From Thermodesulfobacterium thermophilum DSM 1276 (lineage in GTDB: Bacteria > Desulfobacterota > Thermodesulfobacteria > Thermodesulfobacteriales > Thermodesulfobacteriaceae), in NCBI RefSeq assembly GCF_000421605.1, contig NZ_ATXI01000001.1, forward strand, positions 62,001 to 126,000: a DNA stretch of 64,000 bases. The letters run 5' to 3'. A model generated the notes under the pieces. The model saw only the letters and a list, made by a program, of their open reading frames with translations, made no database searches and was not told the origin of the DNA. The position numbers were made by a program, and so were the translations under genes. Shown here piece by piece: positions 1-64,000 of the stretch. Each line of letters starts with the position of its first letter. The stretch's first letter is position 1.

Positions 1-2
1 AC

Positions 3-485
3 TTTATTAGAAACACTTTTCGTTCTATTTTAACCACCAACATCACACATTTTGAGTTAGAAGCCCTTTTAGAAAATGAGATAGAAATCATCCACCATGA
101 AAATTTAGAACCGGTACACCGTCTTGAAAAACTTGCAGACTCTATGCCAGGGTTGGGTTTGGTGGCCGCAGTTTTGGGTATAATTTTAACGATGGGGAAA
201 ATTGATGAGCCACCTGAAGTTTTAGGTCATCACCTTTCTATAGCTCTTGCAGGTACGTTTATCGGTATCTTAACCTGTTATGGATTTTTAACCCCTCTTG
301 TCCAAAAATTGGAGTTTTTTTGCAATCAAGAAAAAGAATATCTTAACGTCATCAAAACCGCTATCGTTTATTTTATAGGAGGTGGAGCCCCTCAAATAGC
401 GGTTGAATTTGCCAGGAGAACCATACCTCCTCATATGAGACCATCTTTTGAAGAACTTGAAAACCTTATGAAAGGTAAAAAATAA
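3..485 (+). CDS. motA: Flagellar motor stator protein MotA, C-terminal part (5' end outside window)
   Basis: Proton- or ion-channel stator subunit of the flagellar motor in the inner membrane, partner of MotB. The frame is open to the left edge, so only about the last 160 residues are present. They contain the conserved MotA segment around the MPGLGLVAAVLG motif (position 144 onward), which carries the proline important for torque generation, then the last two transmembrane helices and a short cytoplasmic tail. It ends 10 bases before motB, the usual motA-motB order. Assignment rests on the family-specific motif and the MotB neighbour. Confidence 0.93.
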   Translation, partial: FIRNTFRSILTTNITHFELEALLENEIEIIHHENLEPVHRLEKLADSMPGLGLVAAVLGIILTMGKIDEPPEVLGHHLSIALAGTFIGILTCYGFLTPLVQKLEFFCNQEKEYLNVIKTAIVYFIGGGAPQIAVEFARRTIPPHMRPSFEELENLMKGKK

Positions 486-495
486 CAAATAAACC

Positions 496-1293
496 ATGAC
501 CACTCCTCCTATCATCATCAAAAAGGTTAAAAAAATAGTCGGAGGGCATCACGGAGGTTCCTGGAAGATTGCCTATGCAGACTTTTTAGCAGGGATGATG
601 ACTTTTTTTCTTTTGATGTGGCTGGTAAGTATCATGGAACCTAAACAAAAAGCCCAGGTTGCAGCCTATTTTAGAAAGTTTAACATCTTTGAAAAGGCTG
701 GTGTAAGTATGCTTATGGAGTATTACCGAAAAGGCACATTAAAAAGTGAATATAGTGGAATTATGCCTGAGGCCAAGTTTGACCTAAAAAAAGAAGAAGA
801 AAAGATAAAAAAAATCGTAGAAACAAGACTAAAGTCTCTTAAAGAACATATTTTAATAGAAATTTCAGAAAAAGAAAAAATCATCCGTATAGAAATTGTA
901 GAACTTACCAATCAACCTTTATTCCAGAGTGGTAGTGCTGAGTTAACTCCTACTGCTAAATCTATACTACAAACCTTAGCCCAGGAGTTAAAAGACGTTT
1001 CTGGAACTATAACCATAGAAGGACATACAGACGCTGTCCCTTCAAGAAGAGGAAAATTAGGAAACTGGGAACTCTCTACTGCCAGAGCCCTTTCAGCCAT
1101 GTTAGAGTTAGAAAAAAACGGAATTTCTCCAGAAAAAATAAAAGAAGTAGTAGGATATGCAGACAACTTCCCTTTAATAAAGGATAATCCCTCTGACCCA
1201 AGAAACAGAAGGATAAGCTTAGTCATACATTACCAACCACCTAAAGAAACCTCCCAAGTCCAACCTATTTCCTCTACCAATTCAACTCCTTAG
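496..1293 (+). CDS. motB: Flagellar motor stator protein MotB
   Basis: Stator subunit that couples ion flow to rotation and anchors the stator to peptidoglycan. The 265-residue protein has a short basic N-terminus, a single transmembrane helix at about residues 28-48 starting with the YADFLAGMMTFFLL motif (its Asp is the ion-binding residue), and a periplasmic OmpA-like peptidoglycan-binding domain with EGHTDAVPS and NWELSTARA motifs at about residues 175-205. It follows motA closely. Its last 12 bases overlap the end of the convergent gene der, so there is no room for a separate terminator. Confidence 0.95.
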   Translation: MTTPPIIIKKVKKIVGGHHGGSWKIAYADFLAGMMTFFLLMWLVSIMEPKQKAQVAAYFRKFNIFEKAGVSMLMEYYRKGTLKSEYSGIMPEAKFDLKKEEEKIKKIVETRLKSLKEHILIEISEKEKIIRIEIVELTNQPLFQSGSAELTPTAKSILQTLAQELKDVSGTITIEGHTDAVPSRRGKLGNWELSTARALSAMLELEKNGISPEKIKEVVGYADNFPLIKDNPSDPRNRRISLVIHYQPPKETSQVQPISSTNSTP

Positions 1294-2595
1294 CCTAAAA
1301 ACCACTTTAATAGGTACTTTATCAAAGTTCAGATGTTTTTGAAAACTGTTTCTGATAAACTTTTCTATGCTTTTAGGCACCTCTTCTGGATCAAAATTGA
1401 TAAAAACTACAAAGGTAGGAGGCTTGATGTCTGTTTGAGTAGCATAATAAAATTTAAGCTTTTTCCCTTTTATCGAAAAATTATGATTCTCCTTTAGGTA
1501 TTCCAAAAGTTTATTCACCTGAGCAGTGTTTACCCTTAAACTATATTGTTCCATTACCTCCTTTAAAACACTCCAAATTTCATTTACCCTTCTTCCGGTT
1601 TTGGCTGAAATGGTAAGAATAGGAAGCCAAGGCATAAACCTTACTCCATGTTTTATCCTTTCTAAAACCAGATTTCCAGCCTCTCTCTTTTTATCAAAAA
1701 GATCCCATTTATTTACTAAAAGGATACAGGCTTTGTGATGCTTATATATCTGTCTTAACAAACGCTGGTCTTGGTTGGTTATCCCTTCCTCGGCAGTAAC
1801 CACCATAAGTACCACATCTACTCTTTCAATAGTATGTAAAGCCTTATCTACACCAAATTTTTCTGCTCTCTCTTCTAATCTGGTTCTTCTTCTTATTCCT
1901 GGAGTGTCTATCAACAAAAAACTTTCTCCGGTAGGGAAACTTAACCTTACATCTACACAATCTCTGGTAGTCCCAGGGATTTCAGATACGATCACCCTTT
2001 CATATCCTACCAAACGGTTGATAAGCGTACTTTTTCCTACGTTCGGTCTTCCAAGAATCGCTATCTTTAGCGGCTCTTCTTGAGGTATTTTTTCTATCGA
2101 TCCTTCTAACTGCTTTTCTATTAGATTTTTTAATTCAGTAATATTTTTTTTGTTTTTAGCAGAAATAGAAATAATCTCTGGAAAACCTAAAGAATAAAAA
2201 TCAAAAACCCTATCTTGATCTTCCTTGGCTTCTACTTTGTTTATTACCAACAAAATCTTTTTATCTTTTTTTCTCAAATATTCTGCGATAACCTTGTCTT
2301 CTTCAGTCAATCCCTGTTTAGCATCCACCACAAAAAGAACTAAATCTGCTTCTTCCAAAGCCTGGTCTACCAGCTTTTTGATAACTTCACTAAAAAACCC
2401 CTTCCCCCCCCATTCTATACCCCCTGTATCAACTAATTTTACCCCCTTCCCTTCTTCTAACTCAAGATATCCCTCTACCAGGTCTCGGGTAACCCCAGGG
2501 GTTCGTTCAACTATAGCCTTTTTTTCCCCGATAAGAGTATTAAAAAGCGTAGATTTACCTACATTAGGTCTGCCTACAATAAGTATTTTAGCCAT
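1282..2595 (-). CDS. der: Ribosome-assembly GTPase Der (EngA)
   Basis: Essential tandem GTPase that acts in 50S ribosomal subunit maturation. Two GTPase domains are visible: the first P-loop GRPNVGKS at residues 8-15 with DTGG and NKVE motifs, the second P-loop at 182-189 with DTPG (about residue 230) and NKWD (about residue 298). A C-terminal KH-like RNA-binding domain follows from about residue 355. The length of 437 residues is normal for the family. It is the last gene of the long minus-strand run and collides tail to tail with motB. The ATG start has GGGAT-type purines upstream. Confidence 0.97.
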   Translation of the reverse strand: MAKILIVGRPNVGKSTLFNTLIGEKKAIVERTPGVTRDLVEGYLELEEGKGVKLVDTGGIEWGGKGFFSEVIKKLVDQALEEADLVLFVVDAKQGLTEEDKVIAEYLRKKDKKILLVINKVEAKEDQDRVFDFYSLGFPEIISISAKNKKNITELKNLIEKQLEGSIEKIPQEEPLKIAILGRPNVGKSTLINRLVGYERVIVSEIPGTTRDCVDVRLSFPTGESFLLIDTPGIRRRTRLEERAEKFGVDKALHTIERVDVVLMVVTAEEGITNQDQRLLRQIYKHHKACILLVNKWDLFDKKREAGNLVLERIKHGVRFMPWLPILTISAKTGRRVNEIWSVLKEVMEQYSLRVNTAQVNKLLEYLKENHNFSIKGKKLKFYYATQTDIKPPTFVVFINFDPEEVPKSIEKFIRNSFQKHLNFDKVPIKVVFRLRS

Positions 2596-2628
2596 ACATC
2601 ATCCCTTTAATTAAGTTTATCTAAAGTC

Positions 2629-3069
2629 TTATACATCTACTACACACTGAGCTATCCAGAGATCATCTTTTTTTTCTACCTTAGCCAAAGTAAAAGTAGC
2701 TCCTTTTACCTCAACCCCATACCCAAACTTTTCTGGAGAATATTTTTCTCCTAATAACGTCCCCTCTAACCTTACTCTCTGATCACTTTCCCATATTTTA
2801 CCTTTAAATTCTTTAAAAAAGATATTTTCTAAAGCAAACAAACTTAACACCTTATTGATAAAAATCACCACCAATTCCTCTAAAAAATCAGCCTCTACCT
2901 CTATCTCTACCCTTTGATCAGCTGCTACTCTATTAAAGTCTACTTCTTCTCCAATCAAGCTAAAAAGGGCCTTTATCAAATTAGAAAAGGCCTCTTCTAA
3001 GGTCTTTCCATAACCTCTTATCCCTATGTCTGCTCCATGTTCAAAAGTTTCGTAACTTTTAGATAACAT
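2629..3069 (-). CDS. Archease (activator of RtcB-type RNA ligase)
   Basis: Archease-family protein of 146 residues. In other organisms archease helps RtcB, the tRNA-splicing and RNA-repair ligase, become guanylylated and turn over. Family signatures seen are the N-terminal FEHGADIGIRGYGKTLEEAF segment (residues 9-28), the acidic strand EVEADFLEELVVIFINK, and the C-terminal VKGATFTLAKV region containing metal-site residues. A good ribosome binding site (AGGAGA) precedes the ATG. RtcB itself is not in the window. It sits between comEC and der with short gaps and is probably co-transcribed with them. Confidence 0.88.
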   Translation of the reverse strand: MLSKSYETFEHGADIGIRGYGKTLEEAFSNLIKALFSLIGEEVDFNRVAADQRVEIEVEADFLEELVVIFINKVLSLFALENIFFKEFKGKIWESDQRVRLEGTLLGEKYSPEKFGYGVEVKGATFTLAKVEKKDDLWIAQCVVDV

Positions 3070-3088
3070 TACATTCTCCTAAGTTTTT

Positions 3089-5527
3089 TTATTTAATTTC
3101 CCAATCCTTATAATAGGTAAACTTTTTACAAGAGTCATATTCTAAATAGTGTGGAACTAAGGGAAAAAATATCTTAATCCCAAAATTTGTTCTTACTGTT
3201 TTTTCTGAACATACTATAAAATAATCATCCTTTGGGAAAACATAAAGGGTTCCTTCTTCAGCAGTAGAAAAATGAGGAATACCTTGTGTCTCAAGCAATG
3301 ATTTAACTTCTTGATGAGGATGATAAGGTCCTCTACCTGACGTTAAAACCACTTTAGATTTTAGCCAACTTAAAACCTCCTGATTTATCCCCTTTTTTGA
3401 ACCATGATGAGGAGAAATCAGCACCTCAGCTGGGAAAACTCTCCCCTCTTCTTTTAACCTATAAAACCTCTCTACGTCTATATCTCCAGGGCAAAAAATG
3501 GTTAAACCTTTATGTTCTAAAACTACAACCACACTTTCTCGGTTAAGATCTTCGTAAGCTTCAGCTCCAGGGAAAAGAAAAACCTCTGTTTCTCCTATTT
3601 TTAAACTCTGAGGAGAGGAAATCTCTTCTAAAGGATAAAGTAGATTTACCTTTTCCCAATCTTGTGAGTTAAACTTTCCAGTAACTTCTCTTTTTATCAA
3701 AAAACTTTTTTTCAACGTGTTAAAACCCCCGCTGTGGTCAAGGTCAGGATGGGAGATTATTAACAGGTCTATCATCGAAATCCCAAGCTTTCTTAAAGTA
3801 GGCTCTAAATAAAACTTCGTCCAATTAAACCCTTCATTCCCTGAAGAGTTAGTATTAAAATTGGGTCCTGTATCTATCATGATATGTTTATCTTTAAACT
3901 TAAAAACCATGGCATTTGCTCTACCTACATCTAAAACAAGAAAGTAACTTACTCTTTTGTACAAAGTATCAACAACTATCACAAATAATGAAAAACTTAC
4001 CAAACAAATCAGAGAAATCTTTTTAGAACCAACATACCAGGCAATACCTATAAAAATAATAAAGCTTAACCATAACCAACAAAAAAGGTTTAAAGGTAAG
4101 GTTAAAGTTAGATAGCCTTCCCAAAAAGGTAAGTAGTTATATAAACAAAAAATTTTTCCTATAAAATTACCTAAACCTAAGGCTATGTCTGGTAAAATAA
4201 AAGAAAGAAAAGCTACTAAGATGCAACCTGGAATAAAGAAAAAACTCCAAAAAAAGCCTGCCAATAGATTGTTAAAAACCGTCCATATAGGGAATTTTCC
4301 GTTTATGGCAAAGATAAAAGGCATAAGTAATATACTTATTACCACAGAAATCCAAGAAGAATAAATTATCCAGTTTAAAACCCGATGATACCACCTATCA
4401 GAGGATAAAATTCTATCTAAAAAGCCAAAAAAATAAAACCTATATAACCTATCACCTAAAATCAAACCTAAGGTAGCCATAAAAGAAAGTAAAAACGAAA
4501 AGTTACCTATCAGGTAAGGTTGAAAAACAAGGATAACTCCTGCGGTAAGAAATAGGATGATTAAACCTGAGGTTCTTCTAAAAAACAATCGAGAAAATAC
4601 GTAGATAGAAAGAAACAGAAAAGCTCTGTAGGCTGAAGGGCAAAAACCAGAAAAGACAAGAATAGAAAAGGCTGCTGGAAGGGCTGTTATATAAGCTAAA
4701 TTTTGTAAAGGATATCCCCATTTTACCGCAGGAGTAAAACCAAGCAACCAAAAGCTAAAACGGTAAAATAACCAAAACATCACAGCTAAATTAAAACCTG
4801 AGATAGCTAAAAGATGGTAAAGTCCTTGATCTTTTAATCTTTCTTTAACTTCCTCTGGAAGGTTAGTTTCTACTCCTAAAACCAAAGCTTGAAAAAGACC
4901 TTTGGCTCCCTGGTCAAGCCCCTCTGAAAACTGAAAAAGTTGAAATCTTAAAGCCTCTACTTGAAAACCCTTAGGATCCCTGCATACCCAACCTTTTTCT
5001 CTTATAAAAAATACTTCCTCTTCGTATCCCTTAGCTTTTAATCTTAATTCCTTCTGAAAAAAGAAAGGAAGAAAATATTCTTTTACATTTTTAGGCTTTA
5101 ACCATAGAAGACACTCTTGACCAGGTTTAAAATATAAACCATCAGTTTTAAACACAATTCTTCCTTTTTCTTTATCATAGGCTTCGATAAAATAACCTCC
5201 AAAATAGGGTTCTACCTTCTCTATAATTACATAACTCTCAAACTCTCTGTCCTCTGTTAAATTTAAACGAGATTCCCAATAATTTTTGCTAAAAATTAAC
5301 GAACCAATAAGAATAAAACTGAATAATAAAAGATTGAACGACCTCTTTTCTTTAGACAAAAGATACCAAAAACATAAAAAAAGCATAAAACCTAAAGAAG
5401 GTAGCCACCAGGGAATACCTAAAAAACCTAAAAAAAGACCTAAGGAAAATCCTGCTACCAACAAGAAAAGCTTAGAATTCTTTTCAGGGAAAAAGGTTTT
5501 CTTAGGGGTTACGCTCTCTTTTACCAA
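3089..5527 (-). CDS. comEC: ComEC/Rec2-family DNA-uptake channel protein
   Basis: Large polytopic inner-membrane protein (812 residues) of the ComEC/Rec2 family, thought to carry single-stranded DNA across the membrane during transformation. In order: two or three N-terminal helices, a small beta-rich DUF4131-like region (about residues 65-190), the Competence transmembrane core with a GLYHLLAISGFNLA motif (about 230-500), and a C-terminal metallo-beta-lactamase domain with HPDLDH (about 590) and HHGS (about 706), likely the nuclease part. The start is TTG, supported by GGAGAGG seven bases upstream, inside the 3' end of yggS; the genes overlap by 26 bases. Other competence genes are not in the window. 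Confidence 0.9.
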   Translation of the reverse strand: MVKESVTPKKTFFPEKNSKLFLLVAGFSLGLFLGFLGIPWWLPSLGFMLFLCFWYLLSKEKRSFNLLLFSFILIGSLIFSKNYWESRLNLTEDREFESYVIIEKVEPYFGGYFIEAYDKEKGRIVFKTDGLYFKPGQECLLWLKPKNVKEYFLPFFFQKELRLKAKGYEEEVFFIREKGWVCRDPKGFQVEALRFQLFQFSEGLDQGAKGLFQALVLGVETNLPEEVKERLKDQGLYHLLAISGFNLAVMFWLFYRFSFWLLGFTPAVKWGYPLQNLAYITALPAAFSILVFSGFCPSAYRAFLFLSIYVFSRLFFRRTSGLIILFLTAGVILVFQPYLIGNFSFLLSFMATLGLILGDRLYRFYFFGFLDRILSSDRWYHRVLNWIIYSSWISVVISILLMPFIFAINGKFPIWTVFNNLLAGFFWSFFFIPGCILVAFLSFILPDIALGLGNFIGKIFCLYNYLPFWEGYLTLTLPLNLFCWLWLSFIIFIGIAWYVGSKKISLICLVSFSLFVIVVDTLYKRVSYFLVLDVGRANAMVFKFKDKHIMIDTGPNFNTNSSGNEGFNWTKFYLEPTLRKLGISMIDLLIISHPDLDHSGGFNTLKKSFLIKREVTGKFNSQDWEKVNLLYPLEEISSPQSLKIGETEVFLFPGAEAYEDLNRESVVVVLEHKGLTIFCPGDIDVERFYRLKEEGRVFPAEVLISPHHGSKKGINQEVLSWLKSKVVLTSGRGPYHPHQEVKSLLETQGIPHFSTAEEGTLYVFPKDDYFIVCSEKTVRTNFGIKIFFPLVPHYLEYDSCKKFTYYKDWEIK

Positions 5528-6215
5528 AAAGAGCCTCTCCTATTCTGATAATAGTAGCTCCTTCTTCTACAGCTACGGTATAGTCGTGACTGGTTCCCAT
5601 AGAAAGCTCTCTAAATTCGTTTCCTAAATAAGGTTTTAACCTTTCAAAAAGTTTTCTCATTTCTACAAAATAAGGCCTTACTTCTTCGGGATTTTCCTTA
5701 TAAGGAGGTAAACACATAAGACCTATTATCTTAATTCTGTCAAAATTACTTATTTTTTCTAAAAAATCCTCTACCTCACCTTTGTTTATCCCTGCTTTGG
5801 TAGGTTCCTCTCCTATGTTTATCTCCACCAGAACCGGGACTCGTTTGTTTAACTTCTCAGCCTGTTTTTGTATTTCTTTAGCCAAATCATAACGGTCTAA
5901 GGTATGTAAAACCGAAAAAAGGTTTAAAGCCTTTTTCACCTTGTTGGTCTGAAGCCTTCCTATGAAATGCCATTCTATATCTAAGAAAAAAAGTTCTTTG
6001 ATCTTTTTCTCTCCCTCTTGTACATAGTTTTCTCCAAAAAGTTTTATACCAAGTTCATAAGCAATCTTTATTTTCTCTATACTTTGACCTTTAGAAGCAC
6101 CTAAAACTTGAATTGAATCCATCGGTCTACCAGCTTTTAAGCAAGCTTTTTGTAGGTTGTCTATCAAAATTGTATAATTTTTCTTTAAAATCTCTTTTAA
6201 AGATTGCATGCCCAA
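5502..6215 (-). CDS. YggS/PLPBP-family pyridoxal phosphate homeostasis protein
   Basis: Single-domain PLP-binding TIM-barrel protein of 237 residues, involved in vitamin B6 and amino-acid homeostasis with no known catalytic reaction. Family motifs are the PLP lysine in LGASKGQ (about residue 40; commonly VSKT in relatives), GENYVQE, WHFIGRLQTNK, and the phosphate-binding LSMGTSHDYTVAVEEGA near the C-terminus. It overlaps the upstream cyclo-ligase gene by 19 bases and the downstream comEC by 26, indicating translational coupling. The GASKGQ variant around the lysine is slightly unusual but the lysine is present. Confidence 0.93.
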   Translation of the reverse strand: MGMQSLKEILKKNYTILIDNLQKACLKAGRPMDSIQVLGASKGQSIEKIKIAYELGIKLFGENYVQEGEKKIKELFFLDIEWHFIGRLQTNKVKKALNLFSVLHTLDRYDLAKEIQKQAEKLNKRVPVLVEINIGEEPTKAGINKGEVEDFLEKISNFDRIKIIGLMCLPPYKENPEEVRPYFVEMRKLFERLKPYLGNEFRELSMGTSHDYTVAVEEGATIIRIGEALFGKRERNP

Positions 6216-6757
6216 ACCCCCTTTTCAGTAACCAAAAAATCTACCTTACAATCATGAGGTTCTAAAGGAAGTTTGTTGAAAACTTGAAAGGAAAAAGCAA
6301 CCCCTATTTTTTTACCTTTTACTTGAGATAAAACCCGGTCATAAAAACCTCCTCCATAACCTATCCTACCTCCTTTCAAATCAAAAGCTAAACCAGGAAC
6401 AAAGATTAATTCTATCTCTTTCAACTCTATTTTCGGATGTTCCACAGGGGGTTCTAATAATTTAAAAGGTCCTGGTCTTAAATCAGAAAAACTGTAAATT
6501 TGATGAAAGGTTAGTTTTTTTTGTTGAACCCAGGTTTTAGGTAAATAGACCTTTTTTTCTAAAAAACCTTTTCCTATCAAATAAAGTAGGGAAACCTCTC
6601 CGTCTTTTGGATAATAGTAAACAATCTCTTGAGATTCTTGATAAAAAGATAATTTTTCTATATGTTTACAGATAAAAAGACTTAACCTTTGCAAACATTC
6701 TATAGTATAAGACTTTCTAAGAGAACGGATTAACTCACGGACTACTGACTTTTGCAA
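6197..6757 (-). CDS. 5-formyltetrahydrofolate cyclo-ligase
   Basis: ATP-dependent enzyme converting 5-formyl-THF to 5,10-methenyl-THF in one-carbon metabolism (YgfA/MTHFS family). The hallmark GRIGYGGGFYDRVL motif lies at about residues 132-145, preceded by a FVPGLAFDLKG segment; 186 residues is the normal size. The predicted start is TTG just beyond the T-tract of the atp terminator, with no clear Shine-Dalgarno sequence. Expression may therefore depend on terminator read-through or a leaderless transcript. No better in-frame start is visible upstream because the terminator occupies the space. Confidence 0.92.
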   Translation of the reverse strand: MQKSVVRELIRSLRKSYTIECLQRLSLFICKHIEKLSFYQESQEIVYYYPKDGEVSLLYLIGKGFLEKKVYLPKTWVQQKKLTFHQIYSFSDLRPGPFKLLEPPVEHPKIELKEIELIFVPGLAFDLKGGRIGYGGGFYDRVLSQVKGKKIGVAFSFQVFNKLPLEPHDCKVDFLVTEKGVWACNL

Positions 6758-6760
6758 CTT

Positions 6761-6798
6761 TTAAAAATTGAGGCCCCTGTCCTTTTCAGGGGCCTCAA
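6761..6798 (-). terminator. Rho-independent terminator of the atp operon
   Basis: A perfect 12-bp inverted repeat (arms 6768-6779 and 6787-6798, core AGGCCCCTG/CAGGGGCCT) with a 7-base loop is followed on the minus strand by TTTTT. It lies 21 bases after the atpC stop codon and is the clearest intrinsic terminator in the window. Confidence 0.92.
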
Positions 6799-6818
6799 GG
6801 ATAGATTTGTCTAAATTT

Positions 6819-7247
6819 TTATCGAGGAACTCCTGTTTTTCCTTTTTCTGCTACCAAAAGTCTGGTCAAGGCCCTCTGGAGAGCAGCTCTTGCCCTGGCA
6901 TAATCAATTTTCTCTGCTTGAGCCATATATTGTTGTATCCTTTTTTCTGCTCTTTCCTTGGCTTTTAACGCCCTTTCTACGTCTATTTCATATGCTCTTT
7001 CGGCTGATTCTACTAAAAAGGTTATCTTGTTGTTAAAGACCTCACAAAAACCACCGCTTATAGCTACCCACTCTTCTTTATCTCCTACACGGTAACGAAG
7101 AGGTCCTATCTTCACCGCCGCTACCATAGGGGCATGGTTAGCCAAAACTCCAAACTCCCCAGCTACCCCTGGAGCAGTTACGATGTCTACCTCTTCGCTT
7201 ACCACCACCCTATCTGGGGTTATTATTTCAAGTAAAATCTTAGCCAT
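6819..7247 (-). CDS. atpC: F1 ATP synthase epsilon subunit
   Basis: Rotor-stalk subunit that regulates F1 ATPase activity. The N-terminal beta-sandwich begins [23 protein letters not shown] and contains [13 protein letters not shown]; the C-terminal helical hairpin spans about residues 88-135. Length 142 residues, typical. GGAGGG lies just before the ATG. It is the last gene of the atp operon, 11 bases after atpD and 21 bases ahead of a strong terminator. Confidence 0.96.
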
Positions 7248-7258
7248 TTATCCCTCCG

Positions 7259-8680
<1,422 letters not shown>

Positions 8681-8708
8681 TTAACCTCCTAAAAGCTTTT
8701 AATATTTG

Positions 8709-9590
8709 TTAACCTTTTTTGATAGCTTCAGCACCACCAACTATGTCCATCAACTCTTTAGTAATAGAAGCTTGCCTGGTTTTGTTAAAAAGCAAGGTTA
8801 ATTGCCTTACCATATCTCCACAAGCCCTGTTAGCATTATCCATAGCTGTCATACGAGCTGCTTGTTCACTGACTGCCGTCTCAAGCATAGCCGCAAAAAC
8901 TACCGTGTTTACATAAAGAGGCAAAATCTCGGGCAAAAGCTCCTCCTCTTCTGGTTCATAAATATAAGAGTAGCTAACCTTAGGCTTTTCTTCACCTTCT
9001 TTTGGTTCAAAACTCAAAGGTAAAAGCTTTTCTACCTTAGGAATTTGTTTGATTAAATTAACAAAATAACCATATACGATATAAACCTCATCCCATTCAC
9101 CATTTAAAAATGCTCTCATAGCCGAACGAGCTATTTTTCTTGCATCTTGAATAAGCACTTTACCCATCACATCCGTATAAGCTTCTTTGATGGGTGCCCT
9201 TTTAGCAAAATAGTTTGCACCCTTCTTACCTACACAGATTAACTCTACTTCTTTACCTTCTTTTTTTAATCTCGCTATCGTCTTTTCTGTTTCTTTTATC
9301 AACATAGAGTTAAACGCACCGCAAAGACCTCTGTCGGCAGAAACTAAAATGATACCAACCTTTTTTACCTCTCTTACCTGAAGTAACTCTATCTTCTGGG
9401 GGTTGATACCACCAGAGCTTACAAGGTTACCTATTACCTCTTCAAACTTGTTTTTATAAGGACGAAAACCTTCAAGTCTTCTTTGGATAGAACGAAGCTT
9501 GGCAGAAGCCACCATGTTCATAGCTTTGGTGATCTGCCCTATCTTCTTTACCGCATCTATCTTCTTTCTAATATCTCTTAAGTTAGGCAT
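8709..9590 (-). CDS. atpG: F1 ATP synthase gamma subunit
   Basis: Central rotating shaft of F1. The N-terminus (RDIRKKIDAVKKIGQITKAMNMVA) and C-terminus (AARMTAMDNANRACGDMVRQLTLLFNKTRQASITKELMDIVGGA) form the conserved coiled-coil pair; the Rossmann-like middle has SADRGLCGAFN. Length 293 residues, typical. It lies between atpA and atpD as in most bacteria. Confidence 0.98.
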   Translation of the reverse strand: MPNLRDIRKKIDAVKKIGQITKAMNMVASAKLRSIQRRLEGFRPYKNKFEEVIGNLVSSGGINPQKIELLQVREVKKVGIILVSADRGLCGAFNSMLIKETEKTIARLKKEGKEVELICVGKKGANYFAKRAPIKEAYTDVMGKVLIQDARKIARSAMRAFLNGEWDEVYIVYGYFVNLIKQIPKVEKLLPLSFEPKEGEEKPKVSYSYIYEPEEEELLPEILPLYVNTVVFAAMLETAVSEQAARMTAMDNANRACGDMVRQLTLLFNKTRQASITKELMDIVGGAEAIKKG

Positions 9591-9634
9591 TTTTACCCCC
9601 TTTATCTATCAACCAGCTAAAAACCTCTCAACTC

Positions 9635-11182
9635 TTATGGGATAGGCACAGGCTCCACGTTGTTGTTTTTCTTAAACAACTCATTAAACTCTTTAAAAGC
9701 TTGGTTCATTTTTTGTTCTAACTCTGGAGAAATTTCTTTTTTCTCCCTTATTTCTTTATAAATTTCTGGATATTTGCTTTCGATAAACTCATAAAGCTCT
9801 TTTTCATACTGTCCTAAAACCTCTAAAGGCATTTCATCTAAAAATCCCCTCGTTCCAGCAAAGAGAATACATACTTCTTTTTCTACTGGAAGAGGTTGAT
9901 ACTGAGGTTGTTTAAGAATTTCTACCAAACGGGCACCTCTGTGAAGAACCCTTTGGGTAGCCTTATCAAGCTCTGAACCAAACTGAGCAAAAGCCGCCAA
10001 CTCTCTATACTGGGCAAGCTCAAGCCTTAACCTTCCTGCTACCTGTTTCATAGCCTTAATTTGAGCAGCACCACCTACTCGAGAAACCGAGAGACCTACG
10101 TTGATGGCTGGACGAATACCAGCAAAGAACAAACCAGGTTCCAAATAGATCTGTCCGTCAGTAATAGAAATAACGTTGGTAGGAATGTAGGCAGAAACGT
10201 CTCCCTGCAAGGTCTCGATAATAGGTAAAGCTGTTAAAGAACCTGCACCATAGTTATCATGAAGTTTAGCTGCTCTTTCTAAAAGCCTGGAGTGGTTATA
10301 AAAGATGTCACCAGGATAAGCCTCACGTCCAGGAGGTCTTCTTAAAAGGAGTGACACTTCACGATAAGCGTTAGCCTGTTTGGAGAGGTCATCATATATA
10401 ATCAAAGCATGTCTACCTGTATCTCTGAAGTATTCACCGATGGCACATCCAGAATAAGGAGCAATATATTGCAACGTAGCTGGGTCAGAAGCAGCAGCCA
10501 CGACGACGGTGGTGTATTCCATAGCACCATATCTACGTAACACTTCTACAATCTGAGCTATGTTGGATTTCTTCTGTCCTACAGCGACATATATACAATA
10601 AATATCTGAATTTTTTTGAGCTAAAATAGCGTCTATAGCTATCGCCGTTTTTCCTGTTTGTCTATCACCGATGATAAGCTCTCTCTGTCCCCTTCCAACA
10701 GGGGTCATAGCATCAATAGCTTTGATACCGGTATACATGGGTTCATGCACTGGTTTTCTCTTAATGATACCAGGAGCTTTAACCTCTATCCTTCTAAACT
10801 CTTTAGCTTGAATAGGGCCCTTTCCATCAAGAGGTCTTCCTAAGGGGTCTATAACCCTTCCGATAACTGCCTCTCCAACCGGAACCTCTGCAATTCTTCC
10901 CGTTCTTTTTACAGTCTGCCCTTCCTTAATCTTAGTAGCATCACCCATGATAGGGATACCAACGTTGTCAAACTCTAAGTTTAGCGCAATTCCCATTTCC
11001 CCTGCTTCTACAAACTCGATAAGCTCCATAGCCTGACAATTTCTTAAACCAAAGGCACGGGCAACACCGTCACCCACCGAGATAACTACACCCATCTCGT
11101 TTAAGTCTATCTTTTTCTCATACTCCTCAATCCTTTTTTTAATTAAATCGCTGATCTCCTCTACCCTTATCCCCTGCATCAC
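9635..11182 (-). CDS. atpA: F1 ATP synthase alpha subunit
   Basis: Non-catalytic nucleotide-binding subunit of F1. The Walker A motif GDRQTGKT lies at about residue 170; [12 protein letters not shown] and the [13 protein letters not shown] segment are conserved. Length 515 residues, slightly longer than many because of a polar C-terminal tail ([17 protein letters not shown]). Its start overlaps the end of atpH by 4 bases, indicating translational coupling. Confidence 0.98.
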
Positions 11183-11727
11183 AGCACCTCTCCTTTTATG
11201 ATTTCTTTAAATTTTTCCAACTGAGTTTTTATGGTACTATCTAAAACTAAATCTCCTACTTTTACCTTTACCCCACCTATAATACTTTCATCCAGCTTAG
11301 GCTCTAAAACCACTTCTTTTTTAAGGAAACCTTTCAAAACCTCCTGCAACTCCTTAACCTCTTCTTCAGTTAAAGGATATGCAGTATAAACCTCCCCTCT
11401 GGCTATCCCAAGTTCTTCATCTAACAACTCTTGATAAAGAGCAAAGATCTCTCTTATCAACTGTATCCTTCTTTTTTCAACCAACAACCTCAAAAATCTT
11501 TCCACCTCAGGCTCAACCTGAAGGGCCTTTAAAAGCTCTTCTACCACCTCCATCTTTAAATCAGGGGGGTAAATAGGGCTTTGTAAAGCCTGTAAAACTT
11601 CAGGCATAGAGTCGAGCAACTCTTTAATCTTACCAAGTTGCTCGCCAAACTCCTTGGTTTTGCCTAACTCTTTTGCTGCGGCAAAAAAACCTTTAGCATA
11701 CTTTAAGGCTATGACTAGTCCTTTCAA
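11179..11727 (-). CDS. atpH: F1 ATP synthase delta subunit
   Basis: Connects the peripheral stalk to the top of F1. The 182-residue protein has the N-terminal helical bundle ([17 protein letters not shown]) and the C-terminal conserved segment [30 protein letters not shown], the usual signature. It overlaps atpF by 4 bases and atpA by 4 bases. Confidence 0.95.
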
Positions 11728-12320
11728 TGAACCACCCTCCCTCTGATTTCGTTTATAAATTCTTTATAAATCTTTTTCTGGTCTTCCTCGGTTATGCTTT
11801 TTCTTAAAAGATCTTCAGCTAACTTAACAGCAGCCTCGGCTACCTCTTCTCTTAACATGTTTTTAGCCTTTTCTATCTCTTGTTGAATATAAAGCTCTGT
11901 CTGCTGTTTAATCCTTTCAGCCTGAAGATTGGCCTCCTCTATGATTCTTTCCTTTTCTTTAAGACCCTGGGCTACATAATTTTCATAGATAGCCTGCGCT
12001 TCTTTTTCAAGATTTTTAACCTTTTCTTGTAATTCTAAATATTTAGCCTCAGCTTCCCTTTTCTTTTCCAAAAGCTCGTTATACTGACGCAATATATTCT
12101 CTTGTCTAGACTTAAACATATTCACTACAGGCTTTCTAGCAAACTTATAAAGAATGACTACCAAAGCTATAAAATTCAAGGTAAACCAAAAAAGATTTTT
12201 TAACTGGGTAGGAGTTACACCATGAGAACCACCTTCTCCTCCACCAGCCGCCCAAGCTAACTCAGCTCCAACCAATAAAAGAACCAACAAAAACCCAACC
12301 ATCGCCTTCATGCTTCTCAT
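11724..12320 (-). CDS. atpF: F0 ATP synthase b subunit
   Basis: Peripheral-stalk subunit. This copy begins with a signal-peptide-like hydrophobic stretch (about residues 5-25, ending AWAAGG), then a second membrane helix (about 43-63), then a long charged coiled coil to the end of 198 residues. An extra N-terminal leader on one of two adjacent b-type genes is known from delta-proteobacteria-like atp operons. It overlaps the adjacent b' gene by 4 bases. Confidence 0.93.
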   Translation of the reverse strand: MRSMKAMVGFLLVLLLVGAELAWAAGGGEGGSHGVTPTQLKNLFWFTLNFIALVVILYKFARKPVVNMFKSRQENILRQYNELLEKKREAEAKYLELQEKVKNLEKEAQAIYENYVAQGLKEKERIIEEANLQAERIKQQTELYIQQEIEKAKNMLREEVAEAAVKLAEDLLRKSITEEDQKKIYKEFINEIRGRVVH

Positions 12321-12742
12321 ACCTTCCTCCCTAAAACTCTTTCAACAATCAAACCTGCAAACATCTCAATACGGCCTTGCAAATCTTTTCTAATAGCCTC
12401 AAGTTGATTGGTAAATTCTTGAGACCATCTAGCTTTATATTCTTCTACTTCTTTCAACACCTTAGAAAGAAGCTCCTTTTCGATTTTACGAGCTTCTTCT
12501 TTTAAAAGTTCTCTTTTCTGAGCTCCCTCTGCCCTGGCTTTAGCAAGTTCTTCTTCATATTTTTTGATTATGTCTGAGGCTGAATTTAAAAGCTCTTGCG
12601 TCTCTTTTTCCAAGCTTGCAAAATGTTGTTCTCTTTGTTGCATGGCTTTCATCACAGGTTTGATCAAAATGTGATACAAAATAAACGTCATGATCAAAGC
12701 TTCAGCAATTTGCACAAAAAGCGTAAAATCAACGTTTATCAT
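12317..12742 (-). CDS. F0 ATP synthase b' subunit
   Basis: First gene of the operon. A single N-terminal membrane helix (about residues 5-28) is followed by a KPVMKAMQQREQ segment typical of b subunits and a charged coiled coil; 141 residues. With atpF this gives a b/b' heterodimeric peripheral stalk. The a and c subunit genes (atpB, atpE) are not in this operon, so the membrane rotor parts must be encoded elsewhere. Confidence 0.9.
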   Translation of the reverse strand: MINVDFTLFVQIAEALIMTFILYHILIKPVMKAMQQREQHFASLEKETQELLNSASDIIKKYEEELAKARAEGAQKRELLKEEARKIEKELLSKVLKEVEEYKARWSQEFTNQLEAIRKDLQGRIEMFAGLIVERVLGRKV

Positions 12743-12789
12743 CTTTCGTCCACCCCTCTATCTAAACTTTTTTATCATCTTAAAGCTAC

Positions 12790-12818
12790 ATTTGTATTAT
12801 AAATTTTCAAAAAGTCAA
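12790..12818 (-). promoter_or_regulatory. Candidate promoter of the atp operon
   Basis: On the minus strand TTGACT (12813-12818) is followed 17 bases later by ACAAAT (12790-12795). A perfect TATAAT (12796-12801) overlaps the spacer but is only 11 bases from that -35 box. Either hexamer may be the functional -10. Located between the rodA stop and the b' start. Confidence 0.45.
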
Positions 12819-12844
12819 GTTTTAGAAAGTTATAAAAAATAAAA

Positions 12845-13936
12845 TTATTTAAAGAAATACTTTTTTATTGCCACGTTAAATAGCAAATACAGTAAAATAT
12901 AGACCAAAATCGTGATAGAGCCGCCATAACTTAAAAAAGGTAAGGGAATACTGGTCATGGGTAACAAACCTGAACAACCACCTAAGTTAAAAAACAATTG
13001 CCAAAGTAAGATTAAACTTACCCCTAAACTTAAATATTTACCAAACCAGTCTTTGGTAGTTTGAGAAACACAGATTCCGAAATAAATCAAATAACCATAA
13101 AGCGCTAAAAAAACTGAAACCCCTAATAAACCCCAAGTTTCTGCCCAAACAGCAAAGGCTAAGTCGGTATGCTTAGTAGGTAAATATCCTAAACGGGTAG
13201 ACCAACCTTTATAAAATTTTTGTCCTGTCAGACCACCAGAACCTATGGCTATTAAAGACTGGTTTAACTGATATCCCCAGGTCTTAGCATACTTTTCAGG
13301 CTCAAGATATCCATAAATTCTTCCTTTTTGGTGAGGCTTTAATTTTTGCCATGCTATAGGAACAAACACAAAAGAAAATAAAAGAACACCACTAAAAAGC
13401 AGTATAAAAATTCTTTTAGGTACTCCAATAAAAAGCAACCAAGAAAAAAACATCACTCCCATGATAAACGCATAGTCAAGATCAGTCGGCATGATTAAAA
13501 TAAGGGGCAAAGCAATCAACCCAAATATTTTAAGCAATTTTTTGGGGGGGATTACTTCAGAAGGTTCTCTACTCAAATACAGGCTTATCAACCACAACAA
13601 AATAAATTTAACAAACTCCGAGGGCTGTAAAGACAAAAATCCTAAGTTTAACCATCGTTTATGGAAAATTAACATGATAAACAGCACAAAATTTAAAATC
13701 CAATAGGCATACCAGAGTGCTCTAAACGACACCTTCTTATAGTCTGTAAAGAAAAGCAAAAAGAAAAAAATAGAAAAACCTAAAACATGCCACAATAAAT
13801 TTTTTATAAAAAAACTTAAACTTTCAGCGATAAAAAATTGATGTATGTTACCTAAAGCAAATAAAGCAAAAACCACTAAAAAACCTTTTAAATTTCTTTT
13901 TATGGCCTCTTTATAATTATCTTCTTTCACCTGCAT
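12845..13936 (-). CDS. rodA: Rod-shape peptidoglycan polymerase RodA (SEDS family)
   Basis: SEDS glycosyltransferase that polymerises lipid II in the elongasome together with PBP2. It has about ten transmembrane helices and the SEDS signatures GYQLNQSLIAIGSGGLTGQ, a LGYLPTKHTDLAFAVWAETWG loop with the catalytic Asp region, and a C-terminal PFLSYGGS motif. The 363-residue length and the overlap of 20 bases with mrdA (PBP2) indicate RodA rather than FtsW. Confidence 0.94.
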   Translation of the reverse strand: MQVKEDNYKEAIKRNLKGFLVVFALFALGNIHQFFIAESLSFFIKNLLWHVLGFSIFFFLLFFTDYKKVSFRALWYAYWILNFVLFIMLIFHKRWLNLGFLSLQPSEFVKFILLWLISLYLSREPSEVIPPKKLLKIFGLIALPLILIMPTDLDYAFIMGVMFFSWLLFIGVPKRIFILLFSGVLLFSFVFVPIAWQKLKPHQKGRIYGYLEPEKYAKTWGYQLNQSLIAIGSGGLTGQKFYKGWSTRLGYLPTKHTDLAFAVWAETWGLLGVSVFLALYGYLIYFGICVSQTTKDWFGKYLSLGVSLILLWQLFFNLGGCSGLLPMTSIPLPFLSYGGSITILVYILLYLLFNVAIKKYFFK

Positions 13937-15863
13937 TTTCTTCCTCTAAAGGATTAGCTATTTCTCCGGTAAAATTTTCTCCAACTTCTGGTATCTCCTC
14001 TCTCTCTTCTTCTAAAGCTTGGTTAGGAGGTGCAGAGATTTTAAAAAATACCTTGTAAAGTTCTCTTGCAAGAGGTGCAGCAACTCCTCCTCCACTACCT
14101 CCATGTTCTACAAAAATTGTGCTAACTATCTCTGGGGTTTCCTTTCCTGCATAACTTACAAACCAGGCGTGATGTTCAAGGTGTTTTTTCTTAGCAGACA
14201 AAGAAACAACCTGAGCAGTACCAGTTTTACCAGCTACTATTATACCTGGAACTGCAGCTGACTTAGCAGTCCCAGACCGAACCACCTCTATTAGGCTTTG
14301 TCTTATCCATTCTAAATGTTGAGAGTTTATTTCTATCTTTCTTTCCAAAACTGGTTGAAATTCTATTTTAGTCCCATCCACTTTTTGGATGGTTTTTACT
14401 ATATAAGGTCGGTATAGATATCCACCGTTGGCTATGACCATATAAAGCTTAGCTAATTGTAACGGAGAAGTTAAAATGTATCCCTGTCCTATTGAAAGAA
14501 CTACAGTCTCTCCTGGAAACCAATCTTGTTTTAGTCTTTTCCTTTTCCAGGCCCTATCAGGTACAAGTCCAGCGTCTTCCTCTGGCCAACCTAAGGCTTT
14601 TTGCCCTAAACCAAATTCTTTAGACACACTCGCTATATCGTCTACCTCAAGTTTAGTCCCTAAGGTATAGAAATAGACATCACAAGAAACCGCTATAGCC
14701 TTTATCAAACCTACTGTTCCATGCCCTCGGTGTTCCCAACACTTAAAAGTCCTGGTACCAAAATTAAAATATCCTGGACAAAAGACAGATTGACTGGGGT
14801 TGGTTATCACCCCTTTTCTGAGTGCAGTTAAAGCAGTGATAACCTTATAGGTTGAACCTGGAGGATAAGCCCTTAGAGCTTTATTTAAAAAAGGGCTTTC
14901 TTTAGCAGATGAGATAGCTTGCCATTCTTCCTTAGTAAATCCTATAATAAACTTCTGTGGATCCACAGAGGGGGCACTAACCATCGCCAAGATACCCCCG
15001 TCAGAAGGAGAAAGAGCTACGATGGCCCCTCCTCTACCTTTAAGTAATTCATAGGCTGTAAGCTGAAGGTTGTGGTCAACGGTTAAAATAAGGTCGTTTC
15101 CAGCTATAGGTTCGGTGCGGGCAATCACCCTTCCTAACCTACCATAGGCATCTCTTTCGATTTCAACATATCCATTTTTACCCTTAAGTTCCTCCTCAAA
15201 AACCTTTTCTAACCCCTGCTTTCCTATCAAATCCTCTACAGAATATCCTTTATCTTTAAGTTTAAGATATTCCTCGCGGTTAATCTTAGAAACATAACCT
15301 ATTAGATGAAAATAAGCTTCTCCATAGGGATAATACCGCTCTGACTCTACTTCTACACTTACCCCAGGTAAATAATATAGCCTTACCATAATTTTAGCCA
15401 CTTCATCCCATCGCAAATCAGACTTTAAAAGCACTCGGCTTATTGAAGTTTTTTTTAAAAGGTAAAATCGCTCTTTTAAAATTCCAAAATCTTCCTCTAA
15501 AAGTTTACTTAATTTATATAACACTTCATCCTCTTTATCTTTAACTCCCTCAACATCTATGTATAGATTAAAAACCGCTTGATTGGTAGCTACTACTACC
15601 CCATCTGCGGTGATGATGTTACCTCGCGGGGCTTTAATGGTATAGGTTACTACCGAACGAGATTTAGCTTTTTTAACATAGTATGAATGTTTTATAACCT
15701 GTAAATAAAAAAACCTACCCCAAAGAACTGCTAAAATAAAAAATAACAAGATCTTGGCCCAAAAAACCCTTTTTTCCCAGAACTCAGATTTTAAAATTTT
15801 TTGTTTAACTTTACTTAAGTCTTGGATTACAAAGGCTCTGTTCTTCATCCATCTATTACTCAT
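13917..15863 (-). CDS. mrdA: Penicillin-binding protein 2 (elongasome transpeptidase)
   Basis: Class B PBP that crosslinks peptidoglycan during rod elongation. One N-terminal membrane anchor (about residues 35-55) is followed by the PBP dimerisation domain and the transpeptidase domain with PPGSTYK (active-site Ser, SxxK, near residue 340), SCDVYFYTLG (the SxN-equivalent, typical PBP2 form), and AGKTGTAQV (KTG box, near residue 555). The acidic C-terminal tail is long. Length 648 residues. It overlaps both mreD and rodA, consistent with a mreC-mreD-mrdA-rodA unit. Confidence 0.95.
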   Translation of the reverse strand: MSNRWMKNRAFVIQDLSKVKQKILKSEFWEKRVFWAKILLFFILAVLWGRFFYLQVIKHSYYVKKAKSRSVVTYTIKAPRGNIITADGVVVATNQAVFNLYIDVEGVKDKEDEVLYKLSKLLEEDFGILKERFYLLKKTSISRVLLKSDLRWDEVAKIMVRLYYLPGVSVEVESERYYPYGEAYFHLIGYVSKINREEYLKLKDKGYSVEDLIGKQGLEKVFEEELKGKNGYVEIERDAYGRLGRVIARTEPIAGNDLILTVDHNLQLTAYELLKGRGGAIVALSPSDGGILAMVSAPSVDPQKFIIGFTKEEWQAISSAKESPFLNKALRAYPPGSTYKVITALTALRKGVITNPSQSVFCPGYFNFGTRTFKCWEHRGHGTVGLIKAIAVSCDVYFYTLGTKLEVDDIASVSKEFGLGQKALGWPEEDAGLVPDRAWKRKRLKQDWFPGETVVLSIGQGYILTSPLQLAKLYMVIANGGYLYRPYIVKTIQKVDGTKIEFQPVLERKIEINSQHLEWIRQSLIEVVRSGTAKSAAVPGIIVAGKTGTAQVVSLSAKKKHLEHHAWFVSYAGKETPEIVSTIFVEHGGSGGGVAAPLARELYKVFFKISAPPNQALEEEREEIPEVGENFTGEIANPLEEENAGERR

Positions 15864-16356
15864 CTTTCCTAATCAACAGATCTTTAAGGAAAAATTCGAA
15901 CCCTAAAATCCATACCAAGGTAACCACAAAAAAATGAAACAACTCTTGAATCTGATGAGCCCAAAAACTGAAAGTAAAGCTAAAGGGCACGGTCAAAAGA
16001 AATAAAAACAGCTTAATGATAAAAAAAACTAACAGGTTAATACCCCAAAAAAACAGCTTATTTCTAATATTGTTTAGGTTTAAATATCCTTTAAACCAAT
16101 AAAAAACTACCCCCATAAGAAAAAAATATCCTAAGTTAAAGATCTCTTGGTTGGTTTCTATCCCACTTATAAAACCTAAAACTAAAAGATAAATCCATAA
16201 CCAAACATTGACGTTTCTATAGCTTAAAAAAATTAAGGCTATGCTCAAAAAAGGATTACCTACAGGAGCTAAGAAAAAAGATTGCAAAAACCCTTTTAAA
16301 AAAAGCACCAAGAAAACTAAAGGGATCCCTATAAAAAAAAATTCTTTAAGATTCAT
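15856..16356 (-). CDS. mreD: Putative rod-shape-determining membrane protein MreD
   Basis: A very hydrophobic 166-residue protein with about five predicted membrane helices. The sequence itself is poorly conserved, as is usual for MreD. Identification rests mainly on size, topology, a PxGNPFLSIALI-like segment and its exact position between mreC (8 bases upstream) and mrdA (8-base overlap). It would link MreC to the elongasome. Confidence 0.75.
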   Translation of the reverse strand: MNLKEFFFIGIPLVFLVLFLKGFLQSFFLAPVGNPFLSIALIFLSYRNVNVWLWIYLLVLGFISGIETNQEIFNLGYFFLMGVVFYWFKGYLNLNNIRNKLFFWGINLLVFFIIKLFLFLLTVPFSFTFSFWAHQIQELFHFFVVTLVWILGFEFFLKDLLIRKDE

Positions 16357-16364
16357 CTCAAACT

Positions 16365-17189
16365 TTAAAAACTTATCTCAGGAATTTTAGCCAGTACAAA
16401 AACCATATCAACACGATAAAGGTCTACCAAAGAAGCTATTTCAGCCATTTTAAAAATACTTTGAGCAGGATCTCGGTAGACATTAACTATTTGCCCTACC
16501 AAAAGACCTGGAGGAAAAAGACCGTCCTGTCCTGAGGTAAGGACCTCATCTCCTGATTTAACCTGAGCATCTGAAGGCAGATAATACACAAAGGGGTGAG
16601 ACTCTGCCCTTCCTCTTAAAATACCGCGGTCTCCAGTCCTTAAAACCTTAACATCTGCGGCAAAAGAAGGATGGTTTATCAAAATAACCTTACTCCAATG
16701 GTTATACACCTCAACCACCTGCCCTATCAAAGCCACTGCCTCACCACCTGCAATAGCCAACACAGGCATCTGAGGCATCACCCCGTCCTTACTCCCTTTG
16801 TCTATAAAAATAAGGTCAGAAAAGTAGTCGAAAGGTTTATAAATAACCCGTGCGGCTATTTTAGGATAGTTAAGCTTAGAGGAAATTTTATAAAATTTTT
16901 CTAACTCTAAGTAAACCCTTTCTCTTTCTTGATACTGAGCCAATTGAGCTTTTAAAAGTAAGATTTCTTCTTTAAGTCTTTCATTTTCTTTTTTTAAGTT
17001 TACCAAAAATAGATAATTTTCTAAAAAACCCCTGCTTTTTTCTCCAGAATAGGTAGCACCTTTCCAAAAAGGAGAAAGAAAAAAACCTAAAAACTCATTA
17101 AAAAAATATGTCTTTTTTACTGCATACCAACTAAGAAATAAACTCAACAAACCTAAAACAATAGACAGTTTAAGCTTATTTATCTTCAT
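16365..17189 (-). CDS. mreC: Rod-shape-determining protein MreC
   Basis: Bitopic protein that activates PBP2 in the elongasome. An N-terminal membrane helix (about residues 7-25), a coiled coil (about 60-100) and a beta-rich periplasmic domain with DKGSKDGVMPQMPVLA and GDEVLTSGQDGLFPPGLLVGQI are the standard MreC pattern; 274 residues. It starts 12 bases after thrC. mreB, often adjacent, is absent from this cluster. Confidence 0.93.
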   Translation of the reverse strand: MKINKLKLSIVLGLLSLFLSWYAVKKTYFFNEFLGFFLSPFWKGATYSGEKSRGFLENYLFLVNLKKENERLKEEILLLKAQLAQYQERERVYLELEKFYKISSKLNYPKIAARVIYKPFDYFSDLIFIDKGSKDGVMPQMPVLAIAGGEAVALIGQVVEVYNHWSKVILINHPSFAADVKVLRTGDRGILRGRAESHPFVYYLPSDAQVKSGDEVLTSGQDGLFPPGLLVGQIVNVYRDPAQSIFKMAEIASLVDLYRVDMVFVLAKIPEISF

Positions 17190-17201
17190 TGTGTATAGGT
17201 T

Positions 17202-18593
17202 TTAAACAGCCTTTGTCTCAATAAATTCCTTTACTTTACTTATTGAAGCAGGTAATACCTCATATTTTTGAGGAAGTTGATAAAGCTTTTTAATTTCAAG
17301 AGGAAGGTCTAACTCAAAACCTAAGGCCTTGCTTACTGTTTCAGGAAATTTGGCAGGATGGGCGGTAGCCAAGCAAACTATAGGTATTTCCTCTTTAAAA
17401 CGTTTAGCTGCTTTCACTCCCACAGCAGTATGTGGGTCTAAAATATACCCGGTTTCTTGATAAAAAGTTTTAATCGTACTAAATGTTTCCTCCTCTGTAG
17501 CCCGTTCTGACACAAAGTCTTGCTGAATTTTTTCTATCATTTCTTGATCAAACCTTAAAGCCCTTTCAGAAGCAAACTTCTCCATAGCCTGTTTAGTTTT
17601 TTCAGGATCCTCTCCTAAAAGGTAGTAAAGGTAGCGTTCAAAATTACTCGCTACCTGGATATCCATAGAAGGGCTGATGGTAGGTTTTACCGTGCCTAAG
17701 GAATAATCCCCAAAATTCACAAACCTATATAAAATATCATTTTCATTGGTAGCCAAGATTAGCTTAGGAATTCTTTCTTTACCTAACATTCTTCTTACTA
17801 AATAACCAGCAAAAATGTCCCCAAAGTTTCCTGTAGGTACAGAGAAAATTACCTTTTCTACCCCTTCTTTTTCACAAACCCTAAAATAAGCCCAAAAGTA
17901 GTAAACCATCTGAGCCATAACCCTGGCCCAGTTGATCGAGTTTATCGCCGTAAGTCTGTATTTTCTTTTAAAGTCAAGGTCCATAAAAATTTTTTTCACT
18001 ATTGCCTGACAATCATCAAATGTACCTTCTATTGCCAAGTTAAAAACATTTTCATCAGTCACAGTATTCATCATTAAAGCCTGCACCTCAGAAACTCTTT
18101 TATAAGGATAGAGGATAAAAATAGCGATGTTTTTCTTACCCCTTACTCCGTATATAGCTGCAGACCCGGTATCTCCTGAAGTAGCACCTAAAATATTTAT
18201 CTTATTTCCTGTTTCTAACAAAAGCTTCTCAAAAAGATTCCCTAAAAACTGGAGGGCTACATCTTTAAAGGCCCAGGTAGGTCCATGGAAAAGTTCTAAG
18301 ATATAAAAGTCTCCTGCTTTTACTACCGGAGTGACCTCTTTATTCCTGAAAGTTTGATAAGATCTATCGATGATTTCCTTTAGTTCTTCTTCTGGTATAT
18401 CGTCTATAAAGTACCTAAACACGTTTAAAGCAAGTTCTTGATAAGAAAGAGAACTTAAACGTTTTATCTCCTCAAGAGAAAGTATAGGGACCTTCTCTGG
18501 TATGATCAAACCACCATCAGGAGCCAATCCCTCAAACACCGTCTGCTTAAAAGAAAGCCTTTCCATTTCACCTCTTGTGCTTATATATTTCAT
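17202..18593 (-). CDS. thrC: Threonine synthase
   Basis: PLP enzyme that converts O-phosphohomoserine to threonine. The N-terminus KYISTRGEMERLSFKQTVFEGLAPDGGLIIPE and the PLP-lysine motif TWAFKDVALQFLGN (about residue 112) mark the E. coli/yeast-type family; GATSGDTGSAA is the phosphate-binding loop. Length 463 residues. It lies just downstream of two small genes and 12 bases ahead of mreC; the link to cell-shape genes is probably only positional. Confidence 0.95.
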   Translation of the reverse strand: MKYISTRGEMERLSFKQTVFEGLAPDGGLIIPEKVPILSLEEIKRLSSLSYQELALNVFRYFIDDIPEEELKEIIDRSYQTFRNKEVTPVVKAGDFYILELFHGPTWAFKDVALQFLGNLFEKLLLETGNKINILGATSGDTGSAAIYGVRGKKNIAIFILYPYKRVSEVQALMMNTVTDENVFNLAIEGTFDDCQAIVKKIFMDLDFKRKYRLTAINSINWARVMAQMVYYFWAYFRVCEKEGVEKVIFSVPTGNFGDIFAGYLVRRMLGKERIPKLILATNENDILYRFVNFGDYSLGTVKPTISPSMDIQVASNFERYLYYLLGEDPEKTKQAMEKFASERALRFDQEMIEKIQQDFVSERATEEETFSTIKTFYQETGYILDPHTAVGVKAAKRFKEEIPIVCLATAHPAKFPETVSKALGFELDLPLEIKKLYQLPQKYEVLPASISKVKEFIETKAV

Positions 18594-18605
18594 CTTCTAC
18601 TCCCT

Positions 18606-18824
18606 CTAATATCCTTTAGTTTTTAACACCTCTAACCGGTTTTTCATCCTATCTATGAACTGTCTGATTTCAGCCTTAAAATCAGCCAAACTTTGATGAT
18701 TTTTCTGATAAACCTTTAAAAGTTCGTTAAGCCAGTATTCTATCGTCTCCACTTCTTTAATAGCAAGTTCTTTCTGGACCTTTTGCTTCAATTTATTTAA
18801 AATCTTAGGGTCTAAACCCTCCAT
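18606..18824 (-). CDS. Small hypothetical protein, helical
   Basis: A 72-residue, highly charged, mainly helical protein without membrane segments or cysteines. The sequence (KILNKLKQKVQKELAIKEVE at residues 6-25) does not match a family I recognise. It is very likely real because it is tightly packed, ending 12 bases before thrC and starting 1 base after the upstream stop, with AGGGAGG-like purines upstream of its ATG. Confidence 0.65.
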   Translation of the reverse strand: MEGLDPKILNKLKQKVQKELAIKEVETIEYWLNELLKVYQKNHQSLADFKAEIRQFIDRMKNRLEVLKTKGY

Positions 18825-18825
18825 T

Positions 18826-19212
18826 TTAAACCTCCCTTTTGTCTAACTTTTCTCTTACCACGTTAAAGACCGCTGTAATGATAAGATGCTCAGGAATTTC
18901 TTCTATCTTATCTTTACACAACACATCACACACCTTCCCACACAGTCCTAAACAAAAACTTTGTCTCGTTTCTATGTCTAAAAGGTCTTCGACAAACTTA
19001 TCCTCTATCAAAATCCTTCTTTCCCAATCCTTAAGTTCTTTAGGTCTTCCTTCTACATCTACCTTTTCAAACTCAACCTTAACCCCCATCTCAAGTAAAA
19101 TAGGAGTTAACGTCATAAGTGCTTTTTCCAGGTTTAGATAGGTTAGGTTCATCCTTTCAGCAAAGGGATTTTCTTCTTTTCCTTTTTGCCAAATTATTTT
19201 AAGGGATTTCAT
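18826..19212 (-). CDS. DUF2703-like cysteine-containing protein
   Basis: A 128-residue soluble protein. The opening LKIIWQKG, the LTPILLEMGVKVEFEKV segment, a predicted ligand or metal site near CLGLCGKVCDVLC (about residues 93-105, four cysteines in thirteen residues) and overall thioredoxin-like strand pattern resemble DUF2703 proteins, whose function is unknown. The N-terminal cysteine pair I would expect in that family is missing, so the assignment is tentative. It overlaps the upstream MBL hydrolase gene by 4 bases. Confidence 0.55.
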   Translation of the reverse strand: MKSLKIIWQKGKEENPFAERMNLTYLNLEKALMTLTPILLEMGVKVEFEKVDVEGRPKELKDWERRILIEDKFVEDLLDIETRQSFCLGLCGKVCDVLCKDKIEEIPEHLIITAVFNVVREKLDKREV

Positions 19213-19970
19213 AAGGTTAAAACCATAAAATCTTCGGCTAAAACAACCTCACCTGAAAAATGTTTTTTTATTATATCTGGTATTTCTTTTTTTTCACTAT
19301 GAGGATAAAAATGAGAAAGGATAAGTTTACCAACCCTGCTTTCCTCTGCAATCATCCCTGCCTCTGTAGGAGAAAGATGTCCCTCTACCTTAAATTCTTC
19401 TGAATTAGCACATTCTAAGATAAGTATATCTGCTTTTTTAGCAAGCTTTATAAGAGATTCGCAAAAACCGGTATCTCCAGAATACACCAGACTTTTCCCC
19501 TGAGATTCTAACCTAATGGCTAAACTTTCAGGATTATGTTTAACCGGAGAGGTTTTGGCTTTAAAAGGTCCGATTAAAACTTCATACCCTTCTGTTAACG
19601 GAAGTTCAATTAACCTAAAAACCTCCTCAGGAGGTTCAACCCAGTGGTTCAAGGCCTGATTTAATTTCTCAAGAAGATTTAAGAACCCCTTTGGTGCATA
19701 GACATATACCGGTTGAACCCTCTGATAACCAAGCTTGTAGCGGCTGGCAAAAAAGAACGGGATAAGGTCAGAAATATGGTCTGGATGAAAATGAGAAATA
19801 AAAATAGCTGAAAGGTCTTCTAACCCATAACCAAGCTTTAAAATCTGTTTTAATACACCATAACCAAGGTCAAGAACCAATAAAAACCCATCTTTTTCTA
19901 CCAGATAACCTGGAGAGTTTCGGTCAAGTCTTATCCATCCAGTCCCAGAGCCTAAAATAGTTATTTTCAT
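19209..19970 (-). CDS. MBL-fold metallohydrolase, RNase Z/AtsA-like
   Basis: Metallo-beta-lactamase-fold hydrolase of 253 residues. The metal-binding HFHPDH motif lies at about residues 60-65, with further ligand candidates in KHNPES, YSGDTGF and LSHFYPHS. The arrangement (N-terminal GSGTGWIRLDRNSPGYLVE, no long exosite arm) resembles RNase BN/AtsA-like proteins, but the substrate cannot be told from sequence. It overlaps the TPR gene by 4 bases. Confidence 0.82.
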   Translation of the reverse strand: MKITILGSGTGWIRLDRNSPGYLVEKDGFLLVLDLGYGVLKQILKLGYGLEDLSAIFISHFHPDHISDLIPFFFASRYKLGYQRVQPVYVYAPKGFLNLLEKLNQALNHWVEPPEEVFRLIELPLTEGYEVLIGPFKAKTSPVKHNPESLAIRLESQGKSLVYSGDTGFCESLIKLAKKADILILECANSEEFKVEGHLSPTEAGMIAEESRVGKLILSHFYPHSEKKEIPDIIKKHFSGEVVLAEDFMVLTL

Positions 19971-21475
19971 GTAAAACTAATTCCAAACTCTTCGACTAAT
20001 CTTTTTTTCTCCTTTTCGGTGAGTAACTTTGTGGCCTCTTGTTTAAGTAGCTCAGAAACCTCTTTTTCTTTGTTAAAATGAACATAAAGCCAGGCTAAGA
20101 AACTTAAAGTTTCTCCGTCTCTTTCTGGAAGGTTTAAAGTCTTTTTTAACAAATCAAAGGCTTGTTCATACCTCTTTTGTTGAAAAAAGAGCTTTCCTAA
20201 ATACAACTCTTCTTTAAGAGTTAAGTTGTTTGTGTTTGAAAGAACCTCTTCTAACTCTTGATAAGCACCTATATCCCATAAAAACTTTACCAAAGCCTCT
20301 CTAAAAATATGATTTTCTGGTTCCAAAAGATGAGCCTTGTAAAAGTGATACCTTCCTTTTTCATAATCTCCTTTTTGATAATAGATCAAGCCTAAGTTAT
20401 AATGAATGGCAGGGTCTTCTTTTTCACATCCACAAAGACGAGATTTTAATATCTTTTCTGCTCTATCAAAATCTCCTAAAAGATAGTAGATAGCCCCCTT
20501 ACTTAAAGCAAGTTCTATCGGTTGTTTAGTATAGTTTTCGGCTAAGTTATAGTATTTCAAGGCTTTACCTAAATCCTCCCATTCATAATAAATGTCTCCT
20601 AACACATGATAACTAAAACCCTCAAAAATTACCTTGTTTTCCCCTTTCAACCTTCTTGCATGCTCCAGAGCAGAAATAGCATACATCAAAGGCGAGGCTT
20701 CTTTAACTCTATAGAGATCCCAGACTTCTTTGGTAAGTACCCCTATATTCTTAAACAAACCCTGTGTATTACCCAATAAGGAACTAAGGGTTCCTTTTCC
20801 TACCAGCAACAATCTTTCTTGATTTTCTAATCTTTCTAATATCTCTACATCGTTAAACTGCAGTTCTAAAATAGACTCTTTTTTGTCTGCTAAGAAGATA
20901 AAGTCTCCTTCAGTTAAAAACCTTTCTTCTATAGTGTTAACCAACCTTAAATTCTCAAAAGGGAGATAATTCTGTAGGTGTTCTTTGATTGACAAGCTAA
21001 ATCTACTAAAGTCTAACCGTTGAGGTATCTCTAAAAACTGTTTACAATCCTCTAAGGTTTCCAGTTCCACCTCAACCGCTATAAAAGGGACTTCTTTTTT
21101 CCAAAGAGAAAAAAGAAGCTTAGTCAAACCTCCCCAAGCAATAGGATAAAAAAACAGATTTTTTTCTATCCTTATAAAGGAAAATCCTTCCAGGTTTTCT
21201 AAAAAAGTCTCAGGACATCTAAAAAGATATCCTTTTACCTTTTCTTTTTCAAGCACTAAACTTAACATCTCACTTTTAAAAAAACTTCTGTCAACATTTT
21301 CCCACAGATATCTTTCTATCAGTAAAAGTGGCAAAAGTTTTTCTTTAGGATAGTGTAAAAAAAGCTCTGGAGTTGAGTACCTAAAAAAATCTCCTGAATG
21401 TAGGTTTTTACCTGAAAATTTTTCTTGCAAATAAGGTAAAAACCAGGACCAGTTAGGAGGAAACCTCAAACTCAT
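19967..21475 (-). CDS. TPR-repeat protein of unknown function
   Basis: A 502-residue soluble protein. The N-terminal half (about 1-250) has no family I recognise. The C-terminal half has tetratricopeptide repeats, clearest at KVIFEGFSYHVLGDIYYEWEDLGKALKYYNLAE, IHYNLGLIYYQKGDYEKGRYHFYKAH and LYLGKLFFQQKRYEQAFDLLKK. No signal peptide or membrane segment. It overlaps selA by 23 bases, so it is probably translated with it, but a role in selenocysteine synthesis is not known. Confidence 0.78.
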   Translation of the reverse strand: MSLRFPPNWSWFLPYLQEKFSGKNLHSGDFFRYSTPELFLHYPKEKLLPLLLIERYLWENVDRSFFKSEMLSLVLEKEKVKGYLFRCPETFLENLEGFSFIRIEKNLFFYPIAWGGLTKLLFSLWKKEVPFIAVEVELETLEDCKQFLEIPQRLDFSRFSLSIKEHLQNYLPFENLRLVNTIEERFLTEGDFIFLADKKESILELQFNDVEILERLENQERLLLVGKGTLSSLLGNTQGLFKNIGVLTKEVWDLYRVKEASPLMYAISALEHARRLKGENKVIFEGFSYHVLGDIYYEWEDLGKALKYYNLAENYTKQPIELALSKGAIYYLLGDFDRAEKILKSRLCGCEKEDPAIHYNLGLIYYQKGDYEKGRYHFYKAHLLEPENHIFREALVKFLWDIGAYQELEEVLSNTNNLTLKEELYLGKLFFQQKRYEQAFDLLKKTLNLPERDGETLSFLAWLYVHFNKEKEVSELLKQEATKLLTEKEKKRLVEEFGISFT

Positions 21476-22835
21476 TTTTAAACCTCTGAAAAGCTCTTAA
21501 AATTTCAGGATAGTCTTCTGGAAAAAGACATCTTGGATCTATCACCAAAAAATCTTCTTCTATCCTCGTAATGATGGGAGGGTTATTTTTTCTTAACAAC
21601 TCTTGCAACCTTTGAGGAGAAAACTTCTCTGAATAAACACCTACTACAAAAGAAGGAAGGTCTAACAAAGGCAAAGACCCTCCTCCTGTTTTTCCTGAAC
21701 TTTCGATCACTTTAAAAGTAAAACCTTGTAAATTAATCTTTTTTAACTGTCTAACAAGCTTTAAACACGATTTTTTTAGTTTTTCTTTAGGGGTGAGGAT
21801 CATCTTTAACGTAGGTATATGCTCTATGGCTAAGGTTTCATCACGGTAAAGTCTTAGAGTTGCTTCTAAACCTGCTAAAGTAAGTTTATCTATCCTTAGA
21901 GCACGGTTTAAAGGATTTTTTCTTATTTTTTCTATAAACTCTTTTTTTCCAAGAATGATACCGGCTTGCGGGCCACCTAAAAGTTTATCTCCTGAGAAAG
22001 TAACCACATCGACCCCTGCAGCTAATACATCTTGAACCGTAGGCTCTTTAGAATAGCCGTATTTAGAAAGGTCAATCAAACATCCGCTCCCTAAATCTTC
22101 CATCACCGGAAGATTATATTTCTTGCCTAAAGCCACCAACTCTTCTGAACTGACCTCTTTGGTAAACCCTACGATGGCAAAATTACTTTTGTGAACCTTA
22201 AGTAGTAATCCGGTGTTTTCGTTTATCGCCCTCTCATAGTCATAAAGATGGGTCTTATTGGTAGTTCCTACTTCTCGCAAGATACAACCAGACCACTTCA
22301 TCACGTCAGGCACTCTAAAAGATCCACCGATCTCTACCAGCTCTCCTCTCGAAACGATAACCTCTTTTCCAAAAGCTAACGTATTAAGAGCAATTAAGAC
22401 GGCAGAAGCGTTATTGTTTACTACCAGTGCACCTTCAGCTCCTGTAATCTCTTTAAGAAGTTCTTCTACATGGCTATACCTGCTGCCTCGTTTACCTTCT
22501 TCTAAATTAAACTCTAAGTTACTATAAAATCTTGCAACCTTTACTATCTCTTGAATAGCCTTTTCGGCTAAAGGCGCTCGTCCTAAGTTGGTATGTATGA
22601 CTACCCCGGTAGCGTTTATCACCCTTTGCAAAGAAGGTCTTTCATAAGCTTCAAAAACCTGCTTGGCTAAGTCTATCAACCTTTCTTCAGTAAGGTCTTT
22701 TAGTTCCCCTTTTTGCCATTTTTCCCTTATAAGAGCAGTAACCTTTCGAGCAGGCTCAGTAAAATAACTTAATGGATAGTTAGGATAAAGAAGAGATAAA
22801 CGTTCTTTAACTTCGTTGACAGAAGGAATCCTCAT
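21453..22835 (-). CDS. selA: L-seryl-tRNA(Sec) selenium transferase
   Basis: PLP enzyme that converts Ser-tRNA(Sec) to Sec-tRNA(Sec) using selenophosphate. Signatures: the N-terminal domain ending with VINATGVVIHTNLGRAPL (about residues 75-92), VNNNASAVL, and the PLP lysine in VVTFSGDKLLGGPQAG (about residue 284). Length 460 residues, normal. Together with selB at 55.9 kb it shows the organism decodes UGA as selenocysteine. selC and selD are not in the window. Confidence 0.96.
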   Translation of the reverse strand: MRIPSVNEVKERLSLLYPNYPLSYFTEPARKVTALIREKWQKGELKDLTEERLIDLAKQVFEAYERPSLQRVINATGVVIHTNLGRAPLAEKAIQEIVKVARFYSNLEFNLEEGKRGSRYSHVEELLKEITGAEGALVVNNNASAVLIALNTLAFGKEVIVSRGELVEIGGSFRVPDVMKWSGCILREVGTTNKTHLYDYERAINENTGLLLKVHKSNFAIVGFTKEVSSEELVALGKKYNLPVMEDLGSGCLIDLSKYGYSKEPTVQDVLAAGVDVVTFSGDKLLGGPQAGIILGKKEFIEKIRKNPLNRALRIDKLTLAGLEATLRLYRDETLAIEHIPTLKMILTPKEKLKKSCLKLVRQLKKINLQGFTFKVIESSGKTGGGSLPLLDLPSFVVGVYSEKFSPQRLQELLRKNNPPIITRIEEDFLVIDPRCLFPEDYPEILRAFQRFKNEFEVSS

Positions 22836-22837
22836 GT

Positions 22838-24073
22838 CTAAAAAAACTTCTTTACAAACCTTTCTATCCGTTCTAATGCCTTTAAAATTACTGCTTCTTC
22901 AGGAAGAAAGATGATGCGAAAATGTTTAGTGTTAGGTTTTTGACCAAACCCACTGCCATGAACTACTACTACACCTTCCTCTAAAATCAACCTTTTCACA
23001 AAATCCAAATCTTCGATTCCTGGAATTTCAAACTTAGGGAAGGCATAAAAAGCACCCTTAGGTTTTACGCAAGAAAGTCGAGGGATGTTGTTTATTCCAT
23101 CTATCAAGAGATCTCTTCTCTTTTTAAGCTGAGGTATCACTTGCTTTATGTAAACATTCTCGTGATTAAGGGCAGCAGGAATGGCAAACTGAAGAGGATG
23201 AGAAGCACAAAGTCTGGTGCGAGCAAGTTTATGGATAGCATCTATATAATCTTTAAGCATTTCCTCTGGACCAGAAACTATCCCCCAACCTATCCTAAAA
23301 CCAGGAGCAAAATAATTTTTAGAAAGACCGTTAAAGGTTAAGACAGGAACTTTATCGGTTAAGGAAGCGATAGAAACATGCTCAATTCCTTCTTCCAAAA
23401 TAAATTGATCATAAATCTCGTCAGAAAGCACTACGAGCTGATATTTTTCTGCTATTTCTAAAATTCTTTCCAAAGTTTCCTTAGAATAAACAGCTCCGGT
23501 GGGGTTGTTAGGGTTGATGATTACTATGGCCTTGGTTCTTTTATCTATCAGAGATTCTATCGAGTTTACGTCTATTTCCCAATCTTTTTCTTCTTCAAGA
23601 TAATAAAATCTTGGCTCAATCTGAAATTTGGCAACTATAGCCTGATAGAGAGGATAACAAGGAGAAGGGAGAAGAATGTTGTCCCCAGGGTTTGCCAAGG
23701 CAGAAATGGCAAACTCTATGGCCTCAGATGCCCCCTGAGTAATATAAATATCAACAGGTTTAATCCCTTTTTTAAGGGCATAACTTTTTATAGCTTCTAT
23801 AGCTTCAGATATGCCGGTAGATTCTGAATAAGAGTTAAGGTTGTTTAAAAGGGCTTCGCAAGCGGCTTTAACGATATGTTCTGGTGTTTTAAAACCATAT
23901 TTAACCGGGTCTCCTATGTTAAGGCAGATAAGGTCTTTCCCTGCTTTTTTCGCCTCCTGAGAAGCTTCAATGATGTCTCTTATCGCATATTCTACCCCAA
24001 AAGTCCTTTCCGCAGGGATGATCTTAAACTCTTTGCTCAATTTTTTCACCATCTTCTCTGCGTTTAAATACAT
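22838..24073 (-). CDS. Class I/II PLP aminotransferase (AlaT-like)
   Basis: Fold-type I aminotransferase of about 411 residues. Motifs: LNIGDPVKYGF near the N-terminus, NPNNPTGAVY, SDEIYDQFI and the PLP lysine in FNGLSKNYFAPGFRIGWG (about residue 252). It resembles glutamate-pyruvate/alanine aminotransferases; the exact substrate is uncertain. I chose the ATG at 24073. A TTG at 24112 would add 13 hydrophobic residues outside the conserved domain and coincides with a -35-like TTGACA, so it is less likely. The gene ends 2 bases before selA. Confidence 0.88.
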   Translation of the reverse strand: MYLNAEKMVKKLSKEFKIIPAERTFGVEYAIRDIIEASQEAKKAGKDLICLNIGDPVKYGFKTPEHIVKAACEALLNNLNSYSESTGISEAIEAIKSYALKKGIKPVDIYITQGASEAIEFAISALANPGDNILLPSPCYPLYQAIVAKFQIEPRFYYLEEEKDWEIDVNSIESLIDKRTKAIVIINPNNPTGAVYSKETLERILEIAEKYQLVVLSDEIYDQFILEEGIEHVSIASLTDKVPVLTFNGLSKNYFAPGFRIGWGIVSGPEEMLKDYIDAIHKLARTRLCASHPLQFAIPAALNHENVYIKQVIPQLKKRRDLLIDGINNIPRLSCVKPKGAFYAFPKFEIPGIEDLDFVKRLILEEGVVVVHGSGFGQKPNTKHFRIIFLPEEAVILKALERIERFVKKFF

Positions 24074-24192
24074 ATCGAAAATTAATAATCCTACTAAAAA
24101 TTGTTTTGTCAACCCTTTTTTAAGCTAAATAGTCTAAATTTTTTAATGAATGATAACATAGAACTTGATTTTTAGCTAATTCCTTTTAAATT

Positions 24193-24198
24193 TACTAT
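24193..24198 (+). promoter_or_regulatory. Candidate -10 box for the structured leader transcript
   Basis: TACTAT, 13 bases before the first helix of the RNA leader, would place the start of transcription at about 24205. No good -35 hexamer is seen at 17 bases. Confidence 0.35.
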
Positions 24199-24204
24199 AT
24201 GTTA

Positions 24205-24328
24205 TCTTTTAGGTAAGGGTAAATGCCGCCTGCTGGGGGAAAACCCTTACCTGAATAAAAGGCGGGATACAAATACCCCCAGTCCAAGAGGTAAACTCTT
24301 ACCTCTTGGTATAAAAAGGGAAAGAACC
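24205..24328 (+). ncRNA. Candidate structured cis-regulatory RNA leader
   Basis: The stretch before the condensing-enzyme gene holds four helices seen directly as inverted repeats. A: 24211-24220 with 24243-24252 (10 bp). B: 24226-24231 with 24260-24265 (6 bp). C: 24233-24239 with 24276-24282 (7 bp). D: 24284-24294 with 24299-24309 (11 bp, 4-base loop). A, B and C are interlocked (order A B C A' B' C'), which means pseudoknots. AGGTAA and TTACCT each occur twice (in A and D), so alternative pairings exist, and the A' strand CCCTT could also pair with AAGGG of the ribosome binding site at 24316-24320. No U-tract follows D, so control of translation is more likely than termination. I recognise no known riboswitch class. 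Confidence 0.6.
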
Positions 24329-26131
24329 ATGCTAAAATTAAAACCTCGCAAAGATATCTATACTTTAAAAGATGTAGAGACACCTAATCTTTTTAAAGAA
24401 TTTTTTCCTTACATAGAACCACCAAGAATTTTCTTTGACGGAAAATACATACCCCCTCAACCTGCTAAAAATTTTTACATCACAGACACCACCTTTAGAG
24501 ATGGGCAACAAGCCAGAGTTCCTTACACTCCAGACCAAATTGAAACTCTTTATAAGTTTTTACACAAACTTAGTGGGCCTAAAGGGATAATAAGGAAAAC
24601 TGAATTTTTTCTTTATACCGCAAAAGATCGAGAGGCTTTAGAAAGATGTTTAGCCTTAGGGTATCAATATCCTGAAATTACAGGCTGGATAAGGGCTAAC
24701 AAAAACGACCTAAAATTAGTAAAAGAGGCTGGACTTAAAGAAACAGGTATCCTTACCTCCTGTTCTGACTATCATATCTTTTTAAAACTCAAAAAAACAA
24801 GAAAACAGGCTTTAGATGATTATTTAGCTATCGTAAAAGAAGCCCTTTCGTTAGGAATTCGACCAAGGTGTCATTTTGAAGACATAACCAGGGCTGATAT
24901 TTATGGGTTTGTGATACCCTTTGCCATAGAGCTTATGAAACTTAGAGAAGAAAGTGGTATAGACGTTAAAATCAGACTTTGTGATACCTTAGGATTGGGT
25001 GTGCCTTATTCTGAGGCAGCTCTTCCTGTAAGTGTACCTAAGCTTATCAGGGCTTTGATAGAAGAAGCTGGGGTTCCTGAAGAACTTCTTGAGTGGCATG
25101 GCCATAACGACTTCTATAAAGGGGTAATAAATGCAACAGTTGCCTGGCTTTACGGATGCACCTATGTTAACACTTCCCTTCTTGGTATAGGGGAACGCAC
25201 AGGTAACACCCCTCTTGAGGCGATGGTGTTTGAATATATTGCTTTAAAGGGTACAGCTGATGGTATGGATGTTTCTGTCATAACTGATATCGTAAATTAC
25301 TATAAAACCGAACTTCATGAAAAAATACCTCCCAGACAGCCTTTGGTGGGAGAAGAATTTAACGCTACCAAAGCAGGAATCCACATAGATGGTTTGATAA
25401 AAAATGAAGAAATTTACAATTCTTTTGATACCCTCCGTGTATTAAAAAGACCTATACAGATCATCATCACTGATAAAAGTGGAACCGCTGGAATTGCCTA
25501 TTGGATTAACATGCACTTTGGGCTTAAAGGAGAAAAACAGATTGATAAAAGACATCCAGGGGTGGCTAAAATCTACAAAAAAATCATCGAAGAATATGAA
25601 AAAGGAAGAGTTACCCCTATTTCTAACGAGGAAATGTTGACTTACACCAAAAAATATCTCCCTGAACTCTTTGTATCTGAGCTTGATCATCTAAGGGACT
25701 ATGTCATAAAACTTATGTCTCATTACATCGAAGACCTCTCTCAAGAAAAAGAAATGTCTACCCTTAAAGCAACCAAAATAAGGCCTGTGCTCAAAAAATT
25801 TTTGGAAGAACATCCATACGTTCAATTTATTTACATAGTTGACGCAGAGGGGAAACCCGTGGTGGGGTTGACCAACGATATCGAATACCTCCACAAGTTC
25901 GAAGAACTTCTTAAAACAGAAACTTTTGAAAACAGAGAGTGGTTTAAGGTGCCGATGAAGACAGGTAAAACCTATACTTCTAAGTTTTATACTTCTAGAA
26001 TTACAGGTAATCTTTGTATCACTCTTTCTATTCCTATAAGAAATAAATACGAAGAAATAATAGGAATATTAGGGATGGATATAAAGTTCGAAGATGTGGT
26101 GAAGATGGAAAACGGTTCCTATGAAGTTTAA
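24329..26131 (+). CDS. Re-citrate synthase-like HMGL-family enzyme with C-terminal Cache-type domain
   Basis: A 600-residue protein. Residues about 48-440 form an HMGL-like TIM barrel of the isopropylmalate/homocitrate synthase superfamily: DTTFRDGQQ (53-61) gives the catalytic Arg-Asp, and WHGHND (256-261) the metal-binding HxH. Segments such as SCSDYHIFLKLKKTR and CHFEDITRADIYGF resemble what I recall of Re-citrate synthases, which form citrate from acetyl-CoA and oxaloacetate; homocitrate or isopropylmalate synthase remains possible. Residues about 490-595 look like a Cache/PDC ligand-binding domain (FIYIVDAEGKPVVGLTND, ENREWFKVPMKTGKTYTSKF, ITLSIPIRN). There is no signal peptide or membrane helix, so the domain would be cytoplasmic. 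It overlaps tolB by 11 bases. Confidence 0.75.
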   Translation: MLKLKPRKDIYTLKDVETPNLFKEFFPYIEPPRIFFDGKYIPPQPAKNFYITDTTFRDGQQARVPYTPDQIETLYKFLHKLSGPKGIIRKTEFFLYTAKDREALERCLALGYQYPEITGWIRANKNDLKLVKEAGLKETGILTSCSDYHIFLKLKKTRKQALDDYLAIVKEALSLGIRPRCHFEDITRADIYGFVIPFAIELMKLREESGIDVKIRLCDTLGLGVPYSEAALPVSVPKLIRALIEEAGVPEELLEWHGHNDFYKGVINATVAWLYGCTYVNTSLLGIGERTGNTPLEAMVFEYIALKGTADGMDVSVITDIVNYYKTELHEKIPPRQPLVGEEFNATKAGIHIDGLIKNEEIYNSFDTLRVLKRPIQIIITDKSGTAGIAYWINMHFGLKGEKQIDKRHPGVAKIYKKIIEEYEKGRVTPISNEEMLTYTKKYLPELFVSELDHLRDYVIKLMSHYIEDLSQEKEMSTLKATKIRPVLKKFLEEHPYVQFIYIVDAEGKPVVGLTNDIEYLHKFEELLKTETFENREWFKVPMKTGKTYTSKFYTSRITGNLCITLSIPIRNKYEEIIGILGMDIKFEDVVKMENGSYEV

Positions 26132-27371
26132 GGGTATCTGGATATTCTTATCTATATCTATTCTCTTAGCTTTAGCAGGAGCTTTACCTGCTAAAGCTAC
26201 TGAACCCTCTGAAGGTCTTCCTCTCATTACTGTTGAAAGTCAAACCTTTGGGAAAATTTTAGTCAGGGTTCCTGATTTTAAGGGAGACCCTTCGGTTTCT
26301 GCCAAATTAACCTCCCTTTTAAGAAGGATGATAAACCTACATCTTTTTGTCTTAGCAACCCCTAACCCTCCTTTTTCTCAGCCTATCTCTAAAGAATATT
26401 ACCTAACCGGAAGTTTTAGCCTAACCTCATCGGAGATCACCTTTAAAGGGCAACTTGAAGACCTTCTTGAAAAAAAAATCATAGGCGAATACCACCTAAA
26501 AAGTTCTCCCTCTCAACCAGAAAGACTTATATATATCCTTACAAACAAAATAATCGAAGACCTCTCTCACCATAAAGGAATAGCCTACTCTAAAGTAGCT
26601 TTTGTAAAAAGAGTTTTAGGAAAAGACCGTCTATACCTTGCAGACTTCTCTAAAGAAAACCCTAAGGAATTGAGATCAGCCCCTCTTATTCTCTTCCCTA
26701 AGTTTTCTCCTTCTGGTCAAAAGTTAGCTTATTTAGTATATGAAAAACATCTTTACTCCTTAGAAATTTTAAACCTTAAAACCGGAGAAAAAAAGGCCTT
26801 TAACATAAAAGGTATAAGTTCTACCCCTGTATGGAGTCCTGATGAAAAGAGTCTTTTTTTAACCATAGAAGATCAAGCAGAAATAGTAATTTATAGATTT
26901 AGCTTAGAAAATCAAACCCTTGAACCTATCTTAGGAGGAGAAGGGGTTTATCAGGTAGGAGACTTATCACAGGATGGAAAAAAACTTCTTTATGTACATG
27001 ATAAAAGGACAGGGAAACCTTCTATCAATCTTTTTGACTTAGAAACCAAACAGACAAAAAAAATTTCCAAACTAAGGGCTTACAATACGTCTCCCAGGTT
27101 CTCACCAAAAGGAGATAAAGTCCTTTATTTATCAAGAGGAGGAGGCCTAACCTATTTAGTCTTACAAGACCTCGCCACCGGAAAGGAAGAAAAGTTTGCC
27201 TTCAAAGGCCGTTTAGAAGACCCAGCCTTCTCACCTACAGGAGACTATCTTCTTGCCTCTGGAGAAGGTCCTCAAGGGCATGGTATATACCTTATCCACC
27301 TGCCCTCTCATCTATATCAGGTCTACATCTCAGGGAAAAACTTTCTCTTTCCTACCTGGAGTAAACTTTAG
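26121..27371 (+). CDS. tolB: TolB-like periplasmic beta-propeller protein
   Basis: Exported protein of 416 residues with a signal peptide (about 1-26, ending PAKAT). A TolB N-terminal-like domain (about 35-165) is followed by a six-bladed propeller of PD40/WD40-like repeats: FPKFSPSGQKLAY, TPVWSPDEKSLF, VGDLSQDGKKLLY, SPRFSPKGDKVLY and DPAFSPTGDYLLA. TolB belongs to the Tol-Pal outer-membrane-integrity system, whose other members are not in the window. It starts inside the preceding gene, and its stop codon overlaps that of the convergent flgL by 3-4 bases. Confidence 0.88.
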   Translation: MKFKGIWIFLSISILLALAGALPAKATEPSEGLPLITVESQTFGKILVRVPDFKGDPSVSAKLTSLLRRMINLHLFVLATPNPPFSQPISKEYYLTGSFSLTSSEITFKGQLEDLLEKKIIGEYHLKSSPSQPERLIYILTNKIIEDLSHHKGIAYSKVAFVKRVLGKDRLYLADFSKENPKELRSAPLILFPKFSPSGQKLAYLVYEKHLYSLEILNLKTGEKKAFNIKGISSTPVWSPDEKSLFLTIEDQAEIVIYRFSLENQTLEPILGGEGVYQVGDLSQDGKKLLYVHDKRTGKPSINLFDLETKQTKKISKLRAYNTSPRFSPKGDKVLYLSRGGGLTYLVLQDLATGKEEKFAFKGRLEDPAFSPTGDYLLASGEGPQGHGIYLIHLPSHLYQVYISGKNFLFPTWSKL

Positions 27372-28309
27372 ACATATTTTACTAAACTCATTCCACTTAC
27401 CATGGCTGTAGCTTTAAGGGCTGCATCATAAGCTATAGAAAGCATTTGCATCTTGGTAGCAAGCTCTGCTAAATCTGCACTTTCAAGAGACCCAAGATTA
27501 TTCTCCAAAGTCTGTTTAAAATCTGTATAAAGTTCTTTTTTAGTCTCAAGATGAGATATTTGAGCCCCTATCAAACTTCTTTTTTCTGCTATATGGTTGT
27601 AGACCTCATCAAGTTTCCCTATAAATTGTTGAATGTTATATGTTTCCTGCTGATAGTCTATCTGGTTATCGGCTAAAAGTAGTCTTTTTAACCCTATAAG
27701 GGTTTCAAAAATCCCTGAATCCATAAAAACTTTTTGTCCGTTTTCTCCTAATTTTATCTGCATACCTTTATCATAGCTTATGGAAAAATCTTCTACTGAA
27801 CCGTTATAAACTACTTTCTCGATTATCTGACCATTGGGAAGAGTTTCTTTGGTTAGTTCAAAAGGAAAAGTACCTGGGGCAAAACCACTAGTTTTTTGCC
27901 CTGCAAATAGGTATTTCTCTCCTAACTGAGAGTTAGCTAAAGATAAAACCGAATGTAGGATCTTATCTATTTCCTCTGCGGTAGCTTTCCTTGCGTTGAT
28001 ATCTTGGGTGGCGTTTGCGGCTTGGATAGCAAGCACCTTTGCCCTTGCTACCAAGTCTTCTACATTCCCTAAGGTTGACTCCTGAGCTTTTAAAAAGGCC
28101 AGTCCGTCATCGATAGCCTTTTGGTACTTCTCGATCTTATTAATCCCTTGCTTATAATTAAGAGAAATGACCACGTCTGAGGGATTATCTGAAGGTCTGA
28201 TAAAATTTTTACCTGAAGAGATCTTAAGTTGGGTTAAGTTTAAGTCAGAGGAAAGTCGGTTTAGGTCTGTAAGTACACTATTATATTTGGTGTTAAACCC
28301 TATTCTCAT
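27368..28309 (-). CDS. flgL: Flagellar hook-associated protein 3
   Basis: Hook-filament junction protein exported by the flagellar type III system. The N-terminal flagellin-like helix (LNRLSSDLNLTQLKISSGKNFIRPSDNPSDVV, about residues 17-48) and the C-terminal helix (LESADLAELATKMQMLSIAYDAALKATAMVSGMSLVKYV) are the family signature; 313 residues. It follows flgK by 17 bases and is the last gene of the flagellar operon. Confidence 0.95.
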   Translation of the reverse strand: MRIGFNTKYNSVLTDLNRLSSDLNLTQLKISSGKNFIRPSDNPSDVVISLNYKQGINKIEKYQKAIDDGLAFLKAQESTLGNVEDLVARAKVLAIQAANATQDINARKATAEEIDKILHSVLSLANSQLGEKYLFAGQKTSGFAPGTFPFELTKETLPNGQIIEKVVYNGSVEDFSISYDKGMQIKLGENGQKVFMDSGIFETLIGLKRLLLADNQIDYQQETYNIQQFIGKLDEVYNHIAEKRSLIGAQISHLETKKELYTDFKQTLENNLGSLESADLAELATKMQMLSIAYDAALKATAMVSGMSLVKYV

Positions 28310-28326
28310 GGTCTTACCCTCTTATA

Positions 28327-31300
28327 TTAACGTTTTGCACTGATAAGGGTTTCTAACATATCTTCTACTGAGGTTAAAATTTTTGCAGCTGCGGCAAAGG
28401 CTTGCTGATATTTGATAAGATTAGTCATCTCTTCGTCTAAAGAAACTCCTGAAATACTGTCTTTTATCGCCTTTATCTGAGAAATTAACGTTTCTAAAAA
28501 GTTTTTGTTATCTTTTACAGCCTTAGTAGCAGAGCCTACTTCTCCTACCAAACTTGAATAATAGTCCTCAAGGGTAGAATAGTTTAAATCTTCTCTGGTA
28601 ACAGAAGAAAGGTCAGCTATAGCCTGAGCTGTCCGGTTATCCCCTCTCTTAAACTCATAACCCTTAAGAGCATTTATAAACCCTTGATCATATTTAGTTT
28701 GGGTATAGTTGATTCCATCATAGAACTCATCTTGGACTACAAAGGTTGCCGTTTGATAAAGTCCGGTAGTTTCTACTATAAGCTTGCCAGACCTATCAAG
28801 CCTTGCAGAAAGACCATACTTTGCGTTTTGAGGTGAATTAATCTCTTTGATCACGTCTAAAATAGTCTTTCCATCATCAAGCCTTACCCTGAAGGTATCT
28901 AAGTAACTCCCTTTCTTATCGAAAAGATAAAATGAAAGATAGTCCTCGTCTATAGGATCTAAATCAAAGTCTTCAAAACCTGTCGTTACCCTAAGGGTAG
29001 CCACATCTGGGTCTCCTCTAAAAGAAGGAATATACATCTGTTGAGCGCTCAAAAAATCTATAAACCCGTTTACGTTACTGTTGTCTCCTATTTCAAAGGC
29101 ATAAGCTCTGGTCTGGGTAGCCTCAAGCCCTAAAACCGCTTTATTTTCTGCATCAACGTAAGCTCTTAGATAAGGAAGTCTGTCTATTTTAGCAAGGATA
29201 GAAGAGAGGGCTTCGTTTGTGGCCACAGGAATCTCTACAAAATACTCTTGAGAAGGGGTAACGTTCCATCTATAGTTAGGGCCAAAATAACTATTCTGAG
29301 TTAACTCAACAGAATTAAAGGTTAACTGACTATCGCCTGCAGTTTTATTTTCTATACATAACATCCCGTCTTTTATATAAACCTCTACCGTATAGTTGTA
29401 GGTAGCTCTAATGCCTTCCATAAGGTCTTTTACCGTGTTAAAAGGATTGACCGTAAAAGTACCGGCTACTGCTGTTCCATCATAAAGAGTTCCTCCGTAG
29501 TTTATGATGGTTCCGTCAGAAAACCCAAGGTCTGTCAATTTGGTATTTTCAGAAACATTACCTCCTAACACAAAGAAAACCTTCTCGTTATAAGGGTTTT
29601 GGTCAAACAAAGGCACCTGATTGACCTTATCATCATAAAACCTAAGATAGATTTTACTTAAGCTATTATCAAAAGTTTGAAAAGGGTTAACTGTGAAAAC
29701 ACTCTTATAGGTTTTAAAAAGAGGATTTTCTGTTCTTAAGGCGTTTAAGTCCATCTTACCTGAGGCAACTAACTCTGGCTTTAGCACAAGAGCATTGTTT
29801 ACAGAAAAATCTTCTGGGTCTGTTCCTACAAAAAAGAGATTTATCCCCGTAGAAAGCAGAATCCCTGAGGTATCGTTTGAAAAGGCAAAAGTATAGCCTT
29901 CTTTAGCCTGAAAAACAAGTTTTCCTCCTCTTACCAAGGCCTTAAGATATGTAGCATTTGGATCTGAAGGGTCATAAAAACCTGCTTGTTGAAAAGACAG
30001 GTTAATCCTATCTACTAAATCATCAAGGGTAGCGTTAACAGATAACCCATCAACCGATACTTTTACAGGAGTAATCTGACCTTGAGGATTTTTAATCCAT
30101 ATATAGAAAAACCCTGTAAATTGATTTCCTGTCTGATTTTTGGCAAGGTCAAGAAAATAGGGCAATTCTTTGATATATTTTTGGGCTGAATAAGCCCCTT
30201 CTAATTCTCCTGTATAGAACGTAAGCCCTACCCCTTGAGTATGAAGCTCGTTTACAGCTTTTACCAGCTCTTCACCAAAAAGTTTAAGTTTACCTGCTAA
30301 ATTTAACTCTTCTACCCTTCTTTGATAAGCAGGGTCTGAAAAGTTTCCAAAATCAAAAGGCCCACTTATAGAAAAACTAATCTTTCCAGGACCCCTAAAT
30401 TTGTCTTCCACAAAAAGCCTACCATCCTTTATATAAGCTTTGACTGTATAGTTGTAAAATCCTTCTATTTGGTCCAAAAGATCTCTTAAGGTGACGTCAG
30501 GGTTGGTTGAAAGGTCATAAGAGATACTTCCAGAGATAGCATTTCCAAAATGGTCGGTGCCTGTAACATTAAAGGTTACAGTACCAGAAAGTCCAAGGTC
30601 TGAGAGTTTGTCACTCTCAGAAATCGCTCTCCCCCAAATATTAAAATTTATCTTGTTTCCTGAAACATATTCATAGTTGTATTTATCTGAGAGCTGTTCA
30701 AGAAGTCTCAACCAACCCCCAAGTTCTCCGGAAGCTACCTCTTTGCTTGAGATAGGTACTTTGGCTCCTGAAGTATCTACCCAGTATAAATCTGTACCAG
30801 AGATCTCAAGCTTCCAGGTTCTATCCAAATTTACCAGGTTAAACCCTTTACCTAAAACAACGTTATAAGCCCCTTCTTTGGTTTCAAAATACTGAATGGA
30901 AGCCAGCTGTGAGAGTTGTCTAATAAGATTATCTCTTTGGTCTCTTAGGTCGTTGGCGGTTTTTCCTCCAGACTCAAGTGCGATAATCTGCAGGTTTAAT
31001 TCAGCGATTTGAGAAGATATTTTGTTGATGTTTTCTGCCATGGTTTTAAGTTTAAGCCCAATCTGGTTTTCAAGATCTCTAAGTCCTTGGAACTTACTTT
31101 GAAAAATTTCAGATATTAACTTTCCGTTCTCTAAAACTTGCGTTCTTGCAGCTAAATTTTCAGGGGTGTTAGCTAAGGCTTGCCAAGAATCCCAAAAATT
31201 CTTTAAAACTGTCGTAAGTCCAACCCCTTCACTTACCTCGTTAAAAAGGCTTTCTAAAACGTTAAGTCCAGACTCTTCTGCATTGTATAGGCCCAAATCT

Positions 31301-31548
31301 GTATACTTTAGGTTCAGGTTTCTTTCTAAAAAAACATCAAAATATCTTTTAATAAAGTCTATCCTTACACCTGTTCCTATAGGTCCTACGGGAGATGGAC
31401 TGGGAGGATAGGTGGTTTCTACTACCTTTTGTCTGGAGTAGGCCTCGTTATTTACGTTAGAAATATTATGTCCTATAACCTGAGTAGCTAACTGAAAGGC
31501 AAGAAGCGAATTTTTAGCTATATTTAAAGTGCTTGTAAGTCCAGCCAT
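28327..31548 (-). CDS. flgK: Flagellar hook-associated protein 1, enlarged
   Basis: Hook-filament junction protein. The N-terminus (residues 1-45, with IGHNISNVNNEAYSRQ) and C-terminus (SLDEEMTNLIKYQQAFAAAAKILTSVEDMLETLIS) are canonical FlgK. At 1073 residues it is about twice the length of enteric FlgK (near 550). The extra length lies between residues about 295 and 930 and consists of beta-rich modules of Flagellin-IN type; two of them (297-395 and 654-747) are clearly duplicates, and weaker copies appear at about 480-590 and 870-930. The modules would be exposed on the surface. flgN lies just upstream. Confidence 0.95.
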   Translation of the reverse strand: MAGLTSTLNIAKNSLLAFQLATQVIGHNISNVNNEAYSRQKVVETTYPPSPSPVGPIGTGVRIDFIKRYFDVFLERNLNLKYTDLGLYNAEESGLNVLESLFNEVSEGVGLTTVLKNFWDSWQALANTPENLAARTQVLENGKLISEIFQSKFQGLRDLENQIGLKLKTMAENINKISSQIAELNLQIIALESGGKTANDLRDQRDNLIRQLSQLASIQYFETKEGAYNVVLGKGFNLVNLDRTWKLEISGTDLYWVDTSGAKVPISSKEVASGELGGWLRLLEQLSDKYNYEYVSGNKINFNIWGRAISESDKLSDLGLSGTVTFNVTGTDHFGNAISGSISYDLSTNPDVTLRDLLDQIEGFYNYTVKAYIKDGRLFVEDKFRGPGKISFSISGPFDFGNFSDPAYQRRVEELNLAGKLKLFGEELVKAVNELHTQGVGLTFYTGELEGAYSAQKYIKELPYFLDLAKNQTGNQFTGFFYIWIKNPQGQITPVKVSVDGLSVNATLDDLVDRINLSFQQAGFYDPSDPNATYLKALVRGGKLVFQAKEGYTFAFSNDTSGILLSTGINLFFVGTDPEDFSVNNALVLKPELVASGKMDLNALRTENPLFKTYKSVFTVNPFQTFDNSLSKIYLRFYDDKVNQVPLFDQNPYNEKVFFVLGGNVSENTKLTDLGFSDGTIINYGGTLYDGTAVAGTFTVNPFNTVKDLMEGIRATYNYTVEVYIKDGMLCIENKTAGDSQLTFNSVELTQNSYFGPNYRWNVTPSQEYFVEIPVATNEALSSILAKIDRLPYLRAYVDAENKAVLGLEATQTRAYAFEIGDNSNVNGFIDFLSAQQMYIPSFRGDPDVATLRVTTGFEDFDLDPIDEDYLSFYLFDKKGSYLDTFRVRLDDGKTILDVIKEINSPQNAKYGLSARLDRSGKLIVETTGLYQTATFVVQDEFYDGINYTQTKYDQGFINALKGYEFKRGDNRTAQAIADLSSVTREDLNYSTLEDYYSSLVGEVGSATKAVKDNKNFLETLISQIKAIKDSISGVSLDEEMTNLIKYQQAFAAAAKILTSVEDMLETLISAKR
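29308..29589 (-). repeat. FlgK internal module, copy 2
   Basis: Encodes FlgK residues 654-747, with SENTKLTDLG and NYTVEVYIKDGMLCIENK matching copy 1. The similarity is at protein level and clearly diverged, so the duplication is not recent. Confidence 0.75.
30364..30660 (-). repeat. FlgK internal module, copy 1
   Basis: Encodes FlgK residues 297-395. It shares with copy 2 the pattern SESDKLSDLG, then a beta-rich stretch, then NYTVKAYIKDGRLFVEDK. Confidence 0.75.
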
Positions 31549-31560
31549 AGCTTATCCTCC

Positions 31561-31890
31561 TTAAGCAGATTTAGAAATAACCCTTGGAGGTTGTTGGGGA
31601 ACTTTTCCGTAGGTCTCTTGCTGACAAAAGATGTTGGTTAAAAAACTATAGGCTTCTTCTACAAAATTAAGACCAGCCTGGATTATCATTTTATTTTTCT
31701 CGTTGATTTTAAAAATCTCCTCCAACATCTCCTGCTCTTCTTTAGTAAAGTCAGCTTTATCTTTTAAATAGTTTGCAAGCCTGGCTTTATAAGAAGCCCA
31801 TTTTAAAATTTCCTCTATCGCTCCTTTCATAAGAGCCCTTTTTTCCTTTTCTAAAGTCTCTTTTAGCTCTATAAGTTCTTTTCTCACCAT
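31561..31890 (-). CDS. flgN: FlgN-like flagellar export chaperone
   Basis: Small (109 residues), all-helical, charged protein directly before flgK. FlgN binds FlgK and FlgL before secretion. The FVEEAYSFLTNIF...ETYGK C-terminal pattern and the helical-hairpin profile fit FlgN; sequence conservation in this family is low, so position carries much of the weight. Confidence 0.75.
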   Translation of the reverse strand: MVRKELIELKETLEKEKRALMKGAIEEILKWASYKARLANYLKDKADFTKEEQEMLEEIFKINEKNKMIIQAGLNFVEEAYSFLTNIFCQQETYGKVPQQPPRVISKSA

Positions 31891-31912
31891 CTTAAACTCA
31901 CCTCCTGTATAG

Positions 31913-32233
31913 TTATTTATCGGATTTTTCTATCTTATTCTTTAGGTAAGCGCTTTTTAAAAGGTTTTGATAAAGATAATCCCCTAAACTCCCTGGCCTT
32001 CCTGATACGTTCCTTCCTATTTCTTGGTAAAGAAAATCCTGATAAATCTTTTTTTCTAAGGTTTCGGGGAATAAATTGCTTTTAAACATAGATTGGTCAA
32101 AGTTTTTTAAAATCTCATACCAAATAAGAGATTCAAACTCATTACAAAGGGTTTTTAACGCAGCTTTAGGGTTTTTCTTTGCCAAATTGGTTATCTCATT
32201 TAGGTTTTGATAGTAAATCCCATAAGCTTTCAT
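31913..32233 (-). CDS. flgJ: Flagellar rod-binding protein, FlgJ N-terminal type
   Basis: A 106-residue protein corresponding to the rod-binding domain of FlgJ (family signature around CNEFESLIWYEILKNFDQSM and YQDFLYQEIGRNVSGRPGSLGDYLYQNL). The muramidase domain present in enteric FlgJ is missing, as in many other bacteria, so another enzyme must open the peptidoglycan. Located between flgI and flgN. Confidence 0.85.
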   Translation of the reverse strand: MKAYGIYYQNLNEITNLAKKNPKAALKTLCNEFESLIWYEILKNFDQSMFKSNLFPETLEKKIYQDFLYQEIGRNVSGRPGSLGDYLYQNLLKSAYLKNKIEKSDK

Positions 32234-32246
32234 CGTTTAGACCCTC

Positions 32247-33344
32247 TTATATGATTATCAAATCTGCGTGTAAAGCCCCTGCAGCCTTTATAGCCTGCAA
32301 GATAGCGATGAGCTCTCTTGGAGTTGCTCCAACTGCATTAAGGGCCCTAACCAGTTCTCCTAAGGTTACTCCTTCTTCTAAAACCACAATCTTTGCTTTT
32401 TGTTCTTTAGCCTGTATTTCTGTTCTTGGAGTTACCACCGTTTCACCTGGAGAAAGAGGGTATGGCTGAGAAACTTCTGGGGTCTCTTTTATCTCAACGC
32501 TTAAATTTCCATGAGCTACTGCTACCCTTGAAATCTTTACGTTTTCTCCGATGATAACCGTACCGGTTTTTTCGTCTATAACCACCCTTGCCGGGCTATC
32601 AGGTATAACCTCAAGGTTACCTATTTCTCCTAAAAGTTTTACTACCCTTTTCTGATAGTTATAAGGTACGTTTAGCTCTATGTTTTTAAGGTCTAAAGCC
32701 TTTGCATAGTTTCCCTTTAAGTAAGTGTTGATAGCCTCAACTATCTTTGAAGTCGTGGTAAAATCTTCGGTTTTCAGGCTTAAAACCACCTTTGATAGAC
32801 TGTTTAGGTCTTCCATCGGAACCTCCCTTTCTACTATGGCTCCGTTAGGAATCTTACCTACGGTAGGATGGTTTACCTGAACTTGAGCCCCACCTCCTTG
32901 GGCCCCAAAACCACCTATAGAAATAGGTCCCTGAGCTAAGGCATAAACTTGACCATCAGGACCTTTTAAAGGGGTCATCAATAAGGTTCCTCCTTGAAGA
33001 CTTTTAGCATCACCTATAGCAGAAACCTCTACATCTATCCTTTGTCCTGGCTTAGCATAGGGAGGTAAATAGGCAGTAACCATCACAGCAGCCACGTTCT
33101 TTAATTTCACCTGTTCCTTAGGCACTAAAATCCCAAACCTTTCAAGCATGTTTACTATGGACTGCACGGTAAACTTAGTCTGGTCTCCATCTCCTGTTTG
33201 CTTAAGACCAACTACCAGTCCATAACCTACCAAAAAATTACCCCTAACCCCTTCTACCTCGCTGATATCTTTAAGCCTTACAGAAAAGGCCTGGTCTACC
33301 AGAAAAAAACTCAAACAAAATAAAAGGCAGATTATCCTTCTCAT
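32247..33344 (-). CDS. flgI: Flagellar P-ring protein
   Basis: Periplasmic P-ring subunit of the basal body. I chose the ATG at 33344: it gives a proper signal peptide (MRRIICLLFCLSFFLVDQAFS) and is preceded by GAGGGAGGGG, only 11 bases after flgH. The longer reading frame to 33452 would run back inside flgH and bury the signal peptide. Family motifs: VRGNFLVGYGLVVGLKQTGDGD, KNVAAVMVTAYLPPYAKPGQRIDVEVSAIGDAKSLQGG. Mature length fits the family (365 residues in all). Confidence 0.95.
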   Translation of the reverse strand: MRRIICLLFCLSFFLVDQAFSVRLKDISEVEGVRGNFLVGYGLVVGLKQTGDGDQTKFTVQSIVNMLERFGILVPKEQVKLKNVAAVMVTAYLPPYAKPGQRIDVEVSAIGDAKSLQGGTLLMTPLKGPDGQVYALAQGPISIGGFGAQGGGAQVQVNHPTVGKIPNGAIVEREVPMEDLNSLSKVVLSLKTEDFTTTSKIVEAINTYLKGNYAKALDLKNIELNVPYNYQKRVVKLLGEIGNLEVIPDSPARVVIDEKTGTVIIGENVKISRVAVAHGNLSVEIKETPEVSQPYPLSPGETVVTPRTEIQAKEQKAKIVVLEEGVTLGELVRALNAVGATPRELIAILQAIKAAGALHADLIII

Positions 33345-33354
33345 ACCCCTCCCT

Positions 33355-34059
33355 CTAAAATAACCAAAATAGTTGTAAAAGTCTGGTAATGATTCCCGGC
33401 CCACTTGCAGCTTCACTATTAGGACCCTTACCGCTGTATTCGATATAGGCATCAGAAATCTGGGTAGAAAGCACTGAATTGTCTGCAGCTATATCTTCTG
33501 GTCTTACGATCCCTGTAAGGGTTATATACTCAAGGTCTCTATTTCTCTTTATGGTTCTCACCCCTTGAATTACTAAATTCCCGTTTGGTAAAACTTTAAC
33601 CACCCGTGCACTTAAGGTAGCCACAATCTTACTTTGTCTTGATGTCTGACCTTGTCCAGAGGTAGAAGAACTCATCTCACCTTTAAACAAACTCCCTAAG
33701 TCTGCGGCATCAGGTAAAAACATGCCTTTTATATCTCTCTCATAGCCTAAAATACTGGAAAGACCTGCAGAGGCAGAACTGCTTTTTCCACTTTTTTGAC
33801 TTACCGTGTTAGAGCTTTGATAGGTCTCTACAATCTTAACCGTAAGAATATCCCCTACAAACCTGGCTCTTTTATCTGCATAGCCATATAAATCCCTTCC
33901 TTCTTTAAATAAAGAGCCTTTACTTAAATACCGACCTTCTTCTACTTGAACAGCTACTTCAGGGGGAGGTGGTGGAGTAGGAGGGGTTTTCGGGTCAAAC
34001 TCCCAACAGCCCCACAAAAATATAAGCCACAATGATAGCCAAATTTTTGACATTCTCAT
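33355..34059 (-). CDS. flgH: Flagellar L-ring lipoprotein
   Basis: Outer-membrane L-ring subunit. The lipoprotein signal peptide ends LWGC (lipobox Cys about residue 18), followed by a proline-rich stretch; later come DKRARFVGDILTVKIVE, NLVIQGVRTIKRNRDLEYITLTGIVRPEDIAADNSVLSTQISDAYIEYSGKG, which are typical. 234 residues. Its ATG overlaps the flgA stop codon by 1 base (TAATG). Confidence 0.96.
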   Translation of the reverse strand: MRMSKIWLSLWLIFLWGCWEFDPKTPPTPPPPPEVAVQVEEGRYLSKGSLFKEGRDLYGYADKRARFVGDILTVKIVETYQSSNTVSQKSGKSSSASAGLSSILGYERDIKGMFLPDAADLGSLFKGEMSSSTSGQGQTSRQSKIVATLSARVVKVLPNGNLVIQGVRTIKRNRDLEYITLTGIVRPEDIAADNSVLSTQISDAYIEYSGKGPNSEAASGPGIITRLLQLFWLF

Positions 34060-34763
34060 TATAGCATCACCTCAATTTCGTTTGTTGAGATTACTTTGCC
34101 TAAAACTTCTTTTTTACTGGTTAAATTTCTAACCTTTATAACCTCCCCTTTTCTTCCATCTTGTAAGGCCTTACCCTTGGTTTTAACTAAAAAACCTCGC
34201 CCTTTACCTATGATTAACACCTCTTGACCTCTTTTTACTAAAACAGGTTCGTTCAAAAAAGACTTTCTCAAAACCACGTTAGGCTTAAGGCTTGTTCTTA
34301 CCTCTTTACCTAATGCCTCTTCTTCTTCTAAAACCACATCCTTAGGAAGCCTTGAGAGAGGTTTCTCTTGAAAAACTAAGTGGTTCTTAGTGATTACCTC
34401 TCCTTTTTCTAACGGCTTAGCTACCACTGCCACAGAAACATTACTTTCTACATAACCCCAGAGTCTAACCCTAAAAGCTTCTTTTCCGTCTTTAAAAAAC
34501 ACCAGGATAACTGTATTAAACCCAAGACCTGGTCTTCCTAAAAATTTAACCTGGTAAGGCATTCCTTTAATCACCTTAGCTTCCCTTGGTTCTACACTAA
34601 ACCTTTCTAAACTCAATTTTGGATATACCTTGCTTAGCCTTGATTGTATTTCTTGGAAGAAAATTTTTTTATAATCCGCCTCGGTGTAAAACTCTACTCC
34701 CATAACAGGCTTAAAACTCACCAACACAGCCATAAAGAAGACAAACAACCATACTCCTTTCAT
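34059..34763 (-). CDS. flgA: Flagellar P-ring assembly chaperone FlgA
   Basis: Periplasmic chaperone for P-ring assembly. Signal peptide about residues 1-22 (ending KPVMG), then the SAF domain (AKPLEKGEVITKNHLVFQEKPLSRLP) and a C-terminal domain with VLVKRGQEVLIIGKGRGFLVKTKGKALQDGRKGEVIKVRNLTSKKEVLGKV, the conserved FlgA ending. 234 residues. Six bases after flgG. Confidence 0.93.
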   Translation of the reverse strand: MKGVWLFVFFMAVLVSFKPVMGVEFYTEADYKKIFFQEIQSRLSKVYPKLSLERFSVEPREAKVIKGMPYQVKFLGRPGLGFNTVILVFFKDGKEAFRVRLWGYVESNVSVAVVAKPLEKGEVITKNHLVFQEKPLSRLPKDVVLEEEEALGKEVRTSLKPNVVLRKSFLNEPVLVKRGQEVLIIGKGRGFLVKTKGKALQDGRKGEVIKVRNLTSKKEVLGKVISTNEIEVML

Positions 34764-34769
34764 CTATCG

Positions 34770-35552
34770 CTACCTCTTAAGGTTGTTAGCTATCTCTAAA
34801 AGCTGGTCTGCCGTTAACACTCCTTTAGAATTAGATTCATAAGCCCTTTGGGTAATGATCATTTTTACCATCTCTTCTACGATGTCCACGTTAGACATCT
34901 CAAGATAACCCTGAGCTATGGTTCCAAACCCATTTTGTCCAGGGTTACCCTCTATAACATCTCCAGCAGCATCTGTAGGTTTAAATAGATTTCTTCCCAC
35001 CGCATAAAGACCTGCAGGGTTGGTAAAATCATAAAGGGTAAGCTGGGCTTGGGCTAAGGTTTCTCCTCTTGGGCCAAGGGCAGTAATGATTCCGTCTGGG
35101 GTAACCTCAATTCTTGCTGTACCCTGAGGAACGGCAAACTCAGGTTGTAATCTTGCACCGTCAGGGGTAACGATGTATCCATCACGATCAAGTTTAAAGT
35201 TTCCTGCCCTAGTATAATATTCCTCTCCTCCCATGATTACCATAAAGAACCCTCTACCCTCTATCGCCCAATCAAGCTCTTGGTTGGTTAGCTGATACTC
35301 TCCTTGGGTAAACAACTTAGGAACAGCAACTGGCCTTACCCCAAGACCTATCTGCATTCCCACGGGTACCTGAGTTCCGTCTGCTGTCAAAGCTCCAGCA
35401 AGCTTTAGATTTTGATAAAACAAATCTTCAAAATCAACTCTACTTTTTTTAAAACCTACGGTGTTTACGTTAGCAAGATTGTTGGCTATCACGTCAAGTT
35501 GCAACTGCTGCCCTTGCATCCCTGTAGCAGCACTCCAAAGTCCTCTTATCAT
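34770..35552 (-). CDS. flgG: Flagellar distal rod protein
   Basis: Distal rod subunit. It starts MIRGLWSAATGMQGQQLQLDVIANNLANVNTVGFKKSR and ends YLEMSNVDIVEEMVKMIITQRAYESNSKGVLTADQLLEIANNLKR, both diagnostic of FlgG. Length 260 residues, the standard size. AGGAGG-like sequence precedes the ATG. Confidence 0.98.
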   Translation of the reverse strand: MIRGLWSAATGMQGQQLQLDVIANNLANVNTVGFKKSRVDFEDLFYQNLKLAGALTADGTQVPVGMQIGLGVRPVAVPKLFTQGEYQLTNQELDWAIEGRGFFMVIMGGEEYYTRAGNFKLDRDGYIVTPDGARLQPEFAVPQGTARIEVTPDGIITALGPRGETLAQAQLTLYDFTNPAGLYAVGRNLFKPTDAAGDVIEGNPGQNGFGTIAQGYLEMSNVDIVEEMVKMIITQRAYESNSKGVLTADQLLEIANNLKR

Positions 35553-35580
35553 CGTGCTTTTCCTCCTCTATTAATTATCT

Positions 35581-36342
35581 TTATCTATTTAAACCTAACA
35601 GTTTTTCTGTTGCTTCATCCCAACCTTGAATAACCTTTTGGACTGACTGAAAAGTCCTCTGAATCTCAATCAGACTTACCATCTCTCTTATAGGATTTAC
35701 GTTAGACTTTTCTATAAAACCTTGTCTAATCTCATAATTAGTAGCTGGTATCTCTTCCATACCTTCTGCTATATATAGGTTTTCTCCTATTTTTTTAAGC
35801 TTATTTAGATCTTGAAAAGTAACCACGTCAAACCTTCCTAACTCTGTTCCATCTATAGATAAAATCCCATCAGGAGAAACTTGCAGTCTATAATCCTCCA
35901 TCGTAATAAGTCCTCCTCTTGCCATACCAGGGTCAACCACCAAAGGAGTTCCGTTAACCAAGACTGGATATCCTTCTGGGGTAACCAACCTCCTCTGAGT
36001 GTCAATCGTAAAATTACCTGCCCTGGTATAGGCTATTCCATTAGGGGTTTGAACCTTAAAAAACCCCTCCCCTACGATAGAAAAGTGTAAAGGATTTTGT
36101 GTATGCTCTAAAATACCCTGTTCTTTATTCAAATAAGGTACGGTTTCTTTAAATGCCCTTCTGCCTTTAGGACCGATTTTTTTCATCAAAACCTCTTGAA
36201 AACTCAACCTGTCTTCTTTATAACCTGGGGTGTCAACGTTGGCCAAATTATTGGTAGTAACCGTTAACCTTCTGTCAAGAAGTTGGGCAGCCTCTAAAGC
36301 CTCAAGCAACCCTAACTGAGGATTAATGTGTATCCCTTTCAT
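35581..36342 (-). CDS. flgF: Flagellar proximal rod protein FlgF
   Basis: Rod protein related to FlgG, 253 residues. N-terminal ALEAAQLLDRRLTVTTNNLANVDTPGYKEDRLSFQEVL and C-terminal FIEKSNVNPIREMVSLIEIQRTFQSVQKVIQGWDEATEKL are conserved. It is the first gene of the flgF-G-A-H-I-J-N-K-L operon, with AGAGAGG before the ATG. Confidence 0.93.
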   Translation of the reverse strand: MKGIHINPQLGLLEALEAAQLLDRRLTVTTNNLANVDTPGYKEDRLSFQEVLMKKIGPKGRRAFKETVPYLNKEQGILEHTQNPLHFSIVGEGFFKVQTPNGIAYTRAGNFTIDTQRRLVTPEGYPVLVNGTPLVVDPGMARGGLITMEDYRLQVSPDGILSIDGTELGRFDVVTFQDLNKLKKIGENLYIAEGMEEIPATNYEIRQGFIEKSNVNPIREMVSLIEIQRTFQSVQKVIQGWDEATEKLLGLNR

Positions 36343-36377
36343 ATAAACCTCTCTTATAAACTAAAAGTTTCTGAAAG

Positions 36378-36383
36378 ATTATA
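36378..36383 (-). promoter_or_regulatory. Candidate -10 box of the flgF operon
   Basis: TATAAT on the minus strand, 36 bases before the flgF ATG. No convincing -35 is seen at 17 bases, and I could not find a sigma-54 (TGGC-N9-TTGC) or sigma-28 consensus in the 269-base gap between bamA and flgF. The rest of that gap is AT-rich and shows no other clear feature. Confidence 0.4.
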
Positions 36384-36611
36384 TACAAAAACCATGCCCA
36401 TTTTTAAAGATGTAGATATTACTAATGCCACTTGCGGGAAAAAAAAGAAGGTAAAACTTTTCCTACCGATTGTCAGGTCAAGGAAAATTTTTCTTTATAC
36501 TACTAGAAATATTTTTCCTGAAAAAACCACGCTATTAGATATTAAACAAACTACGAAGTACCCAAAAATGTCATTTTTTTGACTTTATCAAAAAGTTGAC
36601 TTTGTGTAAAA

Positions 36612-39245
36612 CTAAAAATTTCCGCCGATACTAAAGTTGAAGTTACTTGAATCCTCTCGAGGTTTCTTATCGATATTATAACCCCATTCTAACCTTAAAG
36701 GACCAAAAGGAGAAAGCCATCTTAAGCCTATACCTACACTTTTTCTAAGGTCTGAAAACTGAAATTCGGTATTTTTATCCCAGACGTTTCCCATGTCGTA
36801 AAAGACTACCCCGTTTAAATTGATATTTTTTATCAGTGGAAAGATAACCTCGAACTGGGTATAAAACTTTCTGGTACCCCCTATTTTATCTTCTGTCTCA
36901 GGATCCTTAGGAGAAATATCTCCGTATTTATATCCTCTTACCGAATTTATTCCTCCTAAGAAAAACCTTTCATAAACTGGGATTTTTCTGGCTCCACCTT
37001 CGGTTAGATATCCGTACCCTAGGACCCCATGGAAAGTAAGCTTATGAAAGGTATGATAGACCTGGTGTTCCCCTTCTATCTTTATGTAATTACTGTCTCC
37101 TCCTAACCATTTTTCAGCTATCTCAAAATCTAAGGCATGATACCAACCCTTGGTAGGCATAAAAAACCTGTTCCTTGAGTCATAGTTTAACCCAAACTGA
37201 AAGGCACTGGTAAGTTTGATATCCTTAGATTCTAAAATGATTTTGGCTACGTTATCTGAAAGGTCTTCAAGGGTGGTATAGTCTAATCTATAGCCTGCAT
37301 ACACAGAAAGTTTGGAGGTAAGGTTATATCCTATTTTTAAGGAAGCACCTTTACTATCTTTGGTAAAATCGTCATATTCTATATCAAAGTTATAAAGAGA
37401 CCAGCCGAAAGAATACTTGGTATCTCTAAAATATGGGTCGTAAAAATTTATAGAGTAACGGCTGGTTTTAGTACCCAGTCTTGCTGCCAAGTTTAACCTC
37501 TGGCCTTTACCTAAAAAGTTTCTTTCTGTTATGTCTAACATTAATATAAACTTATCATAGGAACTATAACCACCACCGATACCAAACGAACCAGTAAGCA
37601 TTTCTTTAACCTTTACCTTAAGGTTAACTTCATCTTCTTTGGCAGCTTTTTCTTTTTCTATCTTTACATCTTCAAAAAATCCCAACCTTCTTATCCTTAC
37701 CTCACTTTCTTCTATTCTCTTCTCACTATAAGGCCAACCTTCGGCTATGTTAATTTGTCTTCTAATCACCTTATCCCTGGTTTTGGTGTTTCCTTCTACC
37801 TCAATACGGTTGACATAAACCACAGGTCCCTTATCCACCTTAAAGGTTAGGTTAATAACCTTTGCTTTGGGGTCTTTACTAAAATCGGTGGTCACCTTAG
37901 CATAGGCATAACCATAGTCTGCAAAAAGATGGGTAAGGGTGGTCTCATCTACTTTTAAAGACTCTAAACTAAAAACCTTCCCAGGTAAGGTCTTTAATTT
38001 TTTGTAAATCTTATCCTCTGGAAAAAGATCCTGTTGTATCTCCACCTTTCCAACTTTATATTGATCTCCTTCTTCTATAGGGATTTTTATTATTACCCCA
38101 TCCTCTTCTTCTTTAACCAAAGGTTCTCCTACCTTAACATCGATAAAACCACGATTTTTATAAAAACTTTCTATTTTTCCTAAATCTCTATAAAGAAAGG
38201 CAAGATTATAAACCCCAGGTTCAGCCACTGGTTCTGGAGTAGTCAGAGTTCTCAGATATTGAGTAACTTTTTTAACCGGGGAAAATATAGATTTTTCTGA
38301 AACAGAAAGTAAACCTCTCAACTCTTTTTCTGAAATAGCTTTATTTCCTATAAATTCTATTTTTTTTATATATTTTTTCTTTCCTTCTTTTATCTCTACT
38401 ATCAACTTCACCTGAGCTTGGGAAACCTTTTCTAAGTCTATTTTCACATCAGTCCCGCTGTAACCTAACTGTTCGTAGTAGGCTTTTACCGTCTCAAGAA
38501 TCCTGTCAAGCTCCTTAGACGTAATAACCGTACCTTCCTTAAGATTGATGATTTTCAACAGATCTTCACTCTTTACCTGTTTATTACCTTTAAAAACTAC
38601 CTCCTTGATAGAAGGATTCTCTTTAAATTCAAAAACTACTATCGCCCCTTTGGCTCCTTTTTCTAACTTAACCTCGATGTTTTCAAAGTATCCCATCTTA
38701 TAGAGATTTCTCAAATCTGTGTTTAATTTTTTATAGTCAAGAATGTCGCCAGGTTTGGTAGTAAGGTTTGGATAAATCAGGTCTTCTTTAATCCTCATAT
38801 TACCTACTAATCTTATTTCTTCTACTATTTCTTTTTTCTCAAAGATACTTTTTAAATATGGTACCGTATTAGAAACCAAGGTATCTATGTTTCCTGTTTC
38901 TCCTACCACGTTAAAATACTGAGTGCTTGGTCCAGGTAAAAGAAGTTTCCATTCAAGGCTCACACTATTCCCTATAACCACACCCTTGATCTCAGCTATA
39001 CCTTCATAAATCCCTGTTTTCAGGAAGGCCTTAGCTTCTTCGGTAGAATAGACCTTTTTTTCTAAGAGAAACCCTTCTTTTTTAAGTGTTTCTTGAAGTT
39101 TTTGAAGGTAAGCTTCTAAAATTTGACTACCGGTAGGGTCACCTATAGTTTTGGCAGAATAGATAAGAAGATTTGTTTGAGCTGAAAAAAGGGAAGGTAA
39201 CCATCCCAGCCATAGAAAAATAAAGAGTAAAAATAATTTTTTCAA
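36612..39245 (-). CDS. bamA: Outer-membrane protein assembly factor BamA
   Basis: Omp85-family beta-barrel that inserts outer-membrane proteins. Signal peptide about residues 1-22. A short N-terminal region (about 25-130) is followed by several POTRA domains (starting at VEEIRLVGNMRIKEDLI, with later repeats at IKEVVFKGNKQVKSEDLL, IKKIEFIGNKAISEKEL, VNRIEVEGNTKTRDKVIRRQI) and the C-terminal 16-stranded barrel with the RGYK loop (FLGGINSVRGYKYGD) and terminal aromatic strand ending F. 877 residues. Together with lolD and lolC/E it forms an envelope-assembly cluster. Confidence 0.96.
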   Translation of the reverse strand: MKKLFLLFIFLWLGWLPSLFSAQTNLLIYSAKTIGDPTGSQILEAYLQKLQETLKKEGFLLEKKVYSTEEAKAFLKTGIYEGIAEIKGVVIGNSVSLEWKLLLPGPSTQYFNVVGETGNIDTLVSNTVPYLKSIFEKKEIVEEIRLVGNMRIKEDLIYPNLTTKPGDILDYKKLNTDLRNLYKMGYFENIEVKLEKGAKGAIVVFEFKENPSIKEVVFKGNKQVKSEDLLKIINLKEGTVITSKELDRILETVKAYYEQLGYSGTDVKIDLEKVSQAQVKLIVEIKEGKKKYIKKIEFIGNKAISEKELRGLLSVSEKSIFSPVKKVTQYLRTLTTPEPVAEPGVYNLAFLYRDLGKIESFYKNRGFIDVKVGEPLVKEEEDGVIIKIPIEEGDQYKVGKVEIQQDLFPEDKIYKKLKTLPGKVFSLESLKVDETTLTHLFADYGYAYAKVTTDFSKDPKAKVINLTFKVDKGPVVYVNRIEVEGNTKTRDKVIRRQINIAEGWPYSEKRIEESEVRIRRLGFFEDVKIEKEKAAKEDEVNLKVKVKEMLTGSFGIGGGYSSYDKFILMLDITERNFLGKGQRLNLAARLGTKTSRYSINFYDPYFRDTKYSFGWSLYNFDIEYDDFTKDSKGASLKIGYNLTSKLSVYAGYRLDYTTLEDLSDNVAKIILESKDIKLTSAFQFGLNYDSRNRFFMPTKGWYHALDFEIAEKWLGGDSNYIKIEGEHQVYHTFHKLTFHGVLGYGYLTEGGARKIPVYERFFLGGINSVRGYKYGDISPKDPETEDKIGGTRKFYTQFEVIFPLIKNINLNGVVFYDMGNVWDKNTEFQFSDLRKSVGIGLRWLSPFGPLRLEWGYNIDKKPREDSSNFNFSIGGNF

Positions 39246-39255
39246 GGTTTAACCC

Positions 39256-39954
39256 CTATTCGAGGGTCTCTTTTTCCCATTTTACCAGAAAACCGTTTTT
39301 TAGCAAAAAAATTTTTTTCATTCTTTTAGCTAAATCCCAGTTATGGGTTACCATCACCACTGCGGTGTTAAAATCTTGGTTAAGGGTTAAAAAAGCGTTG
39401 ATTACCTCTTCTGTACTTGCTGGGTCAAGGTTACCGGTAGGTTCATCTGCCAGCACCAAAACCGGATTTAAAAAAAGCGCCCTGGCAATGGCTGCCCGTT
39501 GTCTTTCTCCTCCAGATAGAGAAGAAGGTTTATGGTCTTTTCTATGAAAAATCCCAAGTTTTTTCAAGAGAACCTCCGCCCTTTGCATGCATTCCTCTAT
39601 GGTCAGATTGGCAATCAACCCTGGAAGGATAACGTTTTCCACAACCGTAAACTCTGGTAAAAGATGGTGTAGCTGAAAAACAAAGCCTATCCTCTTTCGT
39701 GTTTCAAGGATATGCTCCTCTTGTTTATAATCTATCTTTTTACCCAGAAAATATACCTCTCCGTCTGTAGGCTGATCAAGGGTACCCATAAGGTTTAACA
39801 AAGTGGTTTTCCCAACCCCAGAAGGTCCTACTATGGCTATAAGGTCTCCTGGATATACCTCTAAGTCGATTTTTTTTAATACCTCGATCTTTTCGTTTGC
39901 ATGCTGGTATTTTTTTGATATAGATTTCAGGACTAAGACAGGAAGGTTATCCAT
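39256..39954 (-). CDS. lolD: Lipoprotein-releasing ABC transporter ATPase
   Basis: ATP-binding subunit that powers extraction of lipoproteins from the inner membrane. Walker A GPSGVGKT at residues 43-50, LSGGERQR signature near 145, Walker B with DEPTGNLDP near 167. The LolD/MacB subfamily is indicated by LLNLMGTLDQPTDGEV and HLLPEFTVVENV. 232 residues. It overlaps the permease gene by 8 bases and is 10 bases from bamA. Confidence 0.95.
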   Translation of the reverse strand: MDNLPVLVLKSISKKYQHANEKIEVLKKIDLEVYPGDLIAIVGPSGVGKTTLLNLMGTLDQPTDGEVYFLGKKIDYKQEEHILETRKRIGFVFQLHHLLPEFTVVENVILPGLIANLTIEECMQRAEVLLKKLGIFHRKDHKPSSLSGGERQRAAIARALFLNPVLVLADEPTGNLDPASTEEVINAFLTLNQDFNTAVVMVTHNWDLAKRMKKIFLLKNGFLVKWEKETLE

Positions 39955-41179
39955 GGCGTAAAACCTCTGCAGGCATAACCTCAGAAGCCTTCTTAGCCGG
40001 ATAAAGGCAGGCTAACAGACTTATCAAAAGAGAAACCAGAACGATAACCAAAAGGTCGAAAAATTTTAAAGAAACCGGCATGTATTCTACAGGATAAACA
40101 TCACTTGGAAGCTTTACCACCGGATATTTAGAAAGAACCAAACAAAGACTTCCTCCTAACACCAAACCTAACAATACCCCTATAAATGCAAACAGAAAAC
40201 CACTATAAAAAAACAGGATCATTACATCCTTAGAAGAGGCTCCAAGAGCTCTTAAAATAGCTATATCCATTTTTTTCTCAGAAACAAGCATGATCATGGC
40301 GGCGATTATCGTAAAAAGAGAAACGGCAATCATAAGACTTAGCACTACAAAGAGACCTAACTTTTCCATCTTAAGGGCAGCAAAAAGGTTTCTATTCCAT
40401 TCTTGCCAGTCAAGGATTTGAACTCCAAAACCTAAGGAGGAAAGCAACCTATCTTTGTAAATCCCTGATTTAAATGGGTCTTTTAGCTTAATCTCTAAAG
40501 ACCTGTTGGTAGGGGTAAGATAAGAAAAAAACGTTTCAGAAGGGGCAAAAACAAGGTTTAAATCAAAATCATAAACCCCTGTTTCAAACCAACCTACTAC
40601 TTTTAGGTCTAATATTTTTGGCATAAAACCGAAGGGGGTAAACATACCCTGAGCACTCATAAAATTTAAAACTTCTCCTACCCCAAGCCCTAATCGGTCT
40701 CTTAATTTTTTCCCTACCACTACCGGAATTATCTTCTGTTCTTTTACACTGATTAAAGAATCCTTCTCTACATAAAATACCTTAAAACCTTTTTCTTTGG
40801 CCAACATATCTAAGTTAGAAGCTTTAAGCACTATACCTATAGGATGGGAACGAGCGATGATTAATCCCTGAATAGAAGATGTCTCCTGAAGGCTTAACAA
40901 TTGGTCTTTAGGAATCTCTTTTTCTACTAAAGTCTTTATCTTAGGGGTTAACCCTTCTTCCCAGAAGGTGATCGTGATGTGGGGGTTTAAACTTAAAATC
41001 TTTTCTGCTACTGCTTCTTTAAAACCGGTTATCACGGCATTTACTACAGTCAAGGCTCCTACACTGAGAGCTACTCCTAAAACAGCAATAACCGCTATTA
41101 TCCCTGTAAAACGCTCTCTTTTCCGTGAAAAAACATATTTTAAAGCTAACCAGAGCCTCCAGTTGTTAGAAAACCTCAT
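39947..41179 (-). CDS. Lipoprotein-releasing ABC transporter permease (LolC/LolE type)
   Basis: Integral membrane subunit of 410 residues. One N-terminal membrane helix (about 20-45), a large periplasmic MacB-like domain, then three C-terminal helices (about 275-405) of the FtsX family. The N-terminal ALKYVFSRKRERFTGIIAVIAVLGVALSVGALTVVNAVITGF is typical of LolC/E. Only one permease gene is present, so a homodimer (LolF-like arrangement) is likely unless a second copy lies elsewhere. Confidence 0.93.
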   Translation of the reverse strand: MRFSNNWRLWLALKYVFSRKRERFTGIIAVIAVLGVALSVGALTVVNAVITGFKEAVAEKILSLNPHITITFWEEGLTPKIKTLVEKEIPKDQLLSLQETSSIQGLIIARSHPIGIVLKASNLDMLAKEKGFKVFYVEKDSLISVKEQKIIPVVVGKKLRDRLGLGVGEVLNFMSAQGMFTPFGFMPKILDLKVVGWFETGVYDFDLNLVFAPSETFFSYLTPTNRSLEIKLKDPFKSGIYKDRLLSSLGFGVQILDWQEWNRNLFAALKMEKLGLFVVLSLMIAVSLFTIIAAMIMLVSEKKMDIAILRALGASSKDVMILFFYSGFLFAFIGVLLGLVLGGSLCLVLSKYPVVKLPSDVYPVEYMPVSLKFFDLLVIVLVSLLISLLACLYPAKKASEVMPAEVLRHG

Positions 41180-41192
41180 TCAAAATATCCTT

Positions 41193-42686
41193 TTAAAGAT
41201 CCTCTTTTCTCCTCAAGTGGGGGAAAAGAATGACCTCTCTTATCGAGGGACTGTCGGTAAAAAGCATAATCACTCTATCTATACCAATACCTTCTCCTGC
41301 ACAAGGAGGCATACCATATTCAAGGGCTCGGATAAAATCTTCGTCAATCTCAGGGGGTATTTCTTCGTCTATTTCTCTTAGTTTAATTTGTTCTTCAAAC
41401 CTTTGCCTCTGGTCCCTTGGGTCGTTTAACTCTGAAAAGGCGTTAGCTACTTCTTTTCCTGCAATATACAGCTCAAACCTCTCTGCAAAATCAGGGTCTT
41501 CATCACTTCTTCTGGCTAAGGGAGAAACCTCCACAGGAAATTTTACCACAAAGGTAGGTTGTATAAGTTTTGGTTCTACTAATTCTTCAAAAAGCTTAGT
41601 CCACCATTTACCTATACGTGGATCTTTTAGGTTTAGCTCAATTCTTTTTTCTTTAGCAAACTTAATAAGTTTTTCCTTTTCAAAGAGTACCTCTTTAGGA
41701 ATACCTCCTAACTCTATAAGAGAGTCTAAAAACTCAACCCGTTTCCAAGGAGGAGTAAAGTCTATCTCTTGACCTTGGTAAGTAATCTTAGAGCTACCTG
41801 TTATTTCCAAAGCAAGCCCATAAAACAACTCCTCGGTTCTTTTCATAAGATCTTCATAGGTAGCATAAGCCTCGTAAAACTCTAACATAGTAAACTCTGG
41901 ATTATGTCTACTTGAAACCCCTTCATTTCTAAAATTTCTGTTAAGTTCAAACACCTTATTAAAACCACCTACGATAAGTCTCTTTAGATAAAGCTCAGGC
42001 GCTATCCTAAGATATAAATTCATGTCTAAAGCGTTGTGATAGGTAATAAAAGGTTTAGCAGCTGCACCCCCTGCTATAGGATGCATCATCGGGGTTTCTA
42101 CTTCTAAAAATCCCTGAGAAATAAAATAATCTCTTATATACTGGATAATCTGGGTGCGTAGTCTAAAAAGCTCTCTTACCTTAGGATTCATGATAAGGTC
42201 TACATAGCGCATCCGATACCTTAACTCAGTATCTTTAAGCCCGTGATATTTTTCAGGTAAAGGCCGGAGAGCCTTGGTTAAGAGTTTAAAACTCTTCACC
42301 AAGATGGTAATCTCACCGGTCTTGGTTTTGATAAGCCTTCCTTTAACCCCTATGATATCCCCTATGTCTATAAATTTCTTAAAAAAATCAAAATCTTCTT
42401 GAGCCAACTCATTTTTAGCCACTAAAATTTGAATTTTGTCTGTATCGTCTTGGAGATGGGCAAAAATAAGTTTACCCATCTCCCTTTTTGCCATAATCCT
42501 CCCTGCTACCACAAATTCTTGGGTCTTTTTTTCTATCTCCTCAGGGCTTAACTCTTGGTATTTTTCTTTTATATATTTTGCTTTATCCTTAGGACGAAAA
42601 TCGTTGGGATAGGTCTTAATTCCCATAGACTCAAGTTTGGCAAGTTTTTCAAAACGCACTTTAATAACCTGACTTTCCTCTAACAT
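41193..42686 (-). CDS. lysS: Lysyl-tRNA synthetase, class II
   Basis: Charges tRNA(Lys). The N-terminal OB-fold anticodon-binding domain (about residues 55-160) is followed by the class II core: motif 2 FRNEGVSSRHNPEFTMLEFYEAY and motif 3 GEGIGIDRVIMLFTDSPSIREVILFP. 497 residues, normal. GGAGGG precedes the ATG. Thirteen bases separate it from the downstream permease gene. Confidence 0.98.
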   Translation of the reverse strand: MLEESQVIKVRFEKLAKLESMGIKTYPNDFRPKDKAKYIKEKYQELSPEEIEKKTQEFVVAGRIMAKREMGKLIFAHLQDDTDKIQILVAKNELAQEDFDFFKKFIDIGDIIGVKGRLIKTKTGEITILVKSFKLLTKALRPLPEKYHGLKDTELRYRMRYVDLIMNPKVRELFRLRTQIIQYIRDYFISQGFLEVETPMMHPIAGGAAAKPFITYHNALDMNLYLRIAPELYLKRLIVGGFNKVFELNRNFRNEGVSSRHNPEFTMLEFYEAYATYEDLMKRTEELFYGLALEITGSSKITYQGQEIDFTPPWKRVEFLDSLIELGGIPKEVLFEKEKLIKFAKEKRIELNLKDPRIGKWWTKLFEELVEPKLIQPTFVVKFPVEVSPLARRSDEDPDFAERFELYIAGKEVANAFSELNDPRDQRQRFEEQIKLREIDEEIPPEIDEDFIRALEYGMPPCAGEGIGIDRVIMLFTDSPSIREVILFPHLRRKEDL

Positions 42687-42719
42687 CTATTATCCCTCCA
42701 AATTTTTTACTCCAGCCCT

Positions 42720-42747
42720 ATTTTATTACGAATTTTACTTTTTCCAA
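42720..42747 (-). promoter_or_regulatory. Candidate lysS promoter
   Basis: Minus-strand TTGGAA (42742-42747) and TAAAAT (42720-42725) separated by 16 bases, about 33 bases before the lysS ATG. Confidence 0.5.
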
Positions 42748-42826
42748 CCTACTTTAAAGTCTGGAGGTAAAAAACAGTAAAAGACAACCTTTCAAATTCG
42801 AAACCATACAAACCCCTTTGTATTGC

Positions 42827-42855
42827 TTGACTTTTTAAAGATTAAGTCTTAACAT
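42827..42855 (+). promoter_or_regulatory. Candidate promoter of the DUF151 gene
   Basis: TTGACT (42827-42832), a 17-base spacer, then TAACAT (42850-42855); the start of transcription would be near 42862, giving a leader of about 30 bases. A purine-rich AAGGGGGG precedes the ATG. Confidence 0.6.
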
Positions 42856-42892
42856 ATTAAAAATAAAGAGGGTATAAGGGGGGTTTGATTTT

Positions 42893-43408
42893 ATGAAAAT
42901 AAAAATGGTGTTGCATGGAATAGCCATGGATCCTATGTCTAACAGTCCTGTGATGTTATTAAAAGAGGCAGAAGGAGAAAGGATCCTTCCTATTTGGATA
43001 GGGGTTTTAGAAGCTACTTCCATCGCAGCTAAGTTAGAAAACATACAATTTCCAAGACCGTTAACCCATGACCTGATCAAAAATATATTCGAAAATCTGG
43101 GAATTACCATTCCCAAGGTTGAAATCGTAGACCTTAAGGACAACACTTATTACGCTCTTATTACTGTAGTTACCGGAGATAAGGTTTTAGAAATAGATTC
43201 CCGTCCCAGCGATGCCATAGCCTTAGCTTTAAGACTTAACGCTGAAATCTTTGTAGATGAGGAGGTGTTTAAAAAGAGTCAGATTTATTCTGAAACTCCA
43301 GGAGGTGAAAAACAAGGAGAAATGGTAATCACCACCAAAGAGGAAAAAGAAAAACTAAAAGATTTTCTGGAAAAGCTGGATCCTAAACTTTTCAAATACA
43401 AAATGTAA
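42893..43408 (+). CDS. DUF151 bifunctional-nuclease-family protein
   Basis: A 171-residue protein of the BFN/DUF151 family; plant members have nuclease activity, the bacterial role is not settled. Signatures: LPIWIGVLEATSIA (about residues 30-43), RPLTHDLIKNIFENLG and VLEIDSRPSDAIALALRLNAEIFVDEEV (about 100-127). The C-terminal lysine- and glutamate-rich tail resembles the usual UVR-like or linker region. First gene of a three-gene plus-strand unit. Confidence 0.88.
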   Translation: MKIKMVLHGIAMDPMSNSPVMLLKEAEGERILPIWIGVLEATSIAAKLENIQFPRPLTHDLIKNIFENLGITIPKVEIVDLKDNTYYALITVVTGDKVLEIDSRPSDAIALALRLNAEIFVDEEVFKKSQIYSETPGGEKQGEMVITTKEEKEKLKDFLEKLDPKLFKYKM

Positions 43409-43419
43409 GGAATTGAAAG

Positions 43420-44067
43420 TTGTTTGATTTGCACTGCCATTCAGTCTTTAGCGATGGAGAACTTATTCCAGCAGAGTTATGGAGAAGGGTTCAAGCTTTA
43501 GGCTATCAAGCCATAGCCATTACCGACCACGTAGACCACTCAAACTTTGAACATATTCTTCAAAGTCTTTTAAAGTTTAAAAAATCTGTTCAAGGATTAA
43601 TCCCAAAATTTATTGTAGGTGTAGAAATAACCCATGTACCTCCGGATCTTATTCCTCCTCTTATCAAAGAATGTCGAAAAGCTGGGGCAGAGATAGTGGT
43701 AGTCCATGGAGAAACTATCGTAGAGCCTGTGACTGAAGGGACCAATCTTGCCGCTATCATGGGAGAAGCCGACATCCTTGCTCATCCAGGGCTTATTAAG
43801 CCTGAAGAAGTAAAACTTGCAGCTCAAAAGGGAATCTTTTTAGAAATATCTGGCAGAAAAGGACACTGTCTTACCAACGGACATGTAGTCAGCTTGGCAA
43901 AAACTTACGGAGCTAATCTGGTAATAAACTCAGACGGACATAGTCCCTCAGATTTTATGTCCAAAGAATTAGCTCTTAAAGTAGGGATAGGAGCTGGACT
44001 TTCAGCAGAAGAAGTTCAAAAAGTATGGGAAATCGCTCAGAAAAGGTTTTTAAAAACTTCTTCATAG
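43420..44067 (+). CDS. PHP-domain metal-dependent phosphoesterase
   Basis: A 215-residue PHP-domain protein. Metal ligands are visible in DLHCHSVFSDGE (residues 3-14), ITDHVDH (about 34-41), HGE (about 96) and the late NSDGHSP. The family includes histidinol phosphatases and nucleotidases; the compact single-domain form here resembles histidinol-phosphatase-like proteins of unknown substrate. The start is TTG with AAGGA upstream. Its last 43 bases overlap the next gene. Confidence 0.85.
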   Translation: MFDLHCHSVFSDGELIPAELWRRVQALGYQAIAITDHVDHSNFEHILQSLLKFKKSVQGLIPKFIVGVEITHVPPDLIPPLIKECRKAGAEIVVVHGETIVEPVTEGTNLAAIMGEADILAHPGLIKPEEVKLAAQKGIFLEISGRKGHCLTNGHVVSLAKTYGANLVINSDGHSPSDFMSKELALKVGIGAGLSAEEVQKVWEIAQKRFLKTSS

Positions 44068-44489
44068 AAAAGCAACTTTCTTTTATCTTTAGCACCTTGG
44101 GGTATCCTGAAACTTTGTTTAAATTTAATACCAAACTTTTCATATCTCTCGAAGACTTTTCCTATGAGTTAACCCTACCTCTTCTCATCCAAGAAAAAGA
44201 TCACACCTATTTTTGGGTAGACTACAAACCTCAAAACTTTTTATCTTGTTTTGAACGAGGTTTTATAAGCTTAGCAAGACTTGTTAGTAATCCTTTACCT
44301 TTCTTTGGAGTTATAACCAACCTTACAGAGTTTATATTAATAGACTTCTATCAAGGAAAAACCTCTAAAGGAAATAAAAAAATAATCCCCCCGTATGGTA
44401 AAATAAAGACCTATACTCCAGGTCTACCCAAACCTTTTAACCCTGAAATTGAAACCAAAATTTTAAGGCTTTTCCTAAAAGGGGGATGA
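44025..44489 (+). CDS. Small HsdR_N-type PD-(D/E)XK-like protein
   Basis: A 154-residue soluble protein resembling the stand-alone type I restriction R-subunit N-terminal domain (HSDR_N_2). The order of features fits: GYPETLFKFNTKLFI, ELTLPLL with a possible first acidic residue E48, the VDYKP segment (D66-x-K68 as the (D/E)xK pair), CFERGFISLARLVS and FFGVITNLTEFILIDFYQGK. There is no helicase, HsdM or HsdS gene nearby, so it is not a restriction system here. The function is unknown. The gene begins inside the PHP gene. Confidence 0.68.
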   Translation: MGNRSEKVFKNFFIEKQLSFIFSTLGYPETLFKFNTKLFISLEDFSYELTLPLLIQEKDHTYFWVDYKPQNFLSCFERGFISLARLVSNPLPFFGVITNLTEFILIDFYQGKTSKGNKKIIPPYGKIKTYTPGLPKPFNPEIETKILRLFLKGG

Positions 44490-44520
44490 AAAAACTTAGC
44501 AAACAGGCTGTAAGCCGGGC

Positions 44521-45258
44521 TTAAAAAATTGAGCGTTGTCTTTGGATCTCAAAAAGAGCTATAGCAGCAGCTACCGAAACATTAAGACTTTCTACCTTTC
44601 CTTTCATCGGAATTTTGGCTAAAAAGTCGCACTGAGTTAAAATTCCAGGTCTAATCCCTTTTCCTTCGTTTCCTACGATTAAAACCAAGGGAATTTTAAG
44701 GTCCAGCTGATATATAGACTTTTCGGCTTTATGGGTAAGTCCTAATACCCATAAACCTTTCTCTTTAAAAAATTGAAGAGCATGTTTTAGGTTGGTAACC
44801 TTAGCTATAGGGAGGTTAAACACAGCCCCTGCAGAAACTTTAGCTACTGTTTCAGTAACTTCACAGGCTCTAACCTTAGGAATTACCACTCCATGAACCC
44901 CTGAGGCATCAGCACTACGGATGATAGCCCCTACGTTATGAGGATCTTCTACCTCGTCCAACATAACCACCAAAGGCACTTCACTTCTCTTTTCCCAGTT
45001 GGCTACTATATCCTCTAAATCGGCATAATTAAAAGTTAAAAGATAGGCCACCACCCCTTGGGTGTTTAGATGTGCTGGTATTTTGGGAGGTAATTTTTCT
45101 GAGATTTTAACGGGAATCCCAAGTTTTTTAGCCTTTTCTAAAATTTGATGTTTTTTTCCTGAGAGACGGTTTTTATCAAACCATATCTTTTCGATAGACT
45201 TAGGGTTGTTTTTAAGAGCCTCTAAGACAGGGTTTATTCCATAAATAAAAGAGGTCAT
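44521..45258 (-). CDS. rlmB: 23S rRNA (guanosine-2'-O)-methyltransferase RlmB, TrmH/SpoU family
   Basis: SPOUT-class methyltransferase of 245 residues. An N-terminal L30e-like substrate-binding domain (about 1-80) precedes the knotted catalytic domain with LDEVEDPHNVGAIIRSADASG (motif 1), VGNEGKGIRP (motif 2) and IPMKGKVESLNVSVAAAIALFE (motif 3). RlmB is the best fit within the family, though other TrmH members are possible. It overlaps gmk by 4 bases. Confidence 0.92.
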   Translation of the reverse strand: MTSFIYGINPVLEALKNNPKSIEKIWFDKNRLSGKKHQILEKAKKLGIPVKISEKLPPKIPAHLNTQGVVAYLLTFNYADLEDIVANWEKRSEVPLVVMLDEVEDPHNVGAIIRSADASGVHGVVIPKVRACEVTETVAKVSAGAVFNLPIAKVTNLKHALQFFKEKGLWVLGLTHKAEKSIYQLDLKIPLVLIVGNEGKGIRPGILTQCDFLAKIPMKGKVESLNVSVAAAIALFEIQRQRSIF

Positions 45259-45875
45259 AGATTAAGGTTAAAGTTAGATAAAAAATATTTCCACTGAGGA
45301 TTTCTATAAGGTCTACTTAACTCTGCTTTAACTATCGAAAAGAAAAGCTCTTTACTTTTTTCTAAGTTTTCGTTTACTATCACATAATCAAACCAAGAGG
45401 CAAACCTGAGTTCTTCTTTAGCCCTTTTTAAACGATTTTGTACCTCAGCCTCGTTTTCTGTACCCCTTTGAATGATACGGGTTTTTAGGGACTGAAGGTC
45501 AGGAGGGGCTATAAAAATAAATATGGCATCTGAACCAAAATATGACTTAAGTCTGGTGGCCCCTACCACCTCTATGTCTAACACTAAGTGTTTGTTCTGG
45601 GTAAAGGCCTTTTCTATCTCTGTCTTTGCCGTTCCATAAAAGGTCCCAAAAACCTCTACCCATTCTAAAAATTCATCTCTCTCTATCATCTCTAAAAAAA
45701 CAGAACGACTTACAAAATAGTAATGTTTTCCATCTTCTTCCCCAGGACGTGGAGCTCTAGTAGTATGAGAAACAGAAAAATAAAATTCATCCTGAGGCAA
45801 ATCCTTAAGTATCGTGCTTTTACCAGCCCCAGAAGGACCGGTAACCACTATGATTAGTCTTTTATTCCTCTTCAT
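45255..45875 (-). CDS. gmk: Guanylate kinase
   Basis: Phosphorylates GMP to GDP. The P-loop GPSGAGKS is at residues 13-20, followed by [23 protein letters not shown] and [12 protein letters not shown], the GMP-binding region. 206 residues, normal. It overlaps remA by 14 bases, repeating the common remA-gmk pairing; rpoZ, often next, is absent. Confidence 0.97.
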
Positions 45876-46143
45876 CTTTCTCCAACCTTTCTAACCCATC
45901 AGACATCAGCCTTTGAGCTACAGTTTCTGCTTGTATAGCAGAAAGGATGATATGATTGCTATCGGTGATGATGATAGAGCGAGTCTTACGTCCCTGAGTA
46001 GCATCGATAAGCCTTCTTGTTTCCTTAGCCTCTTCCTTTAACCTCTTCATAGGAGCAGAGTTTGGATTTACGATAGCAATGATTCTATCTGCAACCACAT
46101 AGTTGCCAAAACCTATGTTTAAAAGTTTACAACTACATCCCAT
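45862..46143 (-). CDS. remA: RemA/DUF370-family protein
   Basis: A 93-residue protein of the DUF370/RemA family: [35 protein letters not shown] and [35 protein letters not shown] are diagnostic. In Bacillus RemA is a DNA-binding regulator of matrix genes; its role outside Firmicutes is not established. Here the N-terminus carries an extra CSC motif (MGCSCKLLN). GGAGGT precedes the ATG. Confidence 0.92.
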
Positions 46144-46220
46144 AAAGACCTCCGTAAAAAGATAATTTTGGTTTAAAAGAGATTAATCAAGTTTATCTTT
46201 AGTTATTGTAAAACATTTTT

Positions 46221-46958
46221 CTATTTTGTCAATTTTTCTTTAAAATCCTTTCTTTTACGAAATTTTTTTATGATTTTAATACTCTTGGTTTTAAAAAATA
46301 AAGCCGGTCCTAATAAGGTATATACTACGATTAGAACAAAGATAGAGTAAGAAGGATAGGCAGCGGAGATGGTAAGACCACCTACAAAAAGCAGTAAAAG
46401 ATAAAAATTTTGAGATTTTTCTATTTTTATGTGCTTAAAGCTGGGATATTGGATAGGAGAAACTAACAGATAAGAGATAAGGCTTACAGCAGTTAGAGTA
46501 GCCCATTTAGGAAGCTCAAAATCAGGACGATAGGATTGTATAAAAAGCACAGAAGAAGCCAAAATAGCCGCCCCTGCAGGTGAAGGGAGTCCTTCAAAAT
46601 AGCCAAACCCAGAATGGGCTTTTACGTTATATCTCGCAAGTCTTAAAGCCACACAGATAGTATATAAAAAACAACTCACCCATCCCAGTTTACCAAATTC
46701 TATAAGCCAAAACTGGTATATAAGAATAGCAGGGGCTACTCCAAAAGAAATAAGGTCACTTAAAGAGTCATATTCAAGGCCAAACTTAGAAGTCTGCTTT
46801 AAATATCGAGCAATCCTCCCATCAAAGATATCAAAAACCATCGCTAAAAAAATAGCCCAGCCAGCTTTAGTAAAATCTCCGTGTATGGAACATATGATCG
46901 AATAAAAACCAAAAAAAAGGTTAAAGGTAGTAAAAATGTTAGGTATTAGGGCTAACAT
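46221..46958 (-). CDS. pssA: CDP-diacylglycerol-serine O-phosphatidyltransferase
   Basis: Inner-membrane enzyme making phosphatidylserine. The CDP-alcohol phosphotransferase motif is complete: D46-G47-x2-A50-R51-x8-G60-x3-D64-x3-D68. About seven membrane helices, 245 residues. Four bases after psd; together they make phosphatidylethanolamine. Confidence 0.95.
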   Translation of the reverse strand: MLALIPNIFTTFNLFFGFYSIICSIHGDFTKAGWAIFLAMVFDIFDGRIARYLKQTSKFGLEYDSLSDLISFGVAPAILIYQFWLIEFGKLGWVSCFLYTICVALRLARYNVKAHSGFGYFEGLPSPAGAAILASSVLFIQSYRPDFELPKWATLTAVSLISYLLVSPIQYPSFKHIKIEKSQNFYLLLLFVGGLTISAAYPSYSIFVLIVVYTLLGPALFFKTKSIKIIKKFRKRKDFKEKLTK

Positions 46959-46962
46959 AGTT

Positions 46963-47604
46963 TTAATCCTTCTTTAATAACACCCGACCCAAAACAGTTT
47001 CTCCAGCAAAAACTTTATGTCCTTCTTTTACATAGATTTCAGAGTTTTCAACCGGGAAAAAAAGTTCTACCCTTGAGCTAAACTTTATGATACCAATAGG
47101 GTCTCCTGCGACCACATCATCTCCAGGAAGGACAAAAGCCCTTATCCTTCTTGCAACCATCCCCGCTATCTGTACCACCCAAAAAGGAGTACCATCCTCT
47201 CGTTCTATAAGATAAAGTTGTTTTTCGTTTTGTTGAAAAGCTTCTTCTTTAAAAACAGGAAGTTTTTCTCCTTTTACATATTGCATACGTAAGACTTTAC
47301 CCGTGATAGGAGAGCGATTGATATGAACATCCCATAGCCTCATAAAAATCCCTATTCTCCAAAGGGGGGTAGAAAACCAAGAGGGATTTTCTTCTATCCG
47401 ACAAGTAACTACCTTTCCGTCTGCAGGAGAGATAATGAGTTCTGGGTCTAAGACAGGTTCTCTTTTAGGGTTTCTGAAAAAAAAGGCATTAGCCAACCCT
47501 ATTCCTAACCCTAAGAGCGCCGCCTTTCTTTTCTTAAATAAAAGACTGGTACCTGCAAACAGCAAGGGATAAAACACCCAAGGGAAGCCTTCTTTGTGCA
47601 CCAT
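46963..47604 (-). CDS. psd: Phosphatidylserine decarboxylase, short archaetidylserine-type
   Basis: Pyruvoyl enzyme converting phosphatidylserine to phosphatidylethanolamine. The short form (213 residues) has one or two N-terminal membrane segments, SPADGKVV, the HINRSPITGKV motif and IIKFSSRVELFFP near the end. Self-cleavage normally occurs at a Gly-Ser in this place (FGSR); here the pair is Ser176-Ser177, so the residue before the pyruvoyl serine differs. It sits between the RACo-like gene and pssA with 4-base gaps. Confidence 0.92.
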   Translation of the reverse strand: MVHKEGFPWVFYPLLFAGTSLLFKKRKAALLGLGIGLANAFFFRNPKREPVLDPELIISPADGKVVTCRIEENPSWFSTPLWRIGIFMRLWDVHINRSPITGKVLRMQYVKGEKLPVFKEEAFQQNEKQLYLIEREDGTPFWVVQIAGMVARRIRAFVLPGDDVVAGDPIGIIKFSSRVELFFPVENSEIYVKEGHKVFAGETVLGRVLLKKD

Positions 47605-47608
47605 AAAA

Positions 47609-49471
47609 TTACTCCTTTTTATTTTTTATGGTAGGGAATAAACTTTCGTCTGTATGAGGTAAAAACAGGGCAGCTACATAGGTCTCCATATAACCTGGGT
47701 AGTTTGAAAGCTCTAAGTGGGTCATAGACTTAGCTATGTCTCTCATTTTAGCAAACTTTTCTTGAGAAAGAAGGGCTATTTTAGCTCCGAGTAAACTGGT
47801 GTTACCTAAAAAGAAAAACCGGTCTCTATCTAAATCCGGTAAAAGGCCTATAGAAATAGCGTCTTCTACATCAAGATAGTTTCCAAAGGAACCTGCTAAA
47901 TAAACCCTCTCTATGTCTTTTAAAGATAACCCTACAGACTCAACCAAAACCTGGCATCCCGCAAAAATAGCGGCTTTGGCTCTGATAACATTATCTATGT
48001 CTGCTTCAGTAAAAACTATGTCTTCTCCTGTTTGGGTGTCTTGTTTAAAAACCACTACATACTCCCACCCTTCTTCCCCTCTTCTTATACGGGGATGAAT
48101 CAGGTCTTTTTTAATTTTTCCAGATTTATCTATGATCCCTACTCTAAAAAGAGAGGCCAACAAAGAAAGGATTCCCGAGCCACAGAGACCTATAGGTTTT
48201 GTTTTACCGATAGTAACCACCATGGGTTCATAAGTATAAGGGTCTATGTTTACCATTTCTATAGCACCAAGGGTGGCTCTCATCCCGTGTTTTATACCGC
48301 CTCCTTCAAAAGCTGGACCGGCAGAACAGGCAGCACAAACCAAAAAATCCTGATTCCCTAATACTATTTCTCCGTTAGTTCCAAGGTCTATAAAAAGGGT
48401 CAAAGGGCTTTCTTCATACATCTTAGAAGCTACCACACCCCCTACTACGTCTCCTCCAACATAACTTGCTTTACAAGGAATAATCTGGATAAGTGCGTTT
48501 AACTCTGTAAAACCTAAATCTTTAGCCCAGAAAACAGGAAATTCAGTAGCTACTGGAACATAGGGATATTCTCTTAAATATCTTGGCTCAAGTTCAAGAA
48601 AAAGATGGGTCATCACGGTGTTAGCCGCTAAAGAAATAAGTTTCACCTCTTCTAACCGCCCTTTTGATCCCAAGGCTTCTTTTATCAAAAGGATTAATCT
48701 TTCTTTTAAAACCTCAGATAATATCTTTAATCCTCCATCTCTTCTGCAAAACTCTATCCTGCTAATAACATCATCACCGTATTTGATTTGAGGGTTGTAA
48801 CCTGAACTAAAACCCAAAACTTCTCCTTTTCTTAGGTCAACCACCTCTACCTGTAAGGTGGTCGTGCCAACGTCTATGGCTACCCCTAAAAAGGGATCTA
48901 AAGGCTCTGCGGTAAGGTCTAACAAGAATGTTTTAGGATTATCTAAAGCCTGATAAACATAAGCTATGGTTTCGAAATTTTTTTGACGAAGAACATGGGG
49001 AATTTTTCTTAAAACTTCTAAAGGAACCTCTGGTTCCGAGATACCCTGTTTATAAAGCTCCTCTTTTAGTCTGTTAAAATCTGCGGTGTTTTCCTCCAAG
49101 GTCGGAGGGGTTAGTTTCAAAAATACTTCTTTAATCGGAGGGGAATCAGAATCAACCTGAGCGAGTTCTAAAAACTTAGCTCTTTTTTTAACAGGGCGAT
49201 ATAACGTTTTCTGGTCTAAGAAAGTAGTTAAAGGGACTTCTACCACCACGTCTGTTAGAGGGTAACTACCACAAGCCTTATAATACTGACCTTCTAAAAT
49301 CTCTCCTTTCAGTTCTCCTGAAACCAACCTCACTTTACACCGATTACAGCTTCCAGTTCCACCACAAGAGGCGTTGATATGAATACCTGCTTTTATTGCT
49401 ACATCAAAAAGGGTCTCCTCTTCAAGAGCCTCATACTCTTCGTTAAACGGTAGAAACTTAACCTTAGGCAT
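47609..49471 (-). CDS. RACo-like ferredoxin/ASKHA-domain ATPase (DUF4445)
   Basis: A 620-residue protein. The N-terminal [2Fe-2S] ferredoxin domain has cysteines C36, C42, C45 and C67 (C-x5-C-x2-C...C), followed by a linker and an actin-like ATPase region with AIDVGTTTLQVEVVDL, LFIDLGTNGEIVLG and GLCGSGILSLLA. This is the architecture of reductive activators of corrinoid proteins (RACo, RamA-like), used with methyltransferases in the acetyl-CoA pathway or demethylation. No methyltransferase or corrinoid protein lies nearby, so the partner is unknown. Confidence 0.88.
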   Translation of the reverse strand: MPKVKFLPFNEEYEALEEETLFDVAIKAGIHINASCGGTGSCNRCKVRLVSGELKGEILEGQYYKACGSYPLTDVVVEVPLTTFLDQKTLYRPVKKRAKFLELAQVDSDSPPIKEVFLKLTPPTLEENTADFNRLKEELYKQGISEPEVPLEVLRKIPHVLRQKNFETIAYVYQALDNPKTFLLDLTAEPLDPFLGVAIDVGTTTLQVEVVDLRKGEVLGFSSGYNPQIKYGDDVISRIEFCRRDGGLKILSEVLKERLILLIKEALGSKGRLEEVKLISLAANTVMTHLFLELEPRYLREYPYVPVATEFPVFWAKDLGFTELNALIQIIPCKASYVGGDVVGGVVASKMYEESPLTLFIDLGTNGEIVLGNQDFLVCAACSAGPAFEGGGIKHGMRATLGAIEMVNIDPYTYEPMVVTIGKTKPIGLCGSGILSLLASLFRVGIIDKSGKIKKDLIHPRIRRGEEGWEYVVVFKQDTQTGEDIVFTEADIDNVIRAKAAIFAGCQVLVESVGLSLKDIERVYLAGSFGNYLDVEDAISIGLLPDLDRDRFFFLGNTSLLGAKIALLSQEKFAKMRDIAKSMTHLELSNYPGYMETYVAALFLPHTDESLFPTIKNKKE

Positions 49472-49620
49472 TTTTTCTAATCCCTTAAAATCCTTAAAGC
49501 TAAACCTGTATTATACCAAACTTAAAAAATTGTTAAACTCCTTAGCCAAAGGTATCACTAAGTTATGTGTTGATAAATTTGTACTCAACTTTAATCGATT
49601 GAACCGTTGAATTTTAAACG

Positions 49621-49649
49621 TTGTCTTTTATAGTATAATTTTATACAAT
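49621..49649 (+). promoter_or_regulatory. Candidate promoter of the MscS-family gene
   Basis: TTGTCT (49621-49626), a 17-base spacer and TACAAT (49644-49649), giving a leader of about 38 bases. A second possible -10, TATAAT (49634-49639), lies within the spacer. The rest of the 222-base gap after the RACo-like gene is AT-rich without other clear features. Confidence 0.5.
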
Positions 49650-49693
49650 TTATACAATAGACAAAACCTAACATAAAATTTGGGGGATAGCTT

Positions 49694-50722
49694 ATGTGGG
49701 ACCTTCTTCCTATCTATCTAAAAACCTTTATTTTTATAGCCTTAGTGATAGCTGCTTCTTTTACCATAAAATGGGGGATTAAAAAAAAGTTTAGCTTTCT
49801 TGAGAATTTGGTTGGAATAAAACTAAAGGAAAAAACGGTAAACCTTATTTCTTGGGCCTTTTTTCTCTGGGTTTTCACCTTGGGTCTCTATTTGGTAAAC
49901 GAACTTCATAACCCTTTACCGACACTAAACCCGCTTATCAATAAATTACTGATCATCTTTTTTGTATTTTCCTTAGTTTGGTTTATTTCTCAACTTATAA
50001 TAACTCTTATTACTCAATACTTAACCCAAAGATTTGAGGTCATACCCAGTGTTTCTATCATCGAATTGTTAGTAAAAATAATTATCTTTTTTATCGGGTT
50101 TATTTTGGTTTTAGACATTTTAAAAATAAACATAACTCCTTTTATCACTTCCTTAGGTATAGGAGGCCTTGCGGTGGGTTTAGCTTTACAACCCACCCTT
50201 GAAAATCTATTTTCTGGACTTCAGATCTTGATGGCCAAACAAATCAAACCTGGAGATTACATCATGTTAGATAACAATTTAGAAGGCTTTGTGGAAGATA
50301 TTTCCTGGAGAAACACCATCATACGTCAACTCTCAAACAACCTTATCATCGTTCCTAACTCTAAGATATCTTCTTCAGTGATCGTTAACTACAGTCTTCC
50401 TGAACCCGAACTAAGCATTTTAGTTGGAGTAGGGGTAAGCTATGATAGTGATTTAAACAAGGTAGAAAGGGTGACGATAGAAGTTGCTAAAGAAGTACTT
50501 AACACAGTTAATGGGGGTGTCTCAGAGTTTGAACCTTTTATCCGCTATCATACCTTTGGGGATTTTAGTATCAACTTTAACGTAATCTTAAGGGTAAAGA
50601 CTTATGTAGATCGATATCTGGTGGCTCATGAGTTCATAAAAAAACTACATCAAAGATACAAAGAAGAAGGAATAACAATACCCTTCCCTATAAGGACAAT
50701 CTATCTTCAAAAAACCTCTTGA
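49694..50722 (+). CDS. MscS-family mechanosensitive channel
   Basis: Small-conductance mechanosensitive channel of 342 residues. Four or five N-terminal helices end with the pore-lining TM3 (ITPFITSLGIGGLAVGLALQPTLENLFSG, about residues 150-178), followed by the beta domain (ILMAKQIKPGDYIML, VEDISWRNTIIRQLSNNLIIVPNSKISSSVIVNYS) and the C-terminal alpha/beta domain. Protects against osmotic downshock. GGGGGA precedes the ATG. Confidence 0.94.
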   Translation: MWDLLPIYLKTFIFIALVIAASFTIKWGIKKKFSFLENLVGIKLKEKTVNLISWAFFLWVFTLGLYLVNELHNPLPTLNPLINKLLIIFFVFSLVWFISQLIITLITQYLTQRFEVIPSVSIIELLVKIIIFFIGFILVLDILKINITPFITSLGIGGLAVGLALQPTLENLFSGLQILMAKQIKPGDYIMLDNNLEGFVEDISWRNTIIRQLSNNLIIVPNSKISSSVIVNYSLPEPELSILVGVGVSYDSDLNKVERVTIEVAKEVLNTVNGGVSEFEPFIRYHTFGDFSINFNVILRVKTYVDRYLVAHEFIKKLHQRYKEEGITIPFPIRTIYLQKTS

Positions 50723-50782
50723 TTTTTTAGAAAGTGGATTAATATTATCTAAAATAAAATCCTAAAAACAGGAGGTGTGGCT

Positions 50783-51278
50783 ATGAAAGCAGGTAAGTTT
50801 CTTTTAAGTTGGTTTTTCAGTTTTTTTGGTATTCACCTTTTTAGCAGTAAACACAGGTTTTACTGCTACTCCTTTAAGTAAAGAAAGGGTAAAAGAGGCT
50901 AAGACAGTTTGTGGTGTACAAGAGGTAGATGTAGAAGGTGCTAAGAAACTCATAGCTGAAGGAGCTGTTATACTTGATGTAAGGGAATATACAGAATATA
51001 AAGCCGGACATATTCCTGGGGCTATTTGGGCACCAAGAGGGCTTTTAGACTTTAAAGCCTACGAGTGGCTTCCAGACAAAGAAAAAACCTATTTAGTTTA
51101 TTGTAAAACTGGAGGAAGAGGGGTAGTAGCTACCTGTGACCTTAAAAAATTGGGTTACAAAAAGGTTTATAATCTAAAAGGTGGTATCGTTGCCTGGAAA
51201 GAAGCTAAGCAACCTATAGAAACTGGAGAGCCTGAAGGTCCAGGTAAAGGGATGAAAAAAGCAACCTATATACACTAA
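50783..51278 (+). pseudogene. Exported rhodanese-domain protein with a one-base frameshift in the signal peptide
   Basis: A rhodanese domain (sulfurtransferase fold) with ILDVREYTEYKAGHIPGAIWAPRG and the active-site loop VYCKTGGRG (Cys107 in the restored numbering). An ATG at 50783 with an excellent AGGAGGT binding site opens a signal-peptide-like frame, but that frame leaves the rhodanese frame at the T7 run 50821-50827. Removing one T joins them into one protein with an intact signal peptide (MKAGKFLLSWFFSFLVFTFL, then AVNTGFTA). The alternative is translation from the TTG at 50826, which lacks a good binding site and half of the signal. A sequencing error, slippage or real mutation are all possible. 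Confidence 0.8.
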
Positions 51279-51294
51279 AACTAAAATCTTTTAG

Positions 51295-51325
51295 CAGAAG
51301 GGGGATATCCCCCTTCTGAACAATT
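51295..51325 (+). terminator. Bidirectional intrinsic terminator
   Basis: An almost perfect palindrome CAGAAGGGGGATATCCCCCTT with arms 51295-51305 and 51308-51318, followed on the plus strand by ATTTTT and on the minus strand by AAAAGATTTTAG. It separates the rhodanese gene from the convergent PUA-like gene. Confidence 0.75.
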
Positions 51326-51331
51326 TTTCAA

Positions 51332-51793
51332 CTATAGATTTTTCAGCACCTTTTCTTCAAGATAAGCAAAAAGTTTTCCAGGTAGATAAAGACCACAGCC
51401 TAAAATCCATTTCTCATCTTTAAGAACAACGTAACCTGGTTCTAAGTCCAGGTTTATTTCTACCTTTTTATGTTTTTTCAACTCTTCTATAAGTTGAAAA
51501 TTAAGGATTATTACGTTTTTGGTAGCAAAATTTCCAAACCTTTGCAAAAAAGCAGAGGTAGGCTTAAGATAAGAAGAAACTTTTCTTAAAAAGAGAAGAC
51601 CTACAGTTTGGACCTCAAGAGAGGTTAAGCTTTCTAAATAAGGAGTTTTAGGAAAAAGCCAAAAGTTTGAAACACCCTTTAATACTTCGTAGTCTTTAAA
51701 GAGAGAAGGAGAAAAACCGAACCTATCTTCTAAATAGTCAAAAATTTCTTTTTTCTCTTCTTCATTAACTTTTTTAGGGAATTTTCTTTGCAT
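51332..51793 (-). CDS. Putative RNA-binding PUA-like protein
   Basis: A 153-residue soluble protein. The C-terminal EPGYVVLKDEKWILGCGLYLPGKLFAYL (about residues 118-145) resembles the end of PUA-like domains found in RNA-modification proteins of the NOL1/NOP2/Sun group. The N-terminal part (EIFDYLEDRFGFSPSLFKDYEV) resembles the pre-PUA region of those enzymes, but no methyltransferase domain is present. Function unknown; the call is from pattern only. It shares a divergent promoter region with purM. Confidence 0.55.
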   Translation of the reverse strand: MQRKFPKKVNEEEKKEIFDYLEDRFGFSPSLFKDYEVLKGVSNFWLFPKTPYLESLTSLEVQTVGLLFLRKVSSYLKPTSAFLQRFGNFATKNVIILNFQLIEELKKHKKVEINLDLEPGYVVLKDEKWILGCGLYLPGKLFAYLEEKVLKNL

Positions 51794-51836
51794 ATTATTT
51801 TTTCCTCATCGTTAAAGAATCTTGTTTTTAAAAAAA

Positions 51837-51842
51837 TATAAT
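51837..51842 (+). promoter_or_regulatory. Candidate -10 box for purM
   Basis: TATAAT about 45 bases before the purM ATG, in an AT-rich divergent promoter region (51794-51886). No strong -35 at standard spacing. Confidence 0.4.
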
Positions 51843-51886
51843 ATAAAATTTTGAAATCATCAAACATATTGACCAAGGGGATTTCT

Positions 51887-52930
51887 ATGAACGCTGCAGA
51901 AAAGTATAGAGCTGCAGGGGTTGACCTGGAAAAAGCCAATCTTTTGGTAGAAATCGTTAAAAAATATTCTTCAAGTCTTCCTCAAAAAGGGGTTCTCTCG
52001 GGGATTGGAGGCTATTCTGGACTCTTTTCTTTAGACTTAAATAGCTATAAAAACCCTGTTTTAGTGTCTTCTACAGATGGGGTTGGTACTAAAATCAAGC
52101 TTGCTATCAAGGCAGGAATCCATAAAGGAATTGGGATCGACTTAGTGGCTATGTGTGTAAATGATATCATTACCTGTGGAGCCAAGCCACTTTTCTTTTT
52201 GGATTATTTAGCTTTTGGGAAGTTTGAAGAAAAAATTTTTGAAGAATTGATCGCAGGGATAGTAGAGGGATGCAAAATCTCTCAATGTGCCCTTTTAGGT
52301 GGAGAAACAGCAGAAATGCCAGGAATGTATGCCCCTGGAGATTATGATTGTGCGGGTTTTGTGGTAGGAATAGTAGAAAGAGAAAAAATTATAGACGGTT
52401 CAACCATCTCAATAGGAGATGTCTTGATAGGAATACCTTCAAGCGGGCTTCATAGCAATGGATTTTCTTTAGTAAGAAAAATTTTGGAAGAAAAACAAAT
52501 AAGTTTAGATTATATTCCTGAAGAGTTAGGAAGACCTATAGGGGAGGTAGTTCTTACCCCCACCAAAATTTATGTACCAATTATGTTAACCCTTACCAAT
52601 AAAGGATATAACATCAAAGGTTGTGCTCACATCACAGGAGGTGGTTTTATAGACAATCTTCCAAGGATTTTACCAAAAAACTGTAAGGTAATAATAGAAA
52701 AAAATACCTGGGAAACACCAGCGATTTTTCAGCTTCTTCAGAAATGGGGAGAGATCTCTGAAAAGGAGATGTATCAGGTGTTTAACTGCGGAATAGGGCT
52801 TGTTTTGATAGTAAGTAGAGAAGAAGTAGAGGAAATAACAAGTCTTATTTCTGCTTTAGGGGAAGGTTATCGTGTAATAGGTTATGTTGACAAAAGAGAG
52901 CAAGATGAACCACAAGTTATCTTGGTTTAG
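51887..52930 (+). CDS. purM: Phosphoribosylformylglycinamidine cyclo-ligase (AIR synthase)
   Basis: Fifth step of purine synthesis, ATP-dependent ring closure to AIR. The protein begins MNAAEKYRAAGVDLEKANLLVE and has VSSTDGVGTKIKLA, IGIDLVAMCVNDI, LLGGETAEMPGMY and GCAHITGGGFIDNLPRI, all PurM-specific. It is not SelD, which shares the fold, because the SelD glycine-rich N-terminus with catalytic Cys/Sec is absent. I chose the ATG at 51887 (AAGGGGA upstream) over a TTG at 51851, giving 347 residues. Confidence 0.96.
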   Translation: MNAAEKYRAAGVDLEKANLLVEIVKKYSSSLPQKGVLSGIGGYSGLFSLDLNSYKNPVLVSSTDGVGTKIKLAIKAGIHKGIGIDLVAMCVNDIITCGAKPLFFLDYLAFGKFEEKIFEELIAGIVEGCKISQCALLGGETAEMPGMYAPGDYDCAGFVVGIVEREKIIDGSTISIGDVLIGIPSSGLHSNGFSLVRKILEEKQISLDYIPEELGRPIGEVVLTPTKIYVPIMLTLTNKGYNIKGCAHITGGGFIDNLPRILPKNCKVIIEKNTWETPAIFQLLQKWGEISEKEMYQVFNCGIGLVLIVSREEVEEITSLISALGEGYRVIGYVDKREQDEPQVILV

Positions 52931-52942
52931 AGGGGTTGAGGC

Positions 52943-53797
52943 ATGTATTTTCAAGAGGTGATTGCTACTTTAAATCGTTTTTGGGGAGAAAAAGGTTGTG
53001 TAATCCTTCAGCCATATGATATAGAGGTAGGGGCAGGAACCTTTCATCCTGCTACTTTTTTGAGATCTCTTGGCCCTGAACCCTTTGCCTGTGCATATGT
53101 ACAACCTTGTAGAAGGCCAGCAGACGGAAGATATGGAGAAAATCCTAACAGATTACAACATTACTACCAATATCAAGTCATCATTAAACCCTCGCCTGAT
53201 AACATCCAGGACCTTTACCTGGAAAGTCTTCAAGCTTTAGGTATTAACCCTACGGAACATGACATAAGGTTTGTAGAAGACGACTGGGAATCTCCCACCT
53301 TAGGAGCCTGGGGATTGGGTTGGGAGGTTTGGCTTGACGGGATGGAAATCACTCAGTTTACCTATTTCCAACAAGTAGGGGGTTTTGACTGTTCTCCGGT
53401 AACGGTAGAGATTACCTATGGGCTTGAACGTATTACCATGTATCTTCAAGAGGTAGAAAACGTCTTTGACCTTAAATGGAACTCAAAATATACCTATAGA
53501 GATATACATCACCGAGGAGAGGTAGAATATTCTATCTATAACTTTGACGAAGCAGATGTAAACCTTTTAAAAGAACTTTTTGACAGATACGAAGCTGAAG
53601 GCAACAGACTTTTAAGTTTAGGTCTTGCGCTTCCAGGTTATGACTTTGTCATCAAATGTTCCCATACCTTTAACCTCCTTGATGCAAGAGGAGTTCTTTC
53701 CCCTATAGAAAGAGCAAATTACATAGGTCGTGTGAGAGGTTTGGCAAAAAAAGCTGCTGAAACTTGGCTAAACAAAGGAGAAAGGGAATATGAATAA
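52943..53797 (+). CDS. glyQ: Glycyl-tRNA synthetase alpha subunit
   Basis: Catalytic subunit of the bacterial heterotetrameric glycyl-tRNA synthetase. Signatures: [36 protein letters not shown] and [34 protein letters not shown], the class II aminoacylation core. 284 residues, standard. It overlaps glyS by 8 bases. Confidence 0.98.
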
Positions 53798-55865
53798 AAA
53801 TCTTCTTTGGGAAATAGGGACAGAAGAGCTTCCGGCAAGGTTTATCGAACCTGCCCTTTTAAGCTTACAAAAGGCCGCAGAAAAAAAATTAAAAGAACTT
53901 TTTGTAGACTATCAAGAAATCAAAACTGCAGGAACATTTAGGAGATTGGTCCTTTTTGTAAAGAACCTTTCAGAAAAACAACCAGACAGAGAAGAGGAAG
54001 TTTTAGGTCCTTCTATGAATATAGGGCTTACTAAGGAAGGAACCTTTAGTCAGGCATTAATCGGTTTTGCTAAAAAGTACGGAGTAAACCCAGAAGACCT
54101 TAAAACTAAAAAAACCCCTAAGGGTGAGTATTTTTACCTTAAAAGAACCATTCCTGGACAAAAAACAAAAGACCTTTTACCTTCCTTGCTCCTTTCTTTA
54201 CTTAAAGAAATCTATTTCCCAAAAACCATGAAATGGGGAGATTATGACGTAAGATTTGGTCGTCCTATAAGATGGATGGTTTGTCTTTTTGGGGAAGAAG
54301 TTATTCCCATTAAAATAGCAGGGATACAAGCTACAAACCAAAGCTTAGGTCATCGTTTTTTAAGCCCATCTCCCATCGTGCTTAACAAAGCAGATTGGGA
54401 AGAATATGAAAAACAACTTGAAAATAACTTTGTTATAGTTTCTCCTGAAAAAAGATTAACTTTTACTAAAAAAAGCATCTTTGAGGTTTCTCAGCCTTAT
54501 GGTGTGCCTGAAATAGATGAAGACCTCTTAAAAGAAAACGCCAACTTATTAGAATATCCCTTTCCCATAGTAGGCAGTTTTCCAGAAAGTTTTTTAACCC
54601 TCCCAGAACCTCTAATCACAACTGCTTTAAAAGAACATCAGAGATATTTCTGTATTAGAACCCTCGAGGGAAAACTTCTTAACTATTTCATCGCCGTGAA
54701 TAACAACCGTCCTAAAGATTGGGGGGTAGTAAAAAAAGGACATGAAAGGGTTACTAAGGCCAGGCTTGAAGATGCCAAATTTTATTTTGAAAAAGACCTT
54801 AGTCAACCCCTTTCCTACTTTTTAGAAAAAATTAAAGGTATAGTTTATCATATCAAATGCGGAACCCTATGGGAAAAAACTCAACGGTTAATAGATCTGG
54901 GTAAATATTTAGCGTTAAAATTAGATTATCCATACATTCTCTCTAAGATAGAGAAAACCTGCCTTTACGCTAAAATAGATACAGCCTCAGAGGTAGTAAG
55001 TGAATTTCCTTCGTTGCAAGGGGTTATAGGGAAGATTTTGCTTGAGCATAAAGAAGAAAAGGATATTGCAGAGGCAGTTTTCGAACAGTATCTCCCCTCC
55101 CCCAAAGATGAAACCCTCCCTCAGTCTTTTGAAGGAATAATTCTTTCATTAGCTGATAAAATAGACCATCTTTGCGCCCTTTTTGGGGTTAACGAAAAAC
55201 CCTCTGGAGAAAAAGATCCTTATGGGCTTAGAAGAGCAGGTTATGGCATAGTAAAACTGCTTATAGGAAAAGAAAAATTCTTAGACCTGGGAGAAGCTAT
55301 AGAGTTTTCTCTTAGTTTGTTAAAAAAACAAGGGTTTTTGAAAAATCGTAAGGCTTTAGAGGAAGTTACAGAATTTATCAAAAAACGCTTAGAGGGAGAG
55401 TTTTTAAACTTGGGTTTTAGCAAAAACGTGATAGGGGTTGTGCTTCAGTTACCTCTCAATCCTTATGACCAATACCTAAGACTAAAGGCCCTTTCAGATT
55501 TTCAGGAAAAGAAAGATTTTGTTGACCTTATTACTGGGTTTAAACGGGTAGCCCAGTTGTTAAAAAATGTAGATAAACAAACTCTTTTAGAAGAAGTTGA
55601 AGAAAACCTTATCGTATTAGAAGAAGAAAAAGAGCTTTATCAACAGGCTTTAAATCTAAGACCAGTTTTACTTGGCCTGATAGAAAAAAAGGATTATCTT
55701 TCTTATTTAGAACATTTGGTAAGTCTTAAAGAACCGATAGACAGGTTTTTTGATAAGGTGTTTGTGATGGTAGAAGATGAGGATTTAAGAAACAACCGTT
55801 TAAAAATCTTACAAAGGGTGGCTGAACTTTTTGAAAGGTTTGGTGACTTCACGGCCTTTATTTAA
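53790..55865 (+). CDS. glyS: Glycyl-tRNA synthetase beta subunit
   Basis: tRNA-binding subunit of the heterotetramer, 691 residues. The N-terminal [22 protein letters not shown] is diagnostic; the HD-like middle includes [21 protein letters not shown] and [29 protein letters not shown]; the C-terminal DALR-like anticodon-binding region runs from about residue 570 to [23 protein letters not shown]. Nine bases before selB. Confidence 0.98.
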
Positions 55866-55874
55866 AGGTGGGTT

Positions 55875-57788
55875 ATGAAAAGGGTGATCATAGGAACAGC
55901 CGGTCATATAGATCACGGAAAAACCACCTTAGTTAAAGTTCTTACCGGAATTGATACAGACAGACTAAAAGAAGAAAAAGAACGAGGCATTACCATAGAC
56001 ATAGGATTTGCCCATTTAGTCTTACCCTCAGGAACTCTAGCAGGAATAGTAGATGTTCCTGGTCATGAAAGATTTATTCGAAACATGGTAGCTGGGGCCT
56101 CGGGTATAGACCTTGTTATCCTTGTAGTGGCTGCTGACGAAGGAGTTATGCCTCAAACCAGAGAACACATAGAAATTTGCGAACTTTTAGGGATAAAAGA
56201 CGGGATTGTGGTTTTAACCAAAGTGGATCTGGTAGAAAAAGACTGGTTAGACCTAATAAAAGAGGATGTAAAGGAATTTTTAAAAACCACCTTTTTAAAA
56301 GAGGCACCTATCTTAGAATTTTCAGCAGTTACAGGACAAGGTAAAGAAGCAATCCTAAGAGTGCTGGATGAAAAGGCTTTAAAGGTATCAGCCAAGGTAG
56401 AAGACCAGCCTTTTAGGCTCCCGGTAGACGGGGTGTTTACCGTAAAAGGATTTGGAACGGTAGCTCGTGGGACAGCCATTTCAGGTAAGGTTTATCTTAA
56501 CCAAAACTTGGTAGTTTATCCAAAAAATCTTACTACAAAAGTAAGGAACATACAGATTCACGGAAAAAATGTGGAAGTAGCTTATGCAGGGATGAGAACT
56601 GCACTTAACTTGCAAGGTATAGAAAAAGAAGACATAGAAAGAGGAGACGTGGTTGCAGAACCTGAAGTCTTAAAACCTTCTCAGTGGATAGATGTAAAAC
56701 TTGTGTCCTTAAAAAGCATAAAACCTCCGATCAAAAACTTTGAAAACCTTCTTTTTTATATCGGAACCAAAGAAACCGTAGCCAAGGTTTTCCTTTTAGG
56801 AAAAGATCAGCTAAACCCAGGGGAAGAAGACGTAGCTCAATTGTTTGTCCAAGTCCCAATAGTTGCCTGGAGAGGAGACAGATTTATCTTAAGACGAGCC
56901 TCTACTAACCAGACAGTAGGCGGAGGGGAGGTTTTAAACCCTGTAGCTTATAGAAGAAAAAGAACTAAACCCTGGGAAAGAAAAGAAGTCGAATACTTAG
57001 CTCAAGCTTCGGAAAAAGAGCTTATCCAGTTTTGGATAGAAAAAAAAGGATTTTTAGGTATCTCTAAAAAAGACCTACAGATTACCGTTTCTCTCTTTGG
57101 AAAAAGGTTTGAAAAACTCTTAAAAGACTTAAGTAAAAACTTGATTGAAATCAAAGACGGAGAAAAGGTCTTTTATTTTAGTAAAAAAGCAGAAGAAGAG
57201 CTAAAAACAGAGATTATCAATGCTTTAAAAAAATTTCACACAAACAATCCCTTTAGCCCTGGACTTACTAAGGAACTACTAAAAACGAGAATTTCTTCCT
57301 TTGTTTCAGAAGGATTTTATCAGTACGTCCTTGAAAGTTTGATAAAACAAGAGATTTTAGGAAAAAACAAAGAGATACTCTTTCTAACTGAGTTTAAACA
57401 TCTAAACTCTGAAGAAAAAGAAAAATTAAAAAAAGAGCTTGAAGAAAAGTTTCTTTCAGAGGGATATACCCCACGGGATTTTGAAACCATCCTTCTTGAT
57501 TTTAAAGAAAACTATAAAGCCGCCAAAGAACTGGCACAGGCCTTGTTAAAAGAAGGCGTTTTGGTAAAACTTACTGACAAACTAGTCTTTCACGCCAAAA
57601 TTTTAGAAGAATGGGAAAATTTAGTAAAGGCTGCTTTTCAAAAGAAAAAGGAATTAGAGCTAGCAGATTTTAAAAATCTTACTCCAACCCAGGTGAGTAG
57701 AAAATTTTTAATTCCTTTGGTAGAATATTTAGATAAGAAAAAGGTTACCCTTAGAGTAGGGGAAAAAAGAATATTAAGAAAAACTTAA
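55875..57788 (+). CDS. selB: Selenocysteine-specific elongation factor SelB
   Basis: GTPase that delivers Sec-tRNA(Sec) to UGA codons marked by SECIS hairpins. EF-Tu-like GTPase: GHIDHGKT (residues 10-17), DVPGHERF (60-67), TKVD (115-118), followed by two beta-barrel domains and, from about residue 370, winged-helix domains that bind SECIS RNA. 637 residues. It shares an end with the next gene by 1 base (TAATG). The distant selA at 22 kb completes the visible part of the pathway. Confidence 0.96.
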
Positions 57789-58468
57789 TGGATGTTAAGG
57801 CTGAGATAATCAAAAACCTTCTATACCTTAAAGAAATAGGCTTAACCAGTATTCCAGCTTCTGAGGCTATCAAAAGGCTTCTCCAACGCGAAATCTCTTT
57901 AGAAGAAGATTCTCTCTCAGCTCTAAAAGAAAAAGTTATTCACTGTGAAAAATGTTCTCTTCATAGGGTTAGAAAAGCCGTGGTTTGGGGAGAAGGTCCT
58001 ACCGAACCTGAGGGATTGATGATAATTTCAGAATATCCTGACCGAGACGAAGATTTTTATGGGAAACCTTTCGTAAAAGAAGTAGGTAACCTGCTTGACC
58101 GCATGCTTAATGCTATCAATCTAAAAAGAGAATTATTTTTTATTACCCATACGGTTAAATGTAAAACCCCTGGGGGAAGACCACCTGAGCCCGAAGAGAT
58201 AGAAGCCTGTAGACCATATCTTTTAAAACAAATCAAATATTTAAGGCCTAAGCTGATTTTAGCGTTAGGATTTACTCCTCCTAAGGTGCTTTTAGAAGGA
58301 AAGGCCCTAACCTTGGTTAGAGGCAAGGTGTTTACCCTTAAAAAAACCTCTCTCTTTTTTACCTATCATCCAGCTTATATTTTAAAAAATCCTGGAATAA
58401 AAAGGGTAGTATGGGAAGATTTACAAAAATTTAGGAAGCTTTATGAAGAAATATTTTTATCTAATTAG
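57788..58468 (+). CDS. Divergent family-4-type uracil-DNA glycosylase
   Basis: A 226-residue protein with the iron-sulfur layout of family 4 UDGs: cysteines C53, C56, C125 and C141. The fold motifs match (GKPFVKEVGNLLDRMLNAI, KCKTPGGRPPEPEEIEAC, YHPAYILKNP). The usual GEGPG of motif A is replaced by SEYPD (81-85, Glu kept), and the Asn expected before KCRPP is His121. The N-terminal 45 residues are an added helical region. It may excise a different base or be a related esterase-like protein. Overlaps nfeD by 26 bases. Confidence 0.8.
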   Translation: MDVKAEIIKNLLYLKEIGLTSIPASEAIKRLLQREISLEEDSLSALKEKVIHCEKCSLHRVRKAVVWGEGPTEPEGLMIISEYPDRDEDFYGKPFVKEVGNLLDRMLNAINLKRELFFITHTVKCKTPGGRPPEPEEIEACRPYLLKQIKYLRPKLILALGFTPPKVLLEGKALTLVRGKVFTLKKTSLFFTYHPAYILKNPGIKRVVWEDLQKFRKLYEEIFLSN

Positions 58469-59732
58469 TTTAGTACTTGTTTGTTTTTGGGTCTCTTATT
58501 TAAAGGGTGCAGAGCCAAGAAAGGTTTTTCATGTAAAAATCGATGCCCCTATCACTCCTGTTATAGCTAATTTCATAAGTTATGGGATAGACCTTGCCAA
58601 TAAAGAAAAGGCCGAAGCTTTTATCATAGAGCTTGATACCCCTGGGGGGCTTGTTGAGTCTACCAGGGAAATAGTAAAGGACATCTTACAAAGTAAGGTC
58701 CCTGTTATAGTTTATGTAAGTCCCTCTGGGGCAAGAGCTGCCTCTGCCGGTACCTTTATTCTCCTTTCCTCACATTTAGCGGCGATGGCTCCTGGTACTC
58801 ACGTAGGAGCTGCTCATCCGGTAGAACTTACAGGCAAAGCTGATAAAGAGGTAATGAACAAGATAATAAACGACTTGGTAGCCTGGGCTAAAAACCTTGC
58901 TCAAATGCGTAACCGTAACGAGACCTTTGCAGAAGAAGCTGTAAGAAAAAGTAAAAGCATTACTGAGACCGAGGCACTACAAATTGGAGTAATAGAAATC
59001 ATAGCCAAAGATTTAAACGACCTTTTAGATAAGGCTCACGGAAGGCAGGTTTTCTTAGGAGAAGAAAAACGGGTTTTAAACCTTAAAAACGTCCGGATAG
59101 AAAAAATACCTGAAGACCTAAAGACAAAAGTGCTAAAAATTTTAACCAATCCGAATTTAGTATATTTCTTACTTATGTTAGGGTTAGCTGGCCTCTATTT
59201 TGAGTTATCTCACCCTGGAAGCATATTCCCTGGTGTATTGGGGGCTATATGTCTTATATTAGCCTTAGTAGGGTTAAGTGTTATTCCTGTTAACTATGCA
59301 GGGCTGGTCTTTATTTTATTAGCCGGTGTGCTTTTCTTCTTAGAACTTCAGGTAACCTCACATGGGCTTTTAACCTTAGCCGGAGCAATCTGTCTTTTCT
59401 TAGGTTCTATCATGCTTTTTGGTAAGAACCCGCCTGCTTTAAGGGTTTCACCCCCTGTTTTATATTCTTTGGTGCTCATCTTTTCCTCATTATTAGCAGG
59501 TATCACTTATATCGCCCTTAAAATCATACGGAAAAAACCGGTTTCAGGAAAAGAAGGTATGGTAGGGAAAGTTGGTAAGGTCTTAAAAGAAATAGGACCT
59601 GAAGGTGGAAAGATATTCATCGAGGGAGAAATCTGGCAGGCTTATGCAGATGAAACCATTCCGGAAGGAGAAAAGGTAGTAGTGGTAGAAAAAGATGGTC
59701 TGATCTTAAAAGTAAGGAGAAAAAATCGATGA
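58443..59732 (+). CDS. NfeD-family membrane serine protease
   Basis: Long NfeD protein (429 residues). Signal peptide about residues 1-22; ClpP-like serine protease domain with ELDTPGGLVESTREIV, the nucleophile in ASAGTFILLSSH (Ser about residue 101) and a candidate Lys in EEAVRKSKSITE; then four or five membrane helices (about 240-365) and a C-terminal OB-fold NfeD domain (GMVGKVGKVLKEIGPEGGKIFIEGEIWQAYAD). Usually paired with a SPFH/stomatin protein, which is not adjacent here; a secreted hypothetical gene follows instead. Confidence 0.92.
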   Translation: MKKYFYLISLVLVCFWVSYLKGAEPRKVFHVKIDAPITPVIANFISYGIDLANKEKAEAFIIELDTPGGLVESTREIVKDILQSKVPVIVYVSPSGARAASAGTFILLSSHLAAMAPGTHVGAAHPVELTGKADKEVMNKIINDLVAWAKNLAQMRNRNETFAEEAVRKSKSITETEALQIGVIEIIAKDLNDLLDKAHGRQVFLGEEKRVLNLKNVRIEKIPEDLKTKVLKILTNPNLVYFLLMLGLAGLYFELSHPGSIFPGVLGAICLILALVGLSVIPVNYAGLVFILLAGVLFFLELQVTSHGLLTLAGAICLFLGSIMLFGKNPPALRVSPPVLYSLVLIFSSLLAGITYIALKIIRKKPVSGKEGMVGKVGKVLKEIGPEGGKIFIEGEIWQAYADETIPEGEKVVVVEKDGLILKVRRKNR

Positions 59733-60247
59733 AAAACCTCTTAAACATAGGAATAAGCTTATTAATTCTTATAGTTTCTCCTGTGATCGTTTATGGGGAA
59801 ATAGCTTGTGACCCCAAGGTTTTATACCAGGCAGACGAAAAGTTTTTTGTCAGTCTCCCGGGATATCAAACTACCCAGATAAAAGAAACTAACCTTAACT
59901 TTTTTGGAAAGATCCATAATAAAGAAAGAACCTACAAAAACGCAAGCGCCAAGGTTAGGGTCAGGATATTTTGGGGAGAAAATTTAATTCCTAATTGGCA
60001 AGGGTTTACTTTAAATCTTTTAGAAATTTCTAAAAATGAGCTGAAAGACGGAGAAATCGATGGAATAAAGGTTAAATTTTACGAAAACGGAGAAAAAAAG
60101 GTAATAGTTGTGCCCATTTTAGAGGAAACTTCTCGAGGATTTTTAATTTTGTTTAGCTCTAAGGACCTAAGCTTAGAAGCCCTCAAAAATTTCGTCTCGC
60201 AGTTTCCGATAAAAACCCTCTGTTCTATCCCCGAGCTTTCCAAATGA
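59729..60247 (+). CDS. Secreted hypothetical protein
   Basis: A 172-residue protein with a clear signal peptide (about residues 1-24, hydrophobic run ending VYGEIACD). The mature part is beta-rich with two cysteines (residue about 27 and about 166) that could form a disulfide. I recognise no family. It overlaps nfeD by 4 bases, so it is probably translated with it, and its end overlaps the convergent pdxJ by 23 bases. Confidence 0.72.
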   Translation: MKNLLNIGISLLILIVSPVIVYGEIACDPKVLYQADEKFFVSLPGYQTTQIKETNLNFFGKIHNKERTYKNASAKVRVRIFWGENLIPNWQGFTLNLLEISKNELKDGEIDGIKVKFYENGEKKVIVVPILEETSRGFLILFSSKDLSLEALKNFVSQFPIKTLCSIPELSK

Positions 60248-60953
60248 GTTCTTTCATCTCTCTTACTGCCTCTTTCATGCCTACCATGATAGCCCGAGAA
60301 ACGATACTATGTCCGATACTAAACTCTTCTATCTCAGGAATAGCAGCCACAGGCCCTATGTTTTCATAGCTTAAACCATGTCCTGCATGTACGATAAAAC
60401 CAAGGTCTTTGGCTAACCGAGCTGCAGTTTCTATTTTACCAAACTCTTCTTCTCTTTTTAACTCATCCTCTGCTTCAGCATACATCCCTGTATGTATTTC
60501 GATGATCTGAGCCCCGGTTTTTTTAGCAAGCTTTATGGCTTCCTCATCTGGGTTTAGGAAAAGGCTTACCTTAATACCTGCCTTGTTTAGCTCCTTTACT
60601 GCCTTTTTTACCTTTTCTACATTTCCGATTAAATCCATTCCGCCTTCGGTGGTGATTTCTTCTGTCCTTTCTGGAACTAAGGTTACCTGGTAAGGTTTAA
60701 TCTCTTTAGCAAACTTAATCAATTTCTCATCTATGGCCATCTCTAAAATCAGTTTGGTTTTAATCACCTCTTTTATCAACCTTACATCCCTTTCTTTTAT
60801 ATGTCTTCTATCTAATCTTAAATGCACAACGATTCCGTCAGCTCCTCCTAACTCTGCCAGCACAGCTGCATGCACAGGGTCAGGATAAGGGGCTTTTCTT
60901 GCCTCCCTGACTGTGGCTACATGATCTACGTTTACCGCAAGTTTGGCTGGCAT
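60225..60953 (-). CDS. pdxJ: Possible independent translation of PdxJ from an internal start
   Basis: ATG at 60953 with a near-perfect Shine-Dalgarno (AGGAGG, 6-7 bases upstream) inside the ybeY-pdxJ frame. The product would be 242 residues, the normal length of PdxJ. Listed as an alternative product of the same frame. Confidence 0.65.
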   Translation of the reverse strand: MPAKLAVNVDHVATVREARKAPYPDPVHAAVLAELGGADGIVVHLRLDRRHIKERDVRLIKEVIKTKLILEMAIDEKLIKFAKEIKPYQVTLVPERTEEITTEGGMDLIGNVEKVKKAVKELNKAGIKVSLFLNPDEEAIKLAKKTGAQIIEIHTGMYAEAEDELKREEEFGKIETAARLAKDLGFIVHAGHGLSYENIGPVAAIPEIEEFSIGHSIVSRAIMVGMKEAVREMKELIWKARG

Positions 60954-61436
60954 ATACTCCCTCCTTTTTAAAAAGTTTAAAACCTCTTCTTTACCTTCAG
61001 AAAATCCTACTTTTTCAAACAATTGTATCTCTTTTTTTAACATAAGCCAAGGAGAAAAAATTCCCTTTTCGTGGTCATAGTCAAGGAGATGAACCAACCC
61101 ATGAATGGCTAAACTTAAAAGATAGTTTTTAAAGTTTAATCCATAAAATTCTGCCTCCTCCTTAGCCTTTTCTACCGAAATAATAATCTCCCCCAAAAGG
61201 TTGCTTGGAAAACCCTGTTTACCAAAAAAAGAAAAAGAAAGCACATTAGTAGGATAGTCCCTTCCTAAGTATTTAAGGTTTAACTCCCAAATGGTAGAAT
61301 TATCAACCAGGGTTAAAGAAACTTCTTTTTTATAAAGCTTTAGTTCTTTTAAAGCTTGATTTAACCTTGAAGTTATTTTCTTTTCTAAATTTTTTGAGAC
61401 AAAGTTCTTGCACGAGGTAAAAACAAAAACAGGCAT
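60225..61436 (-). CDS. YbeY-PdxJ fused reading frame: rRNA-maturation endonuclease plus pyridoxine 5'-phosphate synthase
   Basis: One uninterrupted 403-codon frame. Residues 1-161 are YbeY (metal-binding HGLVHLLDYDH, H112, H116, H122), which matures rRNA 3' ends. From Met162 (position 60953) comes a complete PdxJ: MPAKLAVNVDHVATVREARK, IVVHLRLDRRHI, LVPERTEEITTEGGMD, VHAGHGLSYENIGPVA and FSIGHSIVSRA; it condenses 1-deoxyxylulose 5-phosphate with aminoacetone phosphate in vitamin B6 synthesis. YbeY has no stop codon of its own. AAAAGGAGGGAG lies just before Met162, so separate PdxJ may also be made. It starts immediately after trmI (overlap 1 base). Confidence 0.9.
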   Translation of the reverse strand: MPVFVFTSCKNFVSKNLEKKITSRLNQALKELKLYKKEVSLTLVDNSTIWELNLKYLGRDYPTNVLSFSFFGKQGFPSNLLGEIIISVEKAKEEAEFYGLNFKNYLLSLAIHGLVHLLDYDHEKGIFSPWLMLKKEIQLFEKVGFSEGKEEVLNFLKRREYMPAKLAVNVDHVATVREARKAPYPDPVHAAVLAELGGADGIVVHLRLDRRHIKERDVRLIKEVIKTKLILEMAIDEKLIKFAKEIKPYQVTLVPERTEEITTEGGMDLIGNVEKVKKAVKELNKAGIKVSLFLNPDEEAIKLAKKTGAQIIEIHTGMYAEAEDELKREEEFGKIETAARLAKDLGFIVHAGHGLSYENIGPVAAIPEIEEFSIGHSIVSRAIMVGMKEAVREMKELIWKARG

Positions 61437-62203
61437 TACTTTTCTACCACCTTCTTAGCAAAGATTAAATATCCAGTATGAGCAACCATCCTGTCTTCTG
61501 GTCTTAACCTTTCAGGATTGGGTTTGTATTGCCTAAGTAGGATTTCAGAAACCTCTATGTCTAAGAAAAGTAGACGCTGTAACTCTAAAAGGCATCGAGA
61601 AACTTGATTAGCCGTAGGGACAAGAATTCCTAAAAAATGACCTCCTTTCAAGGACTCCCAAGCTGCTGGGATCAACGTCCAGGGTTCCTTTAAGTCTAAA
61701 AAAACCGCATCTACTTCTTTTTCTTCAAAGGCCTCTGTGACTTCTGTGTTCTTAAAAATTACTCTATCTAAAAGATTAAGTCTTTTAAGATTTTTTATAG
61801 CAATCTTCTGAAATTTAGGCTCTTTCTCGTAAGAAATAACCCTTCCCTCTTGACCAACCATAAAAGCAAGGGCTGTAGTTAAAGCCCCAGAACCTCCACC
61901 ACATTCTAAAACCAAACTTCCTGGCCCTACGTTAAGTTTAAGTAAAATATACCCTATATCCTTAGGATAAACTATTTGAGTAGCCCTTTCAACCTTCATC
62001 AAAAAGTCATAAAGAGAAGGCCTTAACACATAAAATTTTTCGCCCTTTTTTCCATAAACTATTTCTCCGTAGTTTTTTCCGATCAAATCTTTTAGGTCTA
62101 AAAAATCTTTATGTGTGTGAAAAGAGGTATCTTTCACCTCAACTAAATACTTTCTTTCGTCTGAGGTTAAAATAAGAACGTAGTCTCCTTCTGCGATCTT
62201 CAT
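61436..62203 (-). CDS. trmI: tRNA (adenine-N1)-methyltransferase TrmI-like (m1A58)
   Basis: SAM-dependent Rossmann-fold methyltransferase of 255 residues that modifies A58 of tRNA, common in thermophiles. The N-terminal beta domain (about 1-60) precedes the SAM site: ECGGGSGALT (100-109; usually ETGTGSG), the acidic EKEPKF loop and VDAVFLDLKEPW. The C-terminal part has RPEDRMVAHTGYLIFA, typical of TrmI. Its stop overlaps the start of the ybeY-pdxJ frame by 1 base. Confidence 0.9.
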   Translation of the reverse strand: MKIAEGDYVLILTSDERKYLVEVKDTSFHTHKDFLDLKDLIGKNYGEIVYGKKGEKFYVLRPSLYDFLMKVERATQIVYPKDIGYILLKLNVGPGSLVLECGGGSGALTTALAFMVGQEGRVISYEKEPKFQKIAIKNLKRLNLLDRVIFKNTEVTEAFEEKEVDAVFLDLKEPWTLIPAAWESLKGGHFLGILVPTANQVSRCLLELQRLLFLDIEVSEILLRQYKPNPERLRPEDRMVAHTGYLIFAKKVVEK

Positions 62204-62233
62204 AAAACTCCCTTTTAATAAAAAAATAACAGG

Positions 62234-63655
62234 CTAACGGCTAAAAAAACTTTTATAAGCCCGATAGCACATAAAAAGATCTGCTTTATGAGCCACCTCG
62301 AAGGGAGAATGCATAGAAAGTAAAGGTGGTCCTGCATCCACCACATCCATCCCATAAGAAGCAAAATACTTAGCTACTGTACCTCCGCCTCCTTCATCTA
62401 CCTTTCCCATAGAAACTACTTGATAAACCACTCCTTCTTCATCCCAAGTTTTCAAAAGTTCTGCCAAAAACTCGGCATGAGCTTCGTTAGCCATATACTT
62501 TCCGCCATGTCCTGTATACCTGTTTACCGCTATCCCAAAACCCATCTTAGCATCGTTTAGTTTATCATGTACCTCGACATAATTAGGGTCTATACCTGCG
62601 GTAACGTCTGCAGAAATAGCCTTGGTGTTAGCCATAACCTCAAAAAACACATCAGGAGTAGGAGATAACCCCTGTTTCTTGATAAGCTCATACACAAACC
62701 TTTCAAAAACCCTGCTTTTAGCAGAAGTATTTCCTTCTGAACCTATTTCTTCTCTATCCATGAAAAGTAAAACATTCGTATATTCAGGCTCTTCTACCTC
62801 TAAAAAGGCCTTAAGAGAGGTAAATGCGCAGATACGATCGTCTTGGCCATAACCTCCTATAAACGCCTTGTCTATCCCTACCTCTCTTGCCCTGCCAGCA
62901 GGAACGATATAAAGTTCTGCCGAAACAAAGTCTTCCTCCCTTATGCCATGGGTTTGATATAAAAGCTTTAAACAGTTAAGTTTAATCCTTTCTTTGATTT
63001 CCTTTTCTTCCTCAAGCTTCTCCAAGGGAATGCCTCCAAAAAGAACGTTTAACTTTTCCCCTACGATAGCCTCGGAAAGTTTTTTTTCTGTCTGAACTTT
63101 TCTTGAAAGATGGGGAAGAAGGTCACAGATGGTGAAAACAGGGTCATCTTCCTTCTCTCCTAACACTATCTTAACCAAACTACCGTCTTTTTTAGCCACA
63201 ACCCCATGTAAACTTAAAGGTTGAGCTACCCAGTGGTATTTTTTGATACCCCCATAATAATGGGTTTTTAAAAAAACCATTTCTGTGTCCTCAAAAAGAG
63301 GATGTAACTTAAGGTCAAGCCTGGGGGTGTCTATATGGCTGACAACTATCTTTAAACCCTCAGTTATTTTTTTCTTACCAAAATTCCAGGCAAAAAGAAG
63401 CTTATTTTTGTAGACTACCCATCCCTTTTTGGATTCTTTATCAAAAAAGCCCTTTTTTTCCAAAAGAGTTAAAGCCTTTTCTATGGTTTCTCTTTCAGTC
63501 TTAGCCTCGGAAAGAAACTCTATGTACTCCTTACTTAGAACTTCAACTTGGTTTTTCTCTTCTTCTTTTAAAACATCAAACACATGTTTAGGTTTCCAAA
63601 CTAAACCCTCTAAAAACTCAGAATTTTTTTTAGAACTACCTTTTTTCCTCGCCAT
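62234..63655 (-). CDS. M18-family aminopeptidase
   Basis: Zinc aminopeptidase of 473 residues. Metal-site motifs: SHIDTPRLDLK (first His-x-Asp), GGYGQDDRICAF, FMDREEIGSEGNTSAKSR (Glu-Glu), and the late LSMHSPFEVAHKADLFMCYRAYKSFF. The dinuclear-site order and length fit peptidase M18 (aspartyl aminopeptidase-like). It probably trims peptides in the cytoplasm, as no signal peptide is present. The lysine- and serine-rich N-terminus precedes the domain by about 15 residues. Confidence 0.93.
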   Translation of the reverse strand: MARKKGSSKKNSEFLEGLVWKPKHVFDVLKEEEKNQVEVLSKEYIEFLSEAKTERETIEKALTLLEKKGFFDKESKKGWVVYKNKLLFAWNFGKKKITEGLKIVVSHIDTPRLDLKLHPLFEDTEMVFLKTHYYGGIKKYHWVAQPLSLHGVVAKKDGSLVKIVLGEKEDDPVFTICDLLPHLSRKVQTEKKLSEAIVGEKLNVLFGGIPLEKLEEEKEIKERIKLNCLKLLYQTHGIREEDFVSAELYIVPAGRAREVGIDKAFIGGYGQDDRICAFTSLKAFLEVEEPEYTNVLLFMDREEIGSEGNTSAKSRVFERFVYELIKKQGLSPTPDVFFEVMANTKAISADVTAGIDPNYVEVHDKLNDAKMGFGIAVNRYTGHGGKYMANEAHAEFLAELLKTWDEEGVVYQVVSMGKVDEGGGGTVAKYFASYGMDVVDAGPPLLSMHSPFEVAHKADLFMCYRAYKSFFSR

Positions 63656-63686
63656 AAGCCTTCCCCTTTTTTCTGAGAATATGATT

Positions 63687-64000
63687 TTAGTTTAAACTTT
63701 TTGAGGGTTTTGTCAATTTTTTAGCCACTGCTTGAGCTACGGCCCTTACCACTCTTTTATCAAATATACTGGGGATTATATAATCCTCCTTTAATTCATC
63801 TTCCTTTATAACATAAGCAATCGCTTTTGCAGCCTCTATAAAAACCTCTTCATCCACCTTTTTAGCCTTAGCCTCAAGTAATCCCTTAAAAAGCCCAGGG
63901 AAGGCTAAAGCGTTGTTGATCTGATTAGGATAGTCTGAACGTCCAGTAGCCAACACCCTGACCAAAGGTAACGCAATTTCAGGAGAAATTTCAGGGTCAG
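63687..64000 (-). CDS. Malic enzyme, C-terminal part (5' end outside window)
   Basis: The frame is open to the right edge. The end of an NAD(P)-dependent malic enzyme is seen: LVRVLATGRSDYPNQINNALAFPGLFKGLLEAKAKK, then IYVIKEDELKEDYIIPSIFD-like segment and VVRAVAQAVAKK. The enzyme converts malate to pyruvate and CO2 with NAD(P)H. The TTG at 63965 is internal; upstream codons (DPEISPEIALP) continue the domain. Confidence 0.9.
   Translation of the reverse strand, partial: DPEISPEIALPLVRVLATGRSDYPNQINNALAFPGLFKGLLEAKAKKVDEEVFIEAAKAIAYVIKEDELKEDYIIPSIFDKRVVRAVAQAVAKKLTKPSKSLN

Follow-up and report, generated by a model that had tools for sequence, protein, structure and literature searches.

An interlocked RNA leader in Thermodesulfobacterium thermophilum is probably the solo right end of an IS607-family TnpB transposon

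The structured leader of a condensing-enzyme gene in Thermodesulfobacterium thermophilum DSM 1276 is, with a probability that we put at roughly 0.8, the solo right-end RNA (reRNA or omegaRNA scaffold) of an IS607-family transposon with a TIGR01765-type TnpB, a relic that persists as a structured leader and does not occlude the Shine-Dalgarno (SD) sequence. It lies in a window of 64,000 nucleotides (NZ_ATXI01000001.1, positions 62,001 to 126,000), the whole stretch of DNA that was analysed and to which all coordinates below refer. An earlier note on this DNA had described the leader as a plausible riboswitch or protein-binding RNA. The protein-binding half of that proposal points the right way, the ancestral partner being very probably TnpB, while the metabolite-switch half is not supported.

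Results

Architecture of the leader

The elements of the leader and the gene behind it are as follows, a prime marking the 3' strand of a helix.

24211..24220, + strand: helix A, 5' strand AGGTAAGGGT; covariation at all 9 modelled pairs (24 copies)
24226..24230, + strand: helix B, 5' strand CCGCC, inside the loop of A; invariant save one compensatory change (L159)
24233..24239, + strand: helix C, 5' strand CTGGGGG, inside the loop of A; covaries
24243..24252, + strand: helix A, 3' strand ACCCTTACCT
24261..24265, + strand: helix B, 3' strand GGCGG
24266..24275, + strand: GATACAAATA, conserved single-stranded stretch between B' and C' (alignments A2 and A3)
24276..24282, + strand: helix C, 3' strand CCCCCAG
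24284..24309, + strand: hairpin D, CCAAGAGGTAA-ACTC-TTACCTCTTGG, with strands 24284-24294 and 24299-24309; 8 of 8 modelled pairs covary
24310..24328, + strand: right-end/SD segment TATAAAAAGGGAAAGAACC
24329..26131, + strand: downstream gene, an HMGL-like (DRE-TIM) acyl-CoA condensing enzyme of the homocitrate/isopropylmalate/Re-citrate synthase group with a C-terminal Cache domain

The strand order A B C A' B' C' D D' had been read from the window sequence in the earlier note, and every strand is found where it was placed, within a base; D is indeed a perfect hairpin there. The conserved part of helix B comprises five base pairs (CCGCC/GGCGG), to which the window copy adds a T-A pair at 24231-24260. 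Its helix C is one G-C pair longer than that of two relatives (G012 and G015), the G and the C having been gained or lost together. Within the segment that follows D, the SD-like AAGGGAAAG stays unpaired, and the GGG at 24318-24320 marks the place where intact elements end in ...CCAGG. The folding energy of the 146-nt leader is -49.2 kcal/mol, compared with -34.2 +/- 3.65 kcal/mol for dinucleotide shuffles (z -4.1), a figure in which only A and D are counted, since the folding program cannot show the pseudoknotted B and C. In Rfam, neither the gathering thresholds nor E-values up to 10 gave a relevant match, and no riboswitch or RAGATH model was matched.

The downstream enzyme carries a sensor-type Cache domain (dCache_1/PDC, residues about 469-590) at the site of the allosteric domain of isopropylmalate synthases, and its full length is kept in most of the window's family. 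On a condensing enzyme this domain is possibly an unusual allosteric module.

Comparative support for the interlocked fold

The copies first matched by BLASTN have a common plan: stem A is variable and holds AAATACCGCC-W-GCTGGGG in its loop; there follow A', GGCGG, an A-rich run with ACAAATA at its end, CCCCAG and a hairpin D that also varies. When the full structure, including B and C, was applied to 24 real homologous copies, 95.6% of pairs were standard, compared with 70.6% for shuffled sequences and at most 51.8% for slid partners, and covariation reached 0.69 (0.20 for shuffles, at most 0.19 for slid partners). Changes on both sides were found in every pair of A (9/9) and of D (8/8) and in all but one of C (5/6), with B invariant. 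A further 97 copies kept 96.8% of pairs and supplied the single double change in B, TCGCC/GGCGA (L159).

These counts have to be read with the alignments in mind. The covariance model R1 consists of helices A and D only and was built from sequences with hand-shortened loops, because MAFFT misaligned helix A; pairs were then counted on real sequences aligned by R1 and a second model, R2. The alignments are therefore biased towards the modelled pairs A and D, and not towards B and C, whose support is not built in because they are absent from the alignment models. Three mutually crossing helices (an ABCABC topology) are thus well supported, and the earlier view that A, B and C interlock and cannot be nested is confirmed by comparison: in homologues the fold is conserved and covaries.

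Nearly all of 30 genomes examined from the window's family have the downstream gene, while the leader occurs only in four closely related species, those of the window's own genome (G000) and of G009, G012 and G015; in the other congeners this gene is preceded by an ordinary promoter and a ribosome-binding site of the GGAGG type. The window copy is solo, lacking tnpA, tnpB and a left end, and keeps all four helices. G000 encodes one TnpB of the family and the other three carriers of the same leader none. This family-only comparison had suggested a leader private to four species, a reading overturned by weak BLASTN matches that revealed a wider family. A search with R1 placed the element in 20/395 genomes of the window's phylum, six of these matches being weak and the E-values rough owing to a short calibration.

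The RNA marks the right end of TnpB elements

The BLASTN comparison, run on 148 genomes of the window's phylum, gave weak aligned matches at other loci, one of them in the window's own genome. This second copy (L101/L109) stands directly behind a TnpB (TIGR01765, E 1.6e-20; TIGR01766, E 1e-16) and an IS607 TnpA (NF033518, E 1e-51), and it forms the right end of this IS607-family transposon, whose insertion point falls exactly within the SD of hisI. The empty hisI site is preserved in G012 as AAGGAGG|TAGTAG-ATG and in G009 with one base different (AGGGAGG), and the filled site in G000 reads AAGGAGG|left end, continues to the end of the element at GTAACCAGG (ACCAGG) and then to TAGTAGATG. Comparison of the two indicates that the element entered the GG of the hisI SD and that its own CCAGG now occupies the SD position.

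The same RNA was found in 13/249 genomes from the phylum of a Clostridia genome, with up to 17 copies each; many of these lie behind a TnpB of ~500 aa (at -72 to -76 nt) and behind the tag TCTTGGGGCAGGGGCTAT. Where elements are intact, with a serine-recombinase TnpA and a TnpB, it takes their right end, on the same strand and just 3' of tnpB. Intact elements sit at a GG dinucleotide beside an AG-rich motif: GGAGG precedes the left end in 7/7 elements of G598, and GGAGG with a left-end match was seen for 27/33 tnpB-linked copies, whereas a left-end match was seen in 2/61 solos. The right-end position, together with the hisI insertion and its empty site, makes it very likely that the fold is a TnpB guide-RNA scaffold. 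That the RNA is bound by its TnpB we infer from this position and from published IS607 systems. The GGAGG left flanks, taken with published target-adjacent motifs, fit an element aimed at SD sequences, and insertion at their GG makes the RNA a sense-strand leader, which in nearly all copies stands 10-25 nt before a start codon. We also considered a free-standing regulatory motif with a chance TnpB neighbour; this was dropped in view of the repeated TnpB linkage, the GGAGG left flanks and the empty hisI site.

Two further loci in G065 (L253 and L254; C4:82045-83601 and C2:127615-129159) encode intact-looking TnpBs that are 45-47% identical and end in GTAACCAGG with a D-like hairpin. Neither has the AAATACCGCC core or such an RNA alongside, and they may represent a diverged guide-RNA type in a sister element.

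Census and genomic position of the copies

Over the window's phylum and the phylum of the Clostridia genome we counted 116 copies, comprising 42 tnpB-linked, 13 at contig edges with the tag and 61 solo. A downstream ORF starts +5 to +32 nt after D in 103/116 copies (56/61 solos), and in a strict gene-start test 88/116 copies (76%) qualified, against 102/2320 random positions (4.4%), gene starts being inferred from ORFs throughout. The spacing from D to the start holds at about 16 nt. Some apparent exceptions conform as well: selD (L207/L221) has a GTG at about +17 when read by eye, the ORF called by the program starting later.

The genes behind solos, named by reading their translations, include ribH, phosphomannomutase (pmm), lysA, metG, an AMMECR1-like gene, threonine aldolase, yjbQ, radA and selD, among others; the genes downstream of copies share no metabolite or pathway. 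Solos have lost their left ends and their upstream tag is decaying, with A to D retained. No copies were found in viral contigs by pattern scan or in plasmids by BLAST, and the Chloroflexota-type genomes gave one marginal match in 201. An exact scan of genome contigs with a 17-base pattern returned 39 loci in unrelated organisms, which were taken as chance.

Some copies depart from the plan or hint at later movement. Two orthologous copies before a P1-peptidase-like gene (L232 and L240) have lost D and gained TAAGGAG in its place, with A, B and C kept. L153 and L240 are solos with left-end-like sequence upstream (at -113 and -145, respectively) and are possibly miniature non-autonomous elements. 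Certain solos within one genome (L128/L141; L122/L140/L142/L143; L121/L138) resemble one another more than they do solos of other genomes, suggesting spread within the genome, although neither G132 nor G100 now yields a cognate TnpB.

Retention of the fold without TnpB

A TnpB of the family is missing from 16 solo-bearing genomes (G009, G012, G015, G017, G019, G251, G365, G053, G090, G100, G132, G133, G177, G381, G483 and G525). In 12/16 of these solo-only genomes no TnpB domain of any kind was detected (TIGR01766, E 0.001; 15 matches in the control G598), and the 12 include the single-contig genomes G009 and G015, which carry the window's leader. G132 and G133 do encode TnpB-like proteins, but these are not accompanied by such an RNA.

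In genomes without a cognate TnpB, 450/470 pairs of the solos stand (95.7%). Both-sides changes separate orthologous solo copies before ribH, pmm and lysA, part of the excess of double changes possibly coming from separate insertions at the same gene (lysA, one AMMECR1-like copy). In 18/19 comparisons of orthologous copies, similarity is higher in the core than in the 100 nt before it. Between the window and G015, the 'double changes' in helix A are an artefact of register, the real differences being the paired indel in helix C and changes in D. Taken together, the compared sequences argue for retention of the fold without TnpB, including in genomes that lack any TnpB domain. Some solos have lost D (L232 and L240) or pairs of A, so the constraint is not absolute.

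Discussion

Origin and possible role of the leader

The main reading implies a simple history for the window copy. In an ancestor an element would have inserted in the SD of the condensing-enzyme gene and later decayed to its right end, with the pseudoknotted RNA staying as the 5' end of the mRNA. A function in the host has to be compatible with unrelated genes, be independent of TnpB and still allow translation. The simplest role that we infer for the leader is that of a stable 5' structure standing between upstream sequence and an SD that stays exposed, at a distance of about 16 nt from the start codon. Acting in cis without TnpB, such a structure would expose the replacement SD (24316-24324), insulate it from upstream sequence and shield the 5' end of the mRNA; a ligand switch would be unnecessary.

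A more ambitious version holds that a guide-RNA scaffold was domesticated many times as a cis mRNA leader, selected for its interlocked fold in TnpB-free genomes and possibly recognised by a host factor as a regulatory or mRNA-stabilising device, its spread to many unrelated genes following from an element that targets SD sequences. We regard this as a tentative proposal that has somewhat less than even odds.

Alternative readings

The main rival is that solos are dead remnants under no selection, SD insertions being tolerated and decaying slowly. The graded decay of the left end and of the tag upstream of A would suit it, as would the loss of D in L232/L240. However, the fold holds across genera with both-sides changes (before pmm, in three genera) where the adjoining 100 nt are 45-54% identical, and the constant spacing between D and the start speaks against it too. 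We consider this explanation unlikely, although it deserves more weight than the others below.

Solos might also be live trans-acting guide RNAs, with which a TnpB, or a dead TnpB of the TldR kind, would use the ribosome-binding site or start codon as guide and either cut insertion-free alleles or regulate the gene. Intact elements do put the guide exactly over the start region, one TnpB is still encoded in G000, and published IS607 TnpBs with another reRNA class (RAGATH-18) require AGGAG or GAGGG beside the target (PMC11061315). Against this stand the 12 genomes without a TnpB domain, two carriers of the window's leader among them, and the TnpB-like proteins of G132 and G133, which lie apart from any such RNA. 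In genomes that lack TnpB, a role depending on TnpB or TldR is unlikely, and we regard the reading as improbable overall.

The riboswitch proposed in the earlier note, in which metabolite binding would make A and D exchange strands and so hide or free the ribosome-binding site of the citrate-synthase-like gene, had in its favour a complex conserved pseudoknot directly before an enzyme gene, with the SD adjoining D. The motifs behind it are all present: AGGTAA and TTACCT occur twice each, CCCTT lies at 24244-24248 and AAGGG at 24316-24320. The pairing that it needs is not a property of the family, however, as just 3/111 distinct copies (two from the window lineage and a third from elsewhere) have complementarity of at least 6 nt between the A 5' strand and the D 3' strand, and even the close relative G012 has lost it. 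Pairing of A' with the bases before the start codon, which was to block translation, is found in 23/111 within copies and 15% between different copies, and so is not clearly commoner than expected from unrelated pairs. A ligand of the citrate or acetyl-CoA type is unlikely because the same RNA precedes dozens of unrelated genes and most congeners have no leader on this gene. With the RNA family shown to be a transposon end, a riboswitch seems very improbable. That AGGTAA/TTACCT are common to A (24211-24216) and D (24289-24294) sets the window lineage apart from nearly all other copies and may reflect chance or local copying.

Equally remote is transcription attenuation by a terminator that came from an insertion sequence and was exapted for regulation at the 5' end. 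This reading has a precedent (PMC2965389) and a strong hairpin D to recommend it, but in the window (TATAAAAAGGG), as in the other copies that were read, D lacks a trailing run of U, and a terminator scan of the + strand gave nothing.

Relation to known systems

Reading the leader as a solo TnpB guide-RNA scaffold brings it close to several described systems. RAGATH-18, the guide RNA of ISFba1, likewise belongs to an IS607 TnpA/TnpB element as a structured right-end RNA with pseudoknots, its AGGAG target-adjacent motif matches the GGAGG left flank found here, and about 36% of RAGATH-18 RNAs are not adjacent to a TnpB. It differs in being an Rfam family with E-loop and kink-turn features, in its scaffold of 187 nt (about 100 nt of covarying fold here) and in TnpBs that average 390 aa (about 500 here); the sections of that paper on which these comparisons draw do not mention solos that serve as conserved leaders of genes (PMC11061315). 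The reRNA of the IS607 element ISXfa1 resembles ours in its GG-dinucleotide crossover, its GGG target-adjacent motif, its extension past the transposon end and its conserved pseudoknot, but it is another RNA, and the excerpts of its report that we drew upon do not describe solo leaders (PMC10711439).

The nearest idea that we found is that of mobile attenuators (Naville and Gautheret 2010, PMC2965389), 3' ends of insertion sequences that stay behind ahead of unrelated genes and may have been exapted; these are intrinsic terminators at near-random sites, whereas the present elements insert at the SD and their RNA has no terminator. TldR guide RNAs also show parts of TnpB systems exapted for the control of host or phage genes (PMC13418256), but TldR is a protein that uses a guide in trans to act on DNA, whereas the present RNA would act in cis and most host genomes are without a TnpB-like protein. 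In the open-access literature, the coverage of which is incomplete, we found no description of this RNA, of SD-landing TnpB elements or of solo guide-RNA leaders. It is apparently a new reRNA class with solo, retained leaders.

To the TnpB family, which stands behind Cas12, the finding adds an undescribed-looking class of guide RNA, absent from Rfam and of ABCABC topology. Its elements land precisely in ribosome-binding sites, and the guide RNA thereby becomes the leader of host genes. Met alone, one such leader would look like a riboswitch candidate. Dozens of structured leaders before unrelated genes, several of them conserved at orthologous genes after loss of the nuclease, offer a testable case of guide-RNA exaptation.
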